This document shows positions 1-64,000 of a DNA stretch of 64,000 nucleotides, in pieces (position 1 is the first letter of the stretch; each line of letters opens with the position of its first letter). A program made the translations under genes and the position numbers. The notes under the pieces were generated by a model. That model was not told the origin of the DNA and made no database searches. It saw nothing but the letters and a program-made list of their open reading frames with translations. This DNA is from Aquimarina spinulae. Lineage in GTDB: Bacteria; Bacteroidota; Bacteroidia; Flavobacteriales; Flavobacteriaceae. The stretch covers positions 558,001-622,000 of the forward strand of contig NZ_CALSBP010000001.1 in NCBI RefSeq assembly GCF_943373825.1, given 5' to 3'.

Positions 1-366
1 GCCGAGTTTAAAGCGCTAATTAGTAGTATGCAAAAGGATGTAGAATCCATATCCAAAGGCTCTGTTTTAGACATTGTAAGATTTGCCAATTCTGAAGATT
101 TTGATAAAAATTACAATCAAAAATTTTACCTGAAACACCTGATTTCTTTTGGTAAAGGGGATAATTATATGGGTACCGATGTGGTTGCAAAATGGTACTT
201 TAGAAATTTAAAGATCTTTACTAACCTTAATAGAATTGTTACTCCTAAGGATAGAGTTTTAGTCATTTATGGTGCAGGCCATAAAGATATCCTGGTTGAC
301 CTTATTAAAGATAGAGCTGATTGGGAGTATTATAATATCAATACATTACTGTATTTTAAAAAATAA
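1..366 (+). CDS. DUF5694-like protein, 3' end only
   Basis: The reading frame is open from the first base of the window, so the gene starts upstream and only about the last 121 codons are present. The last residues, with VLVIYGAGHKDILVDLI followed by a short beta-strand tail, resemble the C-terminus of DUF5694/TraB-like proteins, in which a GxGH motif is conserved. No enzymatic role is established for that family. The family call rests on this short tail and is moderate. About 200 bp of AT-rich non-coding DNA follows before the next gene. Confidence 0.6.
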   Translation, partial: AEFKALISSMQKDVESISKGSVLDIVRFANSEDFDKNYNQKFYLKHLISFGKGDNYMGTDVVAKWYFRNLKIFTNLNRIVTPKDRVLVIYGAGHKDILVDLIKDRADWEYYNINTLLYFKK

Positions 367-573
367 TATACTTCGCAAAGGGTTTACCATAAGCAAAGAA
401 GGTATTAAATATAATATGTTAATGCAATTTGTAAATAATGCTTTGTAACCTTTTTGGGATGGTTTTAAGTTTGTAACTTAGTGACACACAAACTATTTTG
501 AATTTTTACTGAGGACGGTTTATGGGGCCAGAATCATAACTAAGTAAAGGTTCAAAATCTTAAAACCAAAAAA

Positions 574-2670
574 ATGAAACGTATATTAACAATCGCCATT
601 GCCTTTTTTACGGTAATGAGCTTTGCACAAACTCAACCACAAAAACCCAGTGAACTAGTAGCCCAGCAAAAATCATCGGGCTCAAATTTTGAAAACACCG
701 AACTTTTTACCGCAACTGCTAAAAAAAGTAATTTACAAATTCCGAAACAACTTAAGGACTATGTATTGCTTTCTTTAGATCAAAGTAAGATGAAATCTTT
801 ACAAGGTAATTTCCCGAATACGATGAACTTAAGTATTCCGGGGCAGAAAGCAGCAATGTCACTAGACCTTGTTAAAGTAAGCATTAGAACAGACGATTTT
901 TCGGCTATAGACATGCCTTCGGGCAAGATGCTTTCTCGTGATAACATAGCGCACTATCGTGGTGTAGTAAAAGGCCAGTCTAACTCTCTGGTAGCTCTAA
1001 GTTTTTATGAAGATAAGGTATCTGGTTTTATTAGTATCGATGGTCAGAACGGTAATTTGGTAGTTGGACCAGTGAAAAATAGTAAGAGCCATATCCTCTA
1101 TAAAGATAAGGAAATTAGTTATTTATATGATTTTTCTTGCCAGGTAGAAGATGATATAGAAAAAGGAGGATACACTATTGAAGAATTAGCTGATAACCCA
1201 CAAAGTAAAGCAGCTGCAAAATGTGTAAAAATATTCTTTGATATATGTACAGATATTGTAAGTGATAAGGGAGGCGCTCAGGCAGCTTCTAATTATATCG
1301 AAGCTGTATTTAATCAAGTAGCAGCGCTATATGCCAATGATCAGATTTCTCTTAAATTATCGGGTACCAAAGCCTGGACCTCTAATCAGCCTTTTAGCAA
1401 TAACAGTCTGGATAGCTATATCAGCTATAAAAACCAAAATGGTCTTAATGGAGATTTAGGTCATATGGTAAATTATAGTTTTGGAGGAGGACTAGCCGGA
1501 GGAATCGGAACACTGTGTAACTCATCAAGAAAAGCTGCAGTTTCTGGTATCAAAGGTAGCTATCAAAATATACCTACCTATTCTTTTGATGTATTCTTAA
1601 TATCTCATGAGGTAGGACATAATGTAGGATCACGACATACACATGCATGTGTATGGAATGGTAATAATACTGCAATAGATGGTTGTGCCGGTAGAACAGA
1701 AGGAAACTGTGCATTACCAGGAAACCCTGCCGGAGGAGGAACTATCATGAGTTATTGTCCGCAAACCAGTGTTGGAGTAAATTTCAATAAAGGATTTGGT
1801 TCACAACCTGCTAATGTAATCCGCAATTATATTGCAGGATCAAGTTGTTTACAATCTTGTGATGGTGGTGGATGTAATACAGGAGATGCTATATCGGTAA
1901 CATTTACCAATAATACAGATTGTACCTTACAGTATTTCCAGAACAATTCTTTACAGGGATCTGCCAATGCCGGAGGTTCATATAATGCAAATACTACAGT
2001 AGGAAGTGCATGGCAAGCCAAAAAAGCTTCGGGAGGAGACACAGTAGATAACTTTACAATGACTTGTGGTCAAACTACCTATAATTCTTCAGGAAATTGT
2101 AGTAGTGGCGGTGGTAATTGTGATGGTGTAGCGCCTTGGTCTCCAAATGTTAACTATAATGTTGGTGATCGGGTAACCTATAATGGATCTTTGTATGAAA
2201 GAACCGCTACAGGATGGACTAATTTAGGACCATGTACTACAACAACCGATCCTTGTGCAGGAGTAGCACCATATTCTTCTGGTACTGTATATAATGTGGG
2301 TGACCGTGTGACGTATAATGGGTATCTATATGAAAGAACCGCTACAGGATGGACCAACTTAGGTGCTTGTGGAGGATCATTTAGTTCTGCTTTCAAAGGA
2401 GATGGACCAGCAGGAGGATTGCAATTAAAAGCATTCCCTAATCCAGCAAAAGATCTTTTAAATCTTGAAATTAGTAATGCGAAATCTTCTTCTCAAATCA
2501 GTATCAAGGATATAAACGGAAGAACATTAGAAATCTTAGATCTTAAAACGCCTCCGGGAGGAAATGTAGTAAGAAAAACAGTAGATATTAGTAAGTTATC
2601 TACGGGTATCTATTTTGTACAAGTTACTACCGATAGTAAAACACTTACTCAAAAGATTTTTGTAAAATAA
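574..2670 (+). CDS. Secreted metzincin zinc metalloprotease with two CBM-like modules and T9SS sorting domain
   Basis: A 698-residue exported protease. A signal peptide (MKRILTIAIAFFTVMSFAQ) is followed by a propeptide-like region of about 200 residues. The catalytic domain has the extended zinc motif HEVGHNVGSRH (H345, E346, H349, H355) and a downstream Met-turn (M392 in IMSYC), the hallmark of metzincins of the reprolysin/M12B type. Two near-identical 39-residue modules at about 516-554 and 561-599, each with YNVGDRVTYNG and ATGWTNLG, resemble carbohydrate-binding family 5/12 (chitin-binding) folds. Residues 616-698 form a type IX secretion C-terminal domain (FPNPAKD, then STGIYFVQV and TQKIFVK). 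It is probably released or surface-attached and digests protein in polysaccharide-rich material. A strong terminator follows, so it seems monocistronic. Confidence 0.9.
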   Translation: MKRILTIAIAFFTVMSFAQTQPQKPSELVAQQKSSGSNFENTELFTATAKKSNLQIPKQLKDYVLLSLDQSKMKSLQGNFPNTMNLSIPGQKAAMSLDLVKVSIRTDDFSAIDMPSGKMLSRDNIAHYRGVVKGQSNSLVALSFYEDKVSGFISIDGQNGNLVVGPVKNSKSHILYKDKEISYLYDFSCQVEDDIEKGGYTIEELADNPQSKAAAKCVKIFFDICTDIVSDKGGAQAASNYIEAVFNQVAALYANDQISLKLSGTKAWTSNQPFSNNSLDSYISYKNQNGLNGDLGHMVNYSFGGGLAGGIGTLCNSSRKAAVSGIKGSYQNIPTYSFDVFLISHEVGHNVGSRHTHACVWNGNNTAIDGCAGRTEGNCALPGNPAGGGTIMSYCPQTSVGVNFNKGFGSQPANVIRNYIAGSSCLQSCDGGGCNTGDAISVTFTNNTDCTLQYFQNNSLQGSANAGGSYNANTTVGSAWQAKKASGGDTVDNFTMTCGQTTYNSSGNCSSGGGNCDGVAPWSPNVNYNVGDRVTYNGSLYERTATGWTNLGPCTTTTDPCAGVAPYSSGTVYNVGDRVTYNGYLYERTATGWTNLGACGGSFSSAFKGDGPAGGLQLKAFPNPAKDLLNLEISNAKSSSQISIKDINGRTLEILDLKTPPGGNVVRKTVDISKLSTGIYFVQVTTDSKTLTQKIFVK

Positions 2671-2705
2671 TTTTTTTAACAGTAATAAAATTGGCCCTAA
2701 TTAAA

Positions 2706-2733
2706 GGCTGCCCGTACGGGCAGCCTTTTTTTT
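2706..2733 (+). terminator. Rho-independent terminator of the metalloprotease gene
   Basis: A perfect 20-nt palindrome, GGCTGCCCGTACGGGCAGCC, is followed directly by eight T residues. It lies 36 bp after the stop codon of the metalloprotease gene and is unusually GC-rich for this DNA. Confidence 0.95.
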
Positions 2734-2930
2734 GTGATCTATTTACCGAGAAATAATATGATAATAAGAATAATTATAAAATATCCCTGAAAAACGGGTA
2801 GTGATAAACATAAAAAACAGATAGGTTTGTTGATAATTATTATAATGATAATAGAGATCTAGATAAACGAGTTCTGTACATTCATAACATTGAGTTGCAA
2901 CTATGATCGCTAGATGTGAAAGATGTAGAA

Positions 2931-3554
2931 ATGAGTTGGAAAAAAATAGCAAAAGTTACAAGTCTTTTAATAGTGCTATCTGTATTAAATAGTTGTAGGG
3001 TGCCTTGTAATATTATTATAAAAAAGTATTTTTTTACAGAAAGCGGAGCAGTAAGACCGGCTAAAAATAAATTTAAGCTAGGGCAAAATCCTTATTACCT
3101 TAAAGAGAGTGATCATATTAAAACAGATTGTGTATATCAATCTTGCTACAGATCCTATAACAGCGATGAAAAAATATATTTGGATTGTAATAATACAAAC
3201 GAAGGCATTACTTTTCTTCGATTTTTTAAAAACGGTAGGTTCTTGATGACGTATTTGTCACCAACAGAAAGAAATCTTGAACATTATAATGATTTGAAAA
3301 TTGGGTATGTTGGCTACTATAAGATAGAAGATGGAATTCTGTTCTTAGAATATTTTTCGGTAAATCGTTATGGAATGGCAGCTGATTGCGGAAGTTTTGA
3401 TCAGTTTAGGTGTGAAATACATGAAAATTCAATATCATCATTTTCAGTAGGAGTTACTAATGACGATGAGTCGTACGACAGGAAAAACACACTTACTAAC
3501 AATTCGTATGTAAAAGTAAAAGTTGAAGGGTTAACAGGAACTCCAGATTGGTGA
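2931..3554 (+). CDS. Putative lipoprotein of unknown function
   Basis: About 207 residues from the ATG at 2931. A GTG five codons upstream would also open the frame, but the ATG places the signal peptide (MSWKKIAKVTSLLIVLSVLNSC) at the very N-terminus. The LNSC lipobox predicts lipidation. The mature part is rich in Tyr, Asn and Asp, has several cysteines (CVYQSC, CNN, CGSFDQFRC), and reads like a small beta-sandwich. I do not recognise a family. The gene stands alone between a terminator and a TPR protein gene. Confidence 0.75.
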   Translation: MSWKKIAKVTSLLIVLSVLNSCRVPCNIIIKKYFFTESGAVRPAKNKFKLGQNPYYLKESDHIKTDCVYQSCYRSYNSDEKIYLDCNNTNEGITFLRFFKNGRFLMTYLSPTERNLEHYNDLKIGYVGYYKIEDGILFLEYFSVNRYGMAADCGSFDQFRCEIHENSISSFSVGVTNDDESYDRKNTLTNNSYVKVKVEGLTGTPDW

Positions 3555-3703
3555 AAAATGATTTGCAATACAATTATAAGATGTGATATTATTATACCTT
3601 AAAATGGATTGCACTGTATGTACCAGGCGGACAATATCACTTATAAATGAAATATACAACGGGTTATAAGTATTAAAATTAAATTCTTAAAATAAACTAT
3701 AAA

Positions 3704-4618
3704 ATGAAAACGATACGTGAGCATATTGGGTTACATCAGATTAACCTTTCGGGTTGCAATGTTTCTTCAAAATTAAAGGGAGAGATTCCAATTTTTGTTT
3801 TTGATTACCTGTCTATGAGTAAAACGCTGAGGTATCAGTTATCTACTCACACCTGTGAACTTTGTGGATATAATCCCGGTTCATTAGATATTACCTGGGT
3901 AGATGGGCAAGATGAACTCCTTAGAAAAGATATATCTTCATTTTGGTTTTGGGATGATAATGGATTAATTCCGTTTGCGTATATCGGAAAAGGAGCAGAA
4001 AAAGGCCCTTTTGGCGAACACGAAGGCGTTTTATTTTTGAATACGACGAATACCAGAGAATTTGACCAAATGCCGGTTGTAGTACTCAATGTAGAAAAAG
4101 ATAATGTTAAACTTACCACTGTTGCCGATAATTTTGAAGCTTTAGAGATTATCAAAAGTGAAACTAATCGTCAACTTTCAGAACAATTGAAGCAGGAAGG
4201 AAACGGCTTTTTTGGTGAAGGTAACTTCGATGCAGCTGTCCAAAATTTTTGTAAGGCAATACAAGCAGATTATACAAATCCTAATCCCTACAATAACATA
4301 GGAATGATTTCGCAGGCAACCAATAACTATTTAGATAGAGGTGAAGCTTTTTTTCAAATCTCTTATCTAGTAGATCCAGAATATACAAATGGAATGCGGG
4401 GATATAGTGGTATACTCGCCAGTAGAGGGAACCTGGAAAAAGCAATAGAGGTTATGAAGGATTGTATCCAAATAGAAGAATCAGCAGTAAACTTTGCTAT
4501 TTTGAGCCGTTATTACTTAGATAACGGTGATAGAGAAAATGCAGAAAAGTTTTGTTTGAAAGGAATAGAGATCGATCAAAATCATCCAGAGTTACAAAAG
4601 ATAAAAGATAGTTTGTAA
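3704..4618 (+). CDS. Unknown N-terminal domain with C-terminal TPR repeats
   Basis: 304 residues with no signal peptide, so probably cytoplasmic. Residues 1-150 form a domain I cannot name, with a CELCG pair and several Trp and Phe; the ending VVVLNVE and the strand-rich pattern recall SMI1/KNR4-like cargo or immunity proteins only weakly. From about 165 to the end there are three to four tetratricopeptide-like helical pairs (GNGFFGEGNFDAAVQNFCKA, and later GDRENAEKFCLKGIEID). The C-terminal half therefore probably binds another protein. A two-way terminator separates it from the convergent S9 peptidase gene. Confidence 0.75.
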   Translation: MKTIREHIGLHQINLSGCNVSSKLKGEIPIFVFDYLSMSKTLRYQLSTHTCELCGYNPGSLDITWVDGQDELLRKDISSFWFWDDNGLIPFAYIGKGAEKGPFGEHEGVLFLNTTNTREFDQMPVVVLNVEKDNVKLTTVADNFEALEIIKSETNRQLSEQLKQEGNGFFGEGNFDAAVQNFCKAIQADYTNPNPYNNIGMISQATNNYLDRGEAFFQISYLVDPEYTNGMRGYSGILASRGNLEKAIEVMKDCIQIEESAVNFAILSRYYLDNGDRENAEKFCLKGIEIDQNHPELQKIKDSL

Positions 4619-4650
4619 CGCTATTGTTACCATGACTATCAAGAATAATA

Positions 4651-4697
4651 AAAGAGGCCGAATTCTTTGTTGTTAACTTAAGATTCAGCCTCTCTTT
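4651..4697. terminator. Bidirectional terminator between convergent genes
   Basis: Arms AAAGAGGCCGAATTCTT and AAGATTCAGCCTCTCTTT pair over about 16 bp with one bulge around a 12-nt loop, with A/T-rich flanks on both sides. It sits between the stop codons of the TPR gene and the S9 peptidase gene and can serve both. Confidence 0.8.
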
Positions 4698-4723
4698 ATG
4701 ATATAAAATTTTTAGACTCTTTT

Positions 4724-6673
4724 TTAGGACTCCGAATCAATCTTAGTAGATTCGGTTTTACCGTCATTAATCATTTCGGTACCTGCGCTTTTTAAATATT
4801 TATCTAAGAACTTCAAAATTCTACCATAGGCTTCGATTTGATTTTCTTTTTTTACAAATCCATGTCCTTCATCCTCGAATAATACATATTCTACAGGAAC
4901 ACCACTTTTCTTAACTCCTTCTACAATTTCATCAGATTCTACTTTTAAAACTCTGGGATCTTTGGCTCCTTGAAGAACAATCAATGGTTTTGTAACTTTT
5001 TCAGTGTGAAAAAGTGGAGAAATTTGTCGTAAACGAACAGAATCAGCGGTATTTGGATCTCCCATTTCTGTGTACAACGCTTCTTTAAAAGATTCCCACC
5101 ATGGCGGAATACTTTTTAATGTTCTTAACCAATTTGTAACTCCAAAAATATTTACACCAACCTTAAATTCTTCTGGAGTATAAGTAAGGGCTGCCATAGT
5201 CATATAACCTCCATAAGAACCACCAATGATTCCTATTTTATCGGCGTCTACGATATCTTGTTTTGCCAGCCAGTCTTTTCCTGCAACACAATCTTTTAGA
5301 TCTTTATCCCCATGATTTCGATCATCCATTTTGAAAAAAGTCTTACCATAACCACTACTACCTCTGTTATTAACAGCTAATACAGCGTATCCATGATTTA
5401 CCAGGTATTGAATTACAGAACTAAATCCTTGTCTGGATTGTCCTCCGGGGCCGCCATGAACCCAAACTAATGCAGGAACTTTATGATCAACAGTTGCTTG
5501 TTTAGGCTTATAATATATAGCAGGAATATCTAATCCATCAAAAGATTTAAAACGAACTACTTCTGAAGTAACCAAATGATCTGGATTGATATCTTTATTT
5601 AAAACATCTGTTAGCTTATGGTATTTTTTGGTTGCAAGATCATAAGAGTATGAATTGGTAGGCGTATTTGACCCTCCAACGCTAAGTAATGCCATAGATT
5701 CATCTCTCGAAAAACGTGCCCTATTAATTTGTTGATTTTCTATAGAAGGGAAATCAATAGTATTACCTGTGGCTACTTCTTTTACCTCCATAACCGTCTT
5801 AGCATCTTCATTGGTAAACATTACCTGGTATTTTCCGTTTTGGGTGAAGTAAAAACCAGAAATATCCCAGTTTTTTTCTAAAACCTTTTCTTTACTACCA
5901 TCTTCAAGATTATACTTCATTAAGTAACTAAATTCTGCATTATCATCGGTAGTATAATAGAATGATTTACCATCTGGAGAAAAATCCTCTGGTGAGTTTC
6001 CGCTTAAGTTATCGTTAATCTTAACTTTTTCTTTGGTTTCGGTATTCAATAGATAAAGATCATTATCATTAGTATTGATAGACTTAGAAAGCGCTATATA
6101 CTTTCTGTCTTCAGACATTCCGCCAAAATCCATCCCATCGGTATTCTGATAAATTAACTTGGATGTAAAATCAGCAATATCCATCTCATAATGATCCATA
6201 TATTTAGGATCTCGCTCGTTAGTGGCATAAAAGAAACTTTTGCCATCTTTGGCCCATCCTCTAAACGAGGCTCTTACATTCTTTTCGGGAGTCAGACGTT
6301 TGATACCCGAACTGTCTTTGATAAAGAGTTTATGTATTTCATCACCATTACCATCCATTCTGAATAAGATTCTATCATCCTCGGGGAAATATGATAACCC
6401 AAAAACCGAAGCACTATCAGATTTGGTTACAGGTATAAGTTCACCACCATTGGTAGCAACAGTATACATATTATAGATTCCAGAACGGTTGCTTGTCATA
6501 AGCACCTTGGATTTATCTGCAGAAAATCCATTCGAAAATGCATTTTCATTATCCATAAATTGTTCTATCGAATACTGGTCGATTTTGATAGGCTGAGCGA
6601 TTTCCTCTTTTTTTTCTTGCTTACAAGAGTAGAAGAGGAGCAGCCCCATACTAAGTGTGAATAGTTTTTTCAT
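4724..6673 (-). CDS. S9 family (prolyl oligopeptidase-type) peptidase lipoprotein
   Basis: 649 residues. The signal peptide ends in a lipobox (MKKLFTLSMGLLLFYSC), so the enzyme is probably anchored in the cell envelope. Residues about 30-380 form a WD40-like beta-propeller (repeated SPDGKSFYYTT-type strands) that gates the active site. The C-terminal alpha/beta-hydrolase carries the nucleophile elbow GGSYGGY (S486) with D572 (GAKDPR) and H604 (DEGHGF), a complete triad. Such enzymes cleave oligopeptides, often after proline or from acylated N-termini; specificity cannot be read here. It lies 21 bp after the propeller-protein gene in a leftward operon. Confidence 0.92.
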   Translation of the reverse strand: MKKLFTLSMGLLLFYSCKQEKKEEIAQPIKIDQYSIEQFMDNENAFSNGFSADKSKVLMTSNRSGIYNMYTVATNGGELIPVTKSDSASVFGLSYFPEDDRILFRMDGNGDEIHKLFIKDSSGIKRLTPEKNVRASFRGWAKDGKSFFYATNERDPKYMDHYEMDIADFTSKLIYQNTDGMDFGGMSEDRKYIALSKSINTNDNDLYLLNTETKEKVKINDNLSGNSPEDFSPDGKSFYYTTDDNAEFSYLMKYNLEDGSKEKVLEKNWDISGFYFTQNGKYQVMFTNEDAKTVMEVKEVATGNTIDFPSIENQQINRARFSRDESMALLSVGGSNTPTNSYSYDLATKKYHKLTDVLNKDINPDHLVTSEVVRFKSFDGLDIPAIYYKPKQATVDHKVPALVWVHGGPGGQSRQGFSSVIQYLVNHGYAVLAVNNRGSSGYGKTFFKMDDRNHGDKDLKDCVAGKDWLAKQDIVDADKIGIIGGSYGGYMTMAALTYTPEEFKVGVNIFGVTNWLRTLKSIPPWWESFKEALYTEMGDPNTADSVRLRQISPLFHTEKVTKPLIVLQGAKDPRVLKVESDEIVEGVKKSGVPVEYVLFEDEGHGFVKKENQIEAYGRILKFLDKYLKSAGTEMINDGKTESTKIDSES

Positions 6674-6694
6674 GAGTGTTTTATTTATCTGTTA

Positions 6695-9600
6695 TTATTC
6701 TAAACTAAAATTCTTAATTTCTTTAAAAGGAGAGGCATCTAGCTTCTCAATAGCTTCGCGATATGGTTTCCAATCGTTTATAAAAAATTCGTTGGTTTTT
6801 ACCAGTGCATCTTGTAACGCATCTTTAGCTTGTTTTATCAAGGTGTTTTCTGTAGAAGTTAGTCCGTTTTGACGGCTACCTACATACCATCCTGCTGTAC
6901 CCATACGTTGCATCACCGTTACTTCTGGATTACGAGTGATTCCCTGACGCTTATCTTCCTTACCAAGATAGATAGCAATTACACTATCGATTTTTTTAGA
7001 AATATCTTTAGATAATTTAATCTGATCTTTATATTTCTTTTTATCTAATTTTTTAAGCTCTTTCTGGTATTTTGAAGCTATATCCTTACTCTCTACCAGT
7101 TGTTTTACAGCATCTGCTGCCGATTGCCTCATTTTTTCCATGTTTTTTGAAGCGGCATAAATTTCATTGATATTCTTCTGGGATATTTGTAATCTAGGAT
7201 CAGATTTAACCTCGATCATAGTTTCAGATTTTTGATCCCCATATTCTAGTACCAGTTTATATTTCCCTGGTTTTACACCAACACCACCGGGTTCTCTATC
7301 TTGTTTTTGGATTTTTCGCGAAGGTCGATCAACACCTTTTTCATTCATAAACCATTTTGTTTTATGAAACCCTGTAGAATCGGGGGTCTTTTCTTTTAAG
7401 GTTCTGATCAAACGATCACCATCATAGATTTTAAGATGAATAGAATCCCATTTTACCTTGGCTTCTTCTTTCTCACTATCAGACTCATCTTCATTGCCTT
7501 CCTTTTTATCTTCTTCTTTGCTAGGTTCTTCTTTTTTCTTTTCTTCTACTTTAAGATAATATGAAATAAGAGCTCCATAGTCACGATTTTCACCATTATA
7601 TAGGGCATCTCCTCCAAAACGACTACCTGTAGGTTGTTGATAAGCAGCTTGATATGCTGTAGGAGGATCAAAAAGATGTAATTTCTGACTTAAAATAGTG
7701 CTGTTTTTTGCCAATGCTCTTAGTGGTCGTATATCATCTAATACCCAGGCAGCTCTACCAAAAGTACCAATAACCAGATCATGCTCTCTAGGTTGTATTA
7801 CCAAATCTTTTACCGATACGGTAGGAAAACCTTTGGTCCATTTTGTCCAACTGTTTCCTGCATTAAGAGAAATATACAATCCATCATCTGTACCCAGAAA
7901 TAATAGGTTTTTTTCTATAGGATCTTCAACAATACTAAGCGTATAACTTTTTACGTCATTCTGGTTAACAATACGTTTCCAGGTCTTACCGTAATCCGTA
8001 GTTCTAAACGCATATGGTGTATAGTTAAATCTTCTGTAATCATTAGCGACCAAAAGAGCTTCTCCTTTCTTTTTGTTTGAGGCTTTGATTTGTACAATCC
8101 AGCTTCCTTTTGGTAATTCTTTTATATTATTAGATACATCGGTCCAGTTTGTTCCTCCGTTTTGAGTGATATGTACTCGGCCGTCATCGGTACTTGCCCA
8201 AAGCATATTTTGCTCTAGCGGCGAAGGCTCAACAACCAAAACAGTACAGTGATTTTCTGCACCTGTAGCATCCATTGTTAATCCACCGCTTTCTGCTTGT
8301 TTTAACTTCTCGGGATTGTTTGTCGAAAGATCGGGAGATATCACTTTCCAGGTAAGTCCCTTATCTGTACTCTTGTGTACAAACTGACTTCCGAAATAGA
8401 TTGTACTATTATCAAATGGATCAATATTGATTGCTGCATTCCAGTTAAAACGCAATTTTACTTTAGGATCGGGGTGAGTAGGGCGCACCGTATAATTGTT
8501 ACCCGTCATCCAATCATAGCGGCTTACATATCCTTGCTGACTCATCGTCCATCCATATCTAGAGTCATCTTTATCGGGTACAACATCAAACCCATCACCA
8601 AATGATATTTCCTGCCAGTATGAGTTTCTGATTCCTTGTGCTTTCCATACATAAGCAGGACCTCTCCAGCTACCATTATCCTGCATACCTCCGTATACAT
8701 TATAAGGAAATTCGTTGTCTACATTAATATGATAAAATTGTGCGACAGGAAGATTTCCTATAAAACGCCAGGATTTACCTCCATCACGAGTGATGTTTAG
8801 TCCCCCATCATTACCATCAATCATATAACTCCCATCATTAGGGTGAATCCACCATGCATGATGATCTGGGTGTACTCCATTATCAACACCATAAGCAGGC
8901 ATCAACTGTGTAAAGTTTTTACCACCATCTTCAGAAACATTTACATAGGTAAATACAGAATATACTCGATTCTCATTTTGTGGGTCTACGAATATATCAG
9001 AGTAATAAAAAGGACGATTACCGATATCTTTTTTATCATTAATTTTTTTCCATTTAAACCCTCCGTCTGTTGATTTGTATAGTGCATTCTTTTTGGCCTC
9101 GACCAATGCATATACAATATTAGGTTTATTAGGTGCTATTGCTAATCCTATTCTACCTAAATTACCTTTTGGAAGCCCGTCTTTATCAGTACGTTCTTCC
9201 CAGTTCTTCCCTCCATCATGAGTGATGTAAAGACCAGAACCTTCTCCTCCCGAATTAAAAAACCATGGGTCACGCTTATGTTCCCACATAGCAACTATTA
9301 ACTTGTTAGGATTTGTAGGATCCATGACTAGATCTGCAGCTCCGGTTTTATTGTTATTAAATAGAATTTTGGTCCAGGTAGTACCTCCATCGGTAGTTTT
9401 AAAAACTCCTCTTTCTGGATGCTCCCCCCAGGGAGATCCAATTGCTGCAACATAAACGATATCAGGATTAGTAGGATCAATGATTACTTTATGTATGTGA
9501 CGGGTTTTCTCTAACCCCATAAGTTTCCAATTTTTACCACCATCCAGAGATCTATAAATACCATATCCACCATTAAGACTATTTCTAGGATTTCCTTCTC

Positions 9601-9916
9601 CTGTACCTACCCAGATTACCGATGGATTTGATTGTTGGATAGCCACGGCTCCAATAGAAGCAGTAGCTTCATTATTAAAAATAGGAGCCCATTTGATCCC
9701 TCCAGAAGTAGATTTCCAGAGTCCACCAGAAGCGGTTCCCGCATATATAATATCAGGATTGGTAGTTACCACATCTATAGCAGTGACACGACCACTCATT
9801 CCTCCAGGACCTATATTACGCGGAGTGTTATCTTTAATAAGATCCATAGTGAATTTCTGTGCAGATAATGTAGAAATCACACCTAGTAGTAACAGTAAAA
9901 ATATTCGTTTTTTCAT
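6695..9916 (-). CDS. Large exported beta-propeller protein with Asp-box (BNR/sortilin-like) repeats
   Basis: 1073 residues with a signal peptide (MKKRIFLLLLLGVISTLSAQ). At least eleven Asp-box-like turns of the type S-x-D-G-G-x-x-W are spread over residues 60-720 (for example KSTDGGFKWKK and ITRDGGKSWRF), typical of VPS10/sortilin-like or YVTN/BNR propellers, which databases often name glycosyl hydrolase without proof. A Lys/Glu-rich linker at about 790-820 and a helical, probably coiled-coil tail (900-1070) follow. No catalytic residues can be assigned. The gene is between an MBL-fold gene (19 bp) and the S9 peptidase gene (21 bp), suggesting a role in binding or processing envelope peptides. 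Confidence 0.85.
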   Translation of the reverse strand: MKKRIFLLLLLGVISTLSAQKFTMDLIKDNTPRNIGPGGMSGRVTAIDVVTTNPDIIYAGTASGGLWKSTSGGIKWAPIFNNEATASIGAVAIQQSNPSVIWVGTGEGNPRNSLNGGYGIYRSLDGGKNWKLMGLEKTRHIHKVIIDPTNPDIVYVAAIGSPWGEHPERGVFKTTDGGTTWTKILFNNNKTGAADLVMDPTNPNKLIVAMWEHKRDPWFFNSGGEGSGLYITHDGGKNWEERTDKDGLPKGNLGRIGLAIAPNKPNIVYALVEAKKNALYKSTDGGFKWKKINDKKDIGNRPFYYSDIFVDPQNENRVYSVFTYVNVSEDGGKNFTQLMPAYGVDNGVHPDHHAWWIHPNDGSYMIDGNDGGLNITRDGGKSWRFIGNLPVAQFYHINVDNEFPYNVYGGMQDNGSWRGPAYVWKAQGIRNSYWQEISFGDGFDVVPDKDDSRYGWTMSQQGYVSRYDWMTGNNYTVRPTHPDPKVKLRFNWNAAINIDPFDNSTIYFGSQFVHKSTDKGLTWKVISPDLSTNNPEKLKQAESGGLTMDATGAENHCTVLVVEPSPLEQNMLWASTDDGRVHITQNGGTNWTDVSNNIKELPKGSWIVQIKASNKKKGEALLVANDYRRFNYTPYAFRTTDYGKTWKRIVNQNDVKSYTLSIVEDPIEKNLLFLGTDDGLYISLNAGNSWTKWTKGFPTVSVKDLVIQPREHDLVIGTFGRAAWVLDDIRPLRALAKNSTILSQKLHLFDPPTAYQAAYQQPTGSRFGGDALYNGENRDYGALISYYLKVEEKKKEEPSKEEDKKEGNEDESDSEKEEAKVKWDSIHLKIYDGDRLIRTLKEKTPDSTGFHKTKWFMNEKGVDRPSRKIQKQDREPGGVGVKPGKYKLVLEYGDQKSETMIEVKSDPRLQISQKNINEIYAASKNMEKMRQSAADAVKQLVESKDIASKYQKELKKLDKKKYKDQIKLSKDISKKIDSVIAIYLGKEDKRQGITRNPEVTVMQRMGTAGWYVGSRQNGLTSTENTLIKQAKDALQDALVKTNEFFINDWKPYREAIEKLDASPFKEIKNFSLE

Positions 9917-9935
9917 TTTTTTGGTTGTGAATTAA

Positions 9936-10709
9936 TTATAGTTGTATTTGTTGTTCTAATGTTGTGAGAAAATATATATCGGGATATCTGTTTTTTAAAT
10001 CTAAAAGCTCTTTCTTTTTTATTTTGGGCGAAATATGGGTAGCGATTACCTTTTTCGGATTGATATATTTTTTAATCAATATTGATGCATCATCTTGTAA
10101 AAGCATCCAATACGGCAGAATAGCAACGTCGATACTGGCACCATGTAATTGTAGCGTATTAAACAATTCGATTTCTTCGAGCCAGTTGGTATCTCCTACA
10201 TGCAGAAATTTCTTATTGTTTATTTTAATAATGTATCCTACATTCTCTACAGCAACATGCCTTTTACCAGCATGATTTATTTTGAGTCCTGTAACCGTTA
10301 CTTTACCAATATCTATAGTTTGTTTGGTATAGTCTTTTGTTGTAATTGTAACTACTCGATCTTCAAAATCAGAGAAATTCTTAGTGATTTGATTTGCTCC
10401 AAAAAGGACAGCTTTTTTGTTTAAGACTAAATACTCCCGTGATAACGAGGCACTAAAATGATCCCCATGGTAGTGTGTGAATAAAATAACATTAGGTTTA
10501 AATCTGGTATTGATTTTATGAACTACCTCTTTAGAAGGAAATAGATAATCATCTCCATATTTTGTGTGCAGACCATCGATTAGTACAGAAGATTGATGAT
10601 CCGATATAAGAACCCCCATATTACCTGTATAGGTAAGTGTTATATTTTCTTGTGAAATACCAGAAATACTGTAAAGAAGACCAGAAAGAAAGAAGAATAT
10701 TTTTAACAC
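9936..10709 (-). CDS. Exported metallo-beta-lactamase-fold hydrolase
   Basis: 257 residues. An N-terminal signal peptide ends near residue 20 (SISGISQ). The metal-binding motif is H79-Y-H81-G-D83-H84 (THYHGDHFS). Further candidate ligands are the His of LKINHAG, the Asp of HVGDTNW and the His of IATHISP. The short size and the spacing resemble UlaG/YtnP-like metal-dependent hydrolases of the superfamily. The substrate is unknown; it is not obviously a beta-lactamase. It is the first gene of the operon with the propeller protein and S9 peptidase, and the intergenic DNA after 10709 is shared with a divergent small gene. Confidence 0.85.
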   Translation of the reverse strand: MLKIFFFLSGLLYSISGISQENITLTYTGNMGVLISDHQSSVLIDGLHTKYGDDYLFPSKEVVHKINTRFKPNVILFTHYHGDHFSASLSREYLVLNKKAVLFGANQITKNFSDFEDRVVTITTKDYTKQTIDIGKVTVTGLKINHAGKRHVAVENVGYIIKINNKKFLHVGDTNWLEEIELFNTLQLHGASIDVAILPYWMLLQDDASILIKKYINPKKVIATHISPKIKKKELLDLKNRYPDIYFLTTLEQQIQL

Positions 10710-10793
10710 GTTCTAATGGGTTGGTTTTGAAAAGTCTAAAGTAAATAAAATGAATATGCTAAAGTCTTAAAGCCGTGTTAAGGTAAAATGGGG

Positions 10794-10801
10794 TAAATTT
10801 G
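10794..10801 (+). promoter_or_regulatory. Candidate -7 promoter box for the 78-aa gene
   Basis: TAAATTTG matches the Bacteroidota -7 consensus TAnnTTTG exactly and lies 24 bp before the ATG at 10825, which leaves a short leader. No clear TTTG -33 box is seen at the usual spacing, so the call is tentative. Confidence 0.4.
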
Positions 10802-10824
10802 AAAGATTAAAAATCGTATTTATA

Positions 10825-11061
10825 ATGAAATATATAGAACTCACACTTAAGAATCATACAATCCTTCATGGCTTTGATGCTCGAAATCGAGAAATTACAG
10901 AAGAAGTAGAAGTAGAAGAGGCTTCAAAAAAAATAGTAGCGGTTAAGAGAATTTTATCGATCAGCGAAAAGTATATTTTAATAAAATATGCATATGATAG
11001 AGTTGTATACTGGGAATATATGGAGGATTATGAAACTATAAAAAAGATACTTGTATCATAA
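10825..11061 (+). CDS. Small acidic/basic protein of unknown function
   Basis: 78 residues with no signal peptide or membrane segment. The sequence alternates charged and hydrophobic residues (EVEVEEASKKIVAVKRI), suggesting an antiparallel beta sheet followed by a C-terminal helix (YMEDYETIKKIL). The pattern resembles small Flavobacteria-specific hypothetical proteins, but I recognise no family. A good -7 box upstream and its isolated position between two leftward genes support real expression. Its stop codon is 7 bp from the end of the convergent transporter gene. Confidence 0.6.
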   Translation: MKYIELTLKNHTILHGFDARNREITEEVEVEEASKKIVAVKRILSISEKYILIKYAYDRVVYWEYMEDYETIKKILVS

Positions 11062-11068
11062 GTGATAG

Positions 11069-12544
11069 TTATATTTTTTTAAATTCCTTTGGAAAAGAGG
11101 AAGGTTCAAAATCCCAGAAATAGGGAAGTAGATAGTAAGTGATTACTATAATTAAGATAATAGATATAATGTTTAACCAAAATCCTTTTTTCATCATATC
11201 AGGAATGGTCAAATAGCCCGAACCAAATACCACTGCGTTAGGTGGAGTAGCTACGGGAAGCATGAACGCACATGATGCTGCAATTGTAGCACCTACCATA
11301 AGAATAAATGGATGCACATCAAGTGATAGCGCCATTGATGCCAAAACAGGTAATAACATTGAAGTAGTAGCAACATTTGATGTGATTTCGGTTAAGAAAT
11401 TTACCGCAGTAACAATAAAAGCCAAAAGAGTAATCAAATAAACTCCTTGCAATAATGTCATTTGTGTACCGATCCATAGTGCTAATCCCGATTCTTTAAA
11501 ACCAGACGCCAAAGCAAGACCACCACCAAATAGTAAAAGTACACCCCATGGTAACTTTACTGCCGATTGCCAGTTCATTAATGGTTTTCCTTTTTCTCGA
11601 CTGGGTAGAAGAAAAAGAAGTAATGCTGCAGTAATGGCAATTATAGTATCGTCTATAGCCGAAAAAATAGGCTGTAATAAAAATGACCTTGTAATCCAGG
11701 CAAAAGCAGTGCATATAAATACGGCGAGTACCAGTTTTTCTTCAAAAGATATCTTGCCTAATTCTTTCAGTTGTCTTTTTACCTCATTTTTCCCCCCAGG
11801 AAATTCTTTCTGTTTAAAAGAAAATGCGATTTGAACCAAATAACGCCAACAGATGAATAACATTATTAGTGAGATAGGCAAACCTATAACAATCCAATTG
11901 GTAAATGTGATCTCAAAACCATAAATTTCTTTAACAATCCCAGCTAGAATAAGATTAGTAGGAGTTCCTATAAGTGAAGCAACTCCTCCAATAGATGCAC
12001 TATATGCTATAGCGAGCATTAGCGCTTTTCCGAAGATTTTATTTTCATCTTCGATAGTGTTTGGATTATCGGTAAGTTGAGTAATTATTGCTATACCAAT
12101 AGGTAACATCATTACAGATGTCGCAGTGTTAGAAATCCACATCGATAAAAATGCTGTAGCAATCATAAAACCAAGAATCATGGTTTTAACATTGGTACCA
12201 ATAATATTTATAATGCTTAATGCGATACGTTTATGTAGATTCCATCTCTCTATCCCAATAGCCAATATAAACCCGCCTGCATATAAGAAGATATTATGAT
12301 TGCCAAATGCTGCAGTTGTCGTTTTAATATCTAAACCACCAGATAACGGAAATAAAACAATGGGCAATAGCGAAGTGGCAGCAATAGGAATAGCCTCGGT
12401 AATCCACCATATAGCAATCCATAAAGTACTAGCTAGTATTGCATTGGCTTCTTTACTTAAACCCTCGGGGTGAAAAAAAAATAGTACAAGAAAAAAAATT
12501 GCAGGGCCAGATATAGCTCCTATTTTTTTAATACTTACATTCAT
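11069..12544 (-). CDS. DASS/SLC13-type sodium:dicarboxylate (anion) symporter
   Basis: 491 residues with about 11-12 hydrophobic segments, typical for the divalent anion:sodium symporter family. Both signature hairpins are present: SNT at 138-140 (WISNTATSVMMLP) and SNV at 389-391 (TEITSNVATTSMLLP), the places that hold sodium and carboxylate in VcINDY. GGGLALASGFKESG (about 340-353) is also typical. It probably imports C4-dicarboxylates such as succinate or malate, although sulfate cannot be excluded. It stands alone, converging with the small gene at 10825. Confidence 0.9.
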   Translation of the reverse strand: MNVSIKKIGAISGPAIFFLVLFFFHPEGLSKEANAILASTLWIAIWWITEAIPIAATSLLPIVLFPLSGGLDIKTTTAAFGNHNIFLYAGGFILAIGIERWNLHKRIALSIINIIGTNVKTMILGFMIATAFLSMWISNTATSVMMLPIGIAIITQLTDNPNTIEDENKIFGKALMLAIAYSASIGGVASLIGTPTNLILAGIVKEIYGFEITFTNWIVIGLPISLIMLFICWRYLVQIAFSFKQKEFPGGKNEVKRQLKELGKISFEEKLVLAVFICTAFAWITRSFLLQPIFSAIDDTIIAITAALLLFLLPSREKGKPLMNWQSAVKLPWGVLLLFGGGLALASGFKESGLALWIGTQMTLLQGVYLITLLAFIVTAVNFLTEITSNVATTSMLLPVLASMALSLDVHPFILMVGATIAASCAFMLPVATPPNAVVFGSGYLTIPDMMKKGFWLNIISIILIIVITYYLLPYFWDFEPSSFPKEFKKI

Positions 12545-12737
12545 GCGATGCTGTTGTTAAGAAATCATAGGTTTAGTAAATGATTGATAAAAGTATAGAT
12601 AAAAGAATTAAATCTTTACCCTAAAGCGTAGAAATATTACTTCGGGAGTATAGGGTAATAGTTAGGTTGGTCTGCATAAATTCTATAAAAGAGAATATGG
12701 CAGAAAGAAAAAGGATGTATTGTATAAATGGGTTTTG

Positions 12738-13100
12738 TTAAGGTATCATAACCTTTGATTTGTCACTATTTCGTGCAGAAATTAGATGAAAGTTTTTATC
12801 AACTTTTACAATAATTATTTTACCAGTATGTAAATTTACCATCTTCCATCTAAACCCATAGGATGTTTCGAAAATCGCAGATCTTGCCGTTTTCCGTAAA
12901 TCAATTTCATCAATGTTTTCGACAATTTGATTCGCCAAAAGATCAAGTCCTCTTTCTTTAACTTCTTCTGTAGAAAGTTTACGATCACGAGGGTTTTGAC
13001 TTTGATCAATAGTAATTTCGTATGAAGACGCTTCAATACTACTATTAGGAAATACTAAAAAAGAGAAAAATACTAAAAAAGAGAGTATGTAATTTTTCAT
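12738..13100 (-). CDS. Small exported protein of unknown function
   Basis: 120 residues with a clear signal peptide (MKNYILSFLVFFSFLVFPNSSIEAS). The mature part of about 95 residues has a short helix (STEEVKERGLDLLANQIVENI) and then a strand pair (FRWKMVNLHTGKIIIVKVD). No family was recognised. It is monocistronic: a terminator in front closes the upstream M28 gene, and about 190 bp with no gene separates it from the transporter. Confidence 0.65.
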   Translation of the reverse strand: MKNYILSFLVFFSFLVFPNSSIEASSYEITIDQSQNPRDRKLSTEEVKERGLDLLANQIVENIDEIDLRKTARSAIFETSYGFRWKMVNLHTGKIIIVKVDKNFHLISARNSDKSKVMIP

Positions 13101-13207
13101 AATCTAACGATTTTGTGAATTACATACTATATCACTGAATAATATGCAATTACGTTGGGTTTACGTGTATTGTCATAAGTATTTGTATAGTGCTTAACAA
13201 TTATCTT

Positions 13208-13248
13208 AAAAAGGGGTATTGTAAAATTAACGCTTAAATACCTTTTTT
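13208..13248 (-). terminator. Terminator of the M28 peptidase gene
   Basis: AAAAAGGGGTATT pairs with AAATACCTTTTTT (one bulged G) around a 15-nt loop. Read on the minus strand the hairpin ends in a T run and lies about 110 bp past the M28 stop codon. Confidence 0.6.
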
Positions 13249-13360
13249 ATGATATTATTATGTTAAAAAAATGATAATTTCTCTTAAAATTTTGCTTTTC
13301 TACCTTTTATTGTTATAAAAAATCAATTTCCGTAGTTTTAATACGGTGATTACTTTATTC

Positions 13361-14830
13361 TCATTTCTTGTATAGTTTTTTACCAGCCTCATAATATTTA
13401 TCTCCTTCTATCCAAAAAGGAGTTGTTTCATTGTTAGCAATGTTTCTGCAGGCTAAAACATAGGACTGAAAAAACTTAAATAAATAGTCGTAATCTAAAG
13501 TATCGGGATTGTCGGTAACCTGGTGGTAGTACTTTGTGATTTCTTCGTCAAAAGCAGTGAATCCCATACTAAAAGTAGGTGCAGGAATCCCTTTTGCAGC
13601 AAAGTGTACATTATCAGATCGATCAAATAATCCTTGTTCGGGAGCAGGATCATCAATGGCTTTTAGTCCAAATTTGGTAGCAGCGTCTTCAATATCCTTT
13701 TGTGCAGTTGTTCTGCTTAAACCAATAATCGTTGCCAGTGTTGTGTCATTATAACCTCCATTATCACTATTAAAGCAATATACCATTTGGTGTAAAGGAA
13801 TTACAGGGTGGTCTACATACCACTTACTTCCTAATAGCCCTTTCTCTTCTCCTGTAAATAGGATAAAAAGCGCCGATCTTTTGGTTGGGTATTTTGCAAT
13901 ATTTTCTGCCGCAGAAAGTACAGTAACGGTACCTACTGCATTATCTCTGGCTCCATTGTATATCGAATCATTTTCAACAGCTTTACCGATACCCACATGA
14001 TCGTAATGAGCAGAATAAATGATGTATTCATTTTTAAGTTTGGGATCAGTACCTTCTACATAACCAATGACGTTTTGCGAAGTAACCGCACTTTTTTTAA
14101 TTCCCTCAATAGTAAATTCGATATCAATCTCTTTATTTGTAGTAAATAGTTTACTAATATCTTCATTTTTGTCATTTATCCATGTATGAGAAAAGCTGTC
14201 TGCATCTTCTTTTTGATCTGCAACAATCATTTTTTCACCATTTAAATAGTGCTCTAATCTCATCCACGTTGGGTCATCAAAATTAGAAACCTCAATAATA
14301 CCTATGGCACCTTTTTGTTTGGCGAGAGTATTCTTTTCTTTAGCTGTAGAAAAAGCTGGCCTGATATTTTTGTTGTCTTTAGTTCCTATAATAGTAATTA
14401 CATATTTCCCTTTTACATCAATAGTATTATAATCTTCTTCTAGACCGTAATTTAAGAAAACGGCTTTTCCTTTATAATTGGCATTTCCCGATGCTACTGT
14501 AGCTATTTTATTAAGAACTAAAGCTCCTGTTTTAAATTCGGTCTTTGTAGCTCCAGACGTTTTCTCCAGCTCCACATTTTGAAGATAACTGGTGGTCTCG
14601 GGAATTGGTTTTACTCCATATCCTCGTAGCATATTGGCAAGATATTGCGCAGCAATTTTGTTTTCGGGACTTCCGGTTTGCCTACCTTTTAGTTCATCTG
14701 AAGCCAGAAAATAAATATGCCCTTCAATTTCACTTTTAGAAACAGTAGATTTTACTTTTTCGACATCATCCTGTGCCGAAATAGAGATTGTAAAAAGAAA
14801 AAGTAACGAGAGTATAATAGATTTTTTCAT
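13361..14830 (-). CDS. M28 family zinc aminopeptidase with PA-like insert
   Basis: 489 residues with a signal peptide (MKKSIILSLLFLFTISISAQ). All five co-catalytic zinc ligands of family M28 can be placed: H275 (HYDH), D296 (GARDNAVG), E329 (next to the general base E328 in FTGEEKG), D356 (NSDNGGYND) and H436 (YYHQVTD). Residues about 100-250 look like a protease-associated domain (GKAVFLNYGL, KQKGAIGIIEV). The protein is probably periplasmic and removes N-terminal residues from peptides. It is transcribed alone, divergent from the VWA/AAA+ pair. Confidence 0.92.
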   Translation of the reverse strand: MKKSIILSLLFLFTISISAQDDVEKVKSTVSKSEIEGHIYFLASDELKGRQTGSPENKIAAQYLANMLRGYGVKPIPETTSYLQNVELEKTSGATKTEFKTGALVLNKIATVASGNANYKGKAVFLNYGLEEDYNTIDVKGKYVITIIGTKDNKNIRPAFSTAKEKNTLAKQKGAIGIIEVSNFDDPTWMRLEHYLNGEKMIVADQKEDADSFSHTWINDKNEDISKLFTTNKEIDIEFTIEGIKKSAVTSQNVIGYVEGTDPKLKNEYIIYSAHYDHVGIGKAVENDSIYNGARDNAVGTVTVLSAAENIAKYPTKRSALFILFTGEEKGLLGSKWYVDHPVIPLHQMVYCFNSDNGGYNDTTLATIIGLSRTTAQKDIEDAATKFGLKAIDDPAPEQGLFDRSDNVHFAAKGIPAPTFSMGFTAFDEEITKYYHQVTDNPDTLDYDYLFKFFQSYVLACRNIANNETTPFWIEGDKYYEAGKKLYKK

Positions 14831-15028
14831 GAGTGAGTATGATATAATTGTGTGATCAAATTAATGGTATAGCATAGCTACCTTCTTTTCAAAGATAACA
14901 ATTGTTTGTACTTTGTTATAATACAAGAAGTTGTTTTCTAATAAATGTTGTCAAAAATAAATGTTAATTCTCATTTCTTCGATAGATAATAAGTTCTTAT
15001 CTTTTATAAATTATACTAACTTTATCTA

Positions 15029-16159
15029 ATGAAAAAAGAAAAGAAAGTATTTAGAAAAGGCTTTGCATTCAAAATCTTTGAGGCGCCAGAACAATCTCTG
15101 TTTGATAAGCTTTTTGATATTTTTCAGGAAGTTATCACTCATACTTCAGGAGATCTTGATGAGGCTTTAGACTGGATGAGAGAATTGGATAAAGAATATC
15201 AGCTTACCGATGAGAATTACACGCTAGATGATTTTGTAGAGGATTTAAAAAAGAAGGGGTACATTCGAGAAGAGATAAAACCAGATGGTAAAGGAGGGAT
15301 GTCTATTACAGCCAAAACCGAACAGGCAATTCGCAAAAGGGCATTGGATCAAATTTTTGGAAAGCTAAAACGAAGCGGAGCAGGTAATCACAGAACAAAT
15401 TATATTGGTAAAGGAGATGAACACTCTGGGGAGTTTCGTAATTATCAGTATGGAGATTCGTTAGAGCAAATATCAATAACAGAAAGCCTTAAAAATGCGC
15501 AAATCAATCATGGTATTGGTGATTTAAATCTTACCGAAGATGACCTTGTAGTCGAAGAAACCCAGTATAAAGCACAAATGAGTACAGTACTAATGATTGA
15601 TATTAGTCACAGTATGATTCTATATGGTGAGGATCGTATAACTCCTGCCAAGAAAGTTGCAATGGCACTTGCAGAGCTTATTATTACCAAATATCCTAAA
15701 GATACATTGGATATATTGGTTTTTGGTAATGATGCATGGCCAATTGCGATCAAAGATTTGCCTTACTTACAGGTAGGACCATATCATACGAATACCGTAG
15801 CAGGTTTACAGTTGGCTATGGATATGTTGCGAAGAAAACGTAATACAAACAAGCAGATTTTTATGATTACCGATGGTAAACCCAGTTGTTTAAGAATGCC
15901 AGATGGGCAATACTATAAAAATAGTAATGGATTAGACAGGTATATTGTAAGCAAATGTTATATGATGGCTCAACAAGCCAGGAAGTTACATATCCCCATA
16001 ACGACTTTTATGATTGCGCAAGACCCTTATTTAATGCAGTTTGTAAGAGAGTTTACCTATGCGAATCAAGGAAAAGCATTTTATACCGGTCTTAATGGTT
16101 TAGGTGAAATGATTTTTGAAGATTATGAAACAAATAGAAAAAAAAGAATACGAGGATAA
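15029..16159 (+). CDS. VWA-domain protein partnered with a MoxR/ChlI-like AAA+ ATPase
   Basis: 376 residues, cytoplasmic. Residues 1-130 are helical and charged. The von Willebrand A domain (about 180-365) has the metal-adhesion motif D191-I-S193-H-S195 and a second motif ITDGKPS. This architecture matches the VWA half of BchI/BchD-like and MoxR-VWA pairs, which work as chaperones that insert metals or remodel enzymes. It is followed 45 bp later by the matching AAA+ ATPase gene on the same strand. The pair is conserved as a unit in many Bacteroidota, to my knowledge without an assigned client. Confidence 0.85.
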   Translation: MKKEKKVFRKGFAFKIFEAPEQSLFDKLFDIFQEVITHTSGDLDEALDWMRELDKEYQLTDENYTLDDFVEDLKKKGYIREEIKPDGKGGMSITAKTEQAIRKRALDQIFGKLKRSGAGNHRTNYIGKGDEHSGEFRNYQYGDSLEQISITESLKNAQINHGIGDLNLTEDDLVVEETQYKAQMSTVLMIDISHSMILYGEDRITPAKKVAMALAELIITKYPKDTLDILVFGNDAWPIAIKDLPYLQVGPYHTNTVAGLQLAMDMLRRKRNTNKQIFMITDGKPSCLRMPDGQYYKNSNGLDRYIVSKCYMMAQQARKLHIPITTFMIAQDPYLMQFVREFTYANQGKAFYTGLNGLGEMIFEDYETNRKKRIRG

Positions 16160-16204
16160 ACTCGTTTTGATTTTAAAAGTAATTGTAAGAACGAAAAGAA
16201 AAAA

Positions 16205-17668
16205 ATGAAAGTTTTAGATATAAAGACATTAGGCCAGTTAAAAAAATCGGGATATAAAAGTATATCGATAAAAGATGAATTAAGAAACAATCTAAGAACT
16301 AAGATTAGTAATAACAAAGATACTTTTACTGGTATTCATGGATATGAAAATACGGTGATTCCCGAATTAGAAAGAGCAATTCTTTCTAGGCATAATATTA
16401 ATTTATTAGGGTTAAGGGGGCAGGCAAAAACTCGTTTGGCAAGACAAATGATAAACCTGCTGGATGAATGGGTTCCTGTGGTAGAGGGTTCAGAAATTAA
16501 TGATGATCCGTTTCATCCTATTTCTAGATATGCTACTAACTTGATAGAAGAAAAAGGAGACGACACACCCATTAGTTGGTTGCATCGATCAGAACGTTTT
16601 GCAGAAAAATTAGCAACTCCAGATGTTACTGTAGCAGATATAATAGGAGATGTAGATCCAATTAAAGCCGCTAATCTAAAATTAAGCTATGCAGATGATC
16701 GTGTGATTCATTTTGGGATGATCCCAAGAGCAAACCGAAGTATTTTTGTTATTAATGAATTACCAGATTTACAAGCTCGTATACAAGTTGCATTATTTAA
16801 TATTTTACAAGAAGGTGATATCCAGATTAGAGGATTTAAGCTTCGATTACCATTAGATATACAATTTGTGTTTACAGCAAACCCAGAGGATTATACGAAT
16901 CGCGGAAGCATTGTAACACCTTTAAAAGATAGAATAGGCTCACAGATTCTTACTCACTATCCCAAAACTGTAGCAATAGCAAAAACAATTACCCAGCAGG
17001 AGGCTAAATTAGATTCGAGGCAAGCCGATTTGGTTTGTGTACCAGAGATAGCAAAGGACTTATTAGAACAAATTAGTTTTCAGGCTAGAGAAAGTGAGTT
17101 TATTGATCATAAAAGTGGTATAAGTGCCAGGATGAGTATTACTGCTTATGAAAATTTGTTAAGTATGGCAGAATACAGAGCCTTACGATCTGGTGATGAT
17201 CAAACAGTATTGCGATTAAGCGATTTTACCGGGGTTATTCCTGCTATTACCGGTAAAGTAGAATTGGTATATGAAGGAGAGCAGGAGGGAGCTGCTTCTG
17301 TAGCAAATTCCTTAATTGCTGATGCTATCAAGACTTTATTTCCCGAATACTTTCCGAAAATCGAAAAACTAGAAAAAGAAGGCTATGAAAGCCCATATCA
17401 AAACCTAATAAATTGGTTTTTTGAAGAGAGCGGATTCGAATTACTAGATGATATATCGGATAAAGAGTATAAAGAAAAACTAAATGCCATTACGCCACTT
17501 AAAAATCTGATTAATGAATATCATCCCGAAATGAGTACAGAAGAAAGTTATTTTATGATGGAATTCTTATTGTGGGGATTGGTAGAGTTTAAAAAACTAA
17601 GTAAACATAGATTGTCAGAAGGATTTCATTTTAATGATCTTTATGGGAGTTATATAAGTGGATTATAG
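16205..17668 (+). CDS. Magnesium-chelatase-like (ChlI/MoxR) AAA+ ATPase
   Basis: 487 residues. A ChlI-type AAA+ core starts near residue 40. The P-loop is G69-L-R-G-Q-A-K75-T, with Ala where the canonical Gly precedes Lys. The Walker B strand SIFVINELPDL has Asn-Glu instead of Asp-Glu. FVFTANPEDYTNRGSIVTPLKDRIG supplies sensor 1 and an arginine finger region. The protein is too long for MoxR and has no C-terminal Mg-chelatase D domain; the VWA domain is supplied by the preceding gene. Together they probably form a ring-shaped ATPase plus VWA adaptor. A terminator follows at 17724. Confidence 0.85.
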   Translation: MKVLDIKTLGQLKKSGYKSISIKDELRNNLRTKISNNKDTFTGIHGYENTVIPELERAILSRHNINLLGLRGQAKTRLARQMINLLDEWVPVVEGSEINDDPFHPISRYATNLIEEKGDDTPISWLHRSERFAEKLATPDVTVADIIGDVDPIKAANLKLSYADDRVIHFGMIPRANRSIFVINELPDLQARIQVALFNILQEGDIQIRGFKLRLPLDIQFVFTANPEDYTNRGSIVTPLKDRIGSQILTHYPKTVAIAKTITQQEAKLDSRQADLVCVPEIAKDLLEQISFQARESEFIDHKSGISARMSITAYENLLSMAEYRALRSGDDQTVLRLSDFTGVIPAITGKVELVYEGEQEGAASVANSLIADAIKTLFPEYFPKIEKLEKEGYESPYQNLINWFFEESGFELLDDISDKEYKEKLNAITPLKNLINEYHPEMSTEESYFMMEFLLWGLVEFKKLSKHRLSEGFHFNDLYGSYISGL

Positions 17669-17723
17669 TTTTAAAATTATTTCAAAAAAGTTAAATCAGA
17701 CAAATAAATAATAATGTAAAAAA

Positions 17724-17757
17724 AATAGCATTCTAAAAAAAGAATGTTATTTTTTTT
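17724..17757 (+). terminator. Terminator of the VWA/AAA+ operon
   Basis: AATAGCATTCT pairs with AGAATGTTATT (one G-U) around six A residues and is followed by a run of seven or eight T residues, 55 bp after the stop codon. Confidence 0.85.
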
Positions 17758-17908
17758 GAAAGGAATTCTTTTTTTCAGTAAAAATAGCCTGATAATGTGT
17801 TGTTTTATGCTACTTAGATATTTTTTTTTATATCATTCTTACCTATTTATATCTTGTTAAGTATTCATAAATAATATATAAATGTTTACACTTTTAAAAC
17901 TTAACATT

Positions 17909-19966
17909 ATGAGACACAAACTCAAATTTTTACTTACCACATTTTTGCTGGTTAACTTTTTTGTTTATTCACAAACGTTTGTCCGAAACTATAGTGGAGA
18001 AACAACAGAACACCAATTAAAAATGGATTTTTCGCCACAGTCATGGGGAGACGTATACCTTGTTATTGAAGTAAAAAACACTGGTCAAAATGATATCAGT
18101 GTTAAAAACTCTAAAGTTCAATTTCTATCAGATGCAATACCTGGTTTGGTAAACTTTGTTCCTAATGGAGGTATGTCTTATCCAAAAACTGTAAGTATGA
18201 AATCTTCTCCAAATGGTGATCGATATCGTAATACTATTGATATAGAACTTTCAGACGAATCTTGGGTAGATTATAAGTTATCTTCTAACGAAAGCTTTAA
18301 AGCCAAAATTAATCTAAAAACAGTAACATCGTCTTATGAGAGTTTGGCAGATGCTGTTCGATTCTATCCAGAAAATGGAGATCCTTCATTATTTGTAAAC
18401 GTAATTACTACTGTAACGAATAATGATTCTAATACTGTTGAGGTTACTTATAAAAATAATGATTTTGATACCCAGGTAACCAAAACCATTACTACTACGA
18501 ATACTGGTTTATTGAGAATTAATAAACAATATCAAATATGGGCAAATGATTTTATTTCTGGTAGTACGGTTTATAAAAGTAAATATTCTAAGACATCCCC
18601 GTTATCTTTTTTACCGTCAGATACTAATAAGACAATTTCTGTACCGTATACTAAATCGACTATAAAAACAGAAAATCTAATTGTTAATGTAAATGGACTT
18701 CCTAATGGAGTTTCTACAACAATTGATTTAAAAAATAAAGACATAAATAATGTCACTAAAAACGAAAAAATTGTAGAAGGTAGCAATACGATTACTAAAG
18801 TTATGGAAGGAAGCTATTCTGTAACCATCTCTTCTTATACTGATACAGATAAAGATATTATATATATGCCAAGATATGATGATAATTTAACCATATCGGT
18901 TGGTAAACCTAATCAATTAGACGTTTCCTTTGTAAGTTACCCCATAAAAGAATTTACGGTAAAAGGCTTTCCTAAATATCTATCACATGGTACTATAACT
19001 AGCGCTGCTTCTGCCATTGATGAAGGTTTAAAAAAAGCTCCTTTAAGTGTTTTGTTTAAATATTCTGGTATTGATGGTGCTGGAGACAGAGGTAAGATAC
19101 CTGATATGACAGCTACCATTAATACAATTAAGCAAGCACGACGATTAGAAACTAATCAAGAAGGGAAAAACATACTCCCGGTAATGGTTCATTATACTGC
19201 TAATGCTAGTGGAGGAGGATCAGGAGAAGCTATAAAAGATATGACCGAGCATCAAAATTTATATTTTCACTATAGAAATTTGATTCAAGAGATTAAAGTA
19301 ATGCTAAGTTATGAAGATGCAGATCACCCTAATCCCGGTGCTTTTGTAATAAGTCCAGATCTAATAGGAGCTATTCAACAAGATGTAGTTTTTGGGAATG
19401 ACCACAATATAAGAACAATAAAGGTTGATGTAAATCAAGACATTAAGAAAGCTTTTAAAGATGAAAATTTAAGTATCGATAACATTCCTTCTTTTTCAGA
19501 TAATTTAAAAGGTTATTTTCAATCAATAAACTTTTTAATTCATCATGTGGGAGAATGTAAAATTCCATTTGGATACCAACAAAATGTTTGGTCTGCAGGA
19601 TCTGCTCGTTGGGTATATAAAAATGCAAATGAATATAATGATCCGGTAAGTGAAGCTACAGAGATAGCAGATTTTATGAATGATTTAGAACTATATACAG
19701 GAGATTGGAAACCAGATTTTATAGCCTTTGATAGATATGAACGGGATTGCTTCGGGCCAGTTTCTATAGATAGTTATGCATGGACAGCAAAACATTGGGA
19801 CAAATATTTGATTTTTTGTAAAGAAATAGCAGAACGAATAGGAAATGCTCCTATAATGCTATGGCAAATCCCTGGAGGACATATGCCAACTGCAGATGAG
19901 AATATTATCAATTTTGATATTGCTAATCATTCTTCGGCTTCGGCACCGTTTTTTTTTGGGAGATAA
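17909..19966 (+). CDS. T9SS-exported protein, 5' part of a gene broken at a T9 tract
   Basis: About 685 residues from the ATG at 17909 (MRHKLKFLLTTFLLVNFFVYSQ is a signal peptide; an upstream ATG at 17882 would bury it). Residues about 25-130 look like a carbohydrate-binding or Ig-like beta module with DISVKNSKVQFLSD, followed by two more beta-rich segments. From about 350 onward the alternating pattern, with WKPDFIAFDRYERDC and APIMLWQIPGGH, looks like a (beta/alpha)8 hydrolase domain, possibly a glycoside hydrolase; this is a guess from fold pattern only. The frame stops at 19964 just after nine T residues, while the same protein plainly continues in the next frame, where the T9SS sorting domain lies. 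Monocistronic. Confidence 0.7.
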   Translation: MRHKLKFLLTTFLLVNFFVYSQTFVRNYSGETTEHQLKMDFSPQSWGDVYLVIEVKNTGQNDISVKNSKVQFLSDAIPGLVNFVPNGGMSYPKTVSMKSSPNGDRYRNTIDIELSDESWVDYKLSSNESFKAKINLKTVTSSYESLADAVRFYPENGDPSLFVNVITTVTNNDSNTVEVTYKNNDFDTQVTKTITTTNTGLLRINKQYQIWANDFISGSTVYKSKYSKTSPLSFLPSDTNKTISVPYTKSTIKTENLIVNVNGLPNGVSTTIDLKNKDINNVTKNEKIVEGSNTITKVMEGSYSVTISSYTDTDKDIIYMPRYDDNLTISVGKPNQLDVSFVSYPIKEFTVKGFPKYLSHGTITSAASAIDEGLKKAPLSVLFKYSGIDGAGDRGKIPDMTATINTIKQARRLETNQEGKNILPVMVHYTANASGGGSGEAIKDMTEHQNLYFHYRNLIQEIKVMLSYEDADHPNPGAFVISPDLIGAIQQDVVFGNDHNIRTIKVDVNQDIKKAFKDENLSIDNIPSFSDNLKGYFQSINFLIHHVGECKIPFGYQQNVWSAGSARWVYKNANEYNDPVSEATEIADFMNDLELYTGDWKPDFIAFDRYERDCFGPVSIDSYAWTAKHWDKYLIFCKEIAERIGNAPIMLWQIPGGHMPTADENIINFDIANHSSASAPFFFGR
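19949..19957 (+). repeat. Nine-T homopolymer at the frameshift point
   Basis: The 5' frame reads APFFFGR-stop through this tract, and the 3' frame reads FFLGDKRIG. Eight T residues instead of nine would join the two parts into one protein of about 885 residues without any other change. Confidence 0.85.
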
Positions 19967-20567
19967 AAGAATAGGAACAGATCTTAATAAGATACATCCA
20001 GATTTAAAAAAGATAGTGTTAACACAACCACATTATGCTGCCAAAAATATTGGGGAACATTTGGGTAACGATAATGGGTATGATTGGAGTACATCTAACA
20101 TGCAAAAATTGGCGGATATGAATGTCTTTACAATTTTATGGGGTGGAGGATCTACTACTGGGATAGCCCCTATTGGTACGAATGGAGATGATGATCAATG
20201 GTTAGCTGCTAAAATAACAGACTATTATAAGAAACCAGTATATAAAACTATTTCGATTGTACCTTATCAAGATGCAGCATATTGTCAAAATACCACCGTA
20301 TCGTCTTCTACTCAAAATGACATGAAGAAAACATTGGATGTGAAAATATTTCCTAATCCTGCTAAAGATCAATTACAGATAGAAAACTATGTTTTAGATA
20401 AGGACTTTGTTATAACTATTTATAATATATACGGTGAAAAAATAGTGGACTATAAAAATCAAAAACTACTAGATGTTTCTAATTTATCCAAAGGAGCATA
20501 TATTATTAAATTACAATATATAGATTCTTTAGAAAGCAATATTTCTAAAATATTTTACAAAAGATAA
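19958..20567 (+). CDS. T9SS-exported protein, 3' part with sorting domain
   Basis: About 200 codons that continue the preceding protein in the +1 frame. The first part (GDKRIGTDLNKIHPDLKKI, then WGGGSTTGIAPIG) completes the catalytic-looking domain. Residues after LDVKIFPNPAKDQ form a type IX secretion C-terminal domain that ends in SNISKIFYKR. An ATG at 19896 lies inside the other frame, and its first residues (MRILSILILLIILRL) are an overlap artefact, not a signal peptide. As it stands the export tag is cut from the rest of the protein. The stop codon is 21 bp from the convergent DUF1853 gene end. Confidence 0.7.
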
Positions 20568-20588
20568 AGCTCTAATTTAGTTTACGTT

Positions 20589-21413
20589 TCACCACCAAAC
20601 GACAAAAAAACGGTCATAAGAATCTTCATTACTTTTCATCCAAAGTAATGGAGATTTTTTTTGTGATAATGATACCCGTACCTGTTCTTTTATAGCAGTA
20701 AAAGAAAACCAGGCGTCACTATATTTTGGATCGGTAACCCAATTTTTTTTCTTCGGAATATTAAAATAAGAATTACCATATTGTTCTGAAGTAAAAGCTT
20801 CTGATCTTAACCAAAAACCAACAATACATTGATTGTTTATAATAGGGAACAACTTATTTTTCATAGAAAGAGGAACAAAAAGATTGGCCATATAACATAC
20901 CTGTTGATGAATACTTTTTGAATCTATATCTATATCTTCAAGAATAGACAAGGTTTCTTCTCTGTAGAGTAAAGGCAATTGTTTTATCTTCAGCTTTTCT
21001 ATTTTTTGAAGTAAAGTATCTTTGCGATTTGGGCCAATCCATTGCTGAAGTTCACCTTTAATTAATGGATCATACAAATAAAATTTGTATACAACTTCAA
21101 TATGTAAAGTGTTATTAGTTCTATGATCTTTTACTAGAAAATCTAATTCTCCGATTGTTATTTTATCCTGGTATACCTGAATATTCTTTGCTATAATCTC
21201 GTACTGGTCAGTATTGGTAATACCATATTCAAAAAAAAACTCTATACGCTTACCTAATACTTCATTATCCCGAATATTAATTTCTGTTTCATCGGGTAAA
21301 GCATCGTTTTCTAGTATTTCTTCGATATTAAAAGGAGATAATCCCAAAAGAGTTTTGTCGGTCCATAAGGTTTTACTATTTAAAAACCCTAGATATTCAT
21401 TTTTGATTGACAT
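20589..21413 (-). CDS. DUF1853 family protein
   Basis: 274 residues with no signal peptide. The central part, GELDFLV followed by LHIEVVYKFYLY, fits the DUF1853 family, whose core looks like a PD-(D/E)XK nuclease-type fold (D, then E-x-V-x-K). Activity has not been shown to my knowledge. The gene begins 7 bp after the stop of the upstream histidine kinase gene, so the two are probably cotranscribed. Confidence 0.75.
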   Translation of the reverse strand: MSIKNEYLGFLNSKTLWTDKTLLGLSPFNIEEILENDALPDETEINIRDNEVLGKRIEFFFEYGITNTDQYEIIAKNIQVYQDKITIGELDFLVKDHRTNNTLHIEVVYKFYLYDPLIKGELQQWIGPNRKDTLLQKIEKLKIKQLPLLYREETLSILEDIDIDSKSIHQQVCYMANLFVPLSMKNKLFPIINNQCIVGFWLRSEAFTSEQYGNSYFNIPKKKNWVTDPKYSDAWFSFTAIKEQVRVSLSQKKSPLLWMKSNEDSYDRFFVVWW

Positions 21414-21420
21414 TTAGACT

Positions 21421-23499
21421 TTAGGTAAATTTTGATTTTGAAAAAACTGAAAAGTATTTATTAATGATAGGTTTCAGTATTTTTCTATCTACGGGTTTAG
21501 AAACAAAATCATCGCATCCTGCATCTAATGCTTTTTGGATATCTTCTTCTGTAGAATACGCCGTTTGCGCTACAATAGGTAATCCGGGCCTCATTTTCTT
21601 TATCTTTCTTGTAGCTGTATACCCATCCATTACAGGCATTCTTATATCCATGAGAATTAAATCTATATGTTCATTTTTTTTGCAAATCTCTACTGCTTTC
21701 TTGCCATTTTCTGCACGATGAATTACAAATTTATATCCTTTCATTTTAAGTAATATCGTTTTAAGGAATAAAAAATTTACATCTCCGTCCTCTACAATTA
21801 AAATAACTTGTTTTATAGGAATATCCGGAGCCTTTTCTTTCTCCAAAGGAGTATCAGATATCACAGAATTAACAATGGGATGGTATGGTACAGTTAATGT
21901 AAAAATTGAACCTTTATTAACCATTGAAACAAAGGTAACATTACCACCGATTAAATTGGCATTTTTCTGGGCAATTGATAAACCTAATCCAAGGCCATCA
22001 TAGCTTTTTGTAGCTTCTTTTTCAGATTGTGAGAAGTTTCTAAATATTAGTTCCTGATCTTCGGGTTTAATGCCGATTCCCGTATCTATTATGGTAATCA
22101 CCAAAGAGCTATTTTCAATTTCGCAAGAAATTTCTATCATACCTTTGGTCGTAAATTTAATTGCATTATCAATAAGGTTTTGTAAAATCTTGTGGATTTT
22201 TAATTTATCCATAAGTATGATTCCCTGATCATCTGTTAACTTATTATTGAGGTATATTGCAATATTTTTGCTAATCGCTTTACTCTGAAAATCGGAAAAT
22301 AGTTTTTGTAACGTCTCATTAATATTTATTTCTTCAAAACGAACTTCGACCTGATTAGTCTCTAATTTTGAAATTTCGATGATATCATCGATAATGTTGA
22401 TTAATTGATTACTACTATTTATAATAATTTTTGAATATTCTTTTTGTTGATCCGATGTAATTTGTGGATCATTAAGTAATTCAGAAAAACCAATAATACC
22501 ATTCATGGGCGTACGTACTTCATGAGAAATATTATGAATAAATGCAGTTTTTAATTTATTACTCTCTTCGGCTCGTTCTTTAGCAATTTTTAATTCTTTT
22601 GTTTTTTGTTTAATTAAGTATTTAAGATAGCGGTTAAGAAGAAGAATAACAACTAACGACAATAGAATAATCCCGGTAAGCGTAATCCAGAAGTTTGCTT
22701 TTTTATAAAAAGGAACGACGGCATTATATAGCCAATTGTCAAAAATAATTTCCTTTTCGCGATCAGTAATACTATTTGTCGTCTTAGCAATAATATTGCT
22801 AAGCATAACATTACTTTTTTGAACCGCAAGACTTGGAGCGTATGTATATTGAGTTTCTGAAACAATTTTAAGATTATCTAGATTTTCAGTTTTTATAAGA
22901 TAATTGGCTACTGCTTTCGGCCCAATATAGGCATGATATTTTCCAGAACTAACTTTTTTTAAACAACTTAAATCATCTATTTCTGTAGAAATGTTGAGAT
23001 CTTTTTCATACTCTTTTAAGATCTCATATATCGCATAATCTTTAGGAACCGTAATTATTTTATCATTATAATCTTTTAGATGTGTACCATAATCGATATC
23101 TTTTTGAGTTACAATAGTATGACTAGATTCGAAGAGTTGTGAGTAGAAATTAAGGTAAGCATCTCTTTTATTGGTTTGTTGAATTTCTAAAATGATTTCA
23201 ATTTTGTTATTTTTTGCATCATTTAGAAGTTGTTCCCAATTAGTATACAGTTTTCGTTGAAATTTGTGATTTGTTTTCTTTTCGATAAGGGAGAGATAAT
23301 CGATTAAGATACCGTCTATTTCTTCATTCTCATTAATGAATTGATATGGGGCATAATATGGAAAAAGCCCAACAGAAATACTATCATTGTTTTGTAGCCA
23401 ATCTTTCTCTTTGTCACTTAAGACTGTAGATTTCGAACAAGAAAAAAATCCTATCCATATACTAAAGAAACAGAAAATATATAGTAATTTTTTTGCCAT
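21421..23499 (-). CDS. Hybrid histidine kinase with extracytoplasmic solute-binding (SBP_bac_3) sensor
   Basis: 692 residues. An N-terminal lipobox-like signal (IWIGFFSCSK) leads into a type-3 solute-binding domain (about 25-260, starting SISVGLFPYYAPYQF), as in amino-acid-binding proteins. One transmembrane helix spans about 271-291. A dimerisation/phosphoacceptor box has H326 (HNISHEVRTPMNG); N, G1 and G2 boxes follow (NLIDNAIKF, DTGIGI, GLGLGL). A receiver domain at about 565-690 has phosphoacceptor D618 (LMDIRMP). There is no output domain, so the signal must pass to another protein. Its promoter is at 23543-23573. A paralogue lies 161 bp upstream. Confidence 0.92.
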   Translation of the reverse strand: MAKKLLYIFCFFSIWIGFFSCSKSTVLSDKEKDWLQNNDSISVGLFPYYAPYQFINENEEIDGILIDYLSLIEKKTNHKFQRKLYTNWEQLLNDAKNNKIEIILEIQQTNKRDAYLNFYSQLFESSHTIVTQKDIDYGTHLKDYNDKIITVPKDYAIYEILKEYEKDLNISTEIDDLSCLKKVSSGKYHAYIGPKAVANYLIKTENLDNLKIVSETQYTYAPSLAVQKSNVMLSNIIAKTTNSITDREKEIIFDNWLYNAVVPFYKKANFWITLTGIILLSLVVILLLNRYLKYLIKQKTKELKIAKERAEESNKLKTAFIHNISHEVRTPMNGIIGFSELLNDPQITSDQQKEYSKIIINSSNQLINIIDDIIEISKLETNQVEVRFEEININETLQKLFSDFQSKAISKNIAIYLNNKLTDDQGIILMDKLKIHKILQNLIDNAIKFTTKGMIEISCEIENSSLVITIIDTGIGIKPEDQELIFRNFSQSEKEATKSYDGLGLGLSIAQKNANLIGGNVTFVSMVNKGSIFTLTVPYHPIVNSVISDTPLEKEKAPDIPIKQVILIVEDGDVNFLFLKTILLKMKGYKFVIHRAENGKKAVEICKKNEHIDLILMDIRMPVMDGYTATRKIKKMRPGLPIVAQTAYSTEEDIQKALDAGCDDFVSKPVDRKILKPIINKYFSVFSKSKFT

Positions 23500-23542
23500 A
23501 GCTTTTTACTAGTTATCCCTTACTTTTCTTGCTCCTTATTAA

Positions 23543-23573
23543 TAAAGATACTATTTAATAGTAACACTTTCAA
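23543..23573 (-). promoter_or_regulatory. Candidate promoter of the 692-aa histidine kinase
   Basis: Read on the minus strand, TTG lies 20 bp before TATCTTTA, close to the Bacteroidota pattern (TTTG, about 19 bp, TAnnTTTG), 44 bp before the ATG. An altered copy of this block occurs at 27080-27110. Confidence 0.5.
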
Positions 23574-23660
23574 GAAACACCAGGCTTATTTATAGAACAA
23601 AGTGAATTAATATAAATTCATAAATCATAAACTTTTATATCCTAAGGCATTGTATTTCTC

Positions 23661-25733
23661 TTAGAAAGAATACACAGATAAATATTTATGGACAACTTTT
23701 TTTAAAATTTCTGGATCAACAGGTTTTGCTATAAAATCATCGCATCCAGCAGCAAAAACATTTAGTATATCTTCTTTGTTAGCATAGGCTGTTTGTGCAA
23801 TCACAGGAAGTTCTGGATGTAATTTTTTTATCAGTTTTGTAGCATCATATCCATCCATTTCTGGCATCTTCATATCCATAAACACCAGGCTAATGGTACT
23901 GTTTTCTTTACAAAATGTGACTGCTTCTTTTCCATTTTTAGCACGATGAATGGTAAATTGATAGTTTTCTATTTTTAGTAAGATTGTTTTGAGAACCAAA
24001 AAATTAACGTCACCATCTTCTGCAATCAGGATGGTATGTTGTCTGGTTTTTGTGTCCTTGTATAATATAGGGGATATTGTATTAAGAGGATTAGAAAAGG
24101 TAATTGGGCGATAGGGCAACTCGACTCGAAATGTAGATCCTTTGTCCGGAATAGAAGAAAAAGATAACTCACCTTTCATCAGGTTAGTGTACTCTTTGGC
24201 TATAGTAAGTCCCAACCCTAATCCTCCATATTTTCTTGATATTTGATTTTCTGATTGAGCAAAACTCTTAAATATAAGCTGTTGATTCTTAGGATCAATT
24301 CCTATTCCAGAGTCCCGTACATTAATGACCAAAAGATCTGCTTGTAACATAACCGAAATAAGTACCGCTCCTCTTTGAGTGTATTTAACTGCATTTTTAG
24401 CTAGACTAGTTATAATTTTGATAAGCTTAGATTTGTCAATACGCACATAACGTTGATCCTCTAACAGGTTATTATTAAGTATAAGAGAAATCCCTTTTTT
24501 CTTTGCTATTATTTCGAAAGTTGAAAAAACAATGTCAAAAACTTCGTATAGATCAGTTTCTTCCTGAGTAAGAATAACCTGTTTAGTTTGTAGTTTTGAA
24601 ATTTCGAGTATGTTATCCATACTATTAATTAATTGTTTACTGCTATTAACTATAATTTCGGTGTATTTTGCTTTTTGGTTATCTGTTGTGCTAGATTCTT
24701 TAAGAAGTCTCGAAAAACCAATAATACCATTCATTGGTGTTCGAATTTCATGAGATATATTATGAATAAATGCTGTTTTTAATTGATTATCCTTTTCGGC
24801 ATTATCTTTTGCTATTCTAAGTGCTTTTGTTCTGTGTTTTACGGTGTAACCCAAATAAAAGTTGATCCCTAAAACAATGAGTAAACCTAGCAATATAAAA
24901 AAGACAAAAGGAATCAAAAAATTAGGATTTTTATAAAATGGTTTTGTTTTAATGTAAAGCCAGTTTTCTACAATATTTTGTTTTTCGCTATCAGAAATAT
25001 TGTTAATTGTCTTTTGAATGATTCTATTTAAAACAGTATTGTCTTTGTCTACAGCAATACTAGGAATATAGGAATATTTAGTCTCGACTATGATTTTAAG
25101 ATTGTCGAAGTTTTTAGACTTTATTAAAAAATTAGCTACAGTTTTTGGACCAAAATATGCATCGTGTTTTCCTGTCTGCACCATTTGTAGTGCCATACTT
25201 TCGTTGAGATAGGGTTTGAGTTTGATTTCGGGATGCTTTTTTCTTAAATATTCTTCTGAAGAATACCCAAGAGGAACTGTTATAGTTTTAGTGCTAAAAT
25301 CTTTTATGGTAAGTCCATCGGGAGTATCTTTTGAAGCTACAAGAACAAAAGGAGTGTTAAAGAATTCGGTATAAAAATTTAGATATTGACTACGATCCCA
25401 GGTTTGTTGGGCTTCCAGAATCATATCAATCTTTTTACTCTTAGCATCCTTTACCAGTTCTGACCAATTAGAATAATACCTTCTTTTAAATTTATGATCT
25501 ATTTTATCTTCAATGAGGTTAAAATACTCAATAAAAATACCTTCAATAGCAGTATTGTTGTTTATAAATTGATACGGAGGATAGTACGGAAATAAAGCAA
25601 TTGTAATAGAATCATTTTGTTTTAACCAATCCGCTTCAGCGTTCGTTACTATTTTTTCTTTTGAGCAAGAAAAAAATAAAATTGAACACAGAAAAAACAA
25701 AAGGGGTAAAAGAAATGTTTTTCGATTACGCAT
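23661..25733 (-). CDS. Hybrid histidine kinase with SBP_bac_3 sensor, tandem paralogue
   Basis: 690 residues, colinear with the downstream kinase over its entire length. A lipobox-like signal (CSILFFSCSK), a type-3 solute-binding domain (SITIALFPYYPPYQF onward), one transmembrane helix near 270-292, phosphoacceptor H328 (HNISHEIRTPMNG), ATPase boxes (SLAKNAVKY, DSGIGI, GLGLGLTIA) and a terminal receiver (VFMDMKMPEMDG). The two sensor domains differ more than the kinase cores do, which suggests duplication followed by change of ligand. It is transcribed first, and the 161-bp gap holds a separate promoter for the second kinase. Confidence 0.92.
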   Translation of the reverse strand: MRNRKTFLLPLLFFLCSILFFSCSKEKIVTNAEADWLKQNDSITIALFPYYPPYQFINNNTAIEGIFIEYFNLIEDKIDHKFKRRYYSNWSELVKDAKSKKIDMILEAQQTWDRSQYLNFYTEFFNTPFVLVASKDTPDGLTIKDFSTKTITVPLGYSSEEYLRKKHPEIKLKPYLNESMALQMVQTGKHDAYFGPKTVANFLIKSKNFDNLKIIVETKYSYIPSIAVDKDNTVLNRIIQKTINNISDSEKQNIVENWLYIKTKPFYKNPNFLIPFVFFILLGLLIVLGINFYLGYTVKHRTKALRIAKDNAEKDNQLKTAFIHNISHEIRTPMNGIIGFSRLLKESSTTDNQKAKYTEIIVNSSKQLINSMDNILEISKLQTKQVILTQEETDLYEVFDIVFSTFEIIAKKKGISLILNNNLLEDQRYVRIDKSKLIKIITSLAKNAVKYTQRGAVLISVMLQADLLVINVRDSGIGIDPKNQQLIFKSFAQSENQISRKYGGLGLGLTIAKEYTNLMKGELSFSSIPDKGSTFRVELPYRPITFSNPLNTISPILYKDTKTRQHTILIAEDGDVNFLVLKTILLKIENYQFTIHRAKNGKEAVTFCKENSTISLVFMDMKMPEMDGYDATKLIKKLHPELPVIAQTAYANKEDILNVFAAGCDDFIAKPVDPEILKKVVHKYLSVYSF

Positions 25734-25829
25734 TTAAATCAAATCTTCTAAGGTGATGATAATGATGTTGTTAACATATGTTAGAATTAAAGATAAGCAT
25801 TATTTACCCAACTATTAAGATAAGATATG

Positions 25830-26840
25830 TTACTTTTTTATTTCTGTACCGTCGGGATATAAAGCGAACCTGCCTTTAGAAGGGGAATGCACATGATCAT
25901 GACTATCCCAGGGCCAACCTCCAAATTCTGTTTGTTGATACTCTTGTATAGCTTCCCTAATTTCTATCTGGCTATTCATAACAAATGGGCCATGTTTTAC
26001 TACAGGTTCATTGATAGGCTTTCCTTGTAATAGTAATATATGAGCTTCTGTATTACCATTTTTCATAGTAAATTCCTGATCTGCGTTTAGAATAATTTCA
26101 TGATGTACAGGAATAGTATACCCTTCACTAGTAACTTCGGTTCCTTTAAAAAAATATAACGATCTGTTTACACCCTTAGAAGCTGTAGGAAAGTTAAATG
26201 TTGCATTAGCACCCATTTTGATAGTCCATATCGCTATTTCATTAAGAGGATCTGCTGCCCAGGAATCAGGAGCAGAAGAGGGAGCTGTTGTATCATCTAA
26301 TTTTCCGGCAATTAAGGTAATCTCGGTATCATGCCCGAATTCATCCTGTTTCTTTATTTTAGGAACTTCTTCACTCCATAACATTTTAAAATGTGGTTCT
26401 ACCATTTTCTTATCTCTCGGAAGGTTGAGCCAAATCTGAAATAATAAAAAAGGATTTTCTTTTTCGGTATGCAACAAAGGGAACATTTCAGAATGTTGTA
26501 CGCCTTTACCAGCAGTCATCCATTGTACATCACCGTTACCAAAACGTCCTGCAGCGCCAAGTGAATCAGAGTGATCCACCAATCCTTTTTGAACAATTGT
26601 AACCGTTTCAAAACCTCGATGCGGATGTGCCGGAAAACCAGGAATTTTGGTGCCATGATACATTCGCCATCCATCTTTAAGCGTAAAATCCTGACCGATA
26701 TTACGCCCTTCTAACGACGCATCGGGGCCTAATTCTCTGTTTCCTTTTGGATATTGGTCCTCGTGATATGCACAGAATAAAAATGGGTCACTGGTTTCCC
26801 ACGGGAAGCCTAACGGTTTGATTTTAATAATTGCAGCCAT
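25830..26840 (-). CDS. Pirin family protein
   Basis: 336 residues with a bicupin fold. The metal-binding set of pirins is complete in the N-terminal cupin: H72, H74 (HPHRGFETV), H116 and E118 (VQHSEMF). A C-terminal pirin domain (about 190-300) follows. Pirins act as iron-binding regulators or quercetin dioxygenases; which applies here cannot be read. The start codon is only 4 bp from the decayed S10 fragment at 26845, so its original upstream region was probably replaced by that insertion. Confidence 0.92.
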
Positions 26841-26844
26841 AAGC

Positions 26845-27053
26845 TTAATATTTTAATCCTTTATTTATATTAACAAATGATTCAGTAATACATGCTCTAA
26901 TATCATCAGTCGCTTTAAACAGATCTTCATTACGAAGGTACATTATACGATTACTACGATATCCTTTTAAAACTTAGGTGATCTTTCACTTTTCCATTGG
27001 CGTTAAGCTGCCACATTACATAATTAACACTAAAATAAGTCGTAGTACCATCG
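26845..27053 (-). pseudogene. Decayed duplicate of the 3' end of the S10 carboxypeptidase gene
   Basis: This stretch matches 27891-28100, the end of the intact S10 gene, with roughly four of five bases identical by eye. It encodes about 70 codons with the same ending ([13 protein letters not shown] against VNINKGSKY-stop). One extra T in the run at the LSFKGY codons breaks the frame, a downstream in-frame TAA appears, and the catalytic-His motif GHMMYL is changed to NRIMYL. The 5' six sevenths of the gene are missing. Its stop codon is 4 bp in front of the pirin ATG. Confidence 0.85.
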
Positions 27054-27079
27054 TTTTTTTGATTAGAGATGCTTTATTT

Positions 27080-27110
27080 TAAAGATACTGTTTAATAGTA
27101 AAACTTTCAA
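27080..27110 (-). promoter_or_regulatory. Displaced copy of the kinase promoter
   Basis: The minus strand has TTG, 20 bp, TATCTTTA, as at 23543-23573. The surrounding 40-60 bp are also alike (AAAGATACTRTTTAATAGTA with few changes). It points toward the S10 remnant and pirin, and may now drive pirin. Confidence 0.45.
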
Positions 27111-27419
27111 TAAGCATTTACCTAATTTTTAGAATTGTTTTGTGGAGTTATACAGTTACAAATTAAAACATCATTTTGCCTATTTGCTTATATTTTATTC
27201 GCCAAATTGTAGCTGTTGAAGATATTTTAAAATGAAAAATCTTTGATTTTTCAATACACTCCATAGTATAACTAAACATTTTTTAATTAAAGATCAGGTT
27301 GATTTTTTGTTTCACTGAAAATAGGGTAGTAGTTGAAATCTATACTAGTTATGTTTGATCTAAATAATTGATATTATAAGTAGCTGTAAATCTAATGATA
27401 ATAATATACTATCCATGTT
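27111..27419 (+). other. Non-coding AT-rich stretch in the scarred region
   Basis: No convincing gene was found. It holds a 9-bp perfect inverted repeat, TGAAAAATC and GATTTTTCA with a TTT loop, at 27233-27253. The first 30 bp still resemble DNA upstream of the 692-aa kinase gene. Confidence 0.5.
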
Positions 27420-27585
27420 ATGAAATTTATTAGAATATTACCCGAAATAAAAGAAAAACATTTTCAACTATACCATAAATGGATTTGTCTATAGACTTAA
27501 TCGAAGATACTTTGAGACAAAACTATTAGATAAGCTGGGTATAGTTCGAGTTACAAAAACCAATATTCGATTTATTAATTATTAA
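27420..27585 (+). mobile_element. Remnant of an IS1595/ISXO2-like transposase (C-terminal end)
   Basis: Reading from 27420 gives EIKEKHFQLY; after skipping one C at 27474 it continues INGFVYRLNRRYFETKLLDK and ends at a TAA at 27583. The pattern (YhNxFxYRhNRRYF) is the signature C-terminal block of IS1595-family (DDE_Tnp_IS1595) transposases as I know it. The catalytic DDE core, N-terminus and inverted repeats are absent, so this is a fossil. It lies immediately upstream of the cysteine-rich peptide gene. Confidence 0.5.
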
Positions 27586-27597
27586 ATATTTTATACA

Positions 27598-27792
27598 ATG
27601 AAAAACATTTTAAATTTAGCAGGAGTTCGAAAACTAAGTAAAAATCAACAGTTACATATTAAAGGTTCGGGACCATCGTTACCACCAACTATTAAATGTT
27701 GTTCAAGTGGAGACGGTTGTACTATGGATAATAATCAAAGTTTATGTATCCCTGGTCGTTGTGACAGACGAGGAGGGTGTATTCTATTATAA
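27598..27792 (+). CDS. Cysteine-rich peptide with bacteriocin/RiPP-type leader
   Basis: 64 residues. The N-terminus MKNILNLAGVRKLSKNQQ is the pattern common in Flavobacteriaceae leader peptides (MKNILNL-x-GVxxLSKxEQ-x-x-I-x-GG), normally cut after a double glycine by a peptidase-containing ABC transporter. Here the site reads KGSGP, so the exact double glycine is missing. The putative core of about 38 residues has six cysteines (KCC, DGC, SLC, GRC, GGC), enough for three disulfides or thioether links, and a short hydrophobic tail (ILL). No modification enzyme, transporter or immunity gene lies next to it. A terminator follows at once. The product is probably exported by a transporter encoded elsewhere. 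Confidence 0.7.
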   Translation: MKNILNLAGVRKLSKNQQLHIKGSGPSLPPTIKCCSSGDGCTMDNNQSLCIPGRCDRRGGCILL

Positions 27793-27800
27793 ATAGTATA

Positions 27801-27847
27801 AAACAAAAAGAGGGTGTATGAAAAACCATATATCCTCTATTTTGTTT
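27801..27847. terminator. Bidirectional terminator after the peptide gene
   Basis: AAACAAAAAGAGG pairs with CCTCTATTTTGTTT, with further inner pairing (TATG with CATA) and T-rich ends on both strands. It separates the peptide gene from the convergent S10 gene. Confidence 0.75.
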
Positions 27848-27890
27848 CGAATTTTCTTAGCTAAGGCGAAAATTAGTAATCTTTATAAGT

Positions 27891-29387
27891 TTAATATTTT
27901 GATCCCTTATTTATATTAACAGATGATTTGGCAATAAATGCTCTAATATCATCATTCGCTTTAATCAGATCTTCATTACGAAGGTACATCATGTGACCAC
28001 TGCGATATCCTTTAAAACTTAGACGATCTTTCAGTTTCCCATTTGCATTAAGCTGCCACATTACATATTTAGCATTAAAATAAGTAGTAGCACCATCATA
28101 ATAACCCGATTGGATCATCGTATGAAGATTAGCATTCATAGCCATAGCTCTTCTTAGGTTTTTGCCTGTATTATTACCTTTAGTTCTATCCCAAGGTCTA
28201 ACAGGGCCAAACATATTGTATTTTAAATCGGTTTTAAATTTTAATTCCTGACTGTAATAATAGTTGATAGCAGGTGTAAAAGAATGAAGCCAGGAAGTTA
28301 GTTCACTATTATAATCAGGATTATCTCCTGCATCCTTTATATCCATCCCTTTATATCGAGAATCCAATCGGCCAATCGTATATCCTTCTTTATCTCGTAA
28401 AAGATCTTTCCAGAAATATGATTTTGGTACTTCAAGATTATGCTGTCGTATTGTTTTTTTAGAAAGACCAGAGTAGTATGCCATCTTATTAATAACTTCT
28501 TCTTTTTTGGTAGCATCCAGATATCCACTTTTTACAATTGCCGGAAGCAGTTCATTAATGGTATAGTTTTCTACTTCTGGAAGTACTTCGAGTAAATCTT
28601 TGCTCTGAAGTTCTGGAGGTAACATCTTATGATACCATGCTGCCGCTGCAAAATAGGGTAATCGATTTGCTACCTCTACAGGACCATCAAATTTGAAGCC
28701 TATTTCGGTAGGAGAGACCAATATCACTCCGTTAAGATACATCCATTGGCGATTTTGAAGCTCGAGAGCCAAACCAGAAACTCGTGTGGTTCCATAGCTT
28801 TCTCCGATAAGGTATTTTGGAGATCGCCAACGATTATTTCGGGTTACAAAGGTATTGATCCAATCGGCCAGGTATTTTACATCTGCTTTTACCCCAAAGA
28901 ATAACTTTTTGTCAGGCATTTTTCCGTCTTTTCCGGGGATCATTCTAGAATACCCGGTGTTTACAGGGTTTACAAAAACAATATCTGCTACATCCAATAC
29001 CGAATTTGGATTAGCTTTAATTCCATAAGGCTGTACAGGAAACCCTTCATTATCGATCTTAAGAATACGAGGCCCTGTATAAGCAATGTGCATCCAAACT
29101 GAAGCTGATCCTGGACCGCCATTAAATGAAATGAGTAAAGGTCGATTTTCATCATTTTTGATACCAGATCTTTTGTAATAGGTATAACATAAAGAAGCTA
29201 TAGGTACTCCTGTTTCATCCCAAATTGGTTGAAACCCCACCGTTGCTTTGTATGCAATAGCTTTTCCTTTTATCGTGGTTGTATGATTAGTTACTATAGT
29301 GGTATCAATAGGAACTTTAACGTTTTGTGCTTCCGCGTAAAGCGAAATAACAAACATTGTAATGAATAAAGAAAATATATTTTTCAT
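27891..29387 (-). CDS. S10 family serine carboxypeptidase, exported
   Basis: About 498 residues from the ATG at 29387; this start gives a proper signal peptide (MKNIFSLFITMFVISLYAEAQ), whereas the longer frame would overlap the upstream gene. The S10 landmarks are complete: oxyanion-hole FNGGPGSASVW, nucleophile S197 (GESYGTTR), D431 (SGYYDGATTYF) and H465 (RSGHMMYL). It probably removes C-terminal residues from peptides in the periplasm or at the surface. It is the last gene of a leftward operon with two amidohydrolases (25-bp gap). A decayed copy of its 3' end lies at 26845. Confidence 0.92.
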   Translation of the reverse strand: MKNIFSLFITMFVISLYAEAQNVKVPIDTTIVTNHTTTIKGKAIAYKATVGFQPIWDETGVPIASLCYTYYKRSGIKNDENRPLLISFNGGPGSASVWMHIAYTGPRILKIDNEGFPVQPYGIKANPNSVLDVADIVFVNPVNTGYSRMIPGKDGKMPDKKLFFGVKADVKYLADWINTFVTRNNRWRSPKYLIGESYGTTRVSGLALELQNRQWMYLNGVILVSPTEIGFKFDGPVEVANRLPYFAAAAWYHKMLPPELQSKDLLEVLPEVENYTINELLPAIVKSGYLDATKKEEVINKMAYYSGLSKKTIRQHNLEVPKSYFWKDLLRDKEGYTIGRLDSRYKGMDIKDAGDNPDYNSELTSWLHSFTPAINYYYSQELKFKTDLKYNMFGPVRPWDRTKGNNTGKNLRRAMAMNANLHTMIQSGYYDGATTYFNAKYVMWQLNANGKLKDRLSFKGYRSGHMMYLRNEDLIKANDDIRAFIAKSSVNINKGSKY

Positions 29388-29412
29388 TTTTATGGTATAG
29401 TAATTAGTATTT

Positions 29413-30789
29413 TTAATTTTTACTAGCATTCTGAGCAATTTCCTGCAATTTTTGATCTATGGTTTCTTTGGGCAACCATTGCCCTCTAATCAGTACACCA
29501 GAAACCTGTTTTAAGGCTTTACTATTTTCTAGTGGATTTGCATCCAGTATAACAATATCGGCATCCAACCCTTCTTTGATTTGTCCAAATGTATCTTCCT
29601 TACCAAAAAACAGTGCAGGATTCATTGTTCCTGATTGCAGTACATCTAACGGTGTTAATCCAGCTGCTATCATTCCGTCGATTTCGTGATGAATTGAGAA
29701 CCCGGGAACATTAAATAATTGCGGAGCATCAGAACCTAATAATATTTGATGTCCACTATCGTGTAATTTTTTTAGTAATGTTCTTCTTATAGTATTAAAT
29801 TGTTGCCATTGTTCTTTATTAAAATTGGGATTCTCTTTGGTATATTGACCTTTTCGTTGTTTCCAATTTTGTAAGGTAGAGGTGGGCATATATTTCATTT
29901 CGGGATCTTTCAATAACTCATCGGCAGTTACAGGAGCAAACCATCTTTCAAATAAACTTTGAGTAGGAACAATCCAGGTATTATTGTCTTTTGCAAGTTG
30001 TACCAATTCATCAATTTTGGACTCATCTGCCAGCGGGGTGAAATTGTATCCAAAAAAGCCGTTATCTCCCGGGTTTACATTTTCAGATTCGGGAACCAGC
30101 CCTTCTAAAAAACCATCGATGTGATCAATAGAGGCATATTTACTTTGTATTGCATGTCGTATACCAACATCAACAGGAACATGTCCAGAAAAAGGAATAC
30201 CAACTTCGTTGGCAGTTTTTACCAATTGATCAAACACTTCTATCGTAATACCAGGATGGATTTTTAAAAAATCATATCCTTCTTTTTGATAAGCCGTTAC
30301 TTTGGCAATAGCTTCTTTTTTCGTCTTTAGAGAATTTCCGTTAAGAGATGGGCTAGAAGTAAAAATTCTGGGACTCAAGATATCACCTGTTTCTGCACGT
30401 TGTCTTAATTTTAGGTGATAAGGATCACCGAGCATACCTCGTATTGTTGTTATTCCATTAGAAAGGTATAAAAACAAAACCTCCTCGATACGTTCTTTTG
30501 ATGTAGAAGGTTGTGGGATATGTGCATGCATTTCTGCTAAGCCAGGAATGATGTATTTCCCTTGGGCATTGATCTTTGTAGTATACCCTTCTGGATTTTC
30601 TACATCACTAGTGATCTTTTTTATTTTTCCAGAATCGATTACAATCTGTTGTTTTTCAATAGTAGTACCATTACTTACATCTACAATAGTGGCATCTGTT
30701 ATCAGAATTGCAGTTGTACTCACTTGTTTTTGGGGTTGAGCGCAAGAGGTAACCAGTGCTGTAAGTAGTATGAAAAGATATGTTCTCAT
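29413..30789 (-). CDS. Amidohydrolase family lipoprotein
   Basis: About 458 residues. The ATG at 30789 is used; a GTG lies one codon upstream. The signal peptide ends in a lipobox (LLTALVTSCAQP). The amidohydrolase barrel has the HxH pair H89-A-H91 (PGLAEMHAHIP), further candidate ligands in HPG and FSGHVPVD, and the late Asp in LLGSDAPQ. The C-terminal metal-free beta part (ADIVILDANPLEN) is typical of imidazolonepropionase/prolidase-like members. Such enzymes often cleave Xaa-Pro dipeptides or cyclic amides. It sits between a larger amidohydrolase and the S10 gene, which supports a peptide-degradation role. Confidence 0.88.
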   Translation of the reverse strand: MRTYLFILLTALVTSCAQPQKQVSTTAILITDATIVDVSNGTTIEKQQIVIDSGKIKKITSDVENPEGYTTKINAQGKYIIPGLAEMHAHIPQPSTSKERIEEVLFLYLSNGITTIRGMLGDPYHLKLRQRAETGDILSPRIFTSSPSLNGNSLKTKKEAIAKVTAYQKEGYDFLKIHPGITIEVFDQLVKTANEVGIPFSGHVPVDVGIRHAIQSKYASIDHIDGFLEGLVPESENVNPGDNGFFGYNFTPLADESKIDELVQLAKDNNTWIVPTQSLFERWFAPVTADELLKDPEMKYMPTSTLQNWKQRKGQYTKENPNFNKEQWQQFNTIRRTLLKKLHDSGHQILLGSDAPQLFNVPGFSIHHEIDGMIAAGLTPLDVLQSGTMNPALFFGKEDTFGQIKEGLDADIVILDANPLENSKALKQVSGVLIRGQWLPKETIDQKLQEIAQNASKN

Positions 30790-30846
30790 CACATGAGTTT
30801 TAAAATTTAGTTGCTGATCTTTTAAGTCCTTGCAAGGGTTATAGAT

Positions 30847-33800
30847 CTAATTATGTCCTAAGTGACATCCACATCCTGGTTTCATAAAGCTTTGTGCTTC
30901 TTTATGCCATGGGAAAGCTTGACTATAATTAGCATTCTCCCACCAGAATTTAGTTCGTGTTTTGGTTGTGTTACCAATTTCATTCATGGTATCGGTATCA
31001 TATAAGCGTCCGTTTACCATAGTATATTTTACAGTTTCTGTATTTCTGATATTTTCTAAAGGATTTTTATCAAGAACGATAAGATCGGCTAGTTTTCCTT
31101 CTTTTAATGAACCAATATCATTTCCTGCACCGATATATTCTGCGCCATTTAGGGTTGCAGCTCTTAGTGCTTCTATATTAGTCATTCCTCCTTGCTGAAG
31201 TAACCATAACTCCCAATGCGCTCCCAGACCTTGTAATTGTCCATGCGCTCCCAGATTTACTTTAACTCCTGCATCGGTTAATGCTTTACATGTTTTCGAG
31301 ACCAGGATATGTCCATTTTCATATTCTTCATCAGGAACCATAGTTCTATGTCTTGAGCGAGCATCGATAATAGCTCTCGGGGTATATTTAAGCAATTTTT
31401 CATTTTCCCAAACCTTATCTTTTTGATAGAAGTAGTACTCCCCATTCATCCCGCCATAATTTACAATTAGTGTAGGCGTATATCCTGTATTACTGGTTTT
31501 CCAAAGTTCATTTACATCTTTATAAACCGGGGCAACGGGAATATTATGTTCAACTCCTGTATGGCCATCCATAATCATACTCATATTATGATAAAAAGTT
31601 GATCCTCCTTCGGGCACTACATTAATTTGAAGTTCTCTAGCCGCCTGTATCACTTGTTGCCGCTGATCTCTACGTGGTTGATTATAACTCTTCACAGATT
31701 TAGCGCCAAACGCTTTAGTTCTTCTTATAGAAGATCGAGCATCTTCCAGTTTATTGATCACTGCTTTAAAATCTCCATCTGCTCCGTATAAAATAATTCC
31801 TGTAGAGTAGAGGCGAGGCCCTACCATCTCACCGCTTTTAATCATCTCAGACATGGTGAAAATAGATTCAGTATTAGCAGAAGGATCGTGAGATGTGGTT
31901 ACTCCAAAAGCTAGATTGGCATATAACTGCCAATGTTTTTGAGTCGTTAGACCGTATCTAAACCCTCCCACATGTGCGTGTGCATCTACAATACCGGGCA
32001 TAATTGTCTTACCTTTTACATCATATATCTTTGTATCACTGGGTACAGATATTTCAGAAGTAGTTCCGATTTTTTCAATACGGTTATCTTTAATAACGAT
32101 AGTCCCCTCTTCAATTATCTGGTCACCTTCCATCGTTATTATTCGGGCATTGGTGAATGCAATTCTACCTTGTGGCACATCTGTTTTTGCCTCTAAACCG
32201 ATTTTGATCCCTGTTGCGGTTACTTTTCCTAATTTCTCTGGAGAGTTAGGCAAAAATGTAAAGCGATCTTTAACCTCGTTAGAGAAGTACTCATCTCCAA
32301 GAGTCCATATTATTTTTTTACTATCTCTGGACCAATGAAGGTTAATTCCCGCATCTTTAGAGACTTGAGATACTGGTACGGCTTTAGAGTTATTATCCAG
32401 GTCTATTTCTTTACCATTAAGTACGAGTGGAGCAATATATGCTTTTTGCAGATTGGTAAAAGCAATCCATTTGTTATCAGGACTAGGTACTAATCGGTTA
32501 GCATATTTAGATTTTATGTGTGTCTTTTTATCTTTTCCATTAAGATCAACAGATTTTAACTCCTTAGTAAGGTTTCCAAAGTACGTACCTCCTGTTTGAT
32601 AAAAGATACGCTTTCCGTCTTTAGAAAACATAGGATATTCTCCTTCTTCTGTTAGTAGTTTAGCATTGGTGCCAGAAGACGACATGGTATAAATACCAGT
32701 ATTTTTAGTAAAACTTAGACCTTGATCACTGTTTCCATTTTCTTTTCTGAAAGTGATTAAATTATTGGTAGTATTAAATACCGGAGTTCTATAAATTCCT
32801 TTTTTTGTAGTTAACTTGGTAGAAGTACCGCCTGAAGCAGAAATTTTATGTATTGCTCCCAGGTTTTCATCATTCCAGGTGACATATACGATATGTTGGC
32901 CATCTCTAGAGAAGCTGGGCTCAAACTCAAAGTCAGAAGATTGCGTAGTAAGACGTTGTGGTTTCCCTTTGGGTAGGCTTTTTCTCCATAAATGTCCAAG
33001 AGCACTAAACACTACTGTTTTACCATCTGGAGAAGTAACTGCATTACGAATTACTTTGGAGGTAAACTTTTCGGGAGAAACCGGAGTGTTAAAATGCAAA
33101 GTTTCAGCAATTTTGATAGTAGCATCTACCGTAAACGGGATATTAGTCACTTGTTGATTCTCTACATTAATTTTATTGATTTTTCCACCAGCCCAGAATA
33201 TGATTTCTTTGTTGTTAGGCATCCAACTAAAATTGGGATAGATCCCAAAAATCGCCCAGGCCTCCTGTTGGTCTTTGTTTAGTTTATCATAGATTGGCCA
33301 TTCTTCACCGGTTTCGAGATTATGAATATACAATACCGTTTTGGTACGAACTCTTTTTACAAAAGCAAGTTTTTTACCATCTCTGGATACTTGTGGTCGT
33401 GCTGCACCTCCCGGTCCACCAGTAACTGTAATCGTTTTTCCTGTTTCGAATTCATATCTCTTAATAGCATAAATCTGTTTGTTTGGGTCTTTATTATACT
33501 GAAAAAAACCACCAGGATACATATCCTCTGCATAGTACATATATTTACCATCAGGAGAAATATGAGGTTCATTAACATCTTGTTGGTCATTTTTTCTTTT
33601 GGTTAACTGTAATCCAGAACCTCCTGTAATATGATACTGCCACATTTCACCTGCACCCAAAGAACGCTGAGAAGTAAAGTGTTTTCTTGCTACCAGATAA
33701 TTGCCATCGGGCATCCAGGTAGCATTGTTTAGTAATCTAAACTTTTCTTTGGTAATTTGTTTAGGCTTACTACCATCACTATTCATCACCCAAATATTAT

Positions 33801-34155
33801 CGCCTCCACCGGCATCACTGGTAAAAGAGATTTTTTTACCATCAGGACTAAAACGAGGTTGTACCTCAAAGGGGATTCCTGTACGTAATACTTTTGCTTT
33901 TCCGCCAGAAACAGGGATACTATAGATATCTCCCAAAAGGTCAAAAACAATAGTATTACCATCGGGACTAACATCCAGATTCATCCAGGTACCCTGATCT
34001 GTGGTAAACGTATGATCTTTATAATTAAATTCCCCTTTGGGATTAGAAACATCCCATTTTTCTTCTTCTTTTTTGTTTTTTTTATCTTTTTGAGCTTGAG
34101 TATTGAAGATTAAAAATATCCCGATAATCAGGGTAGTGACAATATGTTTGTGCAT
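30847..34155 (-). CDS. Exported beta-propeller plus amidohydrolase fusion protein
   Basis: 1102 residues with a signal peptide (MHKHIVTTLIIGIFLIFNTQAQ). Residues about 40-640 form TolB/DPP-IV-like propeller repeats (SPDGKKISFTSDAGG, SRDGQHIVYVTW and others). From about 680 a metal-dependent amidohydrolase domain follows, with GIVDAHAHVGG as the HxH motif and later GAEYIGAGNDIGSLKEGKLADLIV. The C-terminus is Cys/His-rich (GCGCHLGHN). The fusion is a known Bacteroidota architecture; its substrate is unproven, probably peptides. It is the first gene of the operon. Confidence 0.9.
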   Translation of the reverse strand: MHKHIVTTLIIGIFLIFNTQAQKDKKNKKEEEKWDVSNPKGEFNYKDHTFTTDQGTWMNLDVSPDGNTIVFDLLGDIYSIPVSGGKAKVLRTGIPFEVQPRFSPDGKKISFTSDAGGGDNIWVMNSDGSKPKQITKEKFRLLNNATWMPDGNYLVARKHFTSQRSLGAGEMWQYHITGGSGLQLTKRKNDQQDVNEPHISPDGKYMYYAEDMYPGGFFQYNKDPNKQIYAIKRYEFETGKTITVTGGPGGAARPQVSRDGKKLAFVKRVRTKTVLYIHNLETGEEWPIYDKLNKDQQEAWAIFGIYPNFSWMPNNKEIIFWAGGKINKINVENQQVTNIPFTVDATIKIAETLHFNTPVSPEKFTSKVIRNAVTSPDGKTVVFSALGHLWRKSLPKGKPQRLTTQSSDFEFEPSFSRDGQHIVYVTWNDENLGAIHKISASGGTSTKLTTKKGIYRTPVFNTTNNLITFRKENGNSDQGLSFTKNTGIYTMSSSGTNAKLLTEEGEYPMFSKDGKRIFYQTGGTYFGNLTKELKSVDLNGKDKKTHIKSKYANRLVPSPDNKWIAFTNLQKAYIAPLVLNGKEIDLDNNSKAVPVSQVSKDAGINLHWSRDSKKIIWTLGDEYFSNEVKDRFTFLPNSPEKLGKVTATGIKIGLEAKTDVPQGRIAFTNARIITMEGDQIIEEGTIVIKDNRIEKIGTTSEISVPSDTKIYDVKGKTIMPGIVDAHAHVGGFRYGLTTQKHWQLYANLAFGVTTSHDPSANTESIFTMSEMIKSGEMVGPRLYSTGIILYGADGDFKAVINKLEDARSSIRRTKAFGAKSVKSYNQPRRDQRQQVIQAARELQINVVPEGGSTFYHNMSMIMDGHTGVEHNIPVAPVYKDVNELWKTSNTGYTPTLIVNYGGMNGEYYFYQKDKVWENEKLLKYTPRAIIDARSRHRTMVPDEEYENGHILVSKTCKALTDAGVKVNLGAHGQLQGLGAHWELWLLQQGGMTNIEALRAATLNGAEYIGAGNDIGSLKEGKLADLIVLDKNPLENIRNTETVKYTMVNGRLYDTDTMNEIGNTTKTRTKFWWENANYSQAFPWHKEAQSFMKPGCGCHLGHN

Positions 34156-34332
34156 GATGAGTGATTTATAAGATCCGAAAATAAGGATTTATCATACAAA
34201 ATATCTTAAAGTGATGTTAAGGGAAATAGATGTTAATTTTGGAATATATTGATGTTGAGTGATTTATTACTTATAGATAGTGTTTTTCTTTTTATTTAGT
34301 GAAGTGATTTTTGCACTATTTATAAAATTTTG

Positions 34333-34908
34333 CTACCAATTATCCCGGGATTTTATATTCGCTTCACAGAATTTAATAATTTTTACAATACGTTTATCAC
34401 GGGTTTCCTGTCGTTTGGCTTGATTAATCCAGTAGAGGTAACTTTTACGGTAGCTTTGTGCAAAGTTTTGATAGTTTTCAAAAGCTAAAGGATTTTGATC
34501 AAAGGCATGTTGTAAATCTTTGGGAATGATCCCATTTTCTACATCATCAAGAGCAATCCATGAACCATTATTTTTAGCTATTTCGATACTTACCAAACCA
34601 CTTTGATGCATCAAATCATTTTTAATAAGATCTATGATGTAGGTTTTATTGACTTTGCTCCAAACACTTTTGGGCTTACGAGGGCAGAAATATTGCCTGC
34701 GACGCTGATCATCTAGCCTTTTTACGGTAGAATCTATCCAACCATAACATAATGCTACTTTTACAGCTTCTTCCCACCGCATACTTGGTTGTTTGCTTTC
34801 TACTTTATAAAGTATAAGATATACTCCCTGAGATTGGTGGTGATTTTTATGAAGCCAGGAACGCCATTCCTGATCATTTTTAAAGTATAATTCGGGTTTG
34901 TCAGACAT
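34333..34908 (-). CDS. YdeI/OmpD-associated family protein
   Basis: About 191 residues from the ATG at 34908 (MSDKPELYFKNDQEWRSWL); the open frame runs further upstream but would pass through a hairpin. The motifs RWEEAVKVALCYGWIDS and RRRQYFCPRKPKSVWSKVN are typical for YdeI/OmpD-associated (bacteriocin-protection-like) proteins, and the end matches the helical PF13376-type tail. In Enterobacteria the family is linked to stress and peptide resistance; the mechanism is unknown. The gene is transcribed alone, divergent from the ABC-F gene. Confidence 0.8.
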   Translation of the reverse strand: MSDKPELYFKNDQEWRSWLHKNHHQSQGVYLILYKVESKQPSMRWEEAVKVALCYGWIDSTVKRLDDQRRRQYFCPRKPKSVWSKVNKTYIIDLIKNDLMHQSGLVSIEIAKNNGSWIALDDVENGIIPKDLQHAFDQNPLAFENYQNFAQSYRKSYLYWINQAKRQETRDKRIVKIIKFCEANIKSRDNW

Positions 34909-34943
34909 AAAAAAAGACCTTGATAAAATTACGTTTTCAAGGT
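34909..34943 (-). promoter_or_regulatory. Terminator-like hairpin directly before the YdeI-like start codon
   Basis: Read on the minus strand: ACCTTGA, a 13-nt loop, TCAAGGT, C, seven T residues, and then the ATG. The stem is only 7 bp, but the position of the T run is that of an intrinsic terminator within the leader. It may attenuate transcription or be a simple leader structure. Confidence 0.45.
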
Positions 34944-34990
34944 AATAATTTTTTGCAATACAATATATATTCAAAATATAATCAGATTCC

Positions 34991-35020
34991 TTTATGATGC
35001 CCTGCTTTTTTTTAGTTTTG
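34991..35020 (+). promoter_or_regulatory. Candidate promoter of the ABC-F gene
   Basis: TAGTTTTG (35013-35020) fits the -7 consensus TAnnTTTG. A TTTA block lies 18 bp upstream in the -33 position. The ATG of the ABC-F gene begins 20 bp downstream. Confidence 0.55.
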
Positions 35021-35039
35021 CATTCTTAAATTAGAAGAT

Positions 35040-36677
35040 ATGATTTCTGTAGACGGAATTGCTGTAGAGTTTAGTGGCGAAACATTATTTAGTAATGTTT
35101 CTTTTGTTATTAATGAAAATGATAAAATTGCCCTAATGGGTAAGAATGGCGCAGGTAAATCCACTATGATGAAAATTATTGCTGGAGTGCAGAAGGCAAA
35201 CAAAGGGCATGTTAGGTGTCCCAAAGAGGCAGTGATAGCATATTTACCACAACATCTATTAACAGATGATGACTGTACTGTATTTGAAGAAGCATTAAAA
35301 GCTTTTGGCGATATTTTGGGAATGCAGAAGGAAATGGATCGATTAAATAAAGAACTCGAAACGCGTACTGATTATGAATCCAGCGAATATATGGCAATTA
35401 TCGAGAAGGTAACCGATCTGGGAGAGAAGTTTTATGCTGTAGAAGAGGTAAATTATGATGCCGAAGTAGAGAAAGCACTAAAAGGACTAGGGTTTAAGAG
35501 AGAAGATTTTACACGACCTACCAGTGAGTTTAGCGGCGGGTGGAGAATGCGTATAGAACTTGCCAAAATCTTATTACAGAAACCAGACTTAATCCTTTTG
35601 GATGAGCCAACCAATCATGTAGATATAGAATCTGTAATCTGGCTAGAGGACTTTTTGATTAATAAAGCCAAGGCGGTTATCGTTATCTCTCATGATAAAA
35701 CGTTTATCGATACGATCACCAATAGGACTATTGAGGTGACAATGGGAAGAATCTATGATTATAAGGCAAATTATTCGCATTACCTGCAACTACGAGAAGA
35801 AAGAAGAGCGAATCAAATAAAAGCATACCAGGAGCAACAAAAATTTATTGCAGATACCAAAACATTTATCGAACGATTTAAAGGTACGTACTCAAAAACC
35901 AATCAGGTAAATTCGCGGGAACGCATGTTAGAGAAGTTACAGATTATCGAAATTGATGAGATTGATACTTCATCTTTAAAACTCAGATTCCCCGCATCAG
36001 TTCGATCGGGAGATTATCCTGTAATAGCAAAAGATTTATCAAAAAGCTATGATGAACATGTAGTGTTTAAAAATGCAAATTTATCAATTTCCAGAGGAGA
36101 AAAAGTATCTTTTGTAGGACGTAATGGCGAAGGTAAATCTACGATGATCAAAGCGATTATGGGAGAGATTGAATACGAAGGAACTTGTGATCTGGGGCAT
36201 AATGTTAAAGTAGGATATTTTGCTCAAAATCAAGCAGCATTATTAGATCAGAATCTTACCGTATTTCAGACAGTTGATGAGGTAGCAGAAGGAGAAGTAC
36301 GAACACAGATCAAAAATATTTTAGGACAGTTTATGTTTGGTGGCGATGATATCGATAAAAAAGTAAGTGTCCTTTCAGGCGGAGAACGAACACGGCTGGC
36401 AATGGTTAAGTTACTTTTAGAACCTGTTAACCTTTTAATTCTCGATGAACCTACCAATCACCTAGATTTAAAATCAAAAGATGTATTAAAGGAAGCTTTA
36501 TTAAATTTTGATGGTACCTTAATTTTAGTTTCTCATGATCGTGACTTTTTACAAGGTTTGTCGCAAAAGGTATTTGAGTTTAAAGACAAAAGAGTAATTG
36601 AGCATTTTGAAACCATAGATGATTTTCTTTCGAGAAACAAGATTGAAAACTTAAAAGAAATTGATCTTAAGTCGTAA
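35040..36677 (+). CDS. ABC-F family ribosome-associated ATPase
   Basis: 545 residues, soluble, with two ABC ATPase domains and no membrane part. Walker A motifs are GKNGAGKST (34-42) and GRNGEGKST in the second half; signatures are FSGGWRMRIELAK and LSGGERTRLAMVK; Walker B/DEPTNH follows each (ILLDEPTNHVD, LILDEPTNHLD). The linker of about 80 residues between the domains is the P-site tRNA interaction motif region. Length and linker match the YbiT-like housekeeping subgroup better than resistance proteins, though this is uncertain. It acts in translation by relieving stalled ribosomes. Confidence 0.93.
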   Translation: MISVDGIAVEFSGETLFSNVSFVINENDKIALMGKNGAGKSTMMKIIAGVQKANKGHVRCPKEAVIAYLPQHLLTDDDCTVFEEALKAFGDILGMQKEMDRLNKELETRTDYESSEYMAIIEKVTDLGEKFYAVEEVNYDAEVEKALKGLGFKREDFTRPTSEFSGGWRMRIELAKILLQKPDLILLDEPTNHVDIESVIWLEDFLINKAKAVIVISHDKTFIDTITNRTIEVTMGRIYDYKANYSHYLQLREERRANQIKAYQEQQKFIADTKTFIERFKGTYSKTNQVNSRERMLEKLQIIEIDEIDTSSLKLRFPASVRSGDYPVIAKDLSKSYDEHVVFKNANLSISRGEKVSFVGRNGEGKSTMIKAIMGEIEYEGTCDLGHNVKVGYFAQNQAALLDQNLTVFQTVDEVAEGEVRTQIKNILGQFMFGGDDIDKKVSVLSGGERTRLAMVKLLLEPVNLLILDEPTNHLDLKSKDVLKEALLNFDGTLILVSHDRDFLQGLSQKVFEFKDKRVIEHFETIDDFLSRNKIENLKEIDLKS

Positions 36678-36761
36678 TAGTATTGTTATTATTGTTTTGA
36701 AAACTAATACGTAATCAATACTATACAATCTATCAAAAAATCTGTTAGATTTGTATACCAA

Positions 36762-36796
36762 TAATCTGATTGTAATCAGAGAAGATTAGCTTTTTT
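36762..36796 (+). terminator. Terminator of the ABC-F gene
   Basis: TAATCT pairs with AGATTA, with inner GATT and AATC arms, followed by GC and six T residues. It lies 84 bp after the stop codon. Confidence 0.45.
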
Positions 36797-36833
36797 GAAT
36801 GATAAGAATATCTATGTATAAAATATATAGCGA

Positions 36834-37694
36834 ATGGAAGTATTAGAAATCATATTGTTGATTTTGGCATATTCCCTAATTATCATTGCATTATTTTTGG
36901 AAATTATTTGCTATACAAAAAATATTGAAACGCTCGAAACAATATACTTTACGATTTCATTGCTTTTACTAATTGTTGCGCTAACGGTCACCTATTTTTT
37001 TAAACCTTTCGACCATTCTGACAATACTAATATTTTTATTTTATTGGCGATGATATTGGTTGCGCTTACTACCCCTTTGCATATTCTGGAAGAGAGACGT
37101 CATACCATAAAACCTATTTTTAAAAAGGTATTAATAGCCTTTTCTGGGGTGCTAGCCATACTTATTATTGCGGGTCATTTTATTAATATATTAAATATTT
37201 TGCAGTATGTAGTTGCACTATTTTTAGGGATTTCTGTTGTTTTATCTATGATTCTGATAAGAACAACCAAACCAAAAGTAAACATAGTACATCGTGAAAA
37301 AATGGAACGGTATATTGCTATTGCCGTCCTAGTTATGATTCCACTTTCTTTATTAACCAATTATGCCGTAGACCTAAATGGCATAAACACAAAAATAGGA
37401 TTTACACTTCCTTTGATTTTTATTGTACTTGCAGGAAGCAAATTATGGAGTGATATAGAACGCCTGTCTCTTTTTAAACCCAAAAACACGGTGAAAGAGC
37501 AAAACCTAATTAATTATTCCTTGACCAATAGAGAAAAGGAAATTGCTTTACTTCTTATTAAAGGAAATACATATAAGCATATATCAGAACAGCTATTTAT
37601 ATCAATTCCTACTGTAAAAACACATGTTTCTAATATTTACAGAAAATGTAAAATAAATAACAGAATAGAGCTTATTTCATTGTTATCTAATTGA
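36834..37694 (+). CDS. LuxR-type regulator with N-terminal membrane domain
   Basis: 286 residues. Residues 1-215 have about seven hydrophobic segments (for example ILLILAYSLIIIALFLEII, ILLAMILVALTTPLHIL). The C-terminus (about 225-286) is a LuxR/GerE helix-turn-helix (LTNREKEIALLLIKGNTYKHI, then IPTVKTHVSNIYRKC). It is a membrane-embedded one-component regulator with unknown signal. The outer-membrane barrel gene starts 148 bp downstream and may be a target. Confidence 0.85.
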   Translation: MEVLEIILLILAYSLIIIALFLEIICYTKNIETLETIYFTISLLLLIVALTVTYFFKPFDHSDNTNIFILLAMILVALTTPLHILEERRHTIKPIFKKVLIAFSGVLAILIIAGHFINILNILQYVVALFLGISVVLSMILIRTTKPKVNIVHREKMERYIAIAVLVMIPLSLLTNYAVDLNGINTKIGFTLPLIFIVLAGSKLWSDIERLSLFKPKNTVKEQNLINYSLTNREKEIALLLIKGNTYKHISEQLFISIPTVKTHVSNIYRKCKINNRIELISLLSN

Positions 37695-37841
37695 TTACAT
37701 TTGTTTTTCGTCTCTAATACGGGTATCATACTTTTGTATGATATTTAGAATAACCTGCTATTTAGTACAAATTCACTATTGTCGCAATATCGTTTGTTAT
37801 CCATTTTTGCGGTATTATTTTCATAAACATAATACCAAAAC

Positions 37842-39146
37842 ATGAGACAAATTTTTCTAATGACTTTCGTCCTGTTCTATTCATTTAATGTATTGGCACA
37901 AGGAGATATACCACCTACTACAGATAAAAAAAGATTAGATTTTGCCAAAACCTATTTTGAATTGGGCGGAAACTTGCTCCCATCATTTACAGGGAAACGA
38001 CTCTCGGGAAATGAACTTATTAGTTTTAAACACCCAGAAACTCTAAATACAACCTTATATTGGGGTGGCTTCCATTTCTGGGGGCATGCAGAATTCTACG
38101 TATCCTTTCCTTTAAAACAATTTAATCTTAAATCGAATGAAGAAACAGATGTAGAATTTACACAATATACCGTTACAGGCGCCCGGTTTTTGCCATGGGC
38201 ATATCGAGAAAATAGACTCAGACCTTATGTTGGTGTTGGTTGGTCTGCGTTAGATTTTAAACAGATTGTAAGACCAGATGAAGATCAGCCTAAACTTGAA
38301 AAAAACTTTACATGGACTGCCGATGCCGGAGTATTGTATGGATATAAAAACTTTACTGCCAGATTAGGAGTCAATTATTATCCTGATAACGTATGGAATT
38401 ATCCCATATCCAAAACGGAATTCCAAAAAATAAAAACCCCCAATTTTAGTTTACAACTAGGACTACTCTATGCTATGGATCTTACCAAAGATAATGGAGA
38501 CCCTACTATTAATAAAAGATGGAACAGTTATCCAGAAGTTTCACGTCTGGGTTTGAATGCTTCAAGTTTTGGTGATTTTTTTGCTGCCGTCGGACCCTCT
38601 GTTTCTTTTTCTCTTGCAACGTCTGAATATAACGATAGTGAGCACCCATACTTAAATAAAAAACAGGCATCTGATGGGTATTTTGATATTGCTTTGGGAT
38701 ATCAGTTTAATACTGCTAATATGTTTACCGCAGTATCGTTTAGAAATCCAAAATTTGAACAACAAGCATATGGAACCAGGCAAACTATTAAGAAAACTTC
38801 TATCGCATTAGAAACAGCCAAATTCTTAACCGATTATACTGGTTTTGCACCCTTTATCGGTTTAAATGTAGCTTATGATCATATCAAATATTCGGAAATT
38901 ACAGATGAGGGAAGCAAAAAACTAACATTTAGTAAAGTTGAACCAGGAGTCACTATTGGATGGGATATCGTTCCCGGAAAATCTGAAGAGTATTTAATTT
39001 TAAGAACAAATTTACGCTGGTATCCCTTCTCTTCATTCGAGGTAGATGGGAAAAAATTTAATTTTAATCAATTAGAATACAATTTGATACAACTTGTTTT
39101 TTATCCTGAACGATTTTTAAGATCTAAAAAAAATATTTTTAAGTAG
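37842..39146 (+). CDS. Outer-membrane beta-barrel-like protein of unknown function
   Basis: 434 residues with a signal peptide (MRQIFLMTFVLFYSFNVLAQ). The mature part is made of alternating polar/aromatic strands (FHFWGHAEFYVSFPL, LRPYVGVGWSALDF, YLILRTNLRWYPF) and ends near an aromatic/basic strand, which fits an outer-membrane barrel. No family was identified. It follows the membrane LuxR gene on the same strand but has its own 147-bp upstream region. Confidence 0.65.
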   Translation: MRQIFLMTFVLFYSFNVLAQGDIPPTTDKKRLDFAKTYFELGGNLLPSFTGKRLSGNELISFKHPETLNTTLYWGGFHFWGHAEFYVSFPLKQFNLKSNEETDVEFTQYTVTGARFLPWAYRENRLRPYVGVGWSALDFKQIVRPDEDQPKLEKNFTWTADAGVLYGYKNFTARLGVNYYPDNVWNYPISKTEFQKIKTPNFSLQLGLLYAMDLTKDNGDPTINKRWNSYPEVSRLGLNASSFGDFFAAVGPSVSFSLATSEYNDSEHPYLNKKQASDGYFDIALGYQFNTANMFTAVSFRNPKFEQQAYGTRQTIKKTSIALETAKFLTDYTGFAPFIGLNVAYDHIKYSEITDEGSKKLTFSKVEPGVTIGWDIVPGKSEEYLILRTNLRWYPFSSFEVDGKKFNFNQLEYNLIQLVFYPERFLRSKKNIFK

Positions 39147-39177
39147 TGTATTAAAATTTCCATGTCAGAATGTATAC

Positions 39178-39193
39178 TGACATAGGGTTGTCA
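39178..39193 (+). promoter_or_regulatory. Inverted-repeat operator TGACATAGGGTTGTCA upstream of the VOC gene
   Basis: TGACA and TGTCA arms flank TAGGGT. The identical 16 bp occur at 42238, and in both places a -7-like box (here TACTTTTA at 39205) lies at the same distance, 24 bp from the C of the first arm. An extra TGTCA half-site is at 39163. It is probably bound by one regulator that controls both loci. Confidence 0.7.
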
Positions 39194-39235
39194 TTCCTCT
39201 ACTTTACTTTTACTTCAAAATAAATAGAAGTAGAA

Positions 39236-39577
39236 ATGAAGAATAATAAAATCAACTTTATAGAATTACAAGCATTAGATTTAAATGAAATCAAAAAATT
39301 CTATGGCAACACTTTTGGTTGGACTTTTACAGATTATGGAGATCAGTATTGTGACTTCCACCAAGCGGGAATTGATGGAGGATTTGCCAAAGTAGAAAAA
39401 ATTAGTACAGGAGGTACTCTAGTCGTTTTATATCATAATGACTTATCACATGCTTTAGAAAATGTGCAAAAAAATGGTGGAAAAATATCTAAGGAAGTAT
39501 TTTCCTTTCCTGGAGGAAGTCGATTTGAATTTATTGACCCTAGCGGAAATAAACTAGCAGTTTGGACTGATAAGTAA
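39236..39577 (+). CDS. VOC (glyoxalase/bleomycin-resistance fold) protein
   Basis: 113 residues, about one VOC module: two beta-alpha-beta-beta-beta units with FYGNTFGWTFTDYG, a His in YCDFHQAG and the closing IDPSGNKLAVW. Metal-dependent isomerases or small-molecule-binding proteins of this size act as dimers. The substrate is unknown. It is followed 22 bp later by the azoreductase-like gene, and both probably come from the promoter with the 39178 operator, which suggests a chemical-stress response. Confidence 0.85.
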   Translation: MKNNKINFIELQALDLNEIKKFYGNTFGWTFTDYGDQYCDFHQAGIDGGFAKVEKISTGGTLVVLYHNDLSHALENVQKNGGKISKEVFSFPGGSRFEFIDPSGNKLAVWTDK

Positions 39578-39599
39578 ACATGATATAAAAAAATATACA

Positions 39600-40205
39600 A
39601 TGAAAAAAACATTAGTAGTAAGCTACGCGCCAAGAAAGGGATCTTATACAAAGCAATTGGTGGATGAATTTATTAAACTAGCCGATGGTAAAACAGAAAT
39701 TACATTTTTAGATTTAGTAGCTTCACCACCAGATTTATTGCTTGATGATAATCTAAATTTAATCCTTTATGGAGGGCAACCAGAATATACAGCTGAAGAA
39801 AAGAAAAGACTTTCTAATCATTTTCAATTAATCCAACAGGTATTAGATGCAGATCATATTGTATTGGCTTCTCCTATGTATAATTTCTCTTTACCAGCTA
39901 CAGTAAAAGCCTGGGTAGATACTGTAGTAGTTACTGATAAAACATTTGAAATTACCGAAGATGGTAGTTTTAAAGGGCTTTGTGAAGGAAAAAAAGCATT
40001 AATATTAGCAGTGGCTGGGGGAGATTACTCAGAAGAAACAGTCCAGGAATATTTTTCTCCAACTATTAAAAGGAATTTTGAATTTATCGGGATTCCTTCT
40101 GAGCAAATTTCTGCTTTTGGAGTAGCTCAATATCCAGAAAAAGTAGATGCCATTATTTCAAACGCAAAAGTTGAAATTTCGAAAGTAGTAGAGCAGTGGT
40201 ATTAA
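39600..40205 (+). CDS. FMN-dependent NAD(P)H oxidoreductase (azoreductase/AcpD-like flavodoxin fold)
   Basis: 201 residues. The N-terminal strand-loop LVVSYAPRKGSYTKQLVDEF binds the FMN phosphate, and ASPMYNFSLPATVKAWVDTVV is the typical second flavin loop of FMN-dependent NADH azoreductases. ALILAVAGGDYSEE fits the third. It reduces quinones or azo compounds and probably protects from electrophiles together with the VOC protein gene 22 bp upstream. It is followed by a strong hairpin at the M16 start. Confidence 0.87.
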   Translation: MKKTLVVSYAPRKGSYTKQLVDEFIKLADGKTEITFLDLVASPPDLLLDDNLNLILYGGQPEYTAEEKKRLSNHFQLIQQVLDADHIVLASPMYNFSLPATVKAWVDTVVVTDKTFEITEDGSFKGLCEGKKALILAVAGGDYSEETVQEYFSPTIKRNFEFIGIPSEQISAFGVAQYPEKVDAIISNAKVEISKVVEQWY

Positions 40206-40226
40206 ACCACTATCTGGCTTAGTGTA

Positions 40227-40272
40227 ACATAATTGAAAGTTTTTAATCTATATATAAAACTTTCAATTATGT
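40227..40272 (+). promoter_or_regulatory. Perfect 17-bp hairpin that includes the M16 start codon
   Basis: ACATAATTGAAAGTTTT (40227-40243) is exactly complementary to AAAACTTTCAATTATGT (40256-40272), with a 12-nt loop. The ATG at 40269 is in the 3' arm. There is no T run after it, so termination alone does not explain it. Confidence 0.75.
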
Positions 40273-41606
40273 CAAGAAAACAATCCAAAGCATTTTTTTG
40301 TGCATTGCTTTTTCATATTGTGACTGCCTTAAGTTCATATGGTCAGACAGATACACTGTTATTAAACTACGAACAGTATACATTAAAAAACGGGCTTGAT
40401 GTTGTATTACAACCCGATTCTAATGTCGAAGATGTTTCTGTAGAATTTTGGCTTCGCAAGGGAATTAGTATGGATAGACCCAATCAGTATGGTTTTGCTC
40501 ATTTTTTTGAACATGTGATGCCTTTTGGTATAATGGATAGCCTTAAACGTGCGCAATTGAAAACCTATCGAACAGGGAGCAATGCTCAGGTTAAGAAGGA
40601 TTATACTCGTTTTTATGTAAAAGTAAAGCCAAAAGGCTTAGGCCTTGCTTTAGCAATGACAGCTGGACGATTAAAAGCAGGCACAGGTCGTATTACAGAA
40701 AAACGAGTAGAATTTCAAAGAAAAAGAGTACTGTCTGAAATTGATAGAAATGCCAGAAACCCACAATGGAGCGCACCAGGAGGAATGGCGATTTATACAG
40801 GTACCTTTGGTAAAAACCATCCTTATGGTAGTAGTGGGTATGGGTTAATCGAAAATAACAAGAACTTCAAATTAAAAGAATTTAAAGAACGATATAACAA
40901 AATTGTATATGCAGATAACACAGTGCTCTTTCTGGTAGGTAATTTTGATGTAGAAGATGCTAAAAAACAAATAGAGACATATTTCAGGAGCCTTCCTTCA
41001 AAAGAAAAAGATCATAAGATCATTAAACCCACAAAGCATGTAGAAGCCAATATAACAATGAAAGCTCCTCATCCCAAAGACACTATACAAACAATGGTGT
41101 TTTCCTGGGCAGTACCCAAATGGGGATCTCGTGATGATGGTACTTTAAAACTTATAGCGAGCATACTCGATATTCGACTTAAAGACAAAAGTCGTTTTCC
41201 AAAATCATTTATAAAAAATACGGTTTCTACAGATATGTATGAGTTTGCAGGACAGTTTGCAATACGTACTACTTTTACTTCTGTAAAAGATAGCACACAA
41301 ATAGAACACCTTGTTTTGGATAAAGTAAACGAATTTATAGAAACTGGAGTTATAGAAGCAGAACTAATAAATGCCAAGCAAGGTGAAATTAGTGACATAA
41401 AAGAAATGCAACAACGACTAGGTTTTCAATGGAGTAGGACAGAACTGTTGGGAGAAAGCTTTTTGTTTACAGAAGACCCAGGATTTTATGTTAAGAGACT
41501 CGAAGAGCAATTACAACTAACCAGGGAGGATGTGAAAAAAGGAGCAGAAAAATGGCTAAAGCGAAAACCGTTTAGAGTATTATTTGTTTCAGACAAAAAG
41601 GAATAA
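40269..41606 (+). CDS. M16 family zinc metallopeptidase, exported
   Basis: About 445 residues from the ATG at 40269, which gives the signal peptide (MSRKQSKAFFCALLFHIVTALSSYGQ); an upstream TTG at 40233 is unlikely. The inverted zinc motif is H78-F-F-E81-H82, and the third ligand E157 (VLSEIDR) lies 75 residues later, exactly the M16 spacing. A second, non-catalytic M16 half (about 230-430) follows. It is a single-length processing-protease-like enzyme in the periplasm. Translation may be restrained by the hairpin that holds its start codon. Confidence 0.9.
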   Translation: MSRKQSKAFFCALLFHIVTALSSYGQTDTLLLNYEQYTLKNGLDVVLQPDSNVEDVSVEFWLRKGISMDRPNQYGFAHFFEHVMPFGIMDSLKRAQLKTYRTGSNAQVKKDYTRFYVKVKPKGLGLALAMTAGRLKAGTGRITEKRVEFQRKRVLSEIDRNARNPQWSAPGGMAIYTGTFGKNHPYGSSGYGLIENNKNFKLKEFKERYNKIVYADNTVLFLVGNFDVEDAKKQIETYFRSLPSKEKDHKIIKPTKHVEANITMKAPHPKDTIQTMVFSWAVPKWGSRDDGTLKLIASILDIRLKDKSRFPKSFIKNTVSTDMYEFAGQFAIRTTFTSVKDSTQIEHLVLDKVNEFIETGVIEAELINAKQGEISDIKEMQQRLGFQWSRTELLGESFLFTEDPGFYVKRLEEQLQLTREDVKKGAEKWLKRKPFRVLFVSDKKE

Positions 41607-41658
41607 GTACTTTTTATGAATTCGATAGCATCTTGTTTCAGTATTTTAGCGGTGTAGT

Positions 41659-42213
41659 ATGTACAATACAAAAGAAATGCTAATACAAAACTATCAACCC
41701 GGTTGGATTCATGATTTTAATAGTATTAAAGAAGTGATTAAAGAGGCGCTTCGGAATACAGAAATTACTATCGAACATGTTGGCAGTACTGCAGTTAAAG
41801 ACTTAGCGGCAAAACCTATTATTGATATCGATATTGTCTACGGTAAAAACGTGGCTTTTGAAACAATACAAAGAGGATTAGAAGAACTGGGGTATTATCA
41901 CAATGGAGATCAGGGAATAAAAGAAAGAGAAGCTTTTAAGCGAAAAAAAACAGATACCAAGCATACCATATTAGATTTTATCACACATCACCTTTATGTT
42001 TGTCCGCTTCATAGTAAAGAATTACAAAGACATTTAATGTTCAGGGATTATTTGATAAAGAATGCAAACGAAAGAGAAGCATACCAAAAAATTAAACTCG
42101 AAATAGCCAAAAAAGCAAACCAAGATCAAAAAGTATATGCCAAATTGAAGGAGACTATGGCAAAGGAGTTTATTGAATCTGTTCTTAAAAAAGCTAGAGA
42201 AGAGAATACATAA
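41659..42213 (+). CDS. GrpB/UPF0157 nucleotidyltransferase-like protein
   Basis: 184 residues. The signature IEHVGSTAVKDLAAKPIIDIDIV is that of the GrpB family, a nucleotidyltransferase-fold domain with the GS and DxD residues. The His-rich HHLYVCPLHSKE also fits. Its substrate has not been established. The gene begins 52 bp after the M16 gene and ends 24 bp before the shared operator of the GyrI-like gene. Confidence 0.85.
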   Translation: MYNTKEMLIQNYQPGWIHDFNSIKEVIKEALRNTEITIEHVGSTAVKDLAAKPIIDIDIVYGKNVAFETIQRGLEELGYYHNGDQGIKEREAFKRKKTDTKHTILDFITHHLYVCPLHSKELQRHLMFRDYLIKNANEREAYQKIKLEIAKKANQDQKVYAKLKETMAKEFIESVLKKAREENT

Positions 42214-42237
42214 AATACGATAATATATAAATACTGT

Positions 42238-42253
42238 TGACATAGGGTTGTCA
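42238..42253 (+). promoter_or_regulatory. Second copy of the TGACATAGGGTTGTCA operator, before the GyrI-like gene
   Basis: Identical to the site at 39178. The -7-like box TATTTTTG (42265-42272) fits TAnnTTTG exactly and has the same 24-bp offset. The TTG of the right arm lies near the -33 position, so the bound protein would contact or cover the promoter. Confidence 0.75.
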
Positions 42254-42341
42254 TCATTGTATTTTATTTTTGTTTTATACGATTAGAAAACTGTTGGTTA
42301 CGGTTAGTTTAATTTGTAAATCGTATACTAAAAGAGAGTAC

Positions 42342-42977
42342 ATGATGAAGCACGAATGGAGAAAAAAAGAAAAAGGAGTGTATATACCCAAAAACACCCC
42401 CGAAATTATTAAAATTCCCGAATATAATTTTCTTACTATCGAGGGAGAAGGCAATCCTAATAATGAATTCTTTTCAGAGTATATTGGTATACTGTATGCG
42501 ATTTCATACGCGATAAAAATGGGATTAAAAAAACAAGAAACTATACCCAAAGGATATTTTGATTATACAGTTTATCCGTTAGAAGGGATTTGGGATATTA
42601 ATGAAGCAGCAAAGGTTACATACAAAGGTACTATTGATAAAGATGACCTGGTTTTTAAATTAATGATCAGGCAACCCAACTTTGTTGATGATGAATTAGC
42701 GAAATACATGATTGATCAAACCAAAAAAAAGAAACCTCATGTATTATTAGAAAAAGTAAGATTTGAGAAGATAACAGAAGGCAAGTGTATACAAATGATG
42801 CATTTGGGAAGTTATGACAATGAACCTGAAAGTTTTAAGGTGATGGAAGAATTTGCTGAAAAAGAACATCTCTACAGACCTTCTAAAGTACATAGAGAAA
42901 TTTACCTATCTGATTTTAGAAAAGTACCCGCCGAAAAGTTAAAAACAGTTTTACGGTTTAAAGTAGTTTCAAAGTAA
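42342..42977 (+). CDS. GyrI-like small-molecule-binding protein
   Basis: About 211 residues. The track opens at a TTG inside the promoter box; the ATG at 42342 with AAAGAGAG upstream is the better start (MMKHEWRKKEKGVYIPK). The fold matches GyrI/AraC-effector-binding proteins (LTIEGEGNPNNEFFSEYIG, then GKCIQMMHLGSY). Such stand-alone domains bind small molecules or inhibit proteins. It shares an operator with the VOC/azoreductase pair, so it is probably part of the same stress regulon. Confidence 0.85.
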   Translation: MMKHEWRKKEKGVYIPKNTPEIIKIPEYNFLTIEGEGNPNNEFFSEYIGILYAISYAIKMGLKKQETIPKGYFDYTVYPLEGIWDINEAAKVTYKGTIDKDDLVFKLMIRQPNFVDDELAKYMIDQTKKKKPHVLLEKVRFEKITEGKCIQMMHLGSYDNEPESFKVMEEFAEKEHLYRPSKVHREIYLSDFRKVPAEKLKTVLRFKVVSK

Positions 42978-43029
42978 TTTATATAGAACACAAAGTATCA
43001 CTTTCAAAATTAAAAAGCTTAGAGATTCA

Positions 43030-43797
43030 TTATGGAGTTATAATATAATTTACTTTATCAACTCCTGTGTTTCCGGTAACTGGGTGATAGGCATATACGA
43101 CAAGCTCATAACTTCCTGTAGTGTCTATATTGATTGTACCTTCAAACAGGTTGGGTGAATTGACCATAAGATCTATTTCATCAATTTTGGCACCGTCTTT
43201 TTTTAGGATTCCTTTTACTTCTATTAGATTGGCATCCCAAAGGCCACCATCACTAATAGTACAACCACACATCATTACAATATTAGATTGCACGGCAATA
43301 CTTTTTTTGTCAAGAGTTTTTAATGAGATAAACTGATGTGTTCTTGGCGCCAAAATATCAACTACAAAACCTGGAATCTCGATTACAATTCCGTCTCCCA
43401 AAATATCTTTTCCAGGAATTATCCATAACGCTGTTGATGCGTTTACTGTAGCTTGCTTTTTATTTACAGGAGCAAATACCTCTATGGTTACAAAAACAGG
43501 TTCCGATATATCTAATTCTGCTAGAAATCCCGAGGTCTTATTGTCTGTAATCCTTACATTTCGTTTTCGCGGTGTTTTCATGATCAGGGTTGTATTTCCT
43601 GTACCACCACTGGTTTTACCTTGTGAAAGAATTTCACCTGTAAGCTGATTACGTATAATGATATAAGCACCCCCAATAGAGTTACCTATAAATTTTGCAT
43701 CTTTTGCTTTTGCTCTTACCATGACTTTGGTAGGGGTAGCAAATGCAGTATAACTAAAAAGGGTTACTAAAACGGCCAATATTGTTTTTTGGATCAT
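43030..43797 (-). CDS. Exported protein of unknown function
   Basis: About 255 residues, start at 43797 (MIQKTILAVLVTLFSYTAFA), a signal peptide; two codons upstream another ATG exists. The mature part is all-beta, with an Ig-like end (GSYELVVYAYHPVTGNTGVDKVNYIIT) and an MMCGC stretch that could bind metal. No family was recognised. It is a single leftward gene between two rightward genes. Confidence 0.6.
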   Translation of the reverse strand: MIQKTILAVLVTLFSYTAFATPTKVMVRAKAKDAKFIGNSIGGAYIIIRNQLTGEILSQGKTSGGTGNTTLIMKTPRKRNVRITDNKTSGFLAELDISEPVFVTIEVFAPVNKKQATVNASTALWIIPGKDILGDGIVIEIPGFVVDILAPRTHQFISLKTLDKKSIAVQSNIVMMCGCTISDGGLWDANLIEVKGILKKDGAKIDEIDLMVNSPNLFEGTINIDTTGSYELVVYAYHPVTGNTGVDKVNYIITP

Positions 43798-43977
43798 GAT
43801 CATTTGTATTTTGTAGTGAATGCGGGTATGGTTTCTTATAGCTGATCAAAAATAATAAAGATTATAGCAAAGCAATATGTGTAACGGCTATAAAAATATC
43901 TTAAACTTATCTTTCTTTTATCATAAGTGTAATTATTGCATCAGGCACTTTTTTGAAGCGTAGCATATAAAAAAAGT

Positions 43978-44010
43978 GTTTCGACAGGTCTGCTCTGAGC
44001 TTGTCAAAAC
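43978..44010. repeat. Imperfect inverted repeat, possibly a dispersed intergenic element
   Basis: GTTTCGACAGG pairs with CTTGTCAAAAC over 11 bp with two wobble positions and an 11-nt loop. The sequence (TCGACAGGtctgctctgagc) resembles the CTCAG/TCGACA-type elements scattered between genes in Flavobacteria. The rest of the 292-bp gap (43804-44095) shows no gene. Confidence 0.5.
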
Positions 44011-44095
44011 GCTATGTCACAGTATATTTCGAGATGCTATTGTAACAAAACCTGTTATGGATCGTCGACACTAATACATCAAAAAACGTATCGTA

Positions 44096-44800
44096 ATGAA
44101 TTCAAATCAAAAAACAGGAAGAATTGCAGGATTAATATTTCTTATCATCATAGCCGCTGGCATGTTTGCAGAATTTTTTGTTCGCCAAAAGATTTTTGTA
44201 ACCGATGATCCTGCTGCGACTGCAGCTAATATCGCTAATAATGGGTGGTTATATCGACTAGGAATTGTTAGTGATTTGGTGATGATTCTTGCATTTTTCT
44301 TCTATCCATTAGTTTTAGATAGAGTGTTTAAGCATGTTAATAAAGAGCTATCCAGACTTATGGTGTCGTCGGTTATGATCTCTGTGGCGATATTATGTGT
44401 TACAATGCTTGCAATGATAGCACCTTTGTTACTAACTAGTGGAGCTGATTATATGGTAGGATTTACTACCGATCAGATAAACGGTTTGGTTACGTTCTTT
44501 CTAAAACTACATACCAATGGTTATGTTATTTCACAGATATTTTATGGGTTGTATTTGTTTCCACTTGGATATATGATTTTTAAATCTGGTCTTGCTCCAA
44601 AGATTATTGGGGTGTTGTTGATACTTGGATGTATTGGTGATCAGATCGATGTGATCAGATATTTCCTTTTCCCGGATAGCGAGTCGGTAGTATTACAAAA
44701 CATAACTATACCTGCAGACCTGGGAGAGATGTCATTATGCTTATGGTTATTGATTATGGGACTGCGAAATAAGAAAGTAGAAACAGAAAGTGTTGCTTAA
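44096..44800 (+). CDS. DUF4386 family membrane protein
   Basis: 234 residues with six hydrophobic segments (GLIFLIIIAAGMFAEFFV, ILAFFFYPLVLDRVF, VSVAILCVTMLAMIAPLLL and others). NGYVISQIFYGLYLFPLGYMIFKS is the DUF4386 motif. The function is unknown. It starts 43 bp after a stretch with a short open frame that is a shadow of this region. Monocistronic. Confidence 0.82.
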   Translation: MNSNQKTGRIAGLIFLIIIAAGMFAEFFVRQKIFVTDDPAATAANIANNGWLYRLGIVSDLVMILAFFFYPLVLDRVFKHVNKELSRLMVSSVMISVAILCVTMLAMIAPLLLTSGADYMVGFTTDQINGLVTFFLKLHTNGYVISQIFYGLYLFPLGYMIFKSGLAPKIIGVLLILGCIGDQIDVIRYFLFPDSESVVLQNITIPADLGEMSLCLWLLIMGLRNKKVETESVA

Positions 44801-44869
44801 TTGCCGCAGATGTTAAAAGGCATTGTTGCCAAAAATTATTCTAACTAAATGAGTATGTAGTAAAGAGTG

Positions 44870-45280
44870 CTACGTAGAAGTTAGTTTAGATGCTGTTTTT
44901 AATTCAATATTTATTAGTACAATTAAAATAATGATTTCTACTATAATATATCCCCAACCAAAAGCAGTTATTTTCTGGTAATGTTGAAATGCTACACCTA
45001 TTGAAATAAAGCAATATATAAGATTCATCAAAGCAATAGCAGTTAAGAAATATCTCTGGTTTTTCTTAACCTTTAGATAGCAATACAAATCATAGAGTGC
45101 AAAAATACAAGGAAAAAAAGCAAGAATGTAAAGTGCTTTTGCAGGGATCCCGAAAATGCTTTCGAGTTTTACCAAAACAACTCCTAATAAAAAAGCAGAA
45201 AGTAGTGCTCCTAAACCATCGATTAGAAAAAGCCGTTTAGGATGCACGACCATTTTATTGATAACCTGTCGAAAAACCAT
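44870..45280 (-). CDS. Small four-helix membrane protein
   Basis: 136 residues with four hydrophobic helices (LIDGLGALLSAFLLGVVLVK, ALYILAFFPCIFALYDLYCYL, ALMNLIYCFISIGVAF, YIIVEIIILIVLINIEL). An N-terminal VVHPKRLFLIDG is a recurrent motif of small Bacteroidota membrane proteins. No function can be assigned. It converges with the DUF4386 gene. Confidence 0.6.
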   Translation of the reverse strand: MVFRQVINKMVVHPKRLFLIDGLGALLSAFLLGVVLVKLESIFGIPAKALYILAFFPCIFALYDLYCYLKVKKNQRYFLTAIALMNLIYCFISIGVAFQHYQKITAFGWGYIIVEIIILIVLINIELKTASKLTST

Positions 45281-45459
45281 AGTTTTCTTGTCGTATTTAG
45301 ATTAGATGCCAATGTATAAGGTGTAACCTGTTTATACAAGTATACAAAGAAATAATATATAGAATAAAATCTACTTGATAATTGTCAACAAGTACTATTA
45401 TACTATTACATTCATTAGGTTTTCTGTTTTGTTTTTGTGAATGAAGAAATGGTGTAGAT

Positions 45460-45675
45460 TTAATGATGTGTTTGTTTTCGATTAAAATATCGCCTTAGTA
45501 CATAATTCCTTAAAATGCTTAAAACAGTTAAGTAAATAGTTAAGATTATATTTTTACCAGAATTGTTTTCTATGCCCAATATTGGAAATATGATATGCAG
45601 TGAAATCATGGTGATAAAAAAACCAATACTTACATTAGCTAGACTTTCTATAAAAGATTGTTTTTTAGTTTGCAT
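45460..45675 (-). CDS. DUF7220-like small membrane protein
   Basis: 71 residues, two membrane helices. The pattern QSFIESLANVSIGFFITM, then SILRNYVLRRYFNRK, is that of DUF7220, a family also seen in phages and plasmids. It overlaps the metallophosphoesterase frame by 11 bp, so translation is probably coupled. Confidence 0.6.
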   Translation of the reverse strand: MQTKKQSFIESLANVSIGFFITMISLHIIFPILGIENNSGKNIILTIYLTVLSILRNYVLRRYFNRKQTHH

Positions 45676-46387
45676 TGTGTAATAGTCGAATTTTTGATGA
45701 TGTGTTGTATTTATCTATTTCGATAATCCTGTAACCAAAAACAGTAGTATTGATTTCTATAGTATTTAGAGTTTTTTCTACTTGATAAGAAACAGCAGGA
45801 GTAATGTGTTGCGTAATATTTTTATGAAGTACAGTACTCTCCATATGATAGTGCCCACAAAAAATTGTAATCTTATTTGGGCGATTCTCTAATAGAGAGA
45901 TTACACTCGCTCTGTTTTTAAGTTTTCCAATTTCATCAACTTTCAAATTAAGACCAATAATGGGATGATGTACAAAAATGATAATCGGGGTTGTCGAAAT
46001 AAGTTCTTTTTCAAGCCATAACAATTGTTTCTCATCAATTATTCCTTCTGAGGAATCTAAGTATATGAATTTGTAATACTCTGTTATAGTGCTGCTGTAT
46101 AATTTTTCTGAATCGTAATCAGCACCTTTGTTATAATATTTTGAAATTTCAGAAAACGTATCATGATTCCCCAAAGTAATTGATAAGGCCTTAGTTTTAA
46201 GTTGTTCGAAGAAATATGGGATTCCTTTGTTTTCGCCAATGTCTCCTGTACAAACAATCCTGGTAATCTTTTTATCTTCTATATCCTTTACAATACTGTC
46301 GAATTTTTTTCTAGCCAGTATGCCATTTTTTAATGGGTATTCTTCATCTAAATGCAAATCGGTTATATGTGCTATTTTTTCATACAT
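45665..46387 (-). CDS. Calcineurin-like metallophosphoesterase
   Basis: About 240 residues from the ATG at 46387 (MYEKIAHITDLHLD). The five motifs are DLH (ITDLHLD), GDIGE, GNHD (TLGNHDTF), H (VHHPIIG) and GHYH (CGHYHMES). The compact size fits class III phosphodiesterases of the CpdA/GpdQ type; the substrate may be a cyclic nucleotide or phosphodiester. It lies downstream of an AraC regulator (69 bp), probably under its control. Confidence 0.88.
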   Translation of the reverse strand: MYEKIAHITDLHLDEEYPLKNGILARKKFDSIVKDIEDKKITRIVCTGDIGENKGIPYFFEQLKTKALSITLGNHDTFSEISKYYNKGADYDSEKLYSSTITEYYKFIYLDSSEGIIDEKQLLWLEKELISTTPIIIFVHHPIIGLNLKVDEIGKLKNRASVISLLENRPNKITIFCGHYHMESTVLHKNITQHITPAVSYQVEKTLNTIEINTTVFGYRIIEIDKYNTSSKIRLLHNAN

Positions 46388-46436
46388 AAACTTTTGTTTT
46401 AATGAGAACAAAAATAGATATGCATTGTATGATGGA

Positions 46437-46463
46437 TTTATAAAATCTTGCGGATTTTATAAA
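46437..46463. promoter_or_regulatory. Perfect 11-bp inverted repeat over the AraC stop codon
   Basis: TTTATAAAATC, TTGCG loop, GATTTTATAAA. It overlaps the end of the AraC gene (stop at 46457-46459). A T run follows only on the plus strand, so it may be an mRNA end or stability element between the two leftward genes. Confidence 0.5.
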
Positions 46464-47308
46464 TTTTTTCTGTATTGAGTAGGAGTAGAGCCTGTGTGTT
46501 TTTTAAATAGGTTAGAGAAGTAAGACGTATTATCAAAACCACATTCGATGGCAATTTCAAAAATAGAATCTTTAGAATATCGTAATCTATGCTTTGCTTT
46601 TGCTAAACGAATAGTAGTTAAATATCCCAACGGCGTAGTCCCGTTAATTTCGGTGAATAATCGGTGTAAATAATACTTGCTGATACCAATATCTCTACTC
46701 ATACTCTCTAGCGAGATATCTTCACTAATACTATCATTTAAATATTCTTTGGTTACCGAAATTAATTTAAACAGTTCTTTTTTTGTATTGTGTTTTACTA
46801 TTTTTAATGTTGCAAACCCGGTATCAATATTAGCTTGTTCTTGTACAATTGCCTCAGAGATACGAATGAATAAATTCTCCATTTGTCGATTAAAATCGAG
46901 TAGGTTATGCTCATAGAGATTAGTGATTTTATCCAATAAAAACCCTACTTCATTATTTGATTTTTTCTGAGTCACTTCAAGAAATTCAAGTTGTGATGTA
47001 TCATTAGTGTGGTATTTGTATATTTCACTGATTAGTTTTGGGGATAAAAAGAAAGATAATCCTTTTGTCCCTTTTTTTGCTTCGGTAGTAATGCAGCTAT
47101 TATTATTTATAATTAGATATTGATTTTTTGTAATCTTAATGTCTTGATTGTCGAAATTATAGTATTTAGTTCCTTCGATAACATACTTTAAAGAATATGT
47201 AGAGGCATATGATATAGAAATATCATCATGGTGCTTAGCGTATAGTATCTTATTCTCTAATTGATTTGTAAATGTTGGAGTAGTTGTTATTTCTTCAAGT
47301 TTTATCAT
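46457..47308 (-). CDS. AraC family transcriptional regulator
   Basis: 283 residues. An N-terminal cupin-like sensor (about 1-160) precedes the two helix-turn-helix motifs, SLESMSRDIGISKYYLHRLF and DSIFEIAIECGFDNTSYFSN, ending in KKHTGSTPTQYRKN. It is probably soluble. It is the first gene of a leftward group with the phosphoesterase and the DUF7220 protein. Confidence 0.9.
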   Translation of the reverse strand: MIKLEEITTTPTFTNQLENKILYAKHHDDISISYASTYSLKYVIEGTKYYNFDNQDIKITKNQYLIINNNSCITTEAKKGTKGLSFFLSPKLISEIYKYHTNDTSQLEFLEVTQKKSNNEVGFLLDKITNLYEHNLLDFNRQMENLFIRISEAIVQEQANIDTGFATLKIVKHNTKKELFKLISVTKEYLNDSISEDISLESMSRDIGISKYYLHRLFTEINGTTPLGYLTTIRLAKAKHRLRYSKDSIFEIAIECGFDNTSYFSNLFKKHTGSTPTQYRKNL

Positions 47309-47419
47309 AAAATAAAATCAATTATAAATCAAAAGATTTGATGTATAGCGTTTAAAGCATTAAACTTATGATTAATTACCAAAACTGTATTAATTATGAT
47401 CACTGTTACAAAGCGTTTT

Positions 47420-48193
47420 TTATTTTAAAATTTTGCTCATTACTTTATCATATCGTGTGTCCATACAAACACTAATATCTGTTGTCATAAATTTCCCATT
47501 ATAGAAAAGGCTAAAAATGGTTGCCGGACTTGGAGCAGATTGAGCCTGTTTCATGGTTTCTAATTTAATTATTTTTAATGGAATTTTTCTTTTTTTTGCA
47601 GTTTCGATCAGAGAGTTTTTTGCGTGAAACTCTGCAAAAGGGCAACGATTAGAATAATAAACTACAATTCCATTTTTTTCAGAACATTCTCCGCTTTTTA
47701 CAGATTCATTAAATTTTGGCAATTCGGCTTTCGGATTTATTTTTTTTGCTAAAAGACTAAATCCACTCGAAATTCTTTCAATCTCCTCAAACCCTTGCTT
47801 TAGAAACCATTTTGTATCACTCATAAAATGAAACTTCTTAGTACCTACAACGGTGACTAACCCATCTTTTCCTTGACTCTTGGCGTCGTCAATTGCTGTT
47901 TTTAAGAGTTCTTTTCCATATCCATTCTTTTTGAATTTTCCAGACACCCAAAAGCAATTAATATTCAGGTAATTAGATGCTTTAATTGGAATCCAGGCAT
48001 TTTCTGCGGGGCCGTATTCTATAAATACTTTCGCTCTTTCATTAATTCGCCTAAATACATATCCGTTATTGAATTCTTTAGTCAACCAATCTTTTTTGGC
48101 CTGATAACTATCAGAACATTTCTTATCAGATATTGCGCAGCAAATATGCTCTGTCGATATGTTTTCTGTATTTAAATCGATTAACTGTTCCAT
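47420..48193 (-). CDS. GNAT acetyltransferase with YoaP-like C-terminal domain
   Basis: 257 residues. The N-terminal half (about 20-150) is a GNAT fold with the CoA-binding loop NGYGKELLKTAIDDAK. The C-terminal part, IVVYYSNRCPFAEFHAKNSLIETAKKR, resembles the thioredoxin-like YoaP domain with a CPFA motif. The fusion is known in Firmicutes and Bacteroidota; the acceptor is not known. Monocistronic. Confidence 0.85.
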   Translation of the reverse strand: MEQLIDLNTENISTEHICCAISDKKCSDSYQAKKDWLTKEFNNGYVFRRINERAKVFIEYGPAENAWIPIKASNYLNINCFWVSGKFKKNGYGKELLKTAIDDAKSQGKDGLVTVVGTKKFHFMSDTKWFLKQGFEEIERISSGFSLLAKKINPKAELPKFNESVKSGECSEKNGIVVYYSNRCPFAEFHAKNSLIETAKKRKIPLKIIKLETMKQAQSAPSPATIFSLFYNGKFMTTDISVCMDTRYDKVMSKILK

Positions 48194-48349
48194 TTTTGCT
48201 TTTTTTCTTAATGAAGCCTAATGTAAATGTATGTGTTTAAGTAAGAAAAACATAGCTGTATCAATTGATTATTCAGTATCTATCTTATATTTCAGCATGA
48301 TCTCTTATTTTTTTGGATTAGGGGGGCTTTTTATATCTACAAATTTAGT

Positions 48350-48372
48350 TGACTTGATAGATGATCAAGTCA
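48350..48372. repeat. Perfect 9-bp inverted repeat after the 87-aa membrane protein gene
   Basis: TGACTTGAT, AGATG loop, ATCAAGTCA. It ends 16 bp past the stop codon of the leftward gene at 48389. There is no T run, so it is either a factor-dependent terminator or a protein-binding site. Confidence 0.5.
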
Positions 48373-48388
48373 CCTCTTGTTACCTCTT

Positions 48389-48649
48389 CTAATTAGAGCG
48401 TACCGATTTAAATTTACCAATAAATAGTGTGATTAGTAGTATTCCTATTCCTATAAATGAGCCTTTAGCCAGATCAGATAATTCTATATAATGCGAAAAT
48501 ATTTGCGTGAATGCAATTACCAGTAACCCCATTGATAATAGCATTAATGATTTTTTTCTAATCATACTATCTATTTTTATTGTTTTCATAATTAGTATTT
48601 CAATAATACTATTTGTTACAGCATTTATTTCAAATTTTGAGTTGTTCAT
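48389..48649 (-). CDS. Small two-helix membrane protein
   Basis: About 86 residues from the ATG at 48649, which overlaps the previous stop as ATGA, a sign of coupled translation. A start 18 bp upstream is possible but gives a larger overlap. Two membrane helices (LMLLSMGLLVIAFTQIF, GSFIGIGILLITLFIGKF) and an N-terminal polar region of about 40 residues. No family was recognised. Confidence 0.55.
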   Translation of the reverse strand: MNNSKFEINAVTNSIIEILIMKTIKIDSMIRKKSLMLLSMGLLVIAFTQIFSHYIELSDLAKGSFIGIGILLITLFIGKFKSVRSN

Positions 48650-49047
48650 TCCCTTTTCATCTTCCATTTTTTTAATCCACCAAAAAAATATAGAAACCCT
48701 ATTAGTGTTGCCAAAATTCCCATAGTAGGAAAAAAACCATTCAGCATAGAAAAAAACAACTCTGAAATACCGCGTAATAGATAAATTCCTGCTATTAGAA
48801 ATACGCCAATTTTTAAAAATGGAAGTTTCTTAAATGTATTACCGGCAGAAAGCCCATATAACCCAAATACAAAAAACACTGTTGTAACCAGAAGAGTTGC
48901 TACGTATGGGATAGAAAAATGAATTTGTGACAATTCTGCCATTTTTTCATCAATTCCAAAAACCCTAAAAACCTTTTCGATCCAAAACAAGGCGATTAAG
49001 TGAGTAATTGCTATTCCTATATTTAAATATCCTCCCAGCTTTAACAT
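48646..49047 (-). CDS. Four-helix membrane protein of unknown function
   Basis: 133 residues with four hydrophobic segments (GGYLNIGIAITHLIALFW, VATLLVTTVFFVFGLYG, IGVFLIAGIYLLRGI, GILATLIGFLYFFGG). It has some resemblance to DUF4345-like proteins but the match is weak. It is 12 bp after the FAD monooxygenase gene in the same operon, so it may help in transport of the monooxygenase substrate or product. Confidence 0.6.
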   Translation of the reverse strand: MLKLGGYLNIGIAITHLIALFWIEKVFRVFGIDEKMAELSQIHFSIPYVATLLVTTVFFVFGLYGLSAGNTFKKLPFLKIGVFLIAGIYLLRGISELFFSMLNGFFPTMGILATLIGFLYFFGGLKKWKMKRE

Positions 49048-49059
49048 ATTTTCTGTCTT

Positions 49060-50238
49060 TTAATTTTTTCGATTTTCGACAATAGTCTTATCTAGTTGGT
49101 ACAATTCAACCATTTGCTTTTGCATAAACTTTTCTGGTGTATATTTTAGGATAAAATTTCTAATGATTTCATTAAATCGATTTGTTATTGCAATTTTTGA
49201 TGTAATCCTGGATTGCTTAACTAATTTTTCGACTTTCGATTTTCTATACGTGTAAAAATCATTGTAAGCAGTTTCTAAGCTACTAGATTTTTTAATGAAG
49301 TTAACTATATAAAAAGCATCTTCGATTGCTTGAGCACCACCTTGTCCCAAATCAGGAGTCATACTATGTGCTGCATCACCAATAAGGCAAATATTTTGTG
49401 TATTCCATTTTTGTAGCAGCTCTAAATCCGAAAGGTCGCCTCTAATGATTTTGTCGATTGATGTATTTTTAATCAAGTCATTAACGAGGGGATGATACCC
49501 CGAAAACATATTCGTTAATTTGTCCTTTAGGTTTTCTCTATCATCCTGCAAATTAGGTTCGCTTAATTTTACGGCAAACCAATATACTTTTCCTTCAGAT
49601 ATTTTAGATATTCCGAATTGAAACTTTTGCCCCCATAACGTAAAACCAACCGATTGTAGTTCGCTATTTAAATTATAATCAGAAACCCCTCTCCAGCAAG
49701 TTTGCCCGGTATACCTTATTTTACTATTAGGAAATAATTGTTTTCTTACACCAGAATTAATACCGTCTGCACCAATAATGGATCTGGTTTGAATTGAAGT
49801 CCCGTCTGTAAAATTAACTTTTAGGGATTTGTCACTATTTTGGAAATATTCTTTGAAGGTTTTATTAAGTTCTATATTTTCCTGCTTTACGTATTTGTAT
49901 AAAATTTGCTGTAGTTTTCCTCTATGAATTGCCATTGTAGTGTATCCAAATTTTTCTTGAACAAACTTCTGGTCAGAGTTGGATATTGGTTTTAATTTGT
50001 GATCAGCTACTAAAATTCGGTTGAAACTATTTCCAGAATCTCGAATTTCTTTTAATAACTCAGGATTAATCCACTCTAATACTTGTAGTGCATTTGGTGA
50101 TAACCATATTCCGGCTCCTACTACTTTTAAAGACGCTGCTCTTTCGTATAATGTATAGGGAATATTTAATTTATCAAAGGATAGCGCTGTTACAAATCCT
50201 CCTATTCCTCCTCCAATGATTGATATATTATTTGCCAT
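49060..50238 (-). CDS. FAD-dependent class A flavoprotein monooxygenase
   Basis: 392 residues. N-terminal Rossmann motif IIGGGIGGFVTALSF, middle DG motif (GADGINSGVRKQLF) and GD motif (LIGDAAHSMTPDLGQGGAQAIEDA) are all present, so it is a single-component hydroxylase of the salicylate/zeaxanthin-epoxidase type. The substrate may be an aromatic or antibiotic; TetX-type inactivation cannot be excluded. First gene of the operon. Confidence 0.9.
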   Translation of the reverse strand: MANNISIIGGGIGGFVTALSFDKLNIPYTLYERAASLKVVGAGIWLSPNALQVLEWINPELLKEIRDSGNSFNRILVADHKLKPISNSDQKFVQEKFGYTTMAIHRGKLQQILYKYVKQENIELNKTFKEYFQNSDKSLKVNFTDGTSIQTRSIIGADGINSGVRKQLFPNSKIRYTGQTCWRGVSDYNLNSELQSVGFTLWGQKFQFGISKISEGKVYWFAVKLSEPNLQDDRENLKDKLTNMFSGYHPLVNDLIKNTSIDKIIRGDLSDLELLQKWNTQNICLIGDAAHSMTPDLGQGGAQAIEDAFYIVNFIKKSSSLETAYNDFYTYRKSKVEKLVKQSRITSKIAITNRFNEIIRNFILKYTPEKFMQKQMVELYQLDKTIVENRKN

Positions 50239-50363
50239 TATTTTGTATTACCAGTAAATCCCCTATTTTTTTAACCTACCAAGTTCTTCTAATGATATGA
50301 ATTTGTTTCACCTTAGATGTATACAAAGGTCAGTTCAAATTATTAGTTATCATTTGATATAGA

Positions 50364-50945
50364 TCAAATTTTGCTATTAAGTTTTCGTATTCTACTCAAC
50401 GTTTCAAGAGTTATTCCCAGGAAGGATGCAATATGTGTTAATGCTATTCTTTGGGTAATATTTGGATAAGCAGATAAAAGGCTTTGGTATTTTTGTTCGG
50501 CAGATTGAAACTGAATAGAAACAATTCGTGCCTGAAGTTTTAGCATTGTCATAGTCGCAACTGTTTTACTTAATCGCTCAAAATCGTGATGCTTATCAGA
50601 TAATTTTAAAGTACTATCTCTAGAGACTTCTAATAGTATAGTATCTTCTAGTACTTCTATATAATGTGGACTCGGAATGTTTTGAAAAAAACTATTGATA
50701 GCACAAATAAAATCCTTTTCAAAAGCAAACCAATCGGTAATATCTTTTCCGTCATTTAAATAATAAGCCCTGGCACAACCACTTACAATAAAAAAGGCCT
50801 TATCAGAATATTGTCCTTCCTTTACTATTGCATCTCCTTTTTTAAGATTTAATATTTTAGAATGATTAGAGAATTCTAATTTACATGCCGAAGTTAAAGG
50901 AGAATACTTCTCGCTAATCAGATCTATGATTTCTTCCTTATTCAT
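50364..50945 (-). CDS. Crp/Fnr family transcriptional regulator
   Basis: About 193 residues from the ATG at 50945 (MNKEEIIDLISEKY); the longer frame opens at a TTG. A cyclic-nucleotide-binding-like beta-roll (about 25-140, VKEGQYSDKAFFIVSGCARA) precedes a short winged helix (RIALTHIASFLGITLETLSRIRK). It contains ITDWFAFEKDF, shared with the paralogue at 62166 (ITDWFALENDF). It lies 125 bp upstream of the FAD monooxygenase gene, on the same strand. Confidence 0.88.
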   Translation of the reverse strand: MNKEEIIDLISEKYSPLTSACKLEFSNHSKILNLKKGDAIVKEGQYSDKAFFIVSGCARAYYLNDGKDITDWFAFEKDFICAINSFFQNIPSPHYIEVLEDTILLEVSRDSTLKLSDKHHDFERLSKTVATMTMLKLQARIVSIQFQSAEQKYQSLLSAYPNITQRIALTHIASFLGITLETLSRIRKLNSKI

Positions 50946-51023
50946 AAATGTAGTATTTGGGTTCAAGAATTTTTAGAAAGAAGAAGAACAAGTAATTATT
51001 AATAGCCATTTTAAGTATGTATT

Positions 51024-51752
51024 TTATTTTTTTGGTAGATACAATTTCATATTTTCAATTTCTAGTTTGTCTAAATGCCCCATTTTACTTTTATCTTTTG
51101 TAATTAAGTGCATATGTAGATATGAATCGTGATGTGTAAAAACTCCTTTATGCTTGGTCGAGAAAAATCCAACAATTTCGGTCTCTTCGTTTTTTAGTTC
51201 ATAATTTGTCTGTCCTTGGTGAGCTTCATCTGGTGAAGAAACTTTTGTGCCTTCAGGCAGGTTTTGAACGTGAATGATTGCCTTTGAAACATTTCCAATT
51301 AGCTTGAAAGCAAATGGTCGTTTGTTTTCGGTTGTTCTCTCGTCAATAAACTTCTCTAGGTCCTGGGTTGTTGTAATATTTGAAGGTAATTCAATTTCAT
51401 CCCATTCGTTTATATTTGCATAAACAAAGAAAGGTGCTGAAACATTAAACCTTTTTTCAACTACCATAGTAGAATCAGAAGTTACTTTAGAAACGTAGTT
51501 TTGTCCGTTATTAATCAGTAGTTCACCTGTGAGATAACTTTCAGGTCCAAGTCCGTAAAGTCCTTTTTTGTTCGAAATGGTGTCAAGGTCAATACTGCTA
51601 CTCAACTCTCCTTTCCACATCACATTTTTCATCGCTCCAACAATTATTATGTCAGAATAGGTATCATCCGAAATGGTTTCTTTTTTAACCGAATTGCAAC
51701 TTAACAACACTCCGGATACAAATAGTCTGATTACTACTTTTTTTATGATCAT
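51024..51752 (-). CDS. budA: Acetolactate decarboxylase with lipoprotein signal
   Basis: 242 residues. Three zinc-ligand histidines, H213 and H215 (LHMHLI) and H226 (GHLDKLE), have the spacing of AlsD/BudA (194, 196, 207 in Bacillus brevis), and GLYGLGPESYLTGELL and the EAHQGQ segment are characteristic. It converts alpha-acetolactate to acetoin. An N-terminal signal with lipobox (LFVSGVLLSCNS) places it outside the cytoplasm, unlike most. No acetolactate synthase gene lies nearby. Confidence 0.9.
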   Translation of the reverse strand: MIIKKVVIRLFVSGVLLSCNSVKKETISDDTYSDIIIVGAMKNVMWKGELSSSIDLDTISNKKGLYGLGPESYLTGELLINNGQNYVSKVTSDSTMVVEKRFNVSAPFFVYANINEWDEIELPSNITTTQDLEKFIDERTTENKRPFAFKLIGNVSKAIIHVQNLPEGTKVSSPDEAHQGQTNYELKNEETEIVGFFSTKHKGVFTHHDSYLHMHLITKDKSKMGHLDKLEIENMKLYLPKK

Positions 51753-51799
51753 TTATTTCTTGTTTGTCCTTTTTTAAATCACTTCAATAAATACAAGCT

Positions 51800-52237
51800 T
51801 TATGATATTGCATTTTCTGTAAAAGTTTTTTCCATGATTACATATTCAATTCCACCTTTCTTAAATTTTTTATCTGTAGGTTTTAAGCCAAATCTCTCAT
51901 AGAATTTTGATTTTTCTATTCGAGCATTACACCATAATTTTTTAATGCCTTCTTTCTTTATTAAATCTATTATATTTTTTAATAGAATTGTTCCATATCC
52001 TAATCCTTGAAATTCAATTAATGTTGCGAATTTTCTAAATTGCACTTCATTTCTCTCTACGAATAAGGATATTATTGATGTTATTTCTCCATTTACAAAT
52101 AAACCAAAATGCCTCGCATGTTTATCATTTGGCAATTCTACATATGCTATCGGTTTATTTGGCCACATAACTTTATGTCGAATTGGTAAAGTTTCGGAGG
52201 AGGTAATTTGTTTAATTTCAAGAATTTTATTTTTCAT
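51800..52237 (-). CDS. GNAT family N-acetyltransferase
   Basis: 145 residues. The motif A region FQGLGYGTILLKNIIDLIKKEG holds the CoA-pyrophosphate loop (Q-x-x-G-x-G), followed by LWCNARIEKSKFYERFGLKP. The short N-terminus (RHKVMWPNKPIAYVEL) resembles small Bacteroidota GNATs. The acceptor is unknown. Single gene, 18 bp downstream of a DUF3592 protein gene. Confidence 0.85.
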   Translation of the reverse strand: MKNKILEIKQITSSETLPIRHKVMWPNKPIAYVELPNDKHARHFGLFVNGEITSIISLFVERNEVQFRKFATLIEFQGLGYGTILLKNIIDLIKKEGIKKLWCNARIEKSKFYERFGLKPTDKKFKKGGIEYVIMEKTFTENAIS

Positions 52238-52255
52238 TTATAATTGGTGGTTTTA

Positions 52256-52675
52256 CTAGATTTTGATAATCAACCACACCATTCCGATTCCAGAAGATAA
52301 AACCCCGCCTATTATAAAAATCATTGGAAAATAGTTTTTCCAAAACTCACTATTCATCATTATTTCGTATTGATTACCTTTTTTTAAGTATATAATATCA
52401 ATCAACTGATTAATCCGTTTTGGATCTGAACTAGAGTTCAATTTTTGTGTTGTTTCTATTCCATTTATGTCAGTAAACCTTACAATCGGAAAATGATATA
52501 CACTAGAATATCCATCAATATCTTCACTACGTTCTTTAATAAAGTCAACTATTTCTGCTTTTGTTTTAATTCCGTTGGTTTCAATTCTAAGGTTTGAATT
52601 TCGGATATAATACCCAGCATATAAAAATCCACCACCTACTATTAAAAAAACAAAAGCCCCGATTAGATTTTCCAT
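52256..52675 (-). CDS. DUF3592-like membrane protein
   Basis: 139 residues. Two membrane helices at the ends (LIGAFVFLIVGGGFLYAGYYI, FPMIFIIGGVLSSGIGMVWLI) enclose a beta-rich domain that begins GIKTKAEIVDF and continues with VRFTDINGIET, as in DUF3592. Function unknown. The GNAT gene follows. Confidence 0.75.
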   Translation of the reverse strand: MENLIGAFVFLIVGGGFLYAGYYIRNSNLRIETNGIKTKAEIVDFIKERSEDIDGYSSVYHFPIVRFTDINGIETTQKLNSSSDPKRINQLIDIIYLKKGNQYEIMMNSEFWKNYFPMIFIIGGVLSSGIGMVWLIIKI

Positions 52676-52836
52676 TTCAATTATTAATTATTCAAAATAC
52701 CAAATATATGAATAAGAGTAAGGTAAATAGACTTAAATCGATCAATCGTACTACATTTTTTTCATCCCTATTAAACAGATAAAATTCAGTACTAAATTAC
52801 TCTGGTTTTATAAAGTATAATATTATGTGCTCGTTT

Positions 52837-53250
52837 TTACTTTTCTGCGATTAATTCGATCCGTTCACAATTTAACCGAAACATTTTTCCGTTTTCAAAA
52901 AGATAAATAATATCATCATTTTCATTTGGTATAGAACGCTCCATAGTTCCATCATTTATTTCACGCATCGATTTGGGAAAAAATGTAATTACACTTATTA
53001 TGTTTTCGTCTTGTGGAAATTTATGATTATCTCCATCAATTGAATTTTGGAAATTGACATTTTGATGAATAAAAGTGAGTTTATTGTACTCATTTTCATG
53101 AACCCAATCTCCATGTGATTTGATAAATACAATTCGAACAGTGTTATCTAACTCTAATATTTCTTTGAATTCAAAATTATTATGCAAGTCAATATGAATT
53201 CCATTTAATTGGACTGCATAGTTTTCTTCAATTTTAAAGTTTATGTCCAT
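52837..53250 (-). CDS. Uncharacterised cytoplasmic protein
   Basis: 137 residues, no signal or membrane part. All-beta look with several aromatic residues (HGDWVHENEYNKLTFIHQN). No family recognised; the composition resembles immunity-type proteins of Bacteroidota but this is only an impression. It starts 6 bp after the 75-aa DUF7660-like gene, probably as a two-gene unit. Confidence 0.6.
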   Translation of the reverse strand: MDINFKIEENYAVQLNGIHIDLHNNFEFKEILELDNTVRIVFIKSHGDWVHENEYNKLTFIHQNVNFQNSIDGDNHKFPQDENIISVITFFPKSMREINDGTMERSIPNENDDIIYLFENGKMFRLNCERIELIAEK

Positions 53251-53256
53251 TAATCA

Positions 53257-53484
53257 TCATTCATAAACCGAAGCACCTTTTAAAATATGCATAAAGTTTT
53301 CCCAAGTTGGTTGGTCTGCATCAATATTCATTTCCATATTATCATAAAAGCCCTGAATGTCTTCTGTGTACGCAATCATACTTTCTAAAAAATCAGAAAG
53401 ATTACTATTTTCCCATTCAGATTGATTGTTATCAAAATCGGTTTTAAACTCTTCAAGAAATTTTATGAATTCAATTCTTGTCAT
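53257..53484 (-). CDS. DUF7660-like small protein
   Basis: 75 residues, acidic. FLEEFKTDFDNNQSEWEN, LSDFLESM and the ending ILKGASVYE fit DUF7660, a family often found near immunity-like genes. The function is not known. First gene of a two-gene unit. Confidence 0.6.
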   Translation of the reverse strand: MTRIEFIKFLEEFKTDFDNNQSEWENSNLSDFLESMIAYTEDIQGFYDNMEMNIDADQPTWENFMHILKGASVYE

Positions 53485-53560
53485 TACATTTCTTTTATAT
53501 AAGTAGCTAAATTAGTAAATCTTTAAGGATACTGTGATATTTAAATCCTTAACAGAATTG

Positions 53561-53604
53561 CGAGAGCCTCAACGCGTTGATTATACATTGCGTTGGGCTA
53601 CTCG
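53561..53604. repeat. Imperfect 15-bp inverted repeat after the Lnt-like gene
   Basis: CGAGAGCCTCAACGC and GCGTTGGGCTACTCG pair with two mismatches and two G-T pairs around a 14-nt loop. It lies 25 bp past the Lnt-like stop codon and is more GC-rich than its surroundings. Probably a terminator, without a clear T run. Confidence 0.5.
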
Positions 53605-53629
53605 ATAGGGTAATTTACTTTTTCTTAGT

Positions 53630-55123
53630 CTAACTCTTTTCCTTTCTTTTTACTATGGACAATCTTTTTAGTTTAATTATTACTACAATAAACATTAGTA
53701 AGCAATAATAAATAAAAATATCACCTATAAGAGAATACATAGTCGTAGTTCCTTTTGTTGGTAGTTGCGTTATGAGCACCTTACTATTAGCTGTAAAATG
53801 ATCCATTTCACTAAGTGTTTTTCCTGTATAATTAAAGCCAGCTGATAATCCAAAACTTGTTTGGCGCACCAGGTTAAAACCTTGTTCTATGGCTCTAAAT
53901 TTTGCCATATTGGTATGAATGGGGTCAATGCCTTTCCAATCATTACTTGGTACTAACATGATATCTGTCCCTTTAGCTTGTTTTAAATATTCAGGAAAAT
54001 CCATATCAAAACAAATCGCTGATCCAATTGTTCCATAAGGCGTTTTTGATTTTTGAATGGTAGAACCTTTTATATTACTCATAGTGGCTTCCCCACCAGG
54101 AACAGGAATCACTTTCCAATAATCGATAGTCGTTTTACCATTTGGGTCAAATAGAACAAATTTGTTTTCTAAAGGTTTATCGTTAGTAGGATCAATAACG
54201 GCAACGGCTGCGCCAAGATATATTTCATTTTCCTTAGCCATTAAACTAGCAGATTCATATATTTCGTTTTCATCTTCTTTTAAAACAAGAGCATTCCCTT
54301 CTGCCCAAAACACTATTTTTGCTCCCGCCTTGGCTTCTTTTAAACTTCTATCTAATAAGTTATGATTTAAATCGAAAGCCTGTTTTTTAAATTTTTCTTT
54401 ACCACCTTCCAAATTAAGACCATAAAAATCGTTATCGTAGATTCGTAAGTTATCCATGGCAGAAATAGAAGCTATTCTGATGGTCTCGGCGTTAGGTTTT
54501 TGAAATAGTAAACGATAACCACCATATCCTAGCGTTAGTCCGATAGTCACACTATATATCAAAATCCCTTTTTTAACTTTTACCCATTGTAACTCCTGAA
54601 TTAGTATCCAATTGATTATGGAAGCAAACCAGCCTATCAAAAAAGTAATATACCCCATTCCAAAAACAGAAACCGACTGTAATAAAACATTTTGTGATTG
54701 TTGTGTATAGGCTATGTGCCCCCAACTGCCATAGGGTAGAAATTGACTACTTACATATTCTACAAGAACTAATGCTGTAGGGAAGATTAGTGTATGTAAA
54801 AACGTGTTCCGATTTTTTGAAAAAAATGAATCTATAAGATAGGGTATTGTGGCTATTAATCCGTAGGGAGCCATTATAAGGGCATACATGAGAAAGGGAA
54901 ATGGAAGAATCTCAGAATTCTGAAATAGAGTTGCAATTACTAACAACACACACGCTAACAAAAAGCCTTTAATAACAGAGAGCTGACGAACTGCATAAAG
55001 TAACATAGTGATCGAAATCCACGGAGCAAAAAATATGGTGTAACTACCATTTGAAATAAGGAGTACTAATAGTAGTGTTACTAAAAATGTTAATTTACTG
55101 AGTTTATTGTTTACTATTTTCAT
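53630..55123 (-). CDS. Apolipoprotein N-acyltransferase-like protein (nitrilase superfamily)
   Basis: About 497 residues from the ATG at 55123. Seven or eight N-terminal and one C-terminal membrane segments enclose a carbon-nitrogen hydrolase domain with a complete triad: Glu in FWAEGNAL, Lys in YWKVIPVPGG and C371 in GSAICFDMDFP. Topology is that of Lnt, but the motifs differ (Lnt normally has PETALP), so it may be a divergent or dedicated acyltransferase. The LytTR regulator gene lies 157 bp upstream. Confidence 0.82.
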   Translation of the reverse strand: MKIVNNKLSKLTFLVTLLLVLLISNGSYTIFFAPWISITMLLYAVRQLSVIKGFLLACVLLVIATLFQNSEILPFPFLMYALIMAPYGLIATIPYLIDSFFSKNRNTFLHTLIFPTALVLVEYVSSQFLPYGSWGHIAYTQQSQNVLLQSVSVFGMGYITFLIGWFASIINWILIQELQWVKVKKGILIYSVTIGLTLGYGGYRLLFQKPNAETIRIASISAMDNLRIYDNDFYGLNLEGGKEKFKKQAFDLNHNLLDRSLKEAKAGAKIVFWAEGNALVLKEDENEIYESASLMAKENEIYLGAAVAVIDPTNDKPLENKFVLFDPNGKTTIDYWKVIPVPGGEATMSNIKGSTIQKSKTPYGTIGSAICFDMDFPEYLKQAKGTDIMLVPSNDWKGIDPIHTNMAKFRAIEQGFNLVRQTSFGLSAGFNYTGKTLSEMDHFTANSKVLITQLPTKGTTTMYSLIGDIFIYYCLLMFIVVIIKLKRLSIVKRKEKS

Positions 55124-55280
55124 TTGTTTTTTATGGTATTGATTATGCCACAAAAGTAAATTGAGTCACTCGTAAACTATAGTGTTTTTAGGGTTTAGGT
55201 ATAAAACCATCATTTTTAGGTACAAAAAAAATAACGATAATTAGTACTGTTATAAAACGGTTGATTTCAGGTACAGAAAG

Positions 55281-56021
55281 TTATAAGGATAATAATTGTT
55301 TCTTATAACTTTTAGAAACAGGAAGCTCTATTTCGGTTAAATATATGGTGTTTTGATCCTTCCAGGATTTAAAATGCACTGGATTAATTAGATGTGAACG
55401 GTGTACCTGAAACATAAAATCTAAGTCTTCTTGTAGTGCTTTTAAAGAAGAGCGAATTAGTTTAGAATGCAGTACATTATTTTTTAGGTAAAAAATCTCA
55501 ACATAATTCTGTGCATTAGAAATACAAATTAATTCTGATTTTCTAATTTTTAATATGTCTAACTTATTCTCTCCTTTAATCGTTACTATATCTTCTTTTA
55601 TAGGTATTAATTTGATTAAATACCTTCTGGCTATAACAACAACAGGAAGCGCTACCAAAGCGATTCTTAAAGTAATGATAGTATTGAATTCAAAAAAAGT
55701 ATAATTTCCATTCAATAACGGACTTTTATAAAAAATAAATGTTCCTATAGTATATAGTACTTGATAAAAAACAATAGCTCCTATTTCATAACTCAAAGAC
55801 CATTTCTTCGTTTTATCATAAATATATTTTTGAATAACACTTAAGCATCCATATACCAAAAATGCAATAAAGTTAAATCCAATACTTATTCTAATCCATC
55901 CTGTTAAACCTATTGTTCCATCATCAAATGGTCTTACAAAAAAAGCAAAAACAAACCCCCAAAGACCAATAAATATTCCTACTAATAAGTGATGTTTAAT
56001 TGATGGATTTAGTGTATTCAT
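55281..56021 (-). CDS. LytTR regulator with N-terminal membrane domain
   Basis: 246 residues. Four N-terminal hydrophobic segments (IKHHLLVGIFIGLWGFVFAFF, IGFNFIAFLVYGCL, IVFYQVLYTIGTFIFY, LRIALVALPVVVI) precede a LytTR DNA-binding domain (about 150-246: ICISNAQNYVEIFYL, FMFQVHRSHLINPVHF). It has no receiver domain, so it senses directly at the membrane. The Lnt-like gene lies downstream and may be a target. Confidence 0.88.
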   Translation of the reverse strand: MNTLNPSIKHHLLVGIFIGLWGFVFAFFVRPFDDGTIGLTGWIRISIGFNFIAFLVYGCLSVIQKYIYDKTKKWSLSYEIGAIVFYQVLYTIGTFIFYKSPLLNGNYTFFEFNTIITLRIALVALPVVVIARRYLIKLIPIKEDIVTIKGENKLDILKIRKSELICISNAQNYVEIFYLKNNVLHSKLIRSSLKALQEDLDFMFQVHRSHLINPVHFKSWKDQNTIYLTEIELPVSKSYKKQLLSL

Positions 56022-56246
56022 CTCAATTTTTGCTTGTTACCAACGCGTAGCAAACTCAGCCTTAGCAGTGTTGATTAAATTGTGTTTGTGTAGTGATAGC
56101 TAGAGCAAACTATTTGATCAATAGAGTTTACAAAGTGTTATGCTTAGTTTATTTGTCCAAAGCTAAGAAATTTTATTTTCCATCCATTGCAAAAAACAAA
56201 TGGTGTTTTAAAAGGCAGTTTTAGGATGATAGCCTACCCCTTCTCA
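56022..56246 (+). other. Non-coding stretch before the repeat array
   Basis: No supported gene. The GC-poor part to about 56230 has no repeat that I can see. From 56232 GC-rich runs (ACCCCTTCTC) introduce the palindromes. Confidence 0.4.
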
Positions 56247-56286
56247 ACAAGGGGGTACCCCCTTGTCGACATGGGGGTATCCCCAT
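56247..56286. repeat. Two GC-rich palindromes in tandem
   Basis: ACAAGGGGGTACCCCCTTGT (56247-56266) is a perfect 20-nt palindrome; ATGGGGGTATCCCCAT (56271-56286) is a near-perfect 16-nt one. Their GGGGGTA cores are 22 bp apart, similar to the period of the following array. The GC content is far above that of neighbouring DNA. Confidence 0.8.
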
Positions 56287-56296
56287 TAAAAGATGG

Positions 56297-56507
56297 TTCG
56301 AGCTGATATTTTAATGCTTCGAGCTGATATATTAACGCTTCGAAGGGATGCGATCAGGGTTCGAGCTGATATCATATGGCCTAGAGGGCTTGGCAGGAGA
56401 GGTAAAAGCGATCCCTTTTGGGGTTCGAAGCCATAAAAGAAGCCTTCGAAGGACTTCGGTAACGCTTCGAAGGATGTCTTTAAGGGGTAGAAGCATCTCG
56501 ATAAGGG
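56297..56507. repeat. Degenerate tandem array with 21-bp period (about ten units)
   Basis: Units begin TTCGAGCTGATAT or TTCGAAG at 56297, 56318, 56339, 56360, then less similar units at 56381 and 56402, one extra base, and units at 56424, 56445, 56466 and 56487. Spacing is 21 bp, seven codons. Open frames exist on both strands (plus: FEGMRSG, FELISYG, LEGLAGE; minus: KTSFEAL, PKSFEGF), but stops interrupt the plus frame after the extra base. A tail that reads like coding DNA (YDFDTQEKQALLDLKIL) ends at 56602. It may be a decayed heptad-repeat gene or a structural repeat. Confidence 0.7.
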
Positions 56508-56736
56508 GTAATTGCGATAAAACAATTACACCAGATAACGCTTCGGGTTATGATTTTGATACCCAAGAAAAGCAAGCACTATTAGACCTAAAAATCTTAT
56601 GACAAGGATTAGAACAATTAGAAGCTTCTTAGTTTTTGATTTTTTTAATATTATAAAAGCTATCTGGAGGGATAGCTTTTTGGGTTATTATAGTTTTGTG
56701 TAGCTGGTTTTTGATTAATGTTTATAGTGCTTACGA

Positions 56737-57195
56737 TTAAAACTCTCTAACAAAACTTACGTTAGTTATCAATCCCTTCTCTATTTTATAAATAGAAACA
56801 TATTTAGTCGGTTTTCCATCATTGGTAACTATCTCATGATTTATAACATAAGGGCCATTGACGATTTGATTTTCTATTTTAACCGACACCGATTTATTTT
56901 CGAAATCTGTTTTAAAGATAGATGCTAGCCGATCTGAACCGGTTCCCATTAATTTATCTGGGTAGGTTAACACTTTTACATTTTTATGGTACAGCTTTAT
57001 AAATTCATCATAATTATGGGCATTAAAAAGCCTCATTCTTTCATTTACTATTTCCAGAGGCGTCAAATTTGATTCAAATTGTTCGGTTGGATTTGAATCT
57101 ACTGCGTTTTTTTCAGTTTCAGTACCACATCTTGTTATTAAAAGAAGTGCTAACAATAATAGTAGGGGTGAATAAATAATCGTCGTTTTTTTCAT
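56737..57195 (-). CDS. SnoaL/NTF2-like lipoprotein
   Basis: 152 residues. A signal peptide with a weak lipobox (LLLITRCGTE) precedes a compact NTF2-like domain (about 45-150: EIVNERMRLFNAHNYDEFIKLY, VKVLTYPDKLMGTG, IYKIEKGLITNVSFV). Family members bind or convert small hydrophobic molecules. It is the last of a leftward three-gene operon (12-bp gap). Confidence 0.8.
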   Translation of the reverse strand: MKKTTIIYSPLLLLLALLLITRCGTETEKNAVDSNPTEQFESNLTPLEIVNERMRLFNAHNYDEFIKLYHKNVKVLTYPDKLMGTGSDRLASIFKTDFENKSVSVKIENQIVNGPYVINHEIVTNDGKPTKYVSIYKIEKGLITNVSFVREF

Positions 57196-57206
57196 GATAA
57201 AGTATT

Positions 57207-57803
57207 TTAATTTTTAGGGAATTTTTTATCGTTTTTTATCTCTTTAATTTGCGCAATATGGCGACCGGTATGTGAAGACATGTAGAGAAAAACCTGGTAA
57301 AGATCGATGCTTCCAAAGTTGGCAAAATGGTTTCTTAAGTCATCTTCTGTTGTCTTTATATAATTGATGTGTTGTTCTCTTTTTGCTTTAAATTCTGCAA
57401 TAGTTGCTTTGTGATTACCATACTTTCCTATGGGTTCAAAATCTTCTTGGGTTTTTGTTTTTTCTGCACGATTGTGTACATGTGCTATTAATTCTTTATC
57501 AGTGAATTTTAAGTCTTTCCGCCTTTCGGGATCCGAAGGAAGTTCTAAAGACTCTTTAAGTATTTCAAATACTTCATTTTCTAAAATCGTAATGTGTTCT
57601 GTACATTGTAGTATTGACCAGGACGATTCATTAATTTTAAAATTGAGCTGTGCTTCACTTAATCCATCTAATATGTCTAATAAATTACCTTTAGAGTTAT
57701 TTAATTCGTTGATTGCGAAATCTCGCTCTACTGGTGTCAATTTATTATTAGAAACCGAACAGTTAACTAGTAAAACAAACAGGATCATTAAATTTTTTTT
57801 CAT
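57207..57803 (-). CDS. DinB-family metalloprotein, lipoprotein
   Basis: 198 residues. Lipobox signal (MKKNLMILFVLLVNC). The four-helix DinB fold is seen in SSWSILQCTEHITILENEVFEIL and MSSHTGRHIAQIKEIK; the three histidines (H in TEHIT, H and H in SSHTGRHIAQ) probably bind a divalent metal. Members act as thiol-dependent transferases. An extracytoplasmic location is unusual. Middle gene of the operon. Confidence 0.82.
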   Translation of the reverse strand: MKKNLMILFVLLVNCSVSNNKLTPVERDFAINELNNSKGNLLDILDGLSEAQLNFKINESSWSILQCTEHITILENEVFEILKESLELPSDPERRKDLKFTDKELIAHVHNRAEKTKTQEDFEPIGKYGNHKATIAEFKAKREQHINYIKTTEDDLRNHFANFGSIDLYQVFLYMSSHTGRHIAQIKEIKNDKKFPKN

Positions 57804-57822
57804 TCTTTAACGGGTTTAAATA

Positions 57823-58347
57823 TTATCTGATTTTAATTATTCGCTCTGTTAAACCTTTATTTTTAAAATAATCTATCAATTCTAAAGATTCTCCAACTTG
57901 AGCATGATGTAGTAAAGTAAGCCCATGTGGCCCTTTGGCAAAAAGTAATTCGGGATAAGCATCCAAAACTGGTGTTACTAATTCTGTTCTTCCTAGCATG
58001 GTAAGAGCAAAAAGATTAGCTCTTGCGCCTTTAGAGATTAAATAGTTTACAATCTCCTTATTCCCTAAATGAGCTGCTCCTTCTATTGCTTCTTCAAAGT
58101 CACCATTACCCCAATCGTAAGAGGTGTAAATTAAATTTGGATATTCATTAAGCATTTCCTTAACCAGTCCTAATTTTGAATGTCCGGCAACAACAAAATC
58201 TTTTACTAATTTTTCTTCTAATTGATTCGATTCTTTTTTTTGTTGGCTTGAACTACTTTTCTGTGCTTTTAAAAGTAGATAAGTAGGTATCGTAACAGCT
58301 GTTCCAATTCCTAAAAGCGATCCATATATAAATTTTTTTCTGTTCAT
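57823..58347 (-). CDS. Ankyrin-repeat protein with N-terminal signal (possibly Tat)
   Basis: About 174 residues from the ATG at 58347 (MNRKKFIYGSLLGIGTAVTIPTYLL); the upstream frame adds an unlikely 17 residues. The N-terminal NRKKFIYGS resembles a Tat-type signal or a single membrane anchor. Three ankyrin-like repeats follow (GDFEEAIEGAAHLGNKEIVNY, RANLFALTMLGRTEL, GLTLLHHAQVGESLELIDYF). It probably binds a partner protein. First gene of the operon. Confidence 0.75.
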   Translation of the reverse strand: MNRKKFIYGSLLGIGTAVTIPTYLLLKAQKSSSSQQKKESNQLEEKLVKDFVVAGHSKLGLVKEMLNEYPNLIYTSYDWGNGDFEEAIEGAAHLGNKEIVNYLISKGARANLFALTMLGRTELVTPVLDAYPELLFAKGPHGLTLLHHAQVGESLELIDYFKNKGLTERIIKIR

Positions 58348-58414
58348 GTATTGAATATTATACAATGAACTTATCTTGGGTAATGCTTTTGCCTGCAAAA
58401 TTCACATTTTGCTA

Positions 58415-58452
58415 TTTTTTTTCAGCATAGCCTTAGCTACGGTGAAAAAAAA
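58415..58452. repeat. Inverted repeat of T8/A8 type between divergent genes
   Basis: TTTTTTTTCA and TGAAAAAAAA, with TAGC and GCTA inside. On both strands the T run comes before and the A run after the loop, so it is not a normal intrinsic terminator. The rest of 58399-58587 shows no gene. Confidence 0.55.
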
Positions 58453-58587
58453 TTAACTTTACTATGGTACAAAAGCCAAACTTTTCGGCTTAAAACCACT
58501 ACTCAAGATGAGTTCAATACAATATTCTGTAATAAATGATAGAAATACTTTAAAATGCATGTACCTGTTAACGAAAAATAGAAGTTT

Positions 58588-59589
58588 TTACTGTTTTCTA
58601 TAGGCTGAAGGGGTATGTCCCGTTTTTTTCTTGAAAGCAATATTAAAAGAAGTCACATTACCAAAACCAGATTCGTAGGCAATAGTTGCAATTTTTTCAT
58701 TTAAGTATTCGGCATCTTTTAATAGGGCTTCAGCTTTTTCAATGCGATACTGATTTACAAACTCGTAAAAATTTTGTTGAGTGTTTTCGTTTATGGCTTG
58801 TGAAATTTCCCGTGCTCTTACATCTAATTTTTCAGCAACAATTTTTAGTGTAATAGTATCATTTAGAAAAACATGTTCCTTTTCAAAGAGTTTCTTAATG
58901 CTTTGAAACAATGCTCTAGAGCTACTTTTGTCTAAACGCGAACTATCATATTTTTGGAGATTAAACTTATGTCTATTTAAAAAAAGATAGCTAAACGCAT
59001 AAATTAGTAAGGAATAAAATATCGGTCCTCTTATATAATACATTCTAAAATCGAAAAGGTTTCCTACATAGTGTAGCCAAATTAATGTAGAGCCAATTAA
59101 TATATTACGATACCATTTTACAATACTGTCGGATGCATTCGAACTATTTTTTTGTAAATATGACCATGATAGTATCAGATAAAAAAGCAAATGAAAAACC
59201 ACAATTCCGTAGTTCCAGAACGATTCAAAATTTCCATTTCTGGGTATAAATGGGATCAAAAAAAGAAACAAAGCAAAAGGCGCGAAATGGATGTAGTACG
59301 TATAGGTAATTTCTTTATTCTTCTCAAAAAGAGTAATTCCATACAGCCAAAGAGAAGGGGCTGCAAATAGAATACCAGAAACTCCAATATTATTTTGCCA
59401 ATTCTCTAATGGCATATAATAATTTAATACCGATTTACCAATTCTAATAGTAAGACCTAATAAAAAGAGTCCTAGAAAAATATTAGACTTTCTATGGTTA
59501 TTCTTAAGGGTAATTAAATATATACTTAAGAAAACCCCCTGCGCTAAACCAAGGGATGCAAGAATTAGGATAAGGCCTGTAGTTAACAT
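58588..59589 (-). CDS. AraC family regulator with N-terminal seven-helix membrane domain
   Basis: 333 residues. Seven hydrophobic segments in residues 1-205 (LILILASLGLAQGVFLSIYLI, FLGLFLLGLTIRIG, FAAPSLWLYGITLF and others). The C-terminus (about 235-333) is an AraC HTH: ITLKIVAEKLDVRAREISQAI and EKIATIAYESGFGNVTSFNI, ending KKKTGHTPSAYRK. It is a membrane-bound one-component regulator of unknown signal; it lies upstream of and on the same strand as the ankyrin operon. Confidence 0.88.
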   Translation of the reverse strand: MLTTGLILILASLGLAQGVFLSIYLITLKNNHRKSNIFLGLFLLGLTIRIGKSVLNYYMPLENWQNNIGVSGILFAAPSLWLYGITLFEKNKEITYTYYIHFAPFALFLFLIPFIPRNGNFESFWNYGIVVFHLLFYLILSWSYLQKNSSNASDSIVKWYRNILIGSTLIWLHYVGNLFDFRMYYIRGPIFYSLLIYAFSYLFLNRHKFNLQKYDSSRLDKSSSRALFQSIKKLFEKEHVFLNDTITLKIVAEKLDVRAREISQAINENTQQNFYEFVNQYRIEKAEALLKDAEYLNEKIATIAYESGFGNVTSFNIAFKKKTGHTPSAYRKQ

Positions 59590-59928
59590 TTAAGTAATTT
59601 AAAACTTTTTAATCAGTAATAGATTTATTAACGACAAAAATCATTTTTTTTCAACTAAAATTCTTTAAAGAACATGTTTGTTTAAATAAATGTTATGATC
59701 TAAATCGATCTAAATGTACTTTAACAAAAAACAATCACATTATAAGCGGCTGTTTTGGTATTTCCTTATGATTCGCGGATTACAAATCCGCGCTATCTGG
59801 TGGACATCATCAAATATAAACAAACTCAAAAACAGGAGTTATGGAATTATTGGGAAACAAAAAGTTGTATTTTCTACTTGAATTTATAGTGTAATTATTA
59901 AGTTTGTTGGCTTAATTCGATAAAGGAC
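59590..59928 (+). other. Gene-free stretch with an intergenic repeat
   Basis: No convincing open frame. It holds the first of two similar hairpin repeats (59751-59807). The last 120 bp before 59929 are the leader of the next gene. Confidence 0.5.
59751..59807 (+). repeat. Hairpin repeat, copy 1 (CGCGGATT/AATCCGCG)
   Basis: The core CGCGGATTACAAATCCGCG is a perfect 8-bp hairpin. With the flanks (TTTCCTT before; CGCTATC and GGACAT after) it matches 60711-60764 over about 55 bp in the same orientation. Elements with GGATTACAAATCC are common between genes in Flavobacteria. Confidence 0.75.
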
Positions 59929-60528
59929 ATGAGAAACTCACTTAGTATCATTCTATTTATTTTTTGTACGATACCTGCTTTAAGTCAGAAAATAAAAACA
60001 GCTTCTGGAGATATTTCTGTATTAGCTGGAGAAAAAGAACTATCGGTTACCTTTGGGTATGATAATATGAACGTGCATGGCTACCCCTCAGAGGCAGATT
60101 TTATAAAAGATAAGGTACAACTAAGAGAAAAGCATAACCCTGGATCGGGTGAAAAATTTGAAGGTTCTTGGTTTGCGGATAGGGATACCGTATATGCACC
60201 ATTATTTATCGAAAACTTGAACTATGCAATACCTAAAAAAAGAAAAATTACAATCTCAAGAAACAATCCCAACGCAAAATATAATTTACATATTCAAACA
60301 TTGTGGGTTTATCCTGGATATAATGTAGGTTTTTCACAACCATCAAAAATAGAAGTAGTACTTCAATTATATGAAATAGCAAGCCCAGAAAAGATCGTTT
60401 GGGAGTCAAAATCACCAACGCGTATAGAAGCTAAAGTAACCCCTTATAAGAGGGAATTGAGAATCGGAGCTGCATATGCTTCATTAGCTATGAAGATGTC
60501 ATGGTTATTAAGAAAAAAGACAAAGTAA
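59929..60528 (+). CDS. Exported protein of unknown function
   Basis: 199 residues with a signal peptide (MRNSLSIILFIFCTIPALSQ). The mature part is beta-rich (ELSVTFGYDNMNVHGYPSEADF, KYNLHIQTLWVYPGYNVGF) with a short helical end (IGAAYASLAMKMSWLL). It resembles a widely distributed Bacteroidota-only family without known function. It lies alone between two hairpin repeats. Confidence 0.7.
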   Translation: MRNSLSIILFIFCTIPALSQKIKTASGDISVLAGEKELSVTFGYDNMNVHGYPSEADFIKDKVQLREKHNPGSGEKFEGSWFADRDTVYAPLFIENLNYAIPKKRKITISRNNPNAKYNLHIQTLWVYPGYNVGFSQPSKIEVVLQLYEIASPEKIVWESKSPTRIEAKVTPYKRELRIGAAYASLAMKMSWLLRKKTK

Positions 60529-60562
60529 AAGCCTAATTCCGATACAATTTTTCTCCACGTCA

Positions 60563-60605
60563 TCTCGAGCCCTTCGACTTAGTTCAAGACAGGCTAAAAT
60601 CGAGA
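60563..60605. repeat. TCTCGA-type intergenic inverted repeat
   Basis: TCTCGA at 60563-60568 pairs with TCGAGA at 60600-60605; an inner GCCC pairs with the GGC of CAGGC. It follows the exported-protein gene by 35 bp and may also mark an mRNA end. Confidence 0.55.
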
Positions 60606-60710
60606 GGTCACTATGAAAAATCACTCAATTTGACAGCTTTTTTAAACTAATGCTGATAGCGCATTCTATGGATAAAAACAAATAAAATTCATATAAATTA
60701 GGCAGCATAC

Positions 60711-60764
60711 TTTTTGATGTTTCCTTGTGTTTCACGGATTACAAATCCACGCTATCGGGGACAT
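60711..60764 (+). repeat. Hairpin repeat, copy 2
   Basis: TTTCCTTGTGTTTC, then ACGGATTACAAATCCACGC and TATCGGGGACAT. It has the same layout as copy 1 at 59751, with two compensating or near-compensating changes in the stem (CGCG to CACG/CACG). Confidence 0.7.
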
Positions 60765-60955
60765 TTTTTGCGACTTACAGTTCAACGTTTAATATATGTG
60801 TCGTAGCTGTGCAAATTGTTACCTAACCTTGGACACTTCTGCGCAGATTTTATACTTTATTCAGCTTTAAAATCACCGCACCATCATAAATATACCAGAA
60901 CCCATCGATTAATCACTTATCAACTATGATTATATATATCGTGTTGTAAACTGTT

Positions 60956-61441
60956 TTAATTAAATTCAGTTTCGATTTTATTTATACTAGCGATTTCCTT
61001 GTTTAAATATTTAATACTAATCTTTGGGGGTATAGAAATCTCAATGCAAGTCTCACTAAAAATTAAATCCTCAGTCGAAATTTTAGATTGAAACTCATTC
61101 GACATCAATAATCCTTTCAGGATCAATTTGAACATTTTTTTGTCCGAATATTCGTCTAATAGCTCTTGGATATAACCTTCATCAAATTCAGTAACTCGAC
61201 TAAAATGGATTTCAACGGATGGAGGTATTGATATGCCAACAATTAACCGGTTCGTTCTAAATCCGGCTTTTTCAATTAATGGTAAAACGTCAAAAATATC
61301 TTTTACATAATTAACAAATTTATCCTTCGTATTGGTTCCAATATCACCTATTTTGGATAAACCGTTTTTTAATTGAGTAATTATGTTGTCCGTTTTACTT
61401 GTGGATTTAGAAGAATCCGTTACTATTGATTTTTCAGGCAT
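60956..61441 (-). CDS. Uncharacterised protein with palindromic upstream site
   Basis: 161 residues, no signal peptide. An N-terminal Ser/Thr/Lys stretch precedes an amphipathic helix (NIITQLKNGLSKIGDIGTNTKDK) and an alpha/beta part (GFRTNRLIVGISIPPSVEIHF, CIEISIPPKISIKYL) with two similar SIPPxxxI strands, which hints at an internal repeat. No family known to me. A perfect inverted repeat lies 36-58 bp upstream. Confidence 0.6.
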   Translation of the reverse strand: MPEKSIVTDSSKSTSKTDNIITQLKNGLSKIGDIGTNTKDKFVNYVKDIFDVLPLIEKAGFRTNRLIVGISIPPSVEIHFSRVTEFDEGYIQELLDEYSDKKMFKLILKGLLMSNEFQSKISTEDLIFSETCIEISIPPKISIKYLNKEIASINKIETEFN

Positions 61442-61476
61442 TAATTTGTCAATTTGAATAGTTTACAACAAAGATA

Positions 61477-61499
61477 TATAGTTACCTCTAGTAACTATA
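61477..61499. promoter_or_regulatory. Perfect inverted repeat (TATAGTTAC/GTAACTATA) upstream of the 161-aa gene
   Basis: Nine-bp arms with a CTCTA spacer. The centre is 47 bp from the start codon at 61441. GTTTACAA and TTGTAAAC blocks lie outside it. It looks like an operator for a dimeric repressor or activator. Confidence 0.6.
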
Positions 61500-61549
61500 C
61501 AACCATTTGTAATTACTTATAATTATTTGTAAACGTATGCTTGTGTCTT

Positions 61550-61924
61550 TTACACTATAGTTTCTTGCCTATGTTTTCTAATACCGCTATCGGTTAATCC
61601 AATCTCGTAGGCTTCGGCATATACCTCATCGCGGGCTTCTAATTCGTTCCAGGCATCGTTTAGTAGGCTCATTTCTATTCTGTCTAGATCAAAGACATCA
61701 TTATATTTTACCGTTTGATTTAATTGCTTCTTTTGATTTGGCTCTTGTAGTAATACACTAATAATCTTTTTTTGAATGCCTTTAATAATGTACTGGTCTT
61801 CTTCGTGATGATCTTTAAGGTTATATTTTACTTCGAGATGCTCTAATAATCCTTGTACTATTTTTTCTCGTTCGATATTCTTGTCTTCAGAAATTTCTCT
61901 GATTTTACGGCTTAATTTATTCAT
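61550..61924 (-). CDS. Uncharacterised charged helical protein
   Basis: 124 residues, highly charged, probably all-helical (SRKIREISEDKNIEREKIVQGL, DRIEMSLLNDAWNELEARDEV). The end (YAEAYEIGLTDSGIRKHRQ) hints at a DNA- or protein-binding helix. I know no family. The gene lies 109 bp upstream of the 161-aa gene on the same strand and has a perfect palindrome of its own. Confidence 0.6.
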   Translation of the reverse strand: MNKLSRKIREISEDKNIEREKIVQGLLEHLEVKYNLKDHHEEDQYIIKGIQKKIISVLLQEPNQKKQLNQTVKYNDVFDLDRIEMSLLNDAWNELEARDEVYAEAYEIGLTDSGIRKHRQETIV

Positions 61925-61956
61925 TTTTTTAATCCCTTGTTTTCTTGATGTAGCTA

Positions 61957-61981
61957 TACAATATACCGTAGGTATATTGTA
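61957..61981. promoter_or_regulatory. Perfect 11-bp inverted repeat (TACAATATACC/GGTATATTGTA) upstream of the 124-aa gene
   Basis: Arms of 11 bp with a GTA spacer. The centre is 45 bp from the start codon at 61924. The position is like that of the site at 61477, but the sequence is different. Confidence 0.65.
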
Positions 61982-62165
61982 GGCACTAAACTACTATTCC
62001 CTTTTTAGATATTTTTACGGGAACCCGCAGGAGTGAGATAAAAGTTTAATTCGATGAGGTAGAGGTGATTAGGTTTTTAGAAAATTTGCACCAAAGCCAT
62101 AAGCTATGTAAGCAAGTTTTTGCATATTTACCGCTGTAAATGTTACTCAAAAACGATTGATTTTT

Positions 62166-62735
62166 ATGATAGAAGATATATTTAAAAAGATAACAGAAGA
62201 GTATGGTGAAATTAGTGCCGAAGCTATTTATGATTGGTCCGAAAAAATAAAAATTGTTGAGTATAAGAAAAGAGATATACTGGTAAAAGAAGGTGCATAT
62301 TCATATAAATTCTATTATATCATACAAGGCGCACTCAAAGCCTATTATAGGTCTGATGATAAAAAAATAACCGATTGGTTTGCATTAGAAAACGATTTTA
62401 TCCCATCAACAACCGATCCTATACACGGCCGACCCAGCTCTCATACTATAGAAGTATTAGAAGACAGTACTCTGGTAGCATTAGCCCATGATGATTTAGA
62501 GGCTTTATGTAAAAAATATCACGACTTCGAGCATCTGTACCGGCTTATCTTATCCAAAGTAATCTACCAACTTAGAGAACGCATAGCTTCTCTACAGTTT
62601 AGAACGGTGCAACAACGTTATGATAGTTTGATTGATCTACACCCAAAAATAGAATCTCGTGTTCCTCTGGGAGATGTTGCTTCTTTTTTGGGGATCACAC
62701 AAGAAACATTAAGTAGAATTAGAGCGTCGAAGTAA
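62166..62735 (+). CDS. Crp/Fnr family transcriptional regulator
   Basis: 189 residues from the ATG at 62166 (MIEDIFKKITEEYGE). Beta-roll (VKEGAYSYKFYYIIQGALKAYY) and C-terminal HTH (RVPLGDVASFLGITQETLSRIRA). It is a paralogue of the protein at 50364-50945: both contain ITDWFA and TLSRIR. It lacks the PRSSVAR-type cAMP-binding loop of Crp. The methyltransferase gene begins 120 bp downstream and may be its target. Confidence 0.9.
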   Translation: MIEDIFKKITEEYGEISAEAIYDWSEKIKIVEYKKRDILVKEGAYSYKFYYIIQGALKAYYRSDDKKITDWFALENDFIPSTTDPIHGRPSSHTIEVLEDSTLVALAHDDLEALCKKYHDFEHLYRLILSKVIYQLRERIASLQFRTVQQRYDSLIDLHPKIESRVPLGDVASFLGITQETLSRIRASK

Positions 62736-62855
62736 GAATTTGATTTGGATCAAAACTTTGTGTTCGTTAAATCTATAATTTTGTTCTTGGATCTTAAAAA
62801 AGAACTATTATTCTGATATGTTACTTGCCTTATTTTTCCTAATCCTTTTGATAAA

Positions 62856-63635
62856 ATGAAGAGAATACACCTATTTGAATTCGAAGACTTACCATGGTTT
62901 CCTAATTGGATTAGAATCTGTATGACCAGGTTAATTGTGGTAATGCATAAAAAGTTTGGCACGAGTGAGGATATGGCTATGCTGCTTGTTGATCTTATTA
63001 AGCGTACCAAGACCAAAAAAATTATTGATTTATGCTCGGGTAGTGGGGGACCCATGCTCGATACAATAGCACTATTGAGAAATCAACATCATCTTGAAGA
63101 TGTCGAATTGGTTTTATCAGACTTATATCCCAACTTAGAAGCTGCTAAACGAATAAATAGTAGTAGCGATTATATAAGGTATAGAACGACTCCTCTTGAT
63201 GCTACGCATATTGATGATTCGATACAAGGGATATTTACAATGGTAGGTAGTTTTCATCATATGAGACCAGACCAGGCCAAAAGTATTTTAACAGCTGTAC
63301 AAAGCAAAAAGCAACCGATTTGTATTATGGAAATCAATAAAAAATTTCCGTTCCTGCTATGGTGGCTCTTTATCCCTCTTAGTGCCGTTTTATGCCTTTT
63401 TATCACGCCATTGGTGCGACCTTTAACGATCAGACAGCTTATTTTTACCTATATAATCCCTGTAATTCCTTTGTGCTTTGCGTGGGATGCTGTAATTACC
63501 AGCGGGAGAATATATCGATTAGAAGATCTCGATGAGCTTTTACAAGGCATTAAGGAGGATACCTATATCTGGAAAAAAGAGGTTATAGAAGGAAAGTCAG
63601 AAAAAATTTACCTAATAGGATATCCAAAAGAGTAG
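62856..63635 (+). CDS. Class I SAM-dependent methyltransferase with membrane segment
   Basis: 259 residues. SAM-binding motif I is KIIDLCSGSGGPML (about 56-68), followed by VELVLSDLYPNLEAA (acidic residue for the SAM ribose). The middle, VGSFHHMRP, fits motif IV. A hydrophobic segment (FLLWWLFIPLSAVLCLFITPLV) near 175-200 suggests membrane association. The substrate is unknown. It follows the Crp/Fnr gene. Confidence 0.88.
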   Translation: MKRIHLFEFEDLPWFPNWIRICMTRLIVVMHKKFGTSEDMAMLLVDLIKRTKTKKIIDLCSGSGGPMLDTIALLRNQHHLEDVELVLSDLYPNLEAAKRINSSSDYIRYRTTPLDATHIDDSIQGIFTMVGSFHHMRPDQAKSILTAVQSKKQPICIMEINKKFPFLLWWLFIPLSAVLCLFITPLVRPLTIRQLIFTYIIPVIPLCFAWDAVITSGRIYRLEDLDELLQGIKEDTYIWKKEVIEGKSEKIYLIGYPKE

Positions 63636-63729
63636 GATATTGTATTTCGTAAAACTAAACTACAAATCGTAGTACCTACTCTATGTTACAAATAACCATA
63701 TCTCTCGTCTTCTAGTTAAAGATAAGAAC

Positions 63730-64000
63730 ATGAGATATCCATTAATTAAGCCCAAATACTATTTTACATTGTTTAACGAATTCATCGGATTTATAAAAAA
63801 GCCGAAGTATGAAAAAAAAACTGGAAAAATCTGTAACCCATAAAATATATGATACCATTGGGCTGTACTTTTTAAAATTCATATTATTGATTCCTGTAAT
63901 TTTGTTTTTTGCTTTCGTATATGACCCAGAGAACGTACAAAAGGCAAATATGTTAGAACGTTTTTCTCCATTGGTCTTATTAGTAGTCGGTGGGATAATT
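63730..64000 (+). CDS. Probable CPBP-type intramembrane protease, 5' end, frameshifted and cut by the window
   Basis: A frame opens at 63730 (MRYPLIKPKYYFTLFNEFIGF, then IKKPKYEKKTG) and stops at 63841. The plainly continuing sequence, KLEKSVTHKIYDTIGLYFLK, RFSPLVLLVVGGII, is in the next frame (ATG at 63809). The switch is at nine A residues (63812-63820); eight would join the frames. The joined N-terminus, with two membrane helices and the GGII that normally precedes the EExxxR motif, resembles CPBP (Abi) intramembrane proteases of Flavobacteria. The diagnostic motif would lie outside the window. Confidence 0.5.

What the first reader, a model, noticed from the sequence alone, without database searches (positions are those of the whole stretch)
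39178..42272. Identical 16-bp operator at two stress loci with the same distance to the -7 box
TGACATAGGGTTGTCA occurs at 39178 and at 42238 and nowhere else that I saw in the window. In both, the -7 box (TACTTTTA, TATTTTTG) starts 24 bp after the same base. The targets are a VOC protein with an FMN azoreductase-like enzyme, and a GyrI-like binding protein. Inference: one dimeric regulator controls a small detoxification regulon; its gene is not in the window.
Basis: partly seen in the sequence, partly recalled or inferred. Interest (0 to 1): 0.72.

Follow-up and report, generated by a model that had tools for sequence, protein, structure and literature searches.

The report
Bacteroidota WYL-regulator promoter element
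Two switches in front of likely detoxification genes belong to a family of DNA switches found across a large bacterial phylum, each probably read by a nucleic-acid-sensing WYL regulator and possibly turned on by DNA damage.

Summary
Confirmed and extended. TGACATAGGGTTGTCA occurs exactly three times in the 6.24-Mb genome: both window sites, and one whose TGA is the stop codon of a WYL regulator gene. The real unit is a composite, TGACA-N6-TGTCA-N11-TAnnTTTG (operator plus sigma-A -7 box). All three Pfam-WYL genes of the genome have one at their stop codon. In 52 genus genomes, 54 of 58 short WYL genes have it there; 0 of 35 other WYL genes do. All 47 exact palindromes at those stops sit exactly 11 bp from TAnnTTTG. 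The composite occurs in 57 of 299 family and 57 of 395 phylum genomes; the reversed pattern in one and none. The 16-mer is exact before 8 of 8 close VOC and 10 of 13 GyrI orthologs, own genome included. Somewhat under half of the targets belong to families tied to detoxification or alkylation repair. TGTCA-N11-TA reproduces the PafBC promoter spacing, and three ssDNA-binding arginines of PafB are conserved. Best explanation: WYL activators, perhaps ssDNA-triggered, binding at -39 to -24. Binding, dimer, activation and signal are inferred.

The parts
39178..39193 (+). operator copy 1, TGACATAGGGTTGTCA
   Evidence: exact before 8 of 8 close VOC orthologs in the genus, own genome included
39205..39212 (+). 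-7 box TACTTTTA, 11 bp after operator 1 (last base departs from TAnnTTTG; all 8 close orthologs have TAnnTTTA)
39236..39577 (+). target 1: VOC/glyoxalase-family protein, 113 aa
   Evidence: PF00903, E 7.4e-10
39600..40205 (+). probable second gene of the same transcript: flavodoxin-fold, FMN-dependent azoreductase-like, 201 aa
   Evidence: PF02525, E 5.1e-34; NCBIfam azoreductase models E about 1e-18, below cut-off; co-transcription is inferred
42238..42253 (+). operator copy 2, TGACATAGGGTTGTCA
   Evidence: exact 16-mer upstream of 10 of 13 GyrI orthologs (own genome included), 1-2 mismatches in two more
42265..42272 (+). -7 box TATTTTTG, 11 bp after operator 2
   Evidence: zero-mismatch composite
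42345..42977 (+). target 2: stand-alone GyrI-like protein, 210 aa, homologue of the cyclopropanoid hydrolase lin2189, both catalytic glutamates kept (start could be the ATG at 42342)
   Evidence: PF06445, E 1.5e-15; 3b49, E 1.1e-41; glutamates: with an inferred numbering offset of 3

Best explanation
The 16-mer is the operator half of a composite promoter, TGACA-N6-TGTCA-N11-TAnnTTTG, used by a Bacteroidota-wide clade of HTH-WYL regulators. A homodimer reads the two TGACA/TGTCA half-sites with a near-invariant helix (SxRTxYRD). For the two window promoters the regulator is most likely the WYL protein at C3:343016-343732, whose own downstream gene carries the identical 16-mer. With the -7 box at -12 to -5, the operator lies at -39 to -24 and its proximal half TGTCA at -28 to -24, the place of the TGTCR motif that PafB reads in mycobacteria. 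I infer that it is an activator that lets the housekeeping sigma factor start at promoters without a -33 element, triggered by a nucleic-acid ligand such as single-stranded DNA in its WYL domain. It would switch on enzymes that destroy reactive, DNA-alkylating compounds or repair their damage. Shown here by sequence: the composite, its fixed spacing, its linkage to WYL genes, its conservation before orthologous targets, and the conserved arginines. Inferred: binding, homodimer, activation, ligand, signal.
For: Own genome: 6 exact composites plus the 39178 site; 3 of 3 Pfam-WYL genes are followed by one. Genus, all 93 WYL matches examined: 54 of 58 short WYL genes have the composite (47 exact, 6 with one, 1 with two mismatches) starting -25 to +56 nt from the stop codon; two more (L156, L215) are broken genes with a composite further off; two have none (L082, L190). 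Interior control windows of the same genes: best 5 mismatches. None of the 35 other WYL genes has an exact composite or palindrome in its locus. Spacing: 47 of 47 exact palindromes at those stops have TAnnTTTG at exactly 11 bp. In 149 family genomes 57 of 67 matches at spacings 4-20 are at 11, control 7 in all (hand counts). Counts against the reversed pattern: genus 90 sites vs 0; family 89 vs 1; phylum 83 vs 0 (hand counts). Orthologous targets keep the operator; in genome G238 the GyrI ortholog lies directly after a WYL gene and a site (L066). Operator core class follows the WYL tree: 19 changes vs 35.2 on average in 500 shuffles, lowest 30; gene and neighbouring site are inherited together, so this alone does not prove specificity. 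Geometry: the consensus tTGTCRgtg-8 nt-TannnT of LexA-independent (PafBC) promoters (PMC5656591, passage) equals TGTCR-N11-TA. R165/R188/R192 align with R181/R204/R208 of chain 7p5x_AY, the numbers of the PafB arginines whose joint mutation abolishes ssDNA binding (PMC11804915, passage).
Against: No binding, footprint or expression data. A repressor covering -39 to -24 could also show constrained spacing. The missing -33 TTG is weak evidence: part of the tested stretch is fixed by the pattern, and a -33 motif was not found in F. johnsoniae RNA-seq (PMC7366714, passage). PafB Y196, also needed for ssDNA binding, is isoleucine (I180) in the C3 regulator. Most short WYL proteins look too short for a PafBC-sized WCX dimer domain, and PafBC itself is a heterodimer at a non-palindromic site. 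More than half of the downstream proteins are not in families tied to genotoxins. Paralogue B has isoleucine at the R195 position. The three own-genome WYL proteins share the recognition-helix residues, so cross-binding cannot be excluded. Most family and phylum genomes have no exact composite (242 of 299; 338 of 395). Two GyrI orthologs have spacing 10 (L385, L386) and one of 13 has no site (L390).
Confidence: 0.7

Rival explanations
1. The same WYL proteins bind the operator but act as repressors, blocking sigma-A at the -33 region until a ligand releases them (as described for phage-defence WYL regulators).
For: The operator covers the -33 region; phage-defence WYL regulators are transcriptional repressors (PMC10693628, section 15). 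TTG spanning the right arm occurs in 137 of 250 distinct composites.
Against: Repression by occlusion needs no fixed phase, yet 47 of 47 palindromes at WYL stops have spacing 11. 0 of 250 composites have TTG at spacing 17-23 (only spacings 17-19 lie in bases the pattern leaves free), so the promoters look weak without help. None of the downstream groups listed looks like a defence gene to me (no defence library was run). SiwR, which controls DinB-superfamily genes, is an activator (PMC10693628, sections 7 and 15).
Confidence: 0.22
2. The palindrome is bound by an unrelated regulator and merely lies next to WYL genes because these clusters travel together.
For: Many sites have no WYL gene nearby: 62 of 121 in the named-contig set have none in the locus.
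Against: 54 of 58 short WYL genes have it at their stop codon while none of 35 other WYL genes does. It persists across gene orders: after WYL on the same strand (124 of 158 distinct WYL proteins) and divergent from it (22 of 158) (many of these loci were picked by the motif).
Confidence: 0.04
3. Chance repeat or repeat element without regulatory role.
For: Three exact copies only, at scattered places.
Against: The 16-mer stays exact in orthologs while flanks drift, and the reversed-pattern control gives 0, 1 and 0 sites against 90, 89 and 83 in genus, family and phylum sets (hand counts of sites).
Confidence: 0.01

Closest known systems
SiwR (M. smegmatis WYL activator of DinB-superfamily genes; PMC10693628)
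   Same: HTH-WYL protein at a palindrome near the -10 region; neighbouring target genes of DinB and, in some species, glyoxalase families; arginine pair four apart in the HTH (R38/R42 there; R34/R38 here, paired by spacing, not by alignment); conserved WYL arginines.
   Different: Actinobacteria; one known regulated operon; 19-bp imperfect palindrome whose letters I could not see. Here a phylum-wide set with a fixed TGACA-N6-TGTCA-N11-TAnnTTTG composite, mostly shorter regulators, mostly sited at the 3' end of the regulator gene. Homodimer shown there, inferred here.
PafBC (mycobacterial DNA-damage activator, sigma adaptation)
   Same: TGTCR then 11 nt then TA of the -10 box; the only solved transcription factor matched by sequence (the other two matches are AAA ATPases); three ssDNA-binding arginines conserved.
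   Different: PafBC is a heterodimer with WCX domains at a non-palindromic site, controlling about 150 genes; here a palindromic site, mostly short proteins, at most six exact sites per genome in the sets searched.
DriD (Caulobacter WYL activator; PMC12340889)
   Same: Bound over the -35 element at a constant distance from the -10 element.
   Different: Different phylum; contacts to RNAP known there, not here; operators not compared.
CapW/BrxR WYL repressors
   Same: HTH-WYL regulators.
   Different: Phage-defence regulators acting as repressors; no defence genes recognised among the target groups here.

Membership tests
WYL-domain transcription factors | N-terminal HTH plus WYL domain above Pfam cut-off | tested here: met
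   HTH_11 and PF13280 over cut-off in all three own-genome regulators
WYL-domain transcription factors | positively charged ligand groove (PafB R181, R204, R208) | tested here: met
   aligned R165, R188, R192; 99, 95 and 99% conserved over 158 proteins; PafB Y196 is not kept in the C3 regulator (I180)
PafBC | PafBC-type promoter TGTCR-N11-TAnnnT | tested here: met
   spacing 11 where it was not imposed: 47 of 47, 57 of 67; TAnnTTTG also fits TAnnnT
PafBC | non-palindromic site | tested here: not met
   the site is an inverted repeat TGACA-N6-TGTCA, found as such beside 47 WYL genes
PafBC | heterodimer of two WYL proteins | not testable with these tools
   only one locus (L316) holds two whole WYL genes; L156, L215, L332 hold fragments; dimer state needs the bench
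PafBC | C-terminal WCX domain | tested here: inconclusive
   the C3 regulator ends 36 aa after its WYL domain, seemingly too short for a WCX domain; structure prediction could not be run
SiwR-type regulators | regulator gene next to a divergent DinB-superfamily gene | tested here: met
   for the divergent subset only: 19 of 22, the other 3 without a downstream protein read; not so for the window's own regulator, whose site is on its own strand
SiwR-type regulators | activation on genotoxic stress, ssDNA binding | not testable with these tools
   needs bench work
CapW/BrxR repressors | association with phage-defence genes | tested here: inconclusive
   none recognised in the group list; only 17 representatives were scanned, against Pfam; no defence library was run
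cyclopropanoid hydrolases (target 2) | lin2189 homology with E157 and E185 | tested here: met
   E 1.1e-41; both glutamates aligned (chain numbering offset of 3 is inferred)
cyclopropanoid hydrolases (target 2) | hydrolysis of yatakemycin or CC-1065 | not testable with these tools
   needs assay

The most novel reading that the evidence does not exclude
WYL activators that dock a TGTCR half-site at -28 to -24, a fixed 11 bp before the -10/-7 box, and retune the housekeeping sigma factor are an ancient mechanism shared by Actinobacteria and Bacteroidota. In Bacteroidota it runs an unrecognised, LexA-independent, ssDNA-triggered programme against DNA-alkylating toxins (GyrI hydrolases, AlkZ-like and AlkD-like repair, DinB, VOC, in one genome recA), built from many WYL-operator-gene cassettes.
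Probability: 0.35. Interest if true: 0.82.

Novelty: new variant of a known kind. Interest (0 to 1): 0.63.

Why it matters
It gives a sequence code that predicts which genes a set of uncharacterised Bacteroidota WYL regulators control, and it links poorly understood families (DinB, YdeI, DUF4345, DUF1761, GyrI-like) to one programme. The exact match of spacing to PafBC promoters makes the question 'do other WYL activators use sigma adaptation?', raised for SiwR by its authors (PMC10693628, section 15), testable in another phylum. My searches (all in one open-access library) listed no paper on this operator or on WYL regulons of Bacteroidota; the hits were judged from listings, and most subscription papers are not held.

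Tried and rejected
A relaxed 16-mer search (up to 2 mismatches) is near background: 7 matches against 3 control matches. Of its two-mismatch matches, C2:2578569 lies inside an ORF (L005) and C3:640983 seems to lie inside an open frame running off the locus (my reading; not listed); both were dropped as chance, while the C2:1628823 and C2:2883138 matches turned out to be composites. The composite at up to 3 mismatches is pure background: 83 against 85 control, so genome counts used exact matches. A one-mismatch match at C3:97999 has no WYL gene near and was not interpreted. The upstream repeat ATGTCA...TGACAT at 39162-39183 is not kept in the ortholog flanks shown. Other window genes that resemble targets elsewhere (YdeI-like 34333-34974, YoaP-GNAT-like 47420-48193, DinB-like 57207-57803) have no composite upstream, best 5, 5 and 6 mismatches. 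RNA-hairpin or terminator readings were set aside without a folding run, because the element keeps a constant distance to the -7 box. The M. smegmatis SiwR promoter letters could not be compared (figure not held, no such genome at hand). In one search loci on the minus strand were read the wrong way round; one search repeats this correctly, and one search mends two more rows.
Full report
WHAT IS THERE. The 16-mer TGACATAGGGTTGTCA is at 39178 and 42238 on + and nowhere else in the window. Searching the whole assembly (G000, 6,239,435 bases, 3 contigs) gives three exact copies; the third, C3:343730, starts with the TGA stop codon of a 238-aa gene with HTH_11 and WYL domains. The genus is taken to be Aquimarina because contig G328:C14 (228,126 bases) has the length of an A. 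macrocephali contig; this naming is an inference.

THE UNIT IS LARGER THAN THE 16-MER. Side by side, the copies are followed after exactly 11 bp by TAnnTTTG (TAnnTTTA at 39205), the sigma-A -7 box of flavobacteria (at -12 to -5, PMC9723704, passage). The composite TGACA-N6-TGTCA-N11-TAnnTTTG has six exact matches in the genome, plus the 39178 site with one mismatch; the reversed-pattern control has none exact. At up to 3 mismatches the counts equal the control (83 vs 85), so weak matches mean nothing.

LINK TO WYL GENES. Pfam WYL (PF13280) finds exactly three genes in the genome, and each is followed by a composite on the same strand, over or within 17 nt of its stop, in front of the next gene: C3:343016-343732 (core TAGGGT, next gene an ABM-like lipoprotein; this label is recalled, its homologue L048 has no Pfam hit), C2 near 1,628,900 (core TAATGT, next gene without Pfam hit), C2 near 1,591,800 (core TAACCA, next gene DUF4345). 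The other composites precede the window's VOC and GyrI genes, a Cass2/GyrI-like gene (C2:912921) and a DNA_alkylation/HEAT protein (C2:2883119).

UNSELECTED TEST IN THE GENUS. I examined all 93 WYL matches in 52 genus genomes (loci). 58 are of the short kind (at least 60 bits to a model of the three own proteins). 54 of these have the composite starting -25 to +56 nt from the stop codon: 47 exact, 6 with one mismatch, 1 with two. L156 and L215 are broken genes with a composite further off. L082 and L190 have none (one search counts 59 and 18 rows because L215 gives two rows and L156 a fragment). The other 35 WYL genes, most with open frames of 308-412 aa, have no exact composite or palindrome in their loci. 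For 17 of these 35 the stretch near the stop was also scored with mismatches: none under 5. Control windows inside the short genes have at best 5 mismatches; inside the other genes, at best 3. Several of the genomes are close relatives of one another.

SPACING. Among exact palindromes at short-WYL stops, found without using the -7 box, 47 of 47 have TAnnTTTG at 11 bp and at no other spacing from 0 to 30. In 149 family genomes, allowing 4-20 bp, 57 of 67 matches have 11; the control totals 7 for all 17 spacings together (hand counts). Exceptions seen: two GyrI orthologs with spacing 10 (L385, L386).

HOW WIDE. Exact composite: 38 of 52 genus genomes, 90 sites, control 0; 57 of 299 family genomes, 89 sites, control 1; 57 of 395 phylum genomes, 83 sites, control 0; site numbers are hand counts. 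So most genomes of the family and phylum have none. The -7 box in the pattern favours this phylum by itself. Of 121 sites there, 43 lie after a same-strand WYL gene, 6 are divergent from one, 10 have a WYL gene elsewhere in the locus, 62 have none in the locus.

TARGETS. The next ORFs, chosen mechanically, give 190 proteins (186 distinct), plus the 3 window proteins added for comparison: 42 groups by single linkage. Without the window proteins: DinB 36, GyrI large type 20 (15 of them match the window's GyrI directly; 5 were joined through links, some NTF2-like by my reading), GyrI/Cass2 small type 18, ABM-like 16, YdeI/OmdA 15, DUF4345 12, DUF1761 7, VOC 7, and small groups including SRPBCC 4, RidA 4, BtrH_N 4, AlkZ-like DNA glycosylase 3, alpha/beta hydrolase 3, DNA_alkylation HEAT 2. 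Domain names come from one representative each (17 non-WYL representatives); the ABM and NTF2 labels are recalled. One genome (G224) has recA after a WYL gene and a site (L141; recA named from its sequence by eye). Window target 2 is a homologue of lin2189 (E 1.1e-41), a hydrolase of the alkylators yatakemycin and CC-1065 (PMC5684135, abstract and passages); the glutamates E157 and E185 are kept.

CONSERVATION BEFORE ORTHOLOGS. VOC: 11 matches; the 8 with at least 82% identity all have the exact 16-mer at -58 from the start codon and a TAnnTTTA box; the 3 at 51-56% identity have none. GyrI: 13 matches; 10 exact, one with 1 mismatch, one with 2, one (L390) without. Flanking bases drift while the 16-mer does not.

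THE REGULATOR. 158 distinct WYL proteins from all loci: 124 with the site after them, 22 (310-362 aa) divergent from it, 12 without (many loci were selected by the motif, so these are not unbiased rates). Of the 22 divergent ones, 19 face a DinB-group protein and 3 have no downstream protein read. The stretch S32-x-R34-T35-x-Y37-R38-D39, which I take for the recognition helix, is 98-99% conserved. The only solved transcription factors matched by sequence are PafBC entries. R165, R188 and R192 align with R181, R204 and R208 of chain 7p5x_AY, taken to be PafB because its numbering agrees with the residues whose joint mutation abolishes ssDNA binding (PMC11804915, passage); Y196, also needed there, is I180 here. 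R34 and R38 align with residues 46 and 50 of that chain and have the same four-residue spacing as SiwR R38/R42, which are needed in vivo (PMC10693628, passages). Operator core class (GG, CC, other) changes 19 times on the WYL tree against 35.2 in 500 shuffles, minimum 30 (FastTree, many open branches); because gene and site are neighbours this partly reflects joint inheritance. By core, the window's GGG sites go with the C3 regulator, and C2:912921 (CC) with the regulator at C2:1591756.

MECHANISM. With TA at -12, the operator spans -39 to -24. The LexA-independent, PafBC-type consensus is tTGTCRgtg-8 nt-TannnT (PMC5656591, passage), so TGTCR to TA is 11 nt there too. In PafBC, PafB reads the -26 motif and PafC holds sigma domain 4 (PMC11804915, passage). 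DriD also sits over -35 at a constant distance from -10 (PMC12340889, passages). 0 of 250 distinct composites have TTG at spacing 17-23 from the -7 box (for spacings 20-23 the pattern itself forbids it), and a -33 motif is not general in flavobacteria (PMC7366714, passage), so this is weak support. I favour activation, with repression as the main rival. The ligand and the damage signal are argued only from conserved residues and target types.

LIMITS. Literature searches covered one open-access library; papers were seen as listings, passages or the named sections, none in whole.

Noticed in passing
L141 (G224:C120), about 1015-2955, minus strand: recA (named by eye) lies after a WYL gene and an exact composite site, suggesting WYL control of recA in one genome of the family.
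   Followed up: partly
L067, L128, L305 and L080: A composite site also faces the WYL gene itself, so some of these regulators may be autoregulated; L067 and L128 have two back-to-back sites, one for DinB and one for the WYL gene.
   Followed up: partly
window 34333-34974 (-), 47420-48193 (-), 57207-57803 (-): YdeI/OmdA-like, YoaP-GNAT-like and DinB-like genes (named by resemblance): kinds that are targets of the composite elsewhere (YoaP-like in L273), but without a site here.
   Followed up: yes
phylum search, mainly family code f24, e.g. G373:C3:281384 and 283019: A distinct variant TGACACTATG[TC]TGTCA, mostly with TAAGTTTG after 11 bp, recurs in several genomes; its targets were not read.
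   Followed up: no
L247, L219, L227, L255: The GGG operator precedes a BtrH_N/DUF4872 protein (Pfam run on L247 only) in four contigs, an odd target for a detoxification regulon.
   Followed up: no
G096:C13:233237-233264 and G090:C13:63614-63641: The palindrome also has an exact TAnnTTTG on the other strand, 4 bp away, possibly a divergent promoter.
   Followed up: no
L385, L386 (GyrI orthologs): Exact 16-mer but spacing 10 to TAACTTTG, a natural test of the spacing rule.
   Followed up: no
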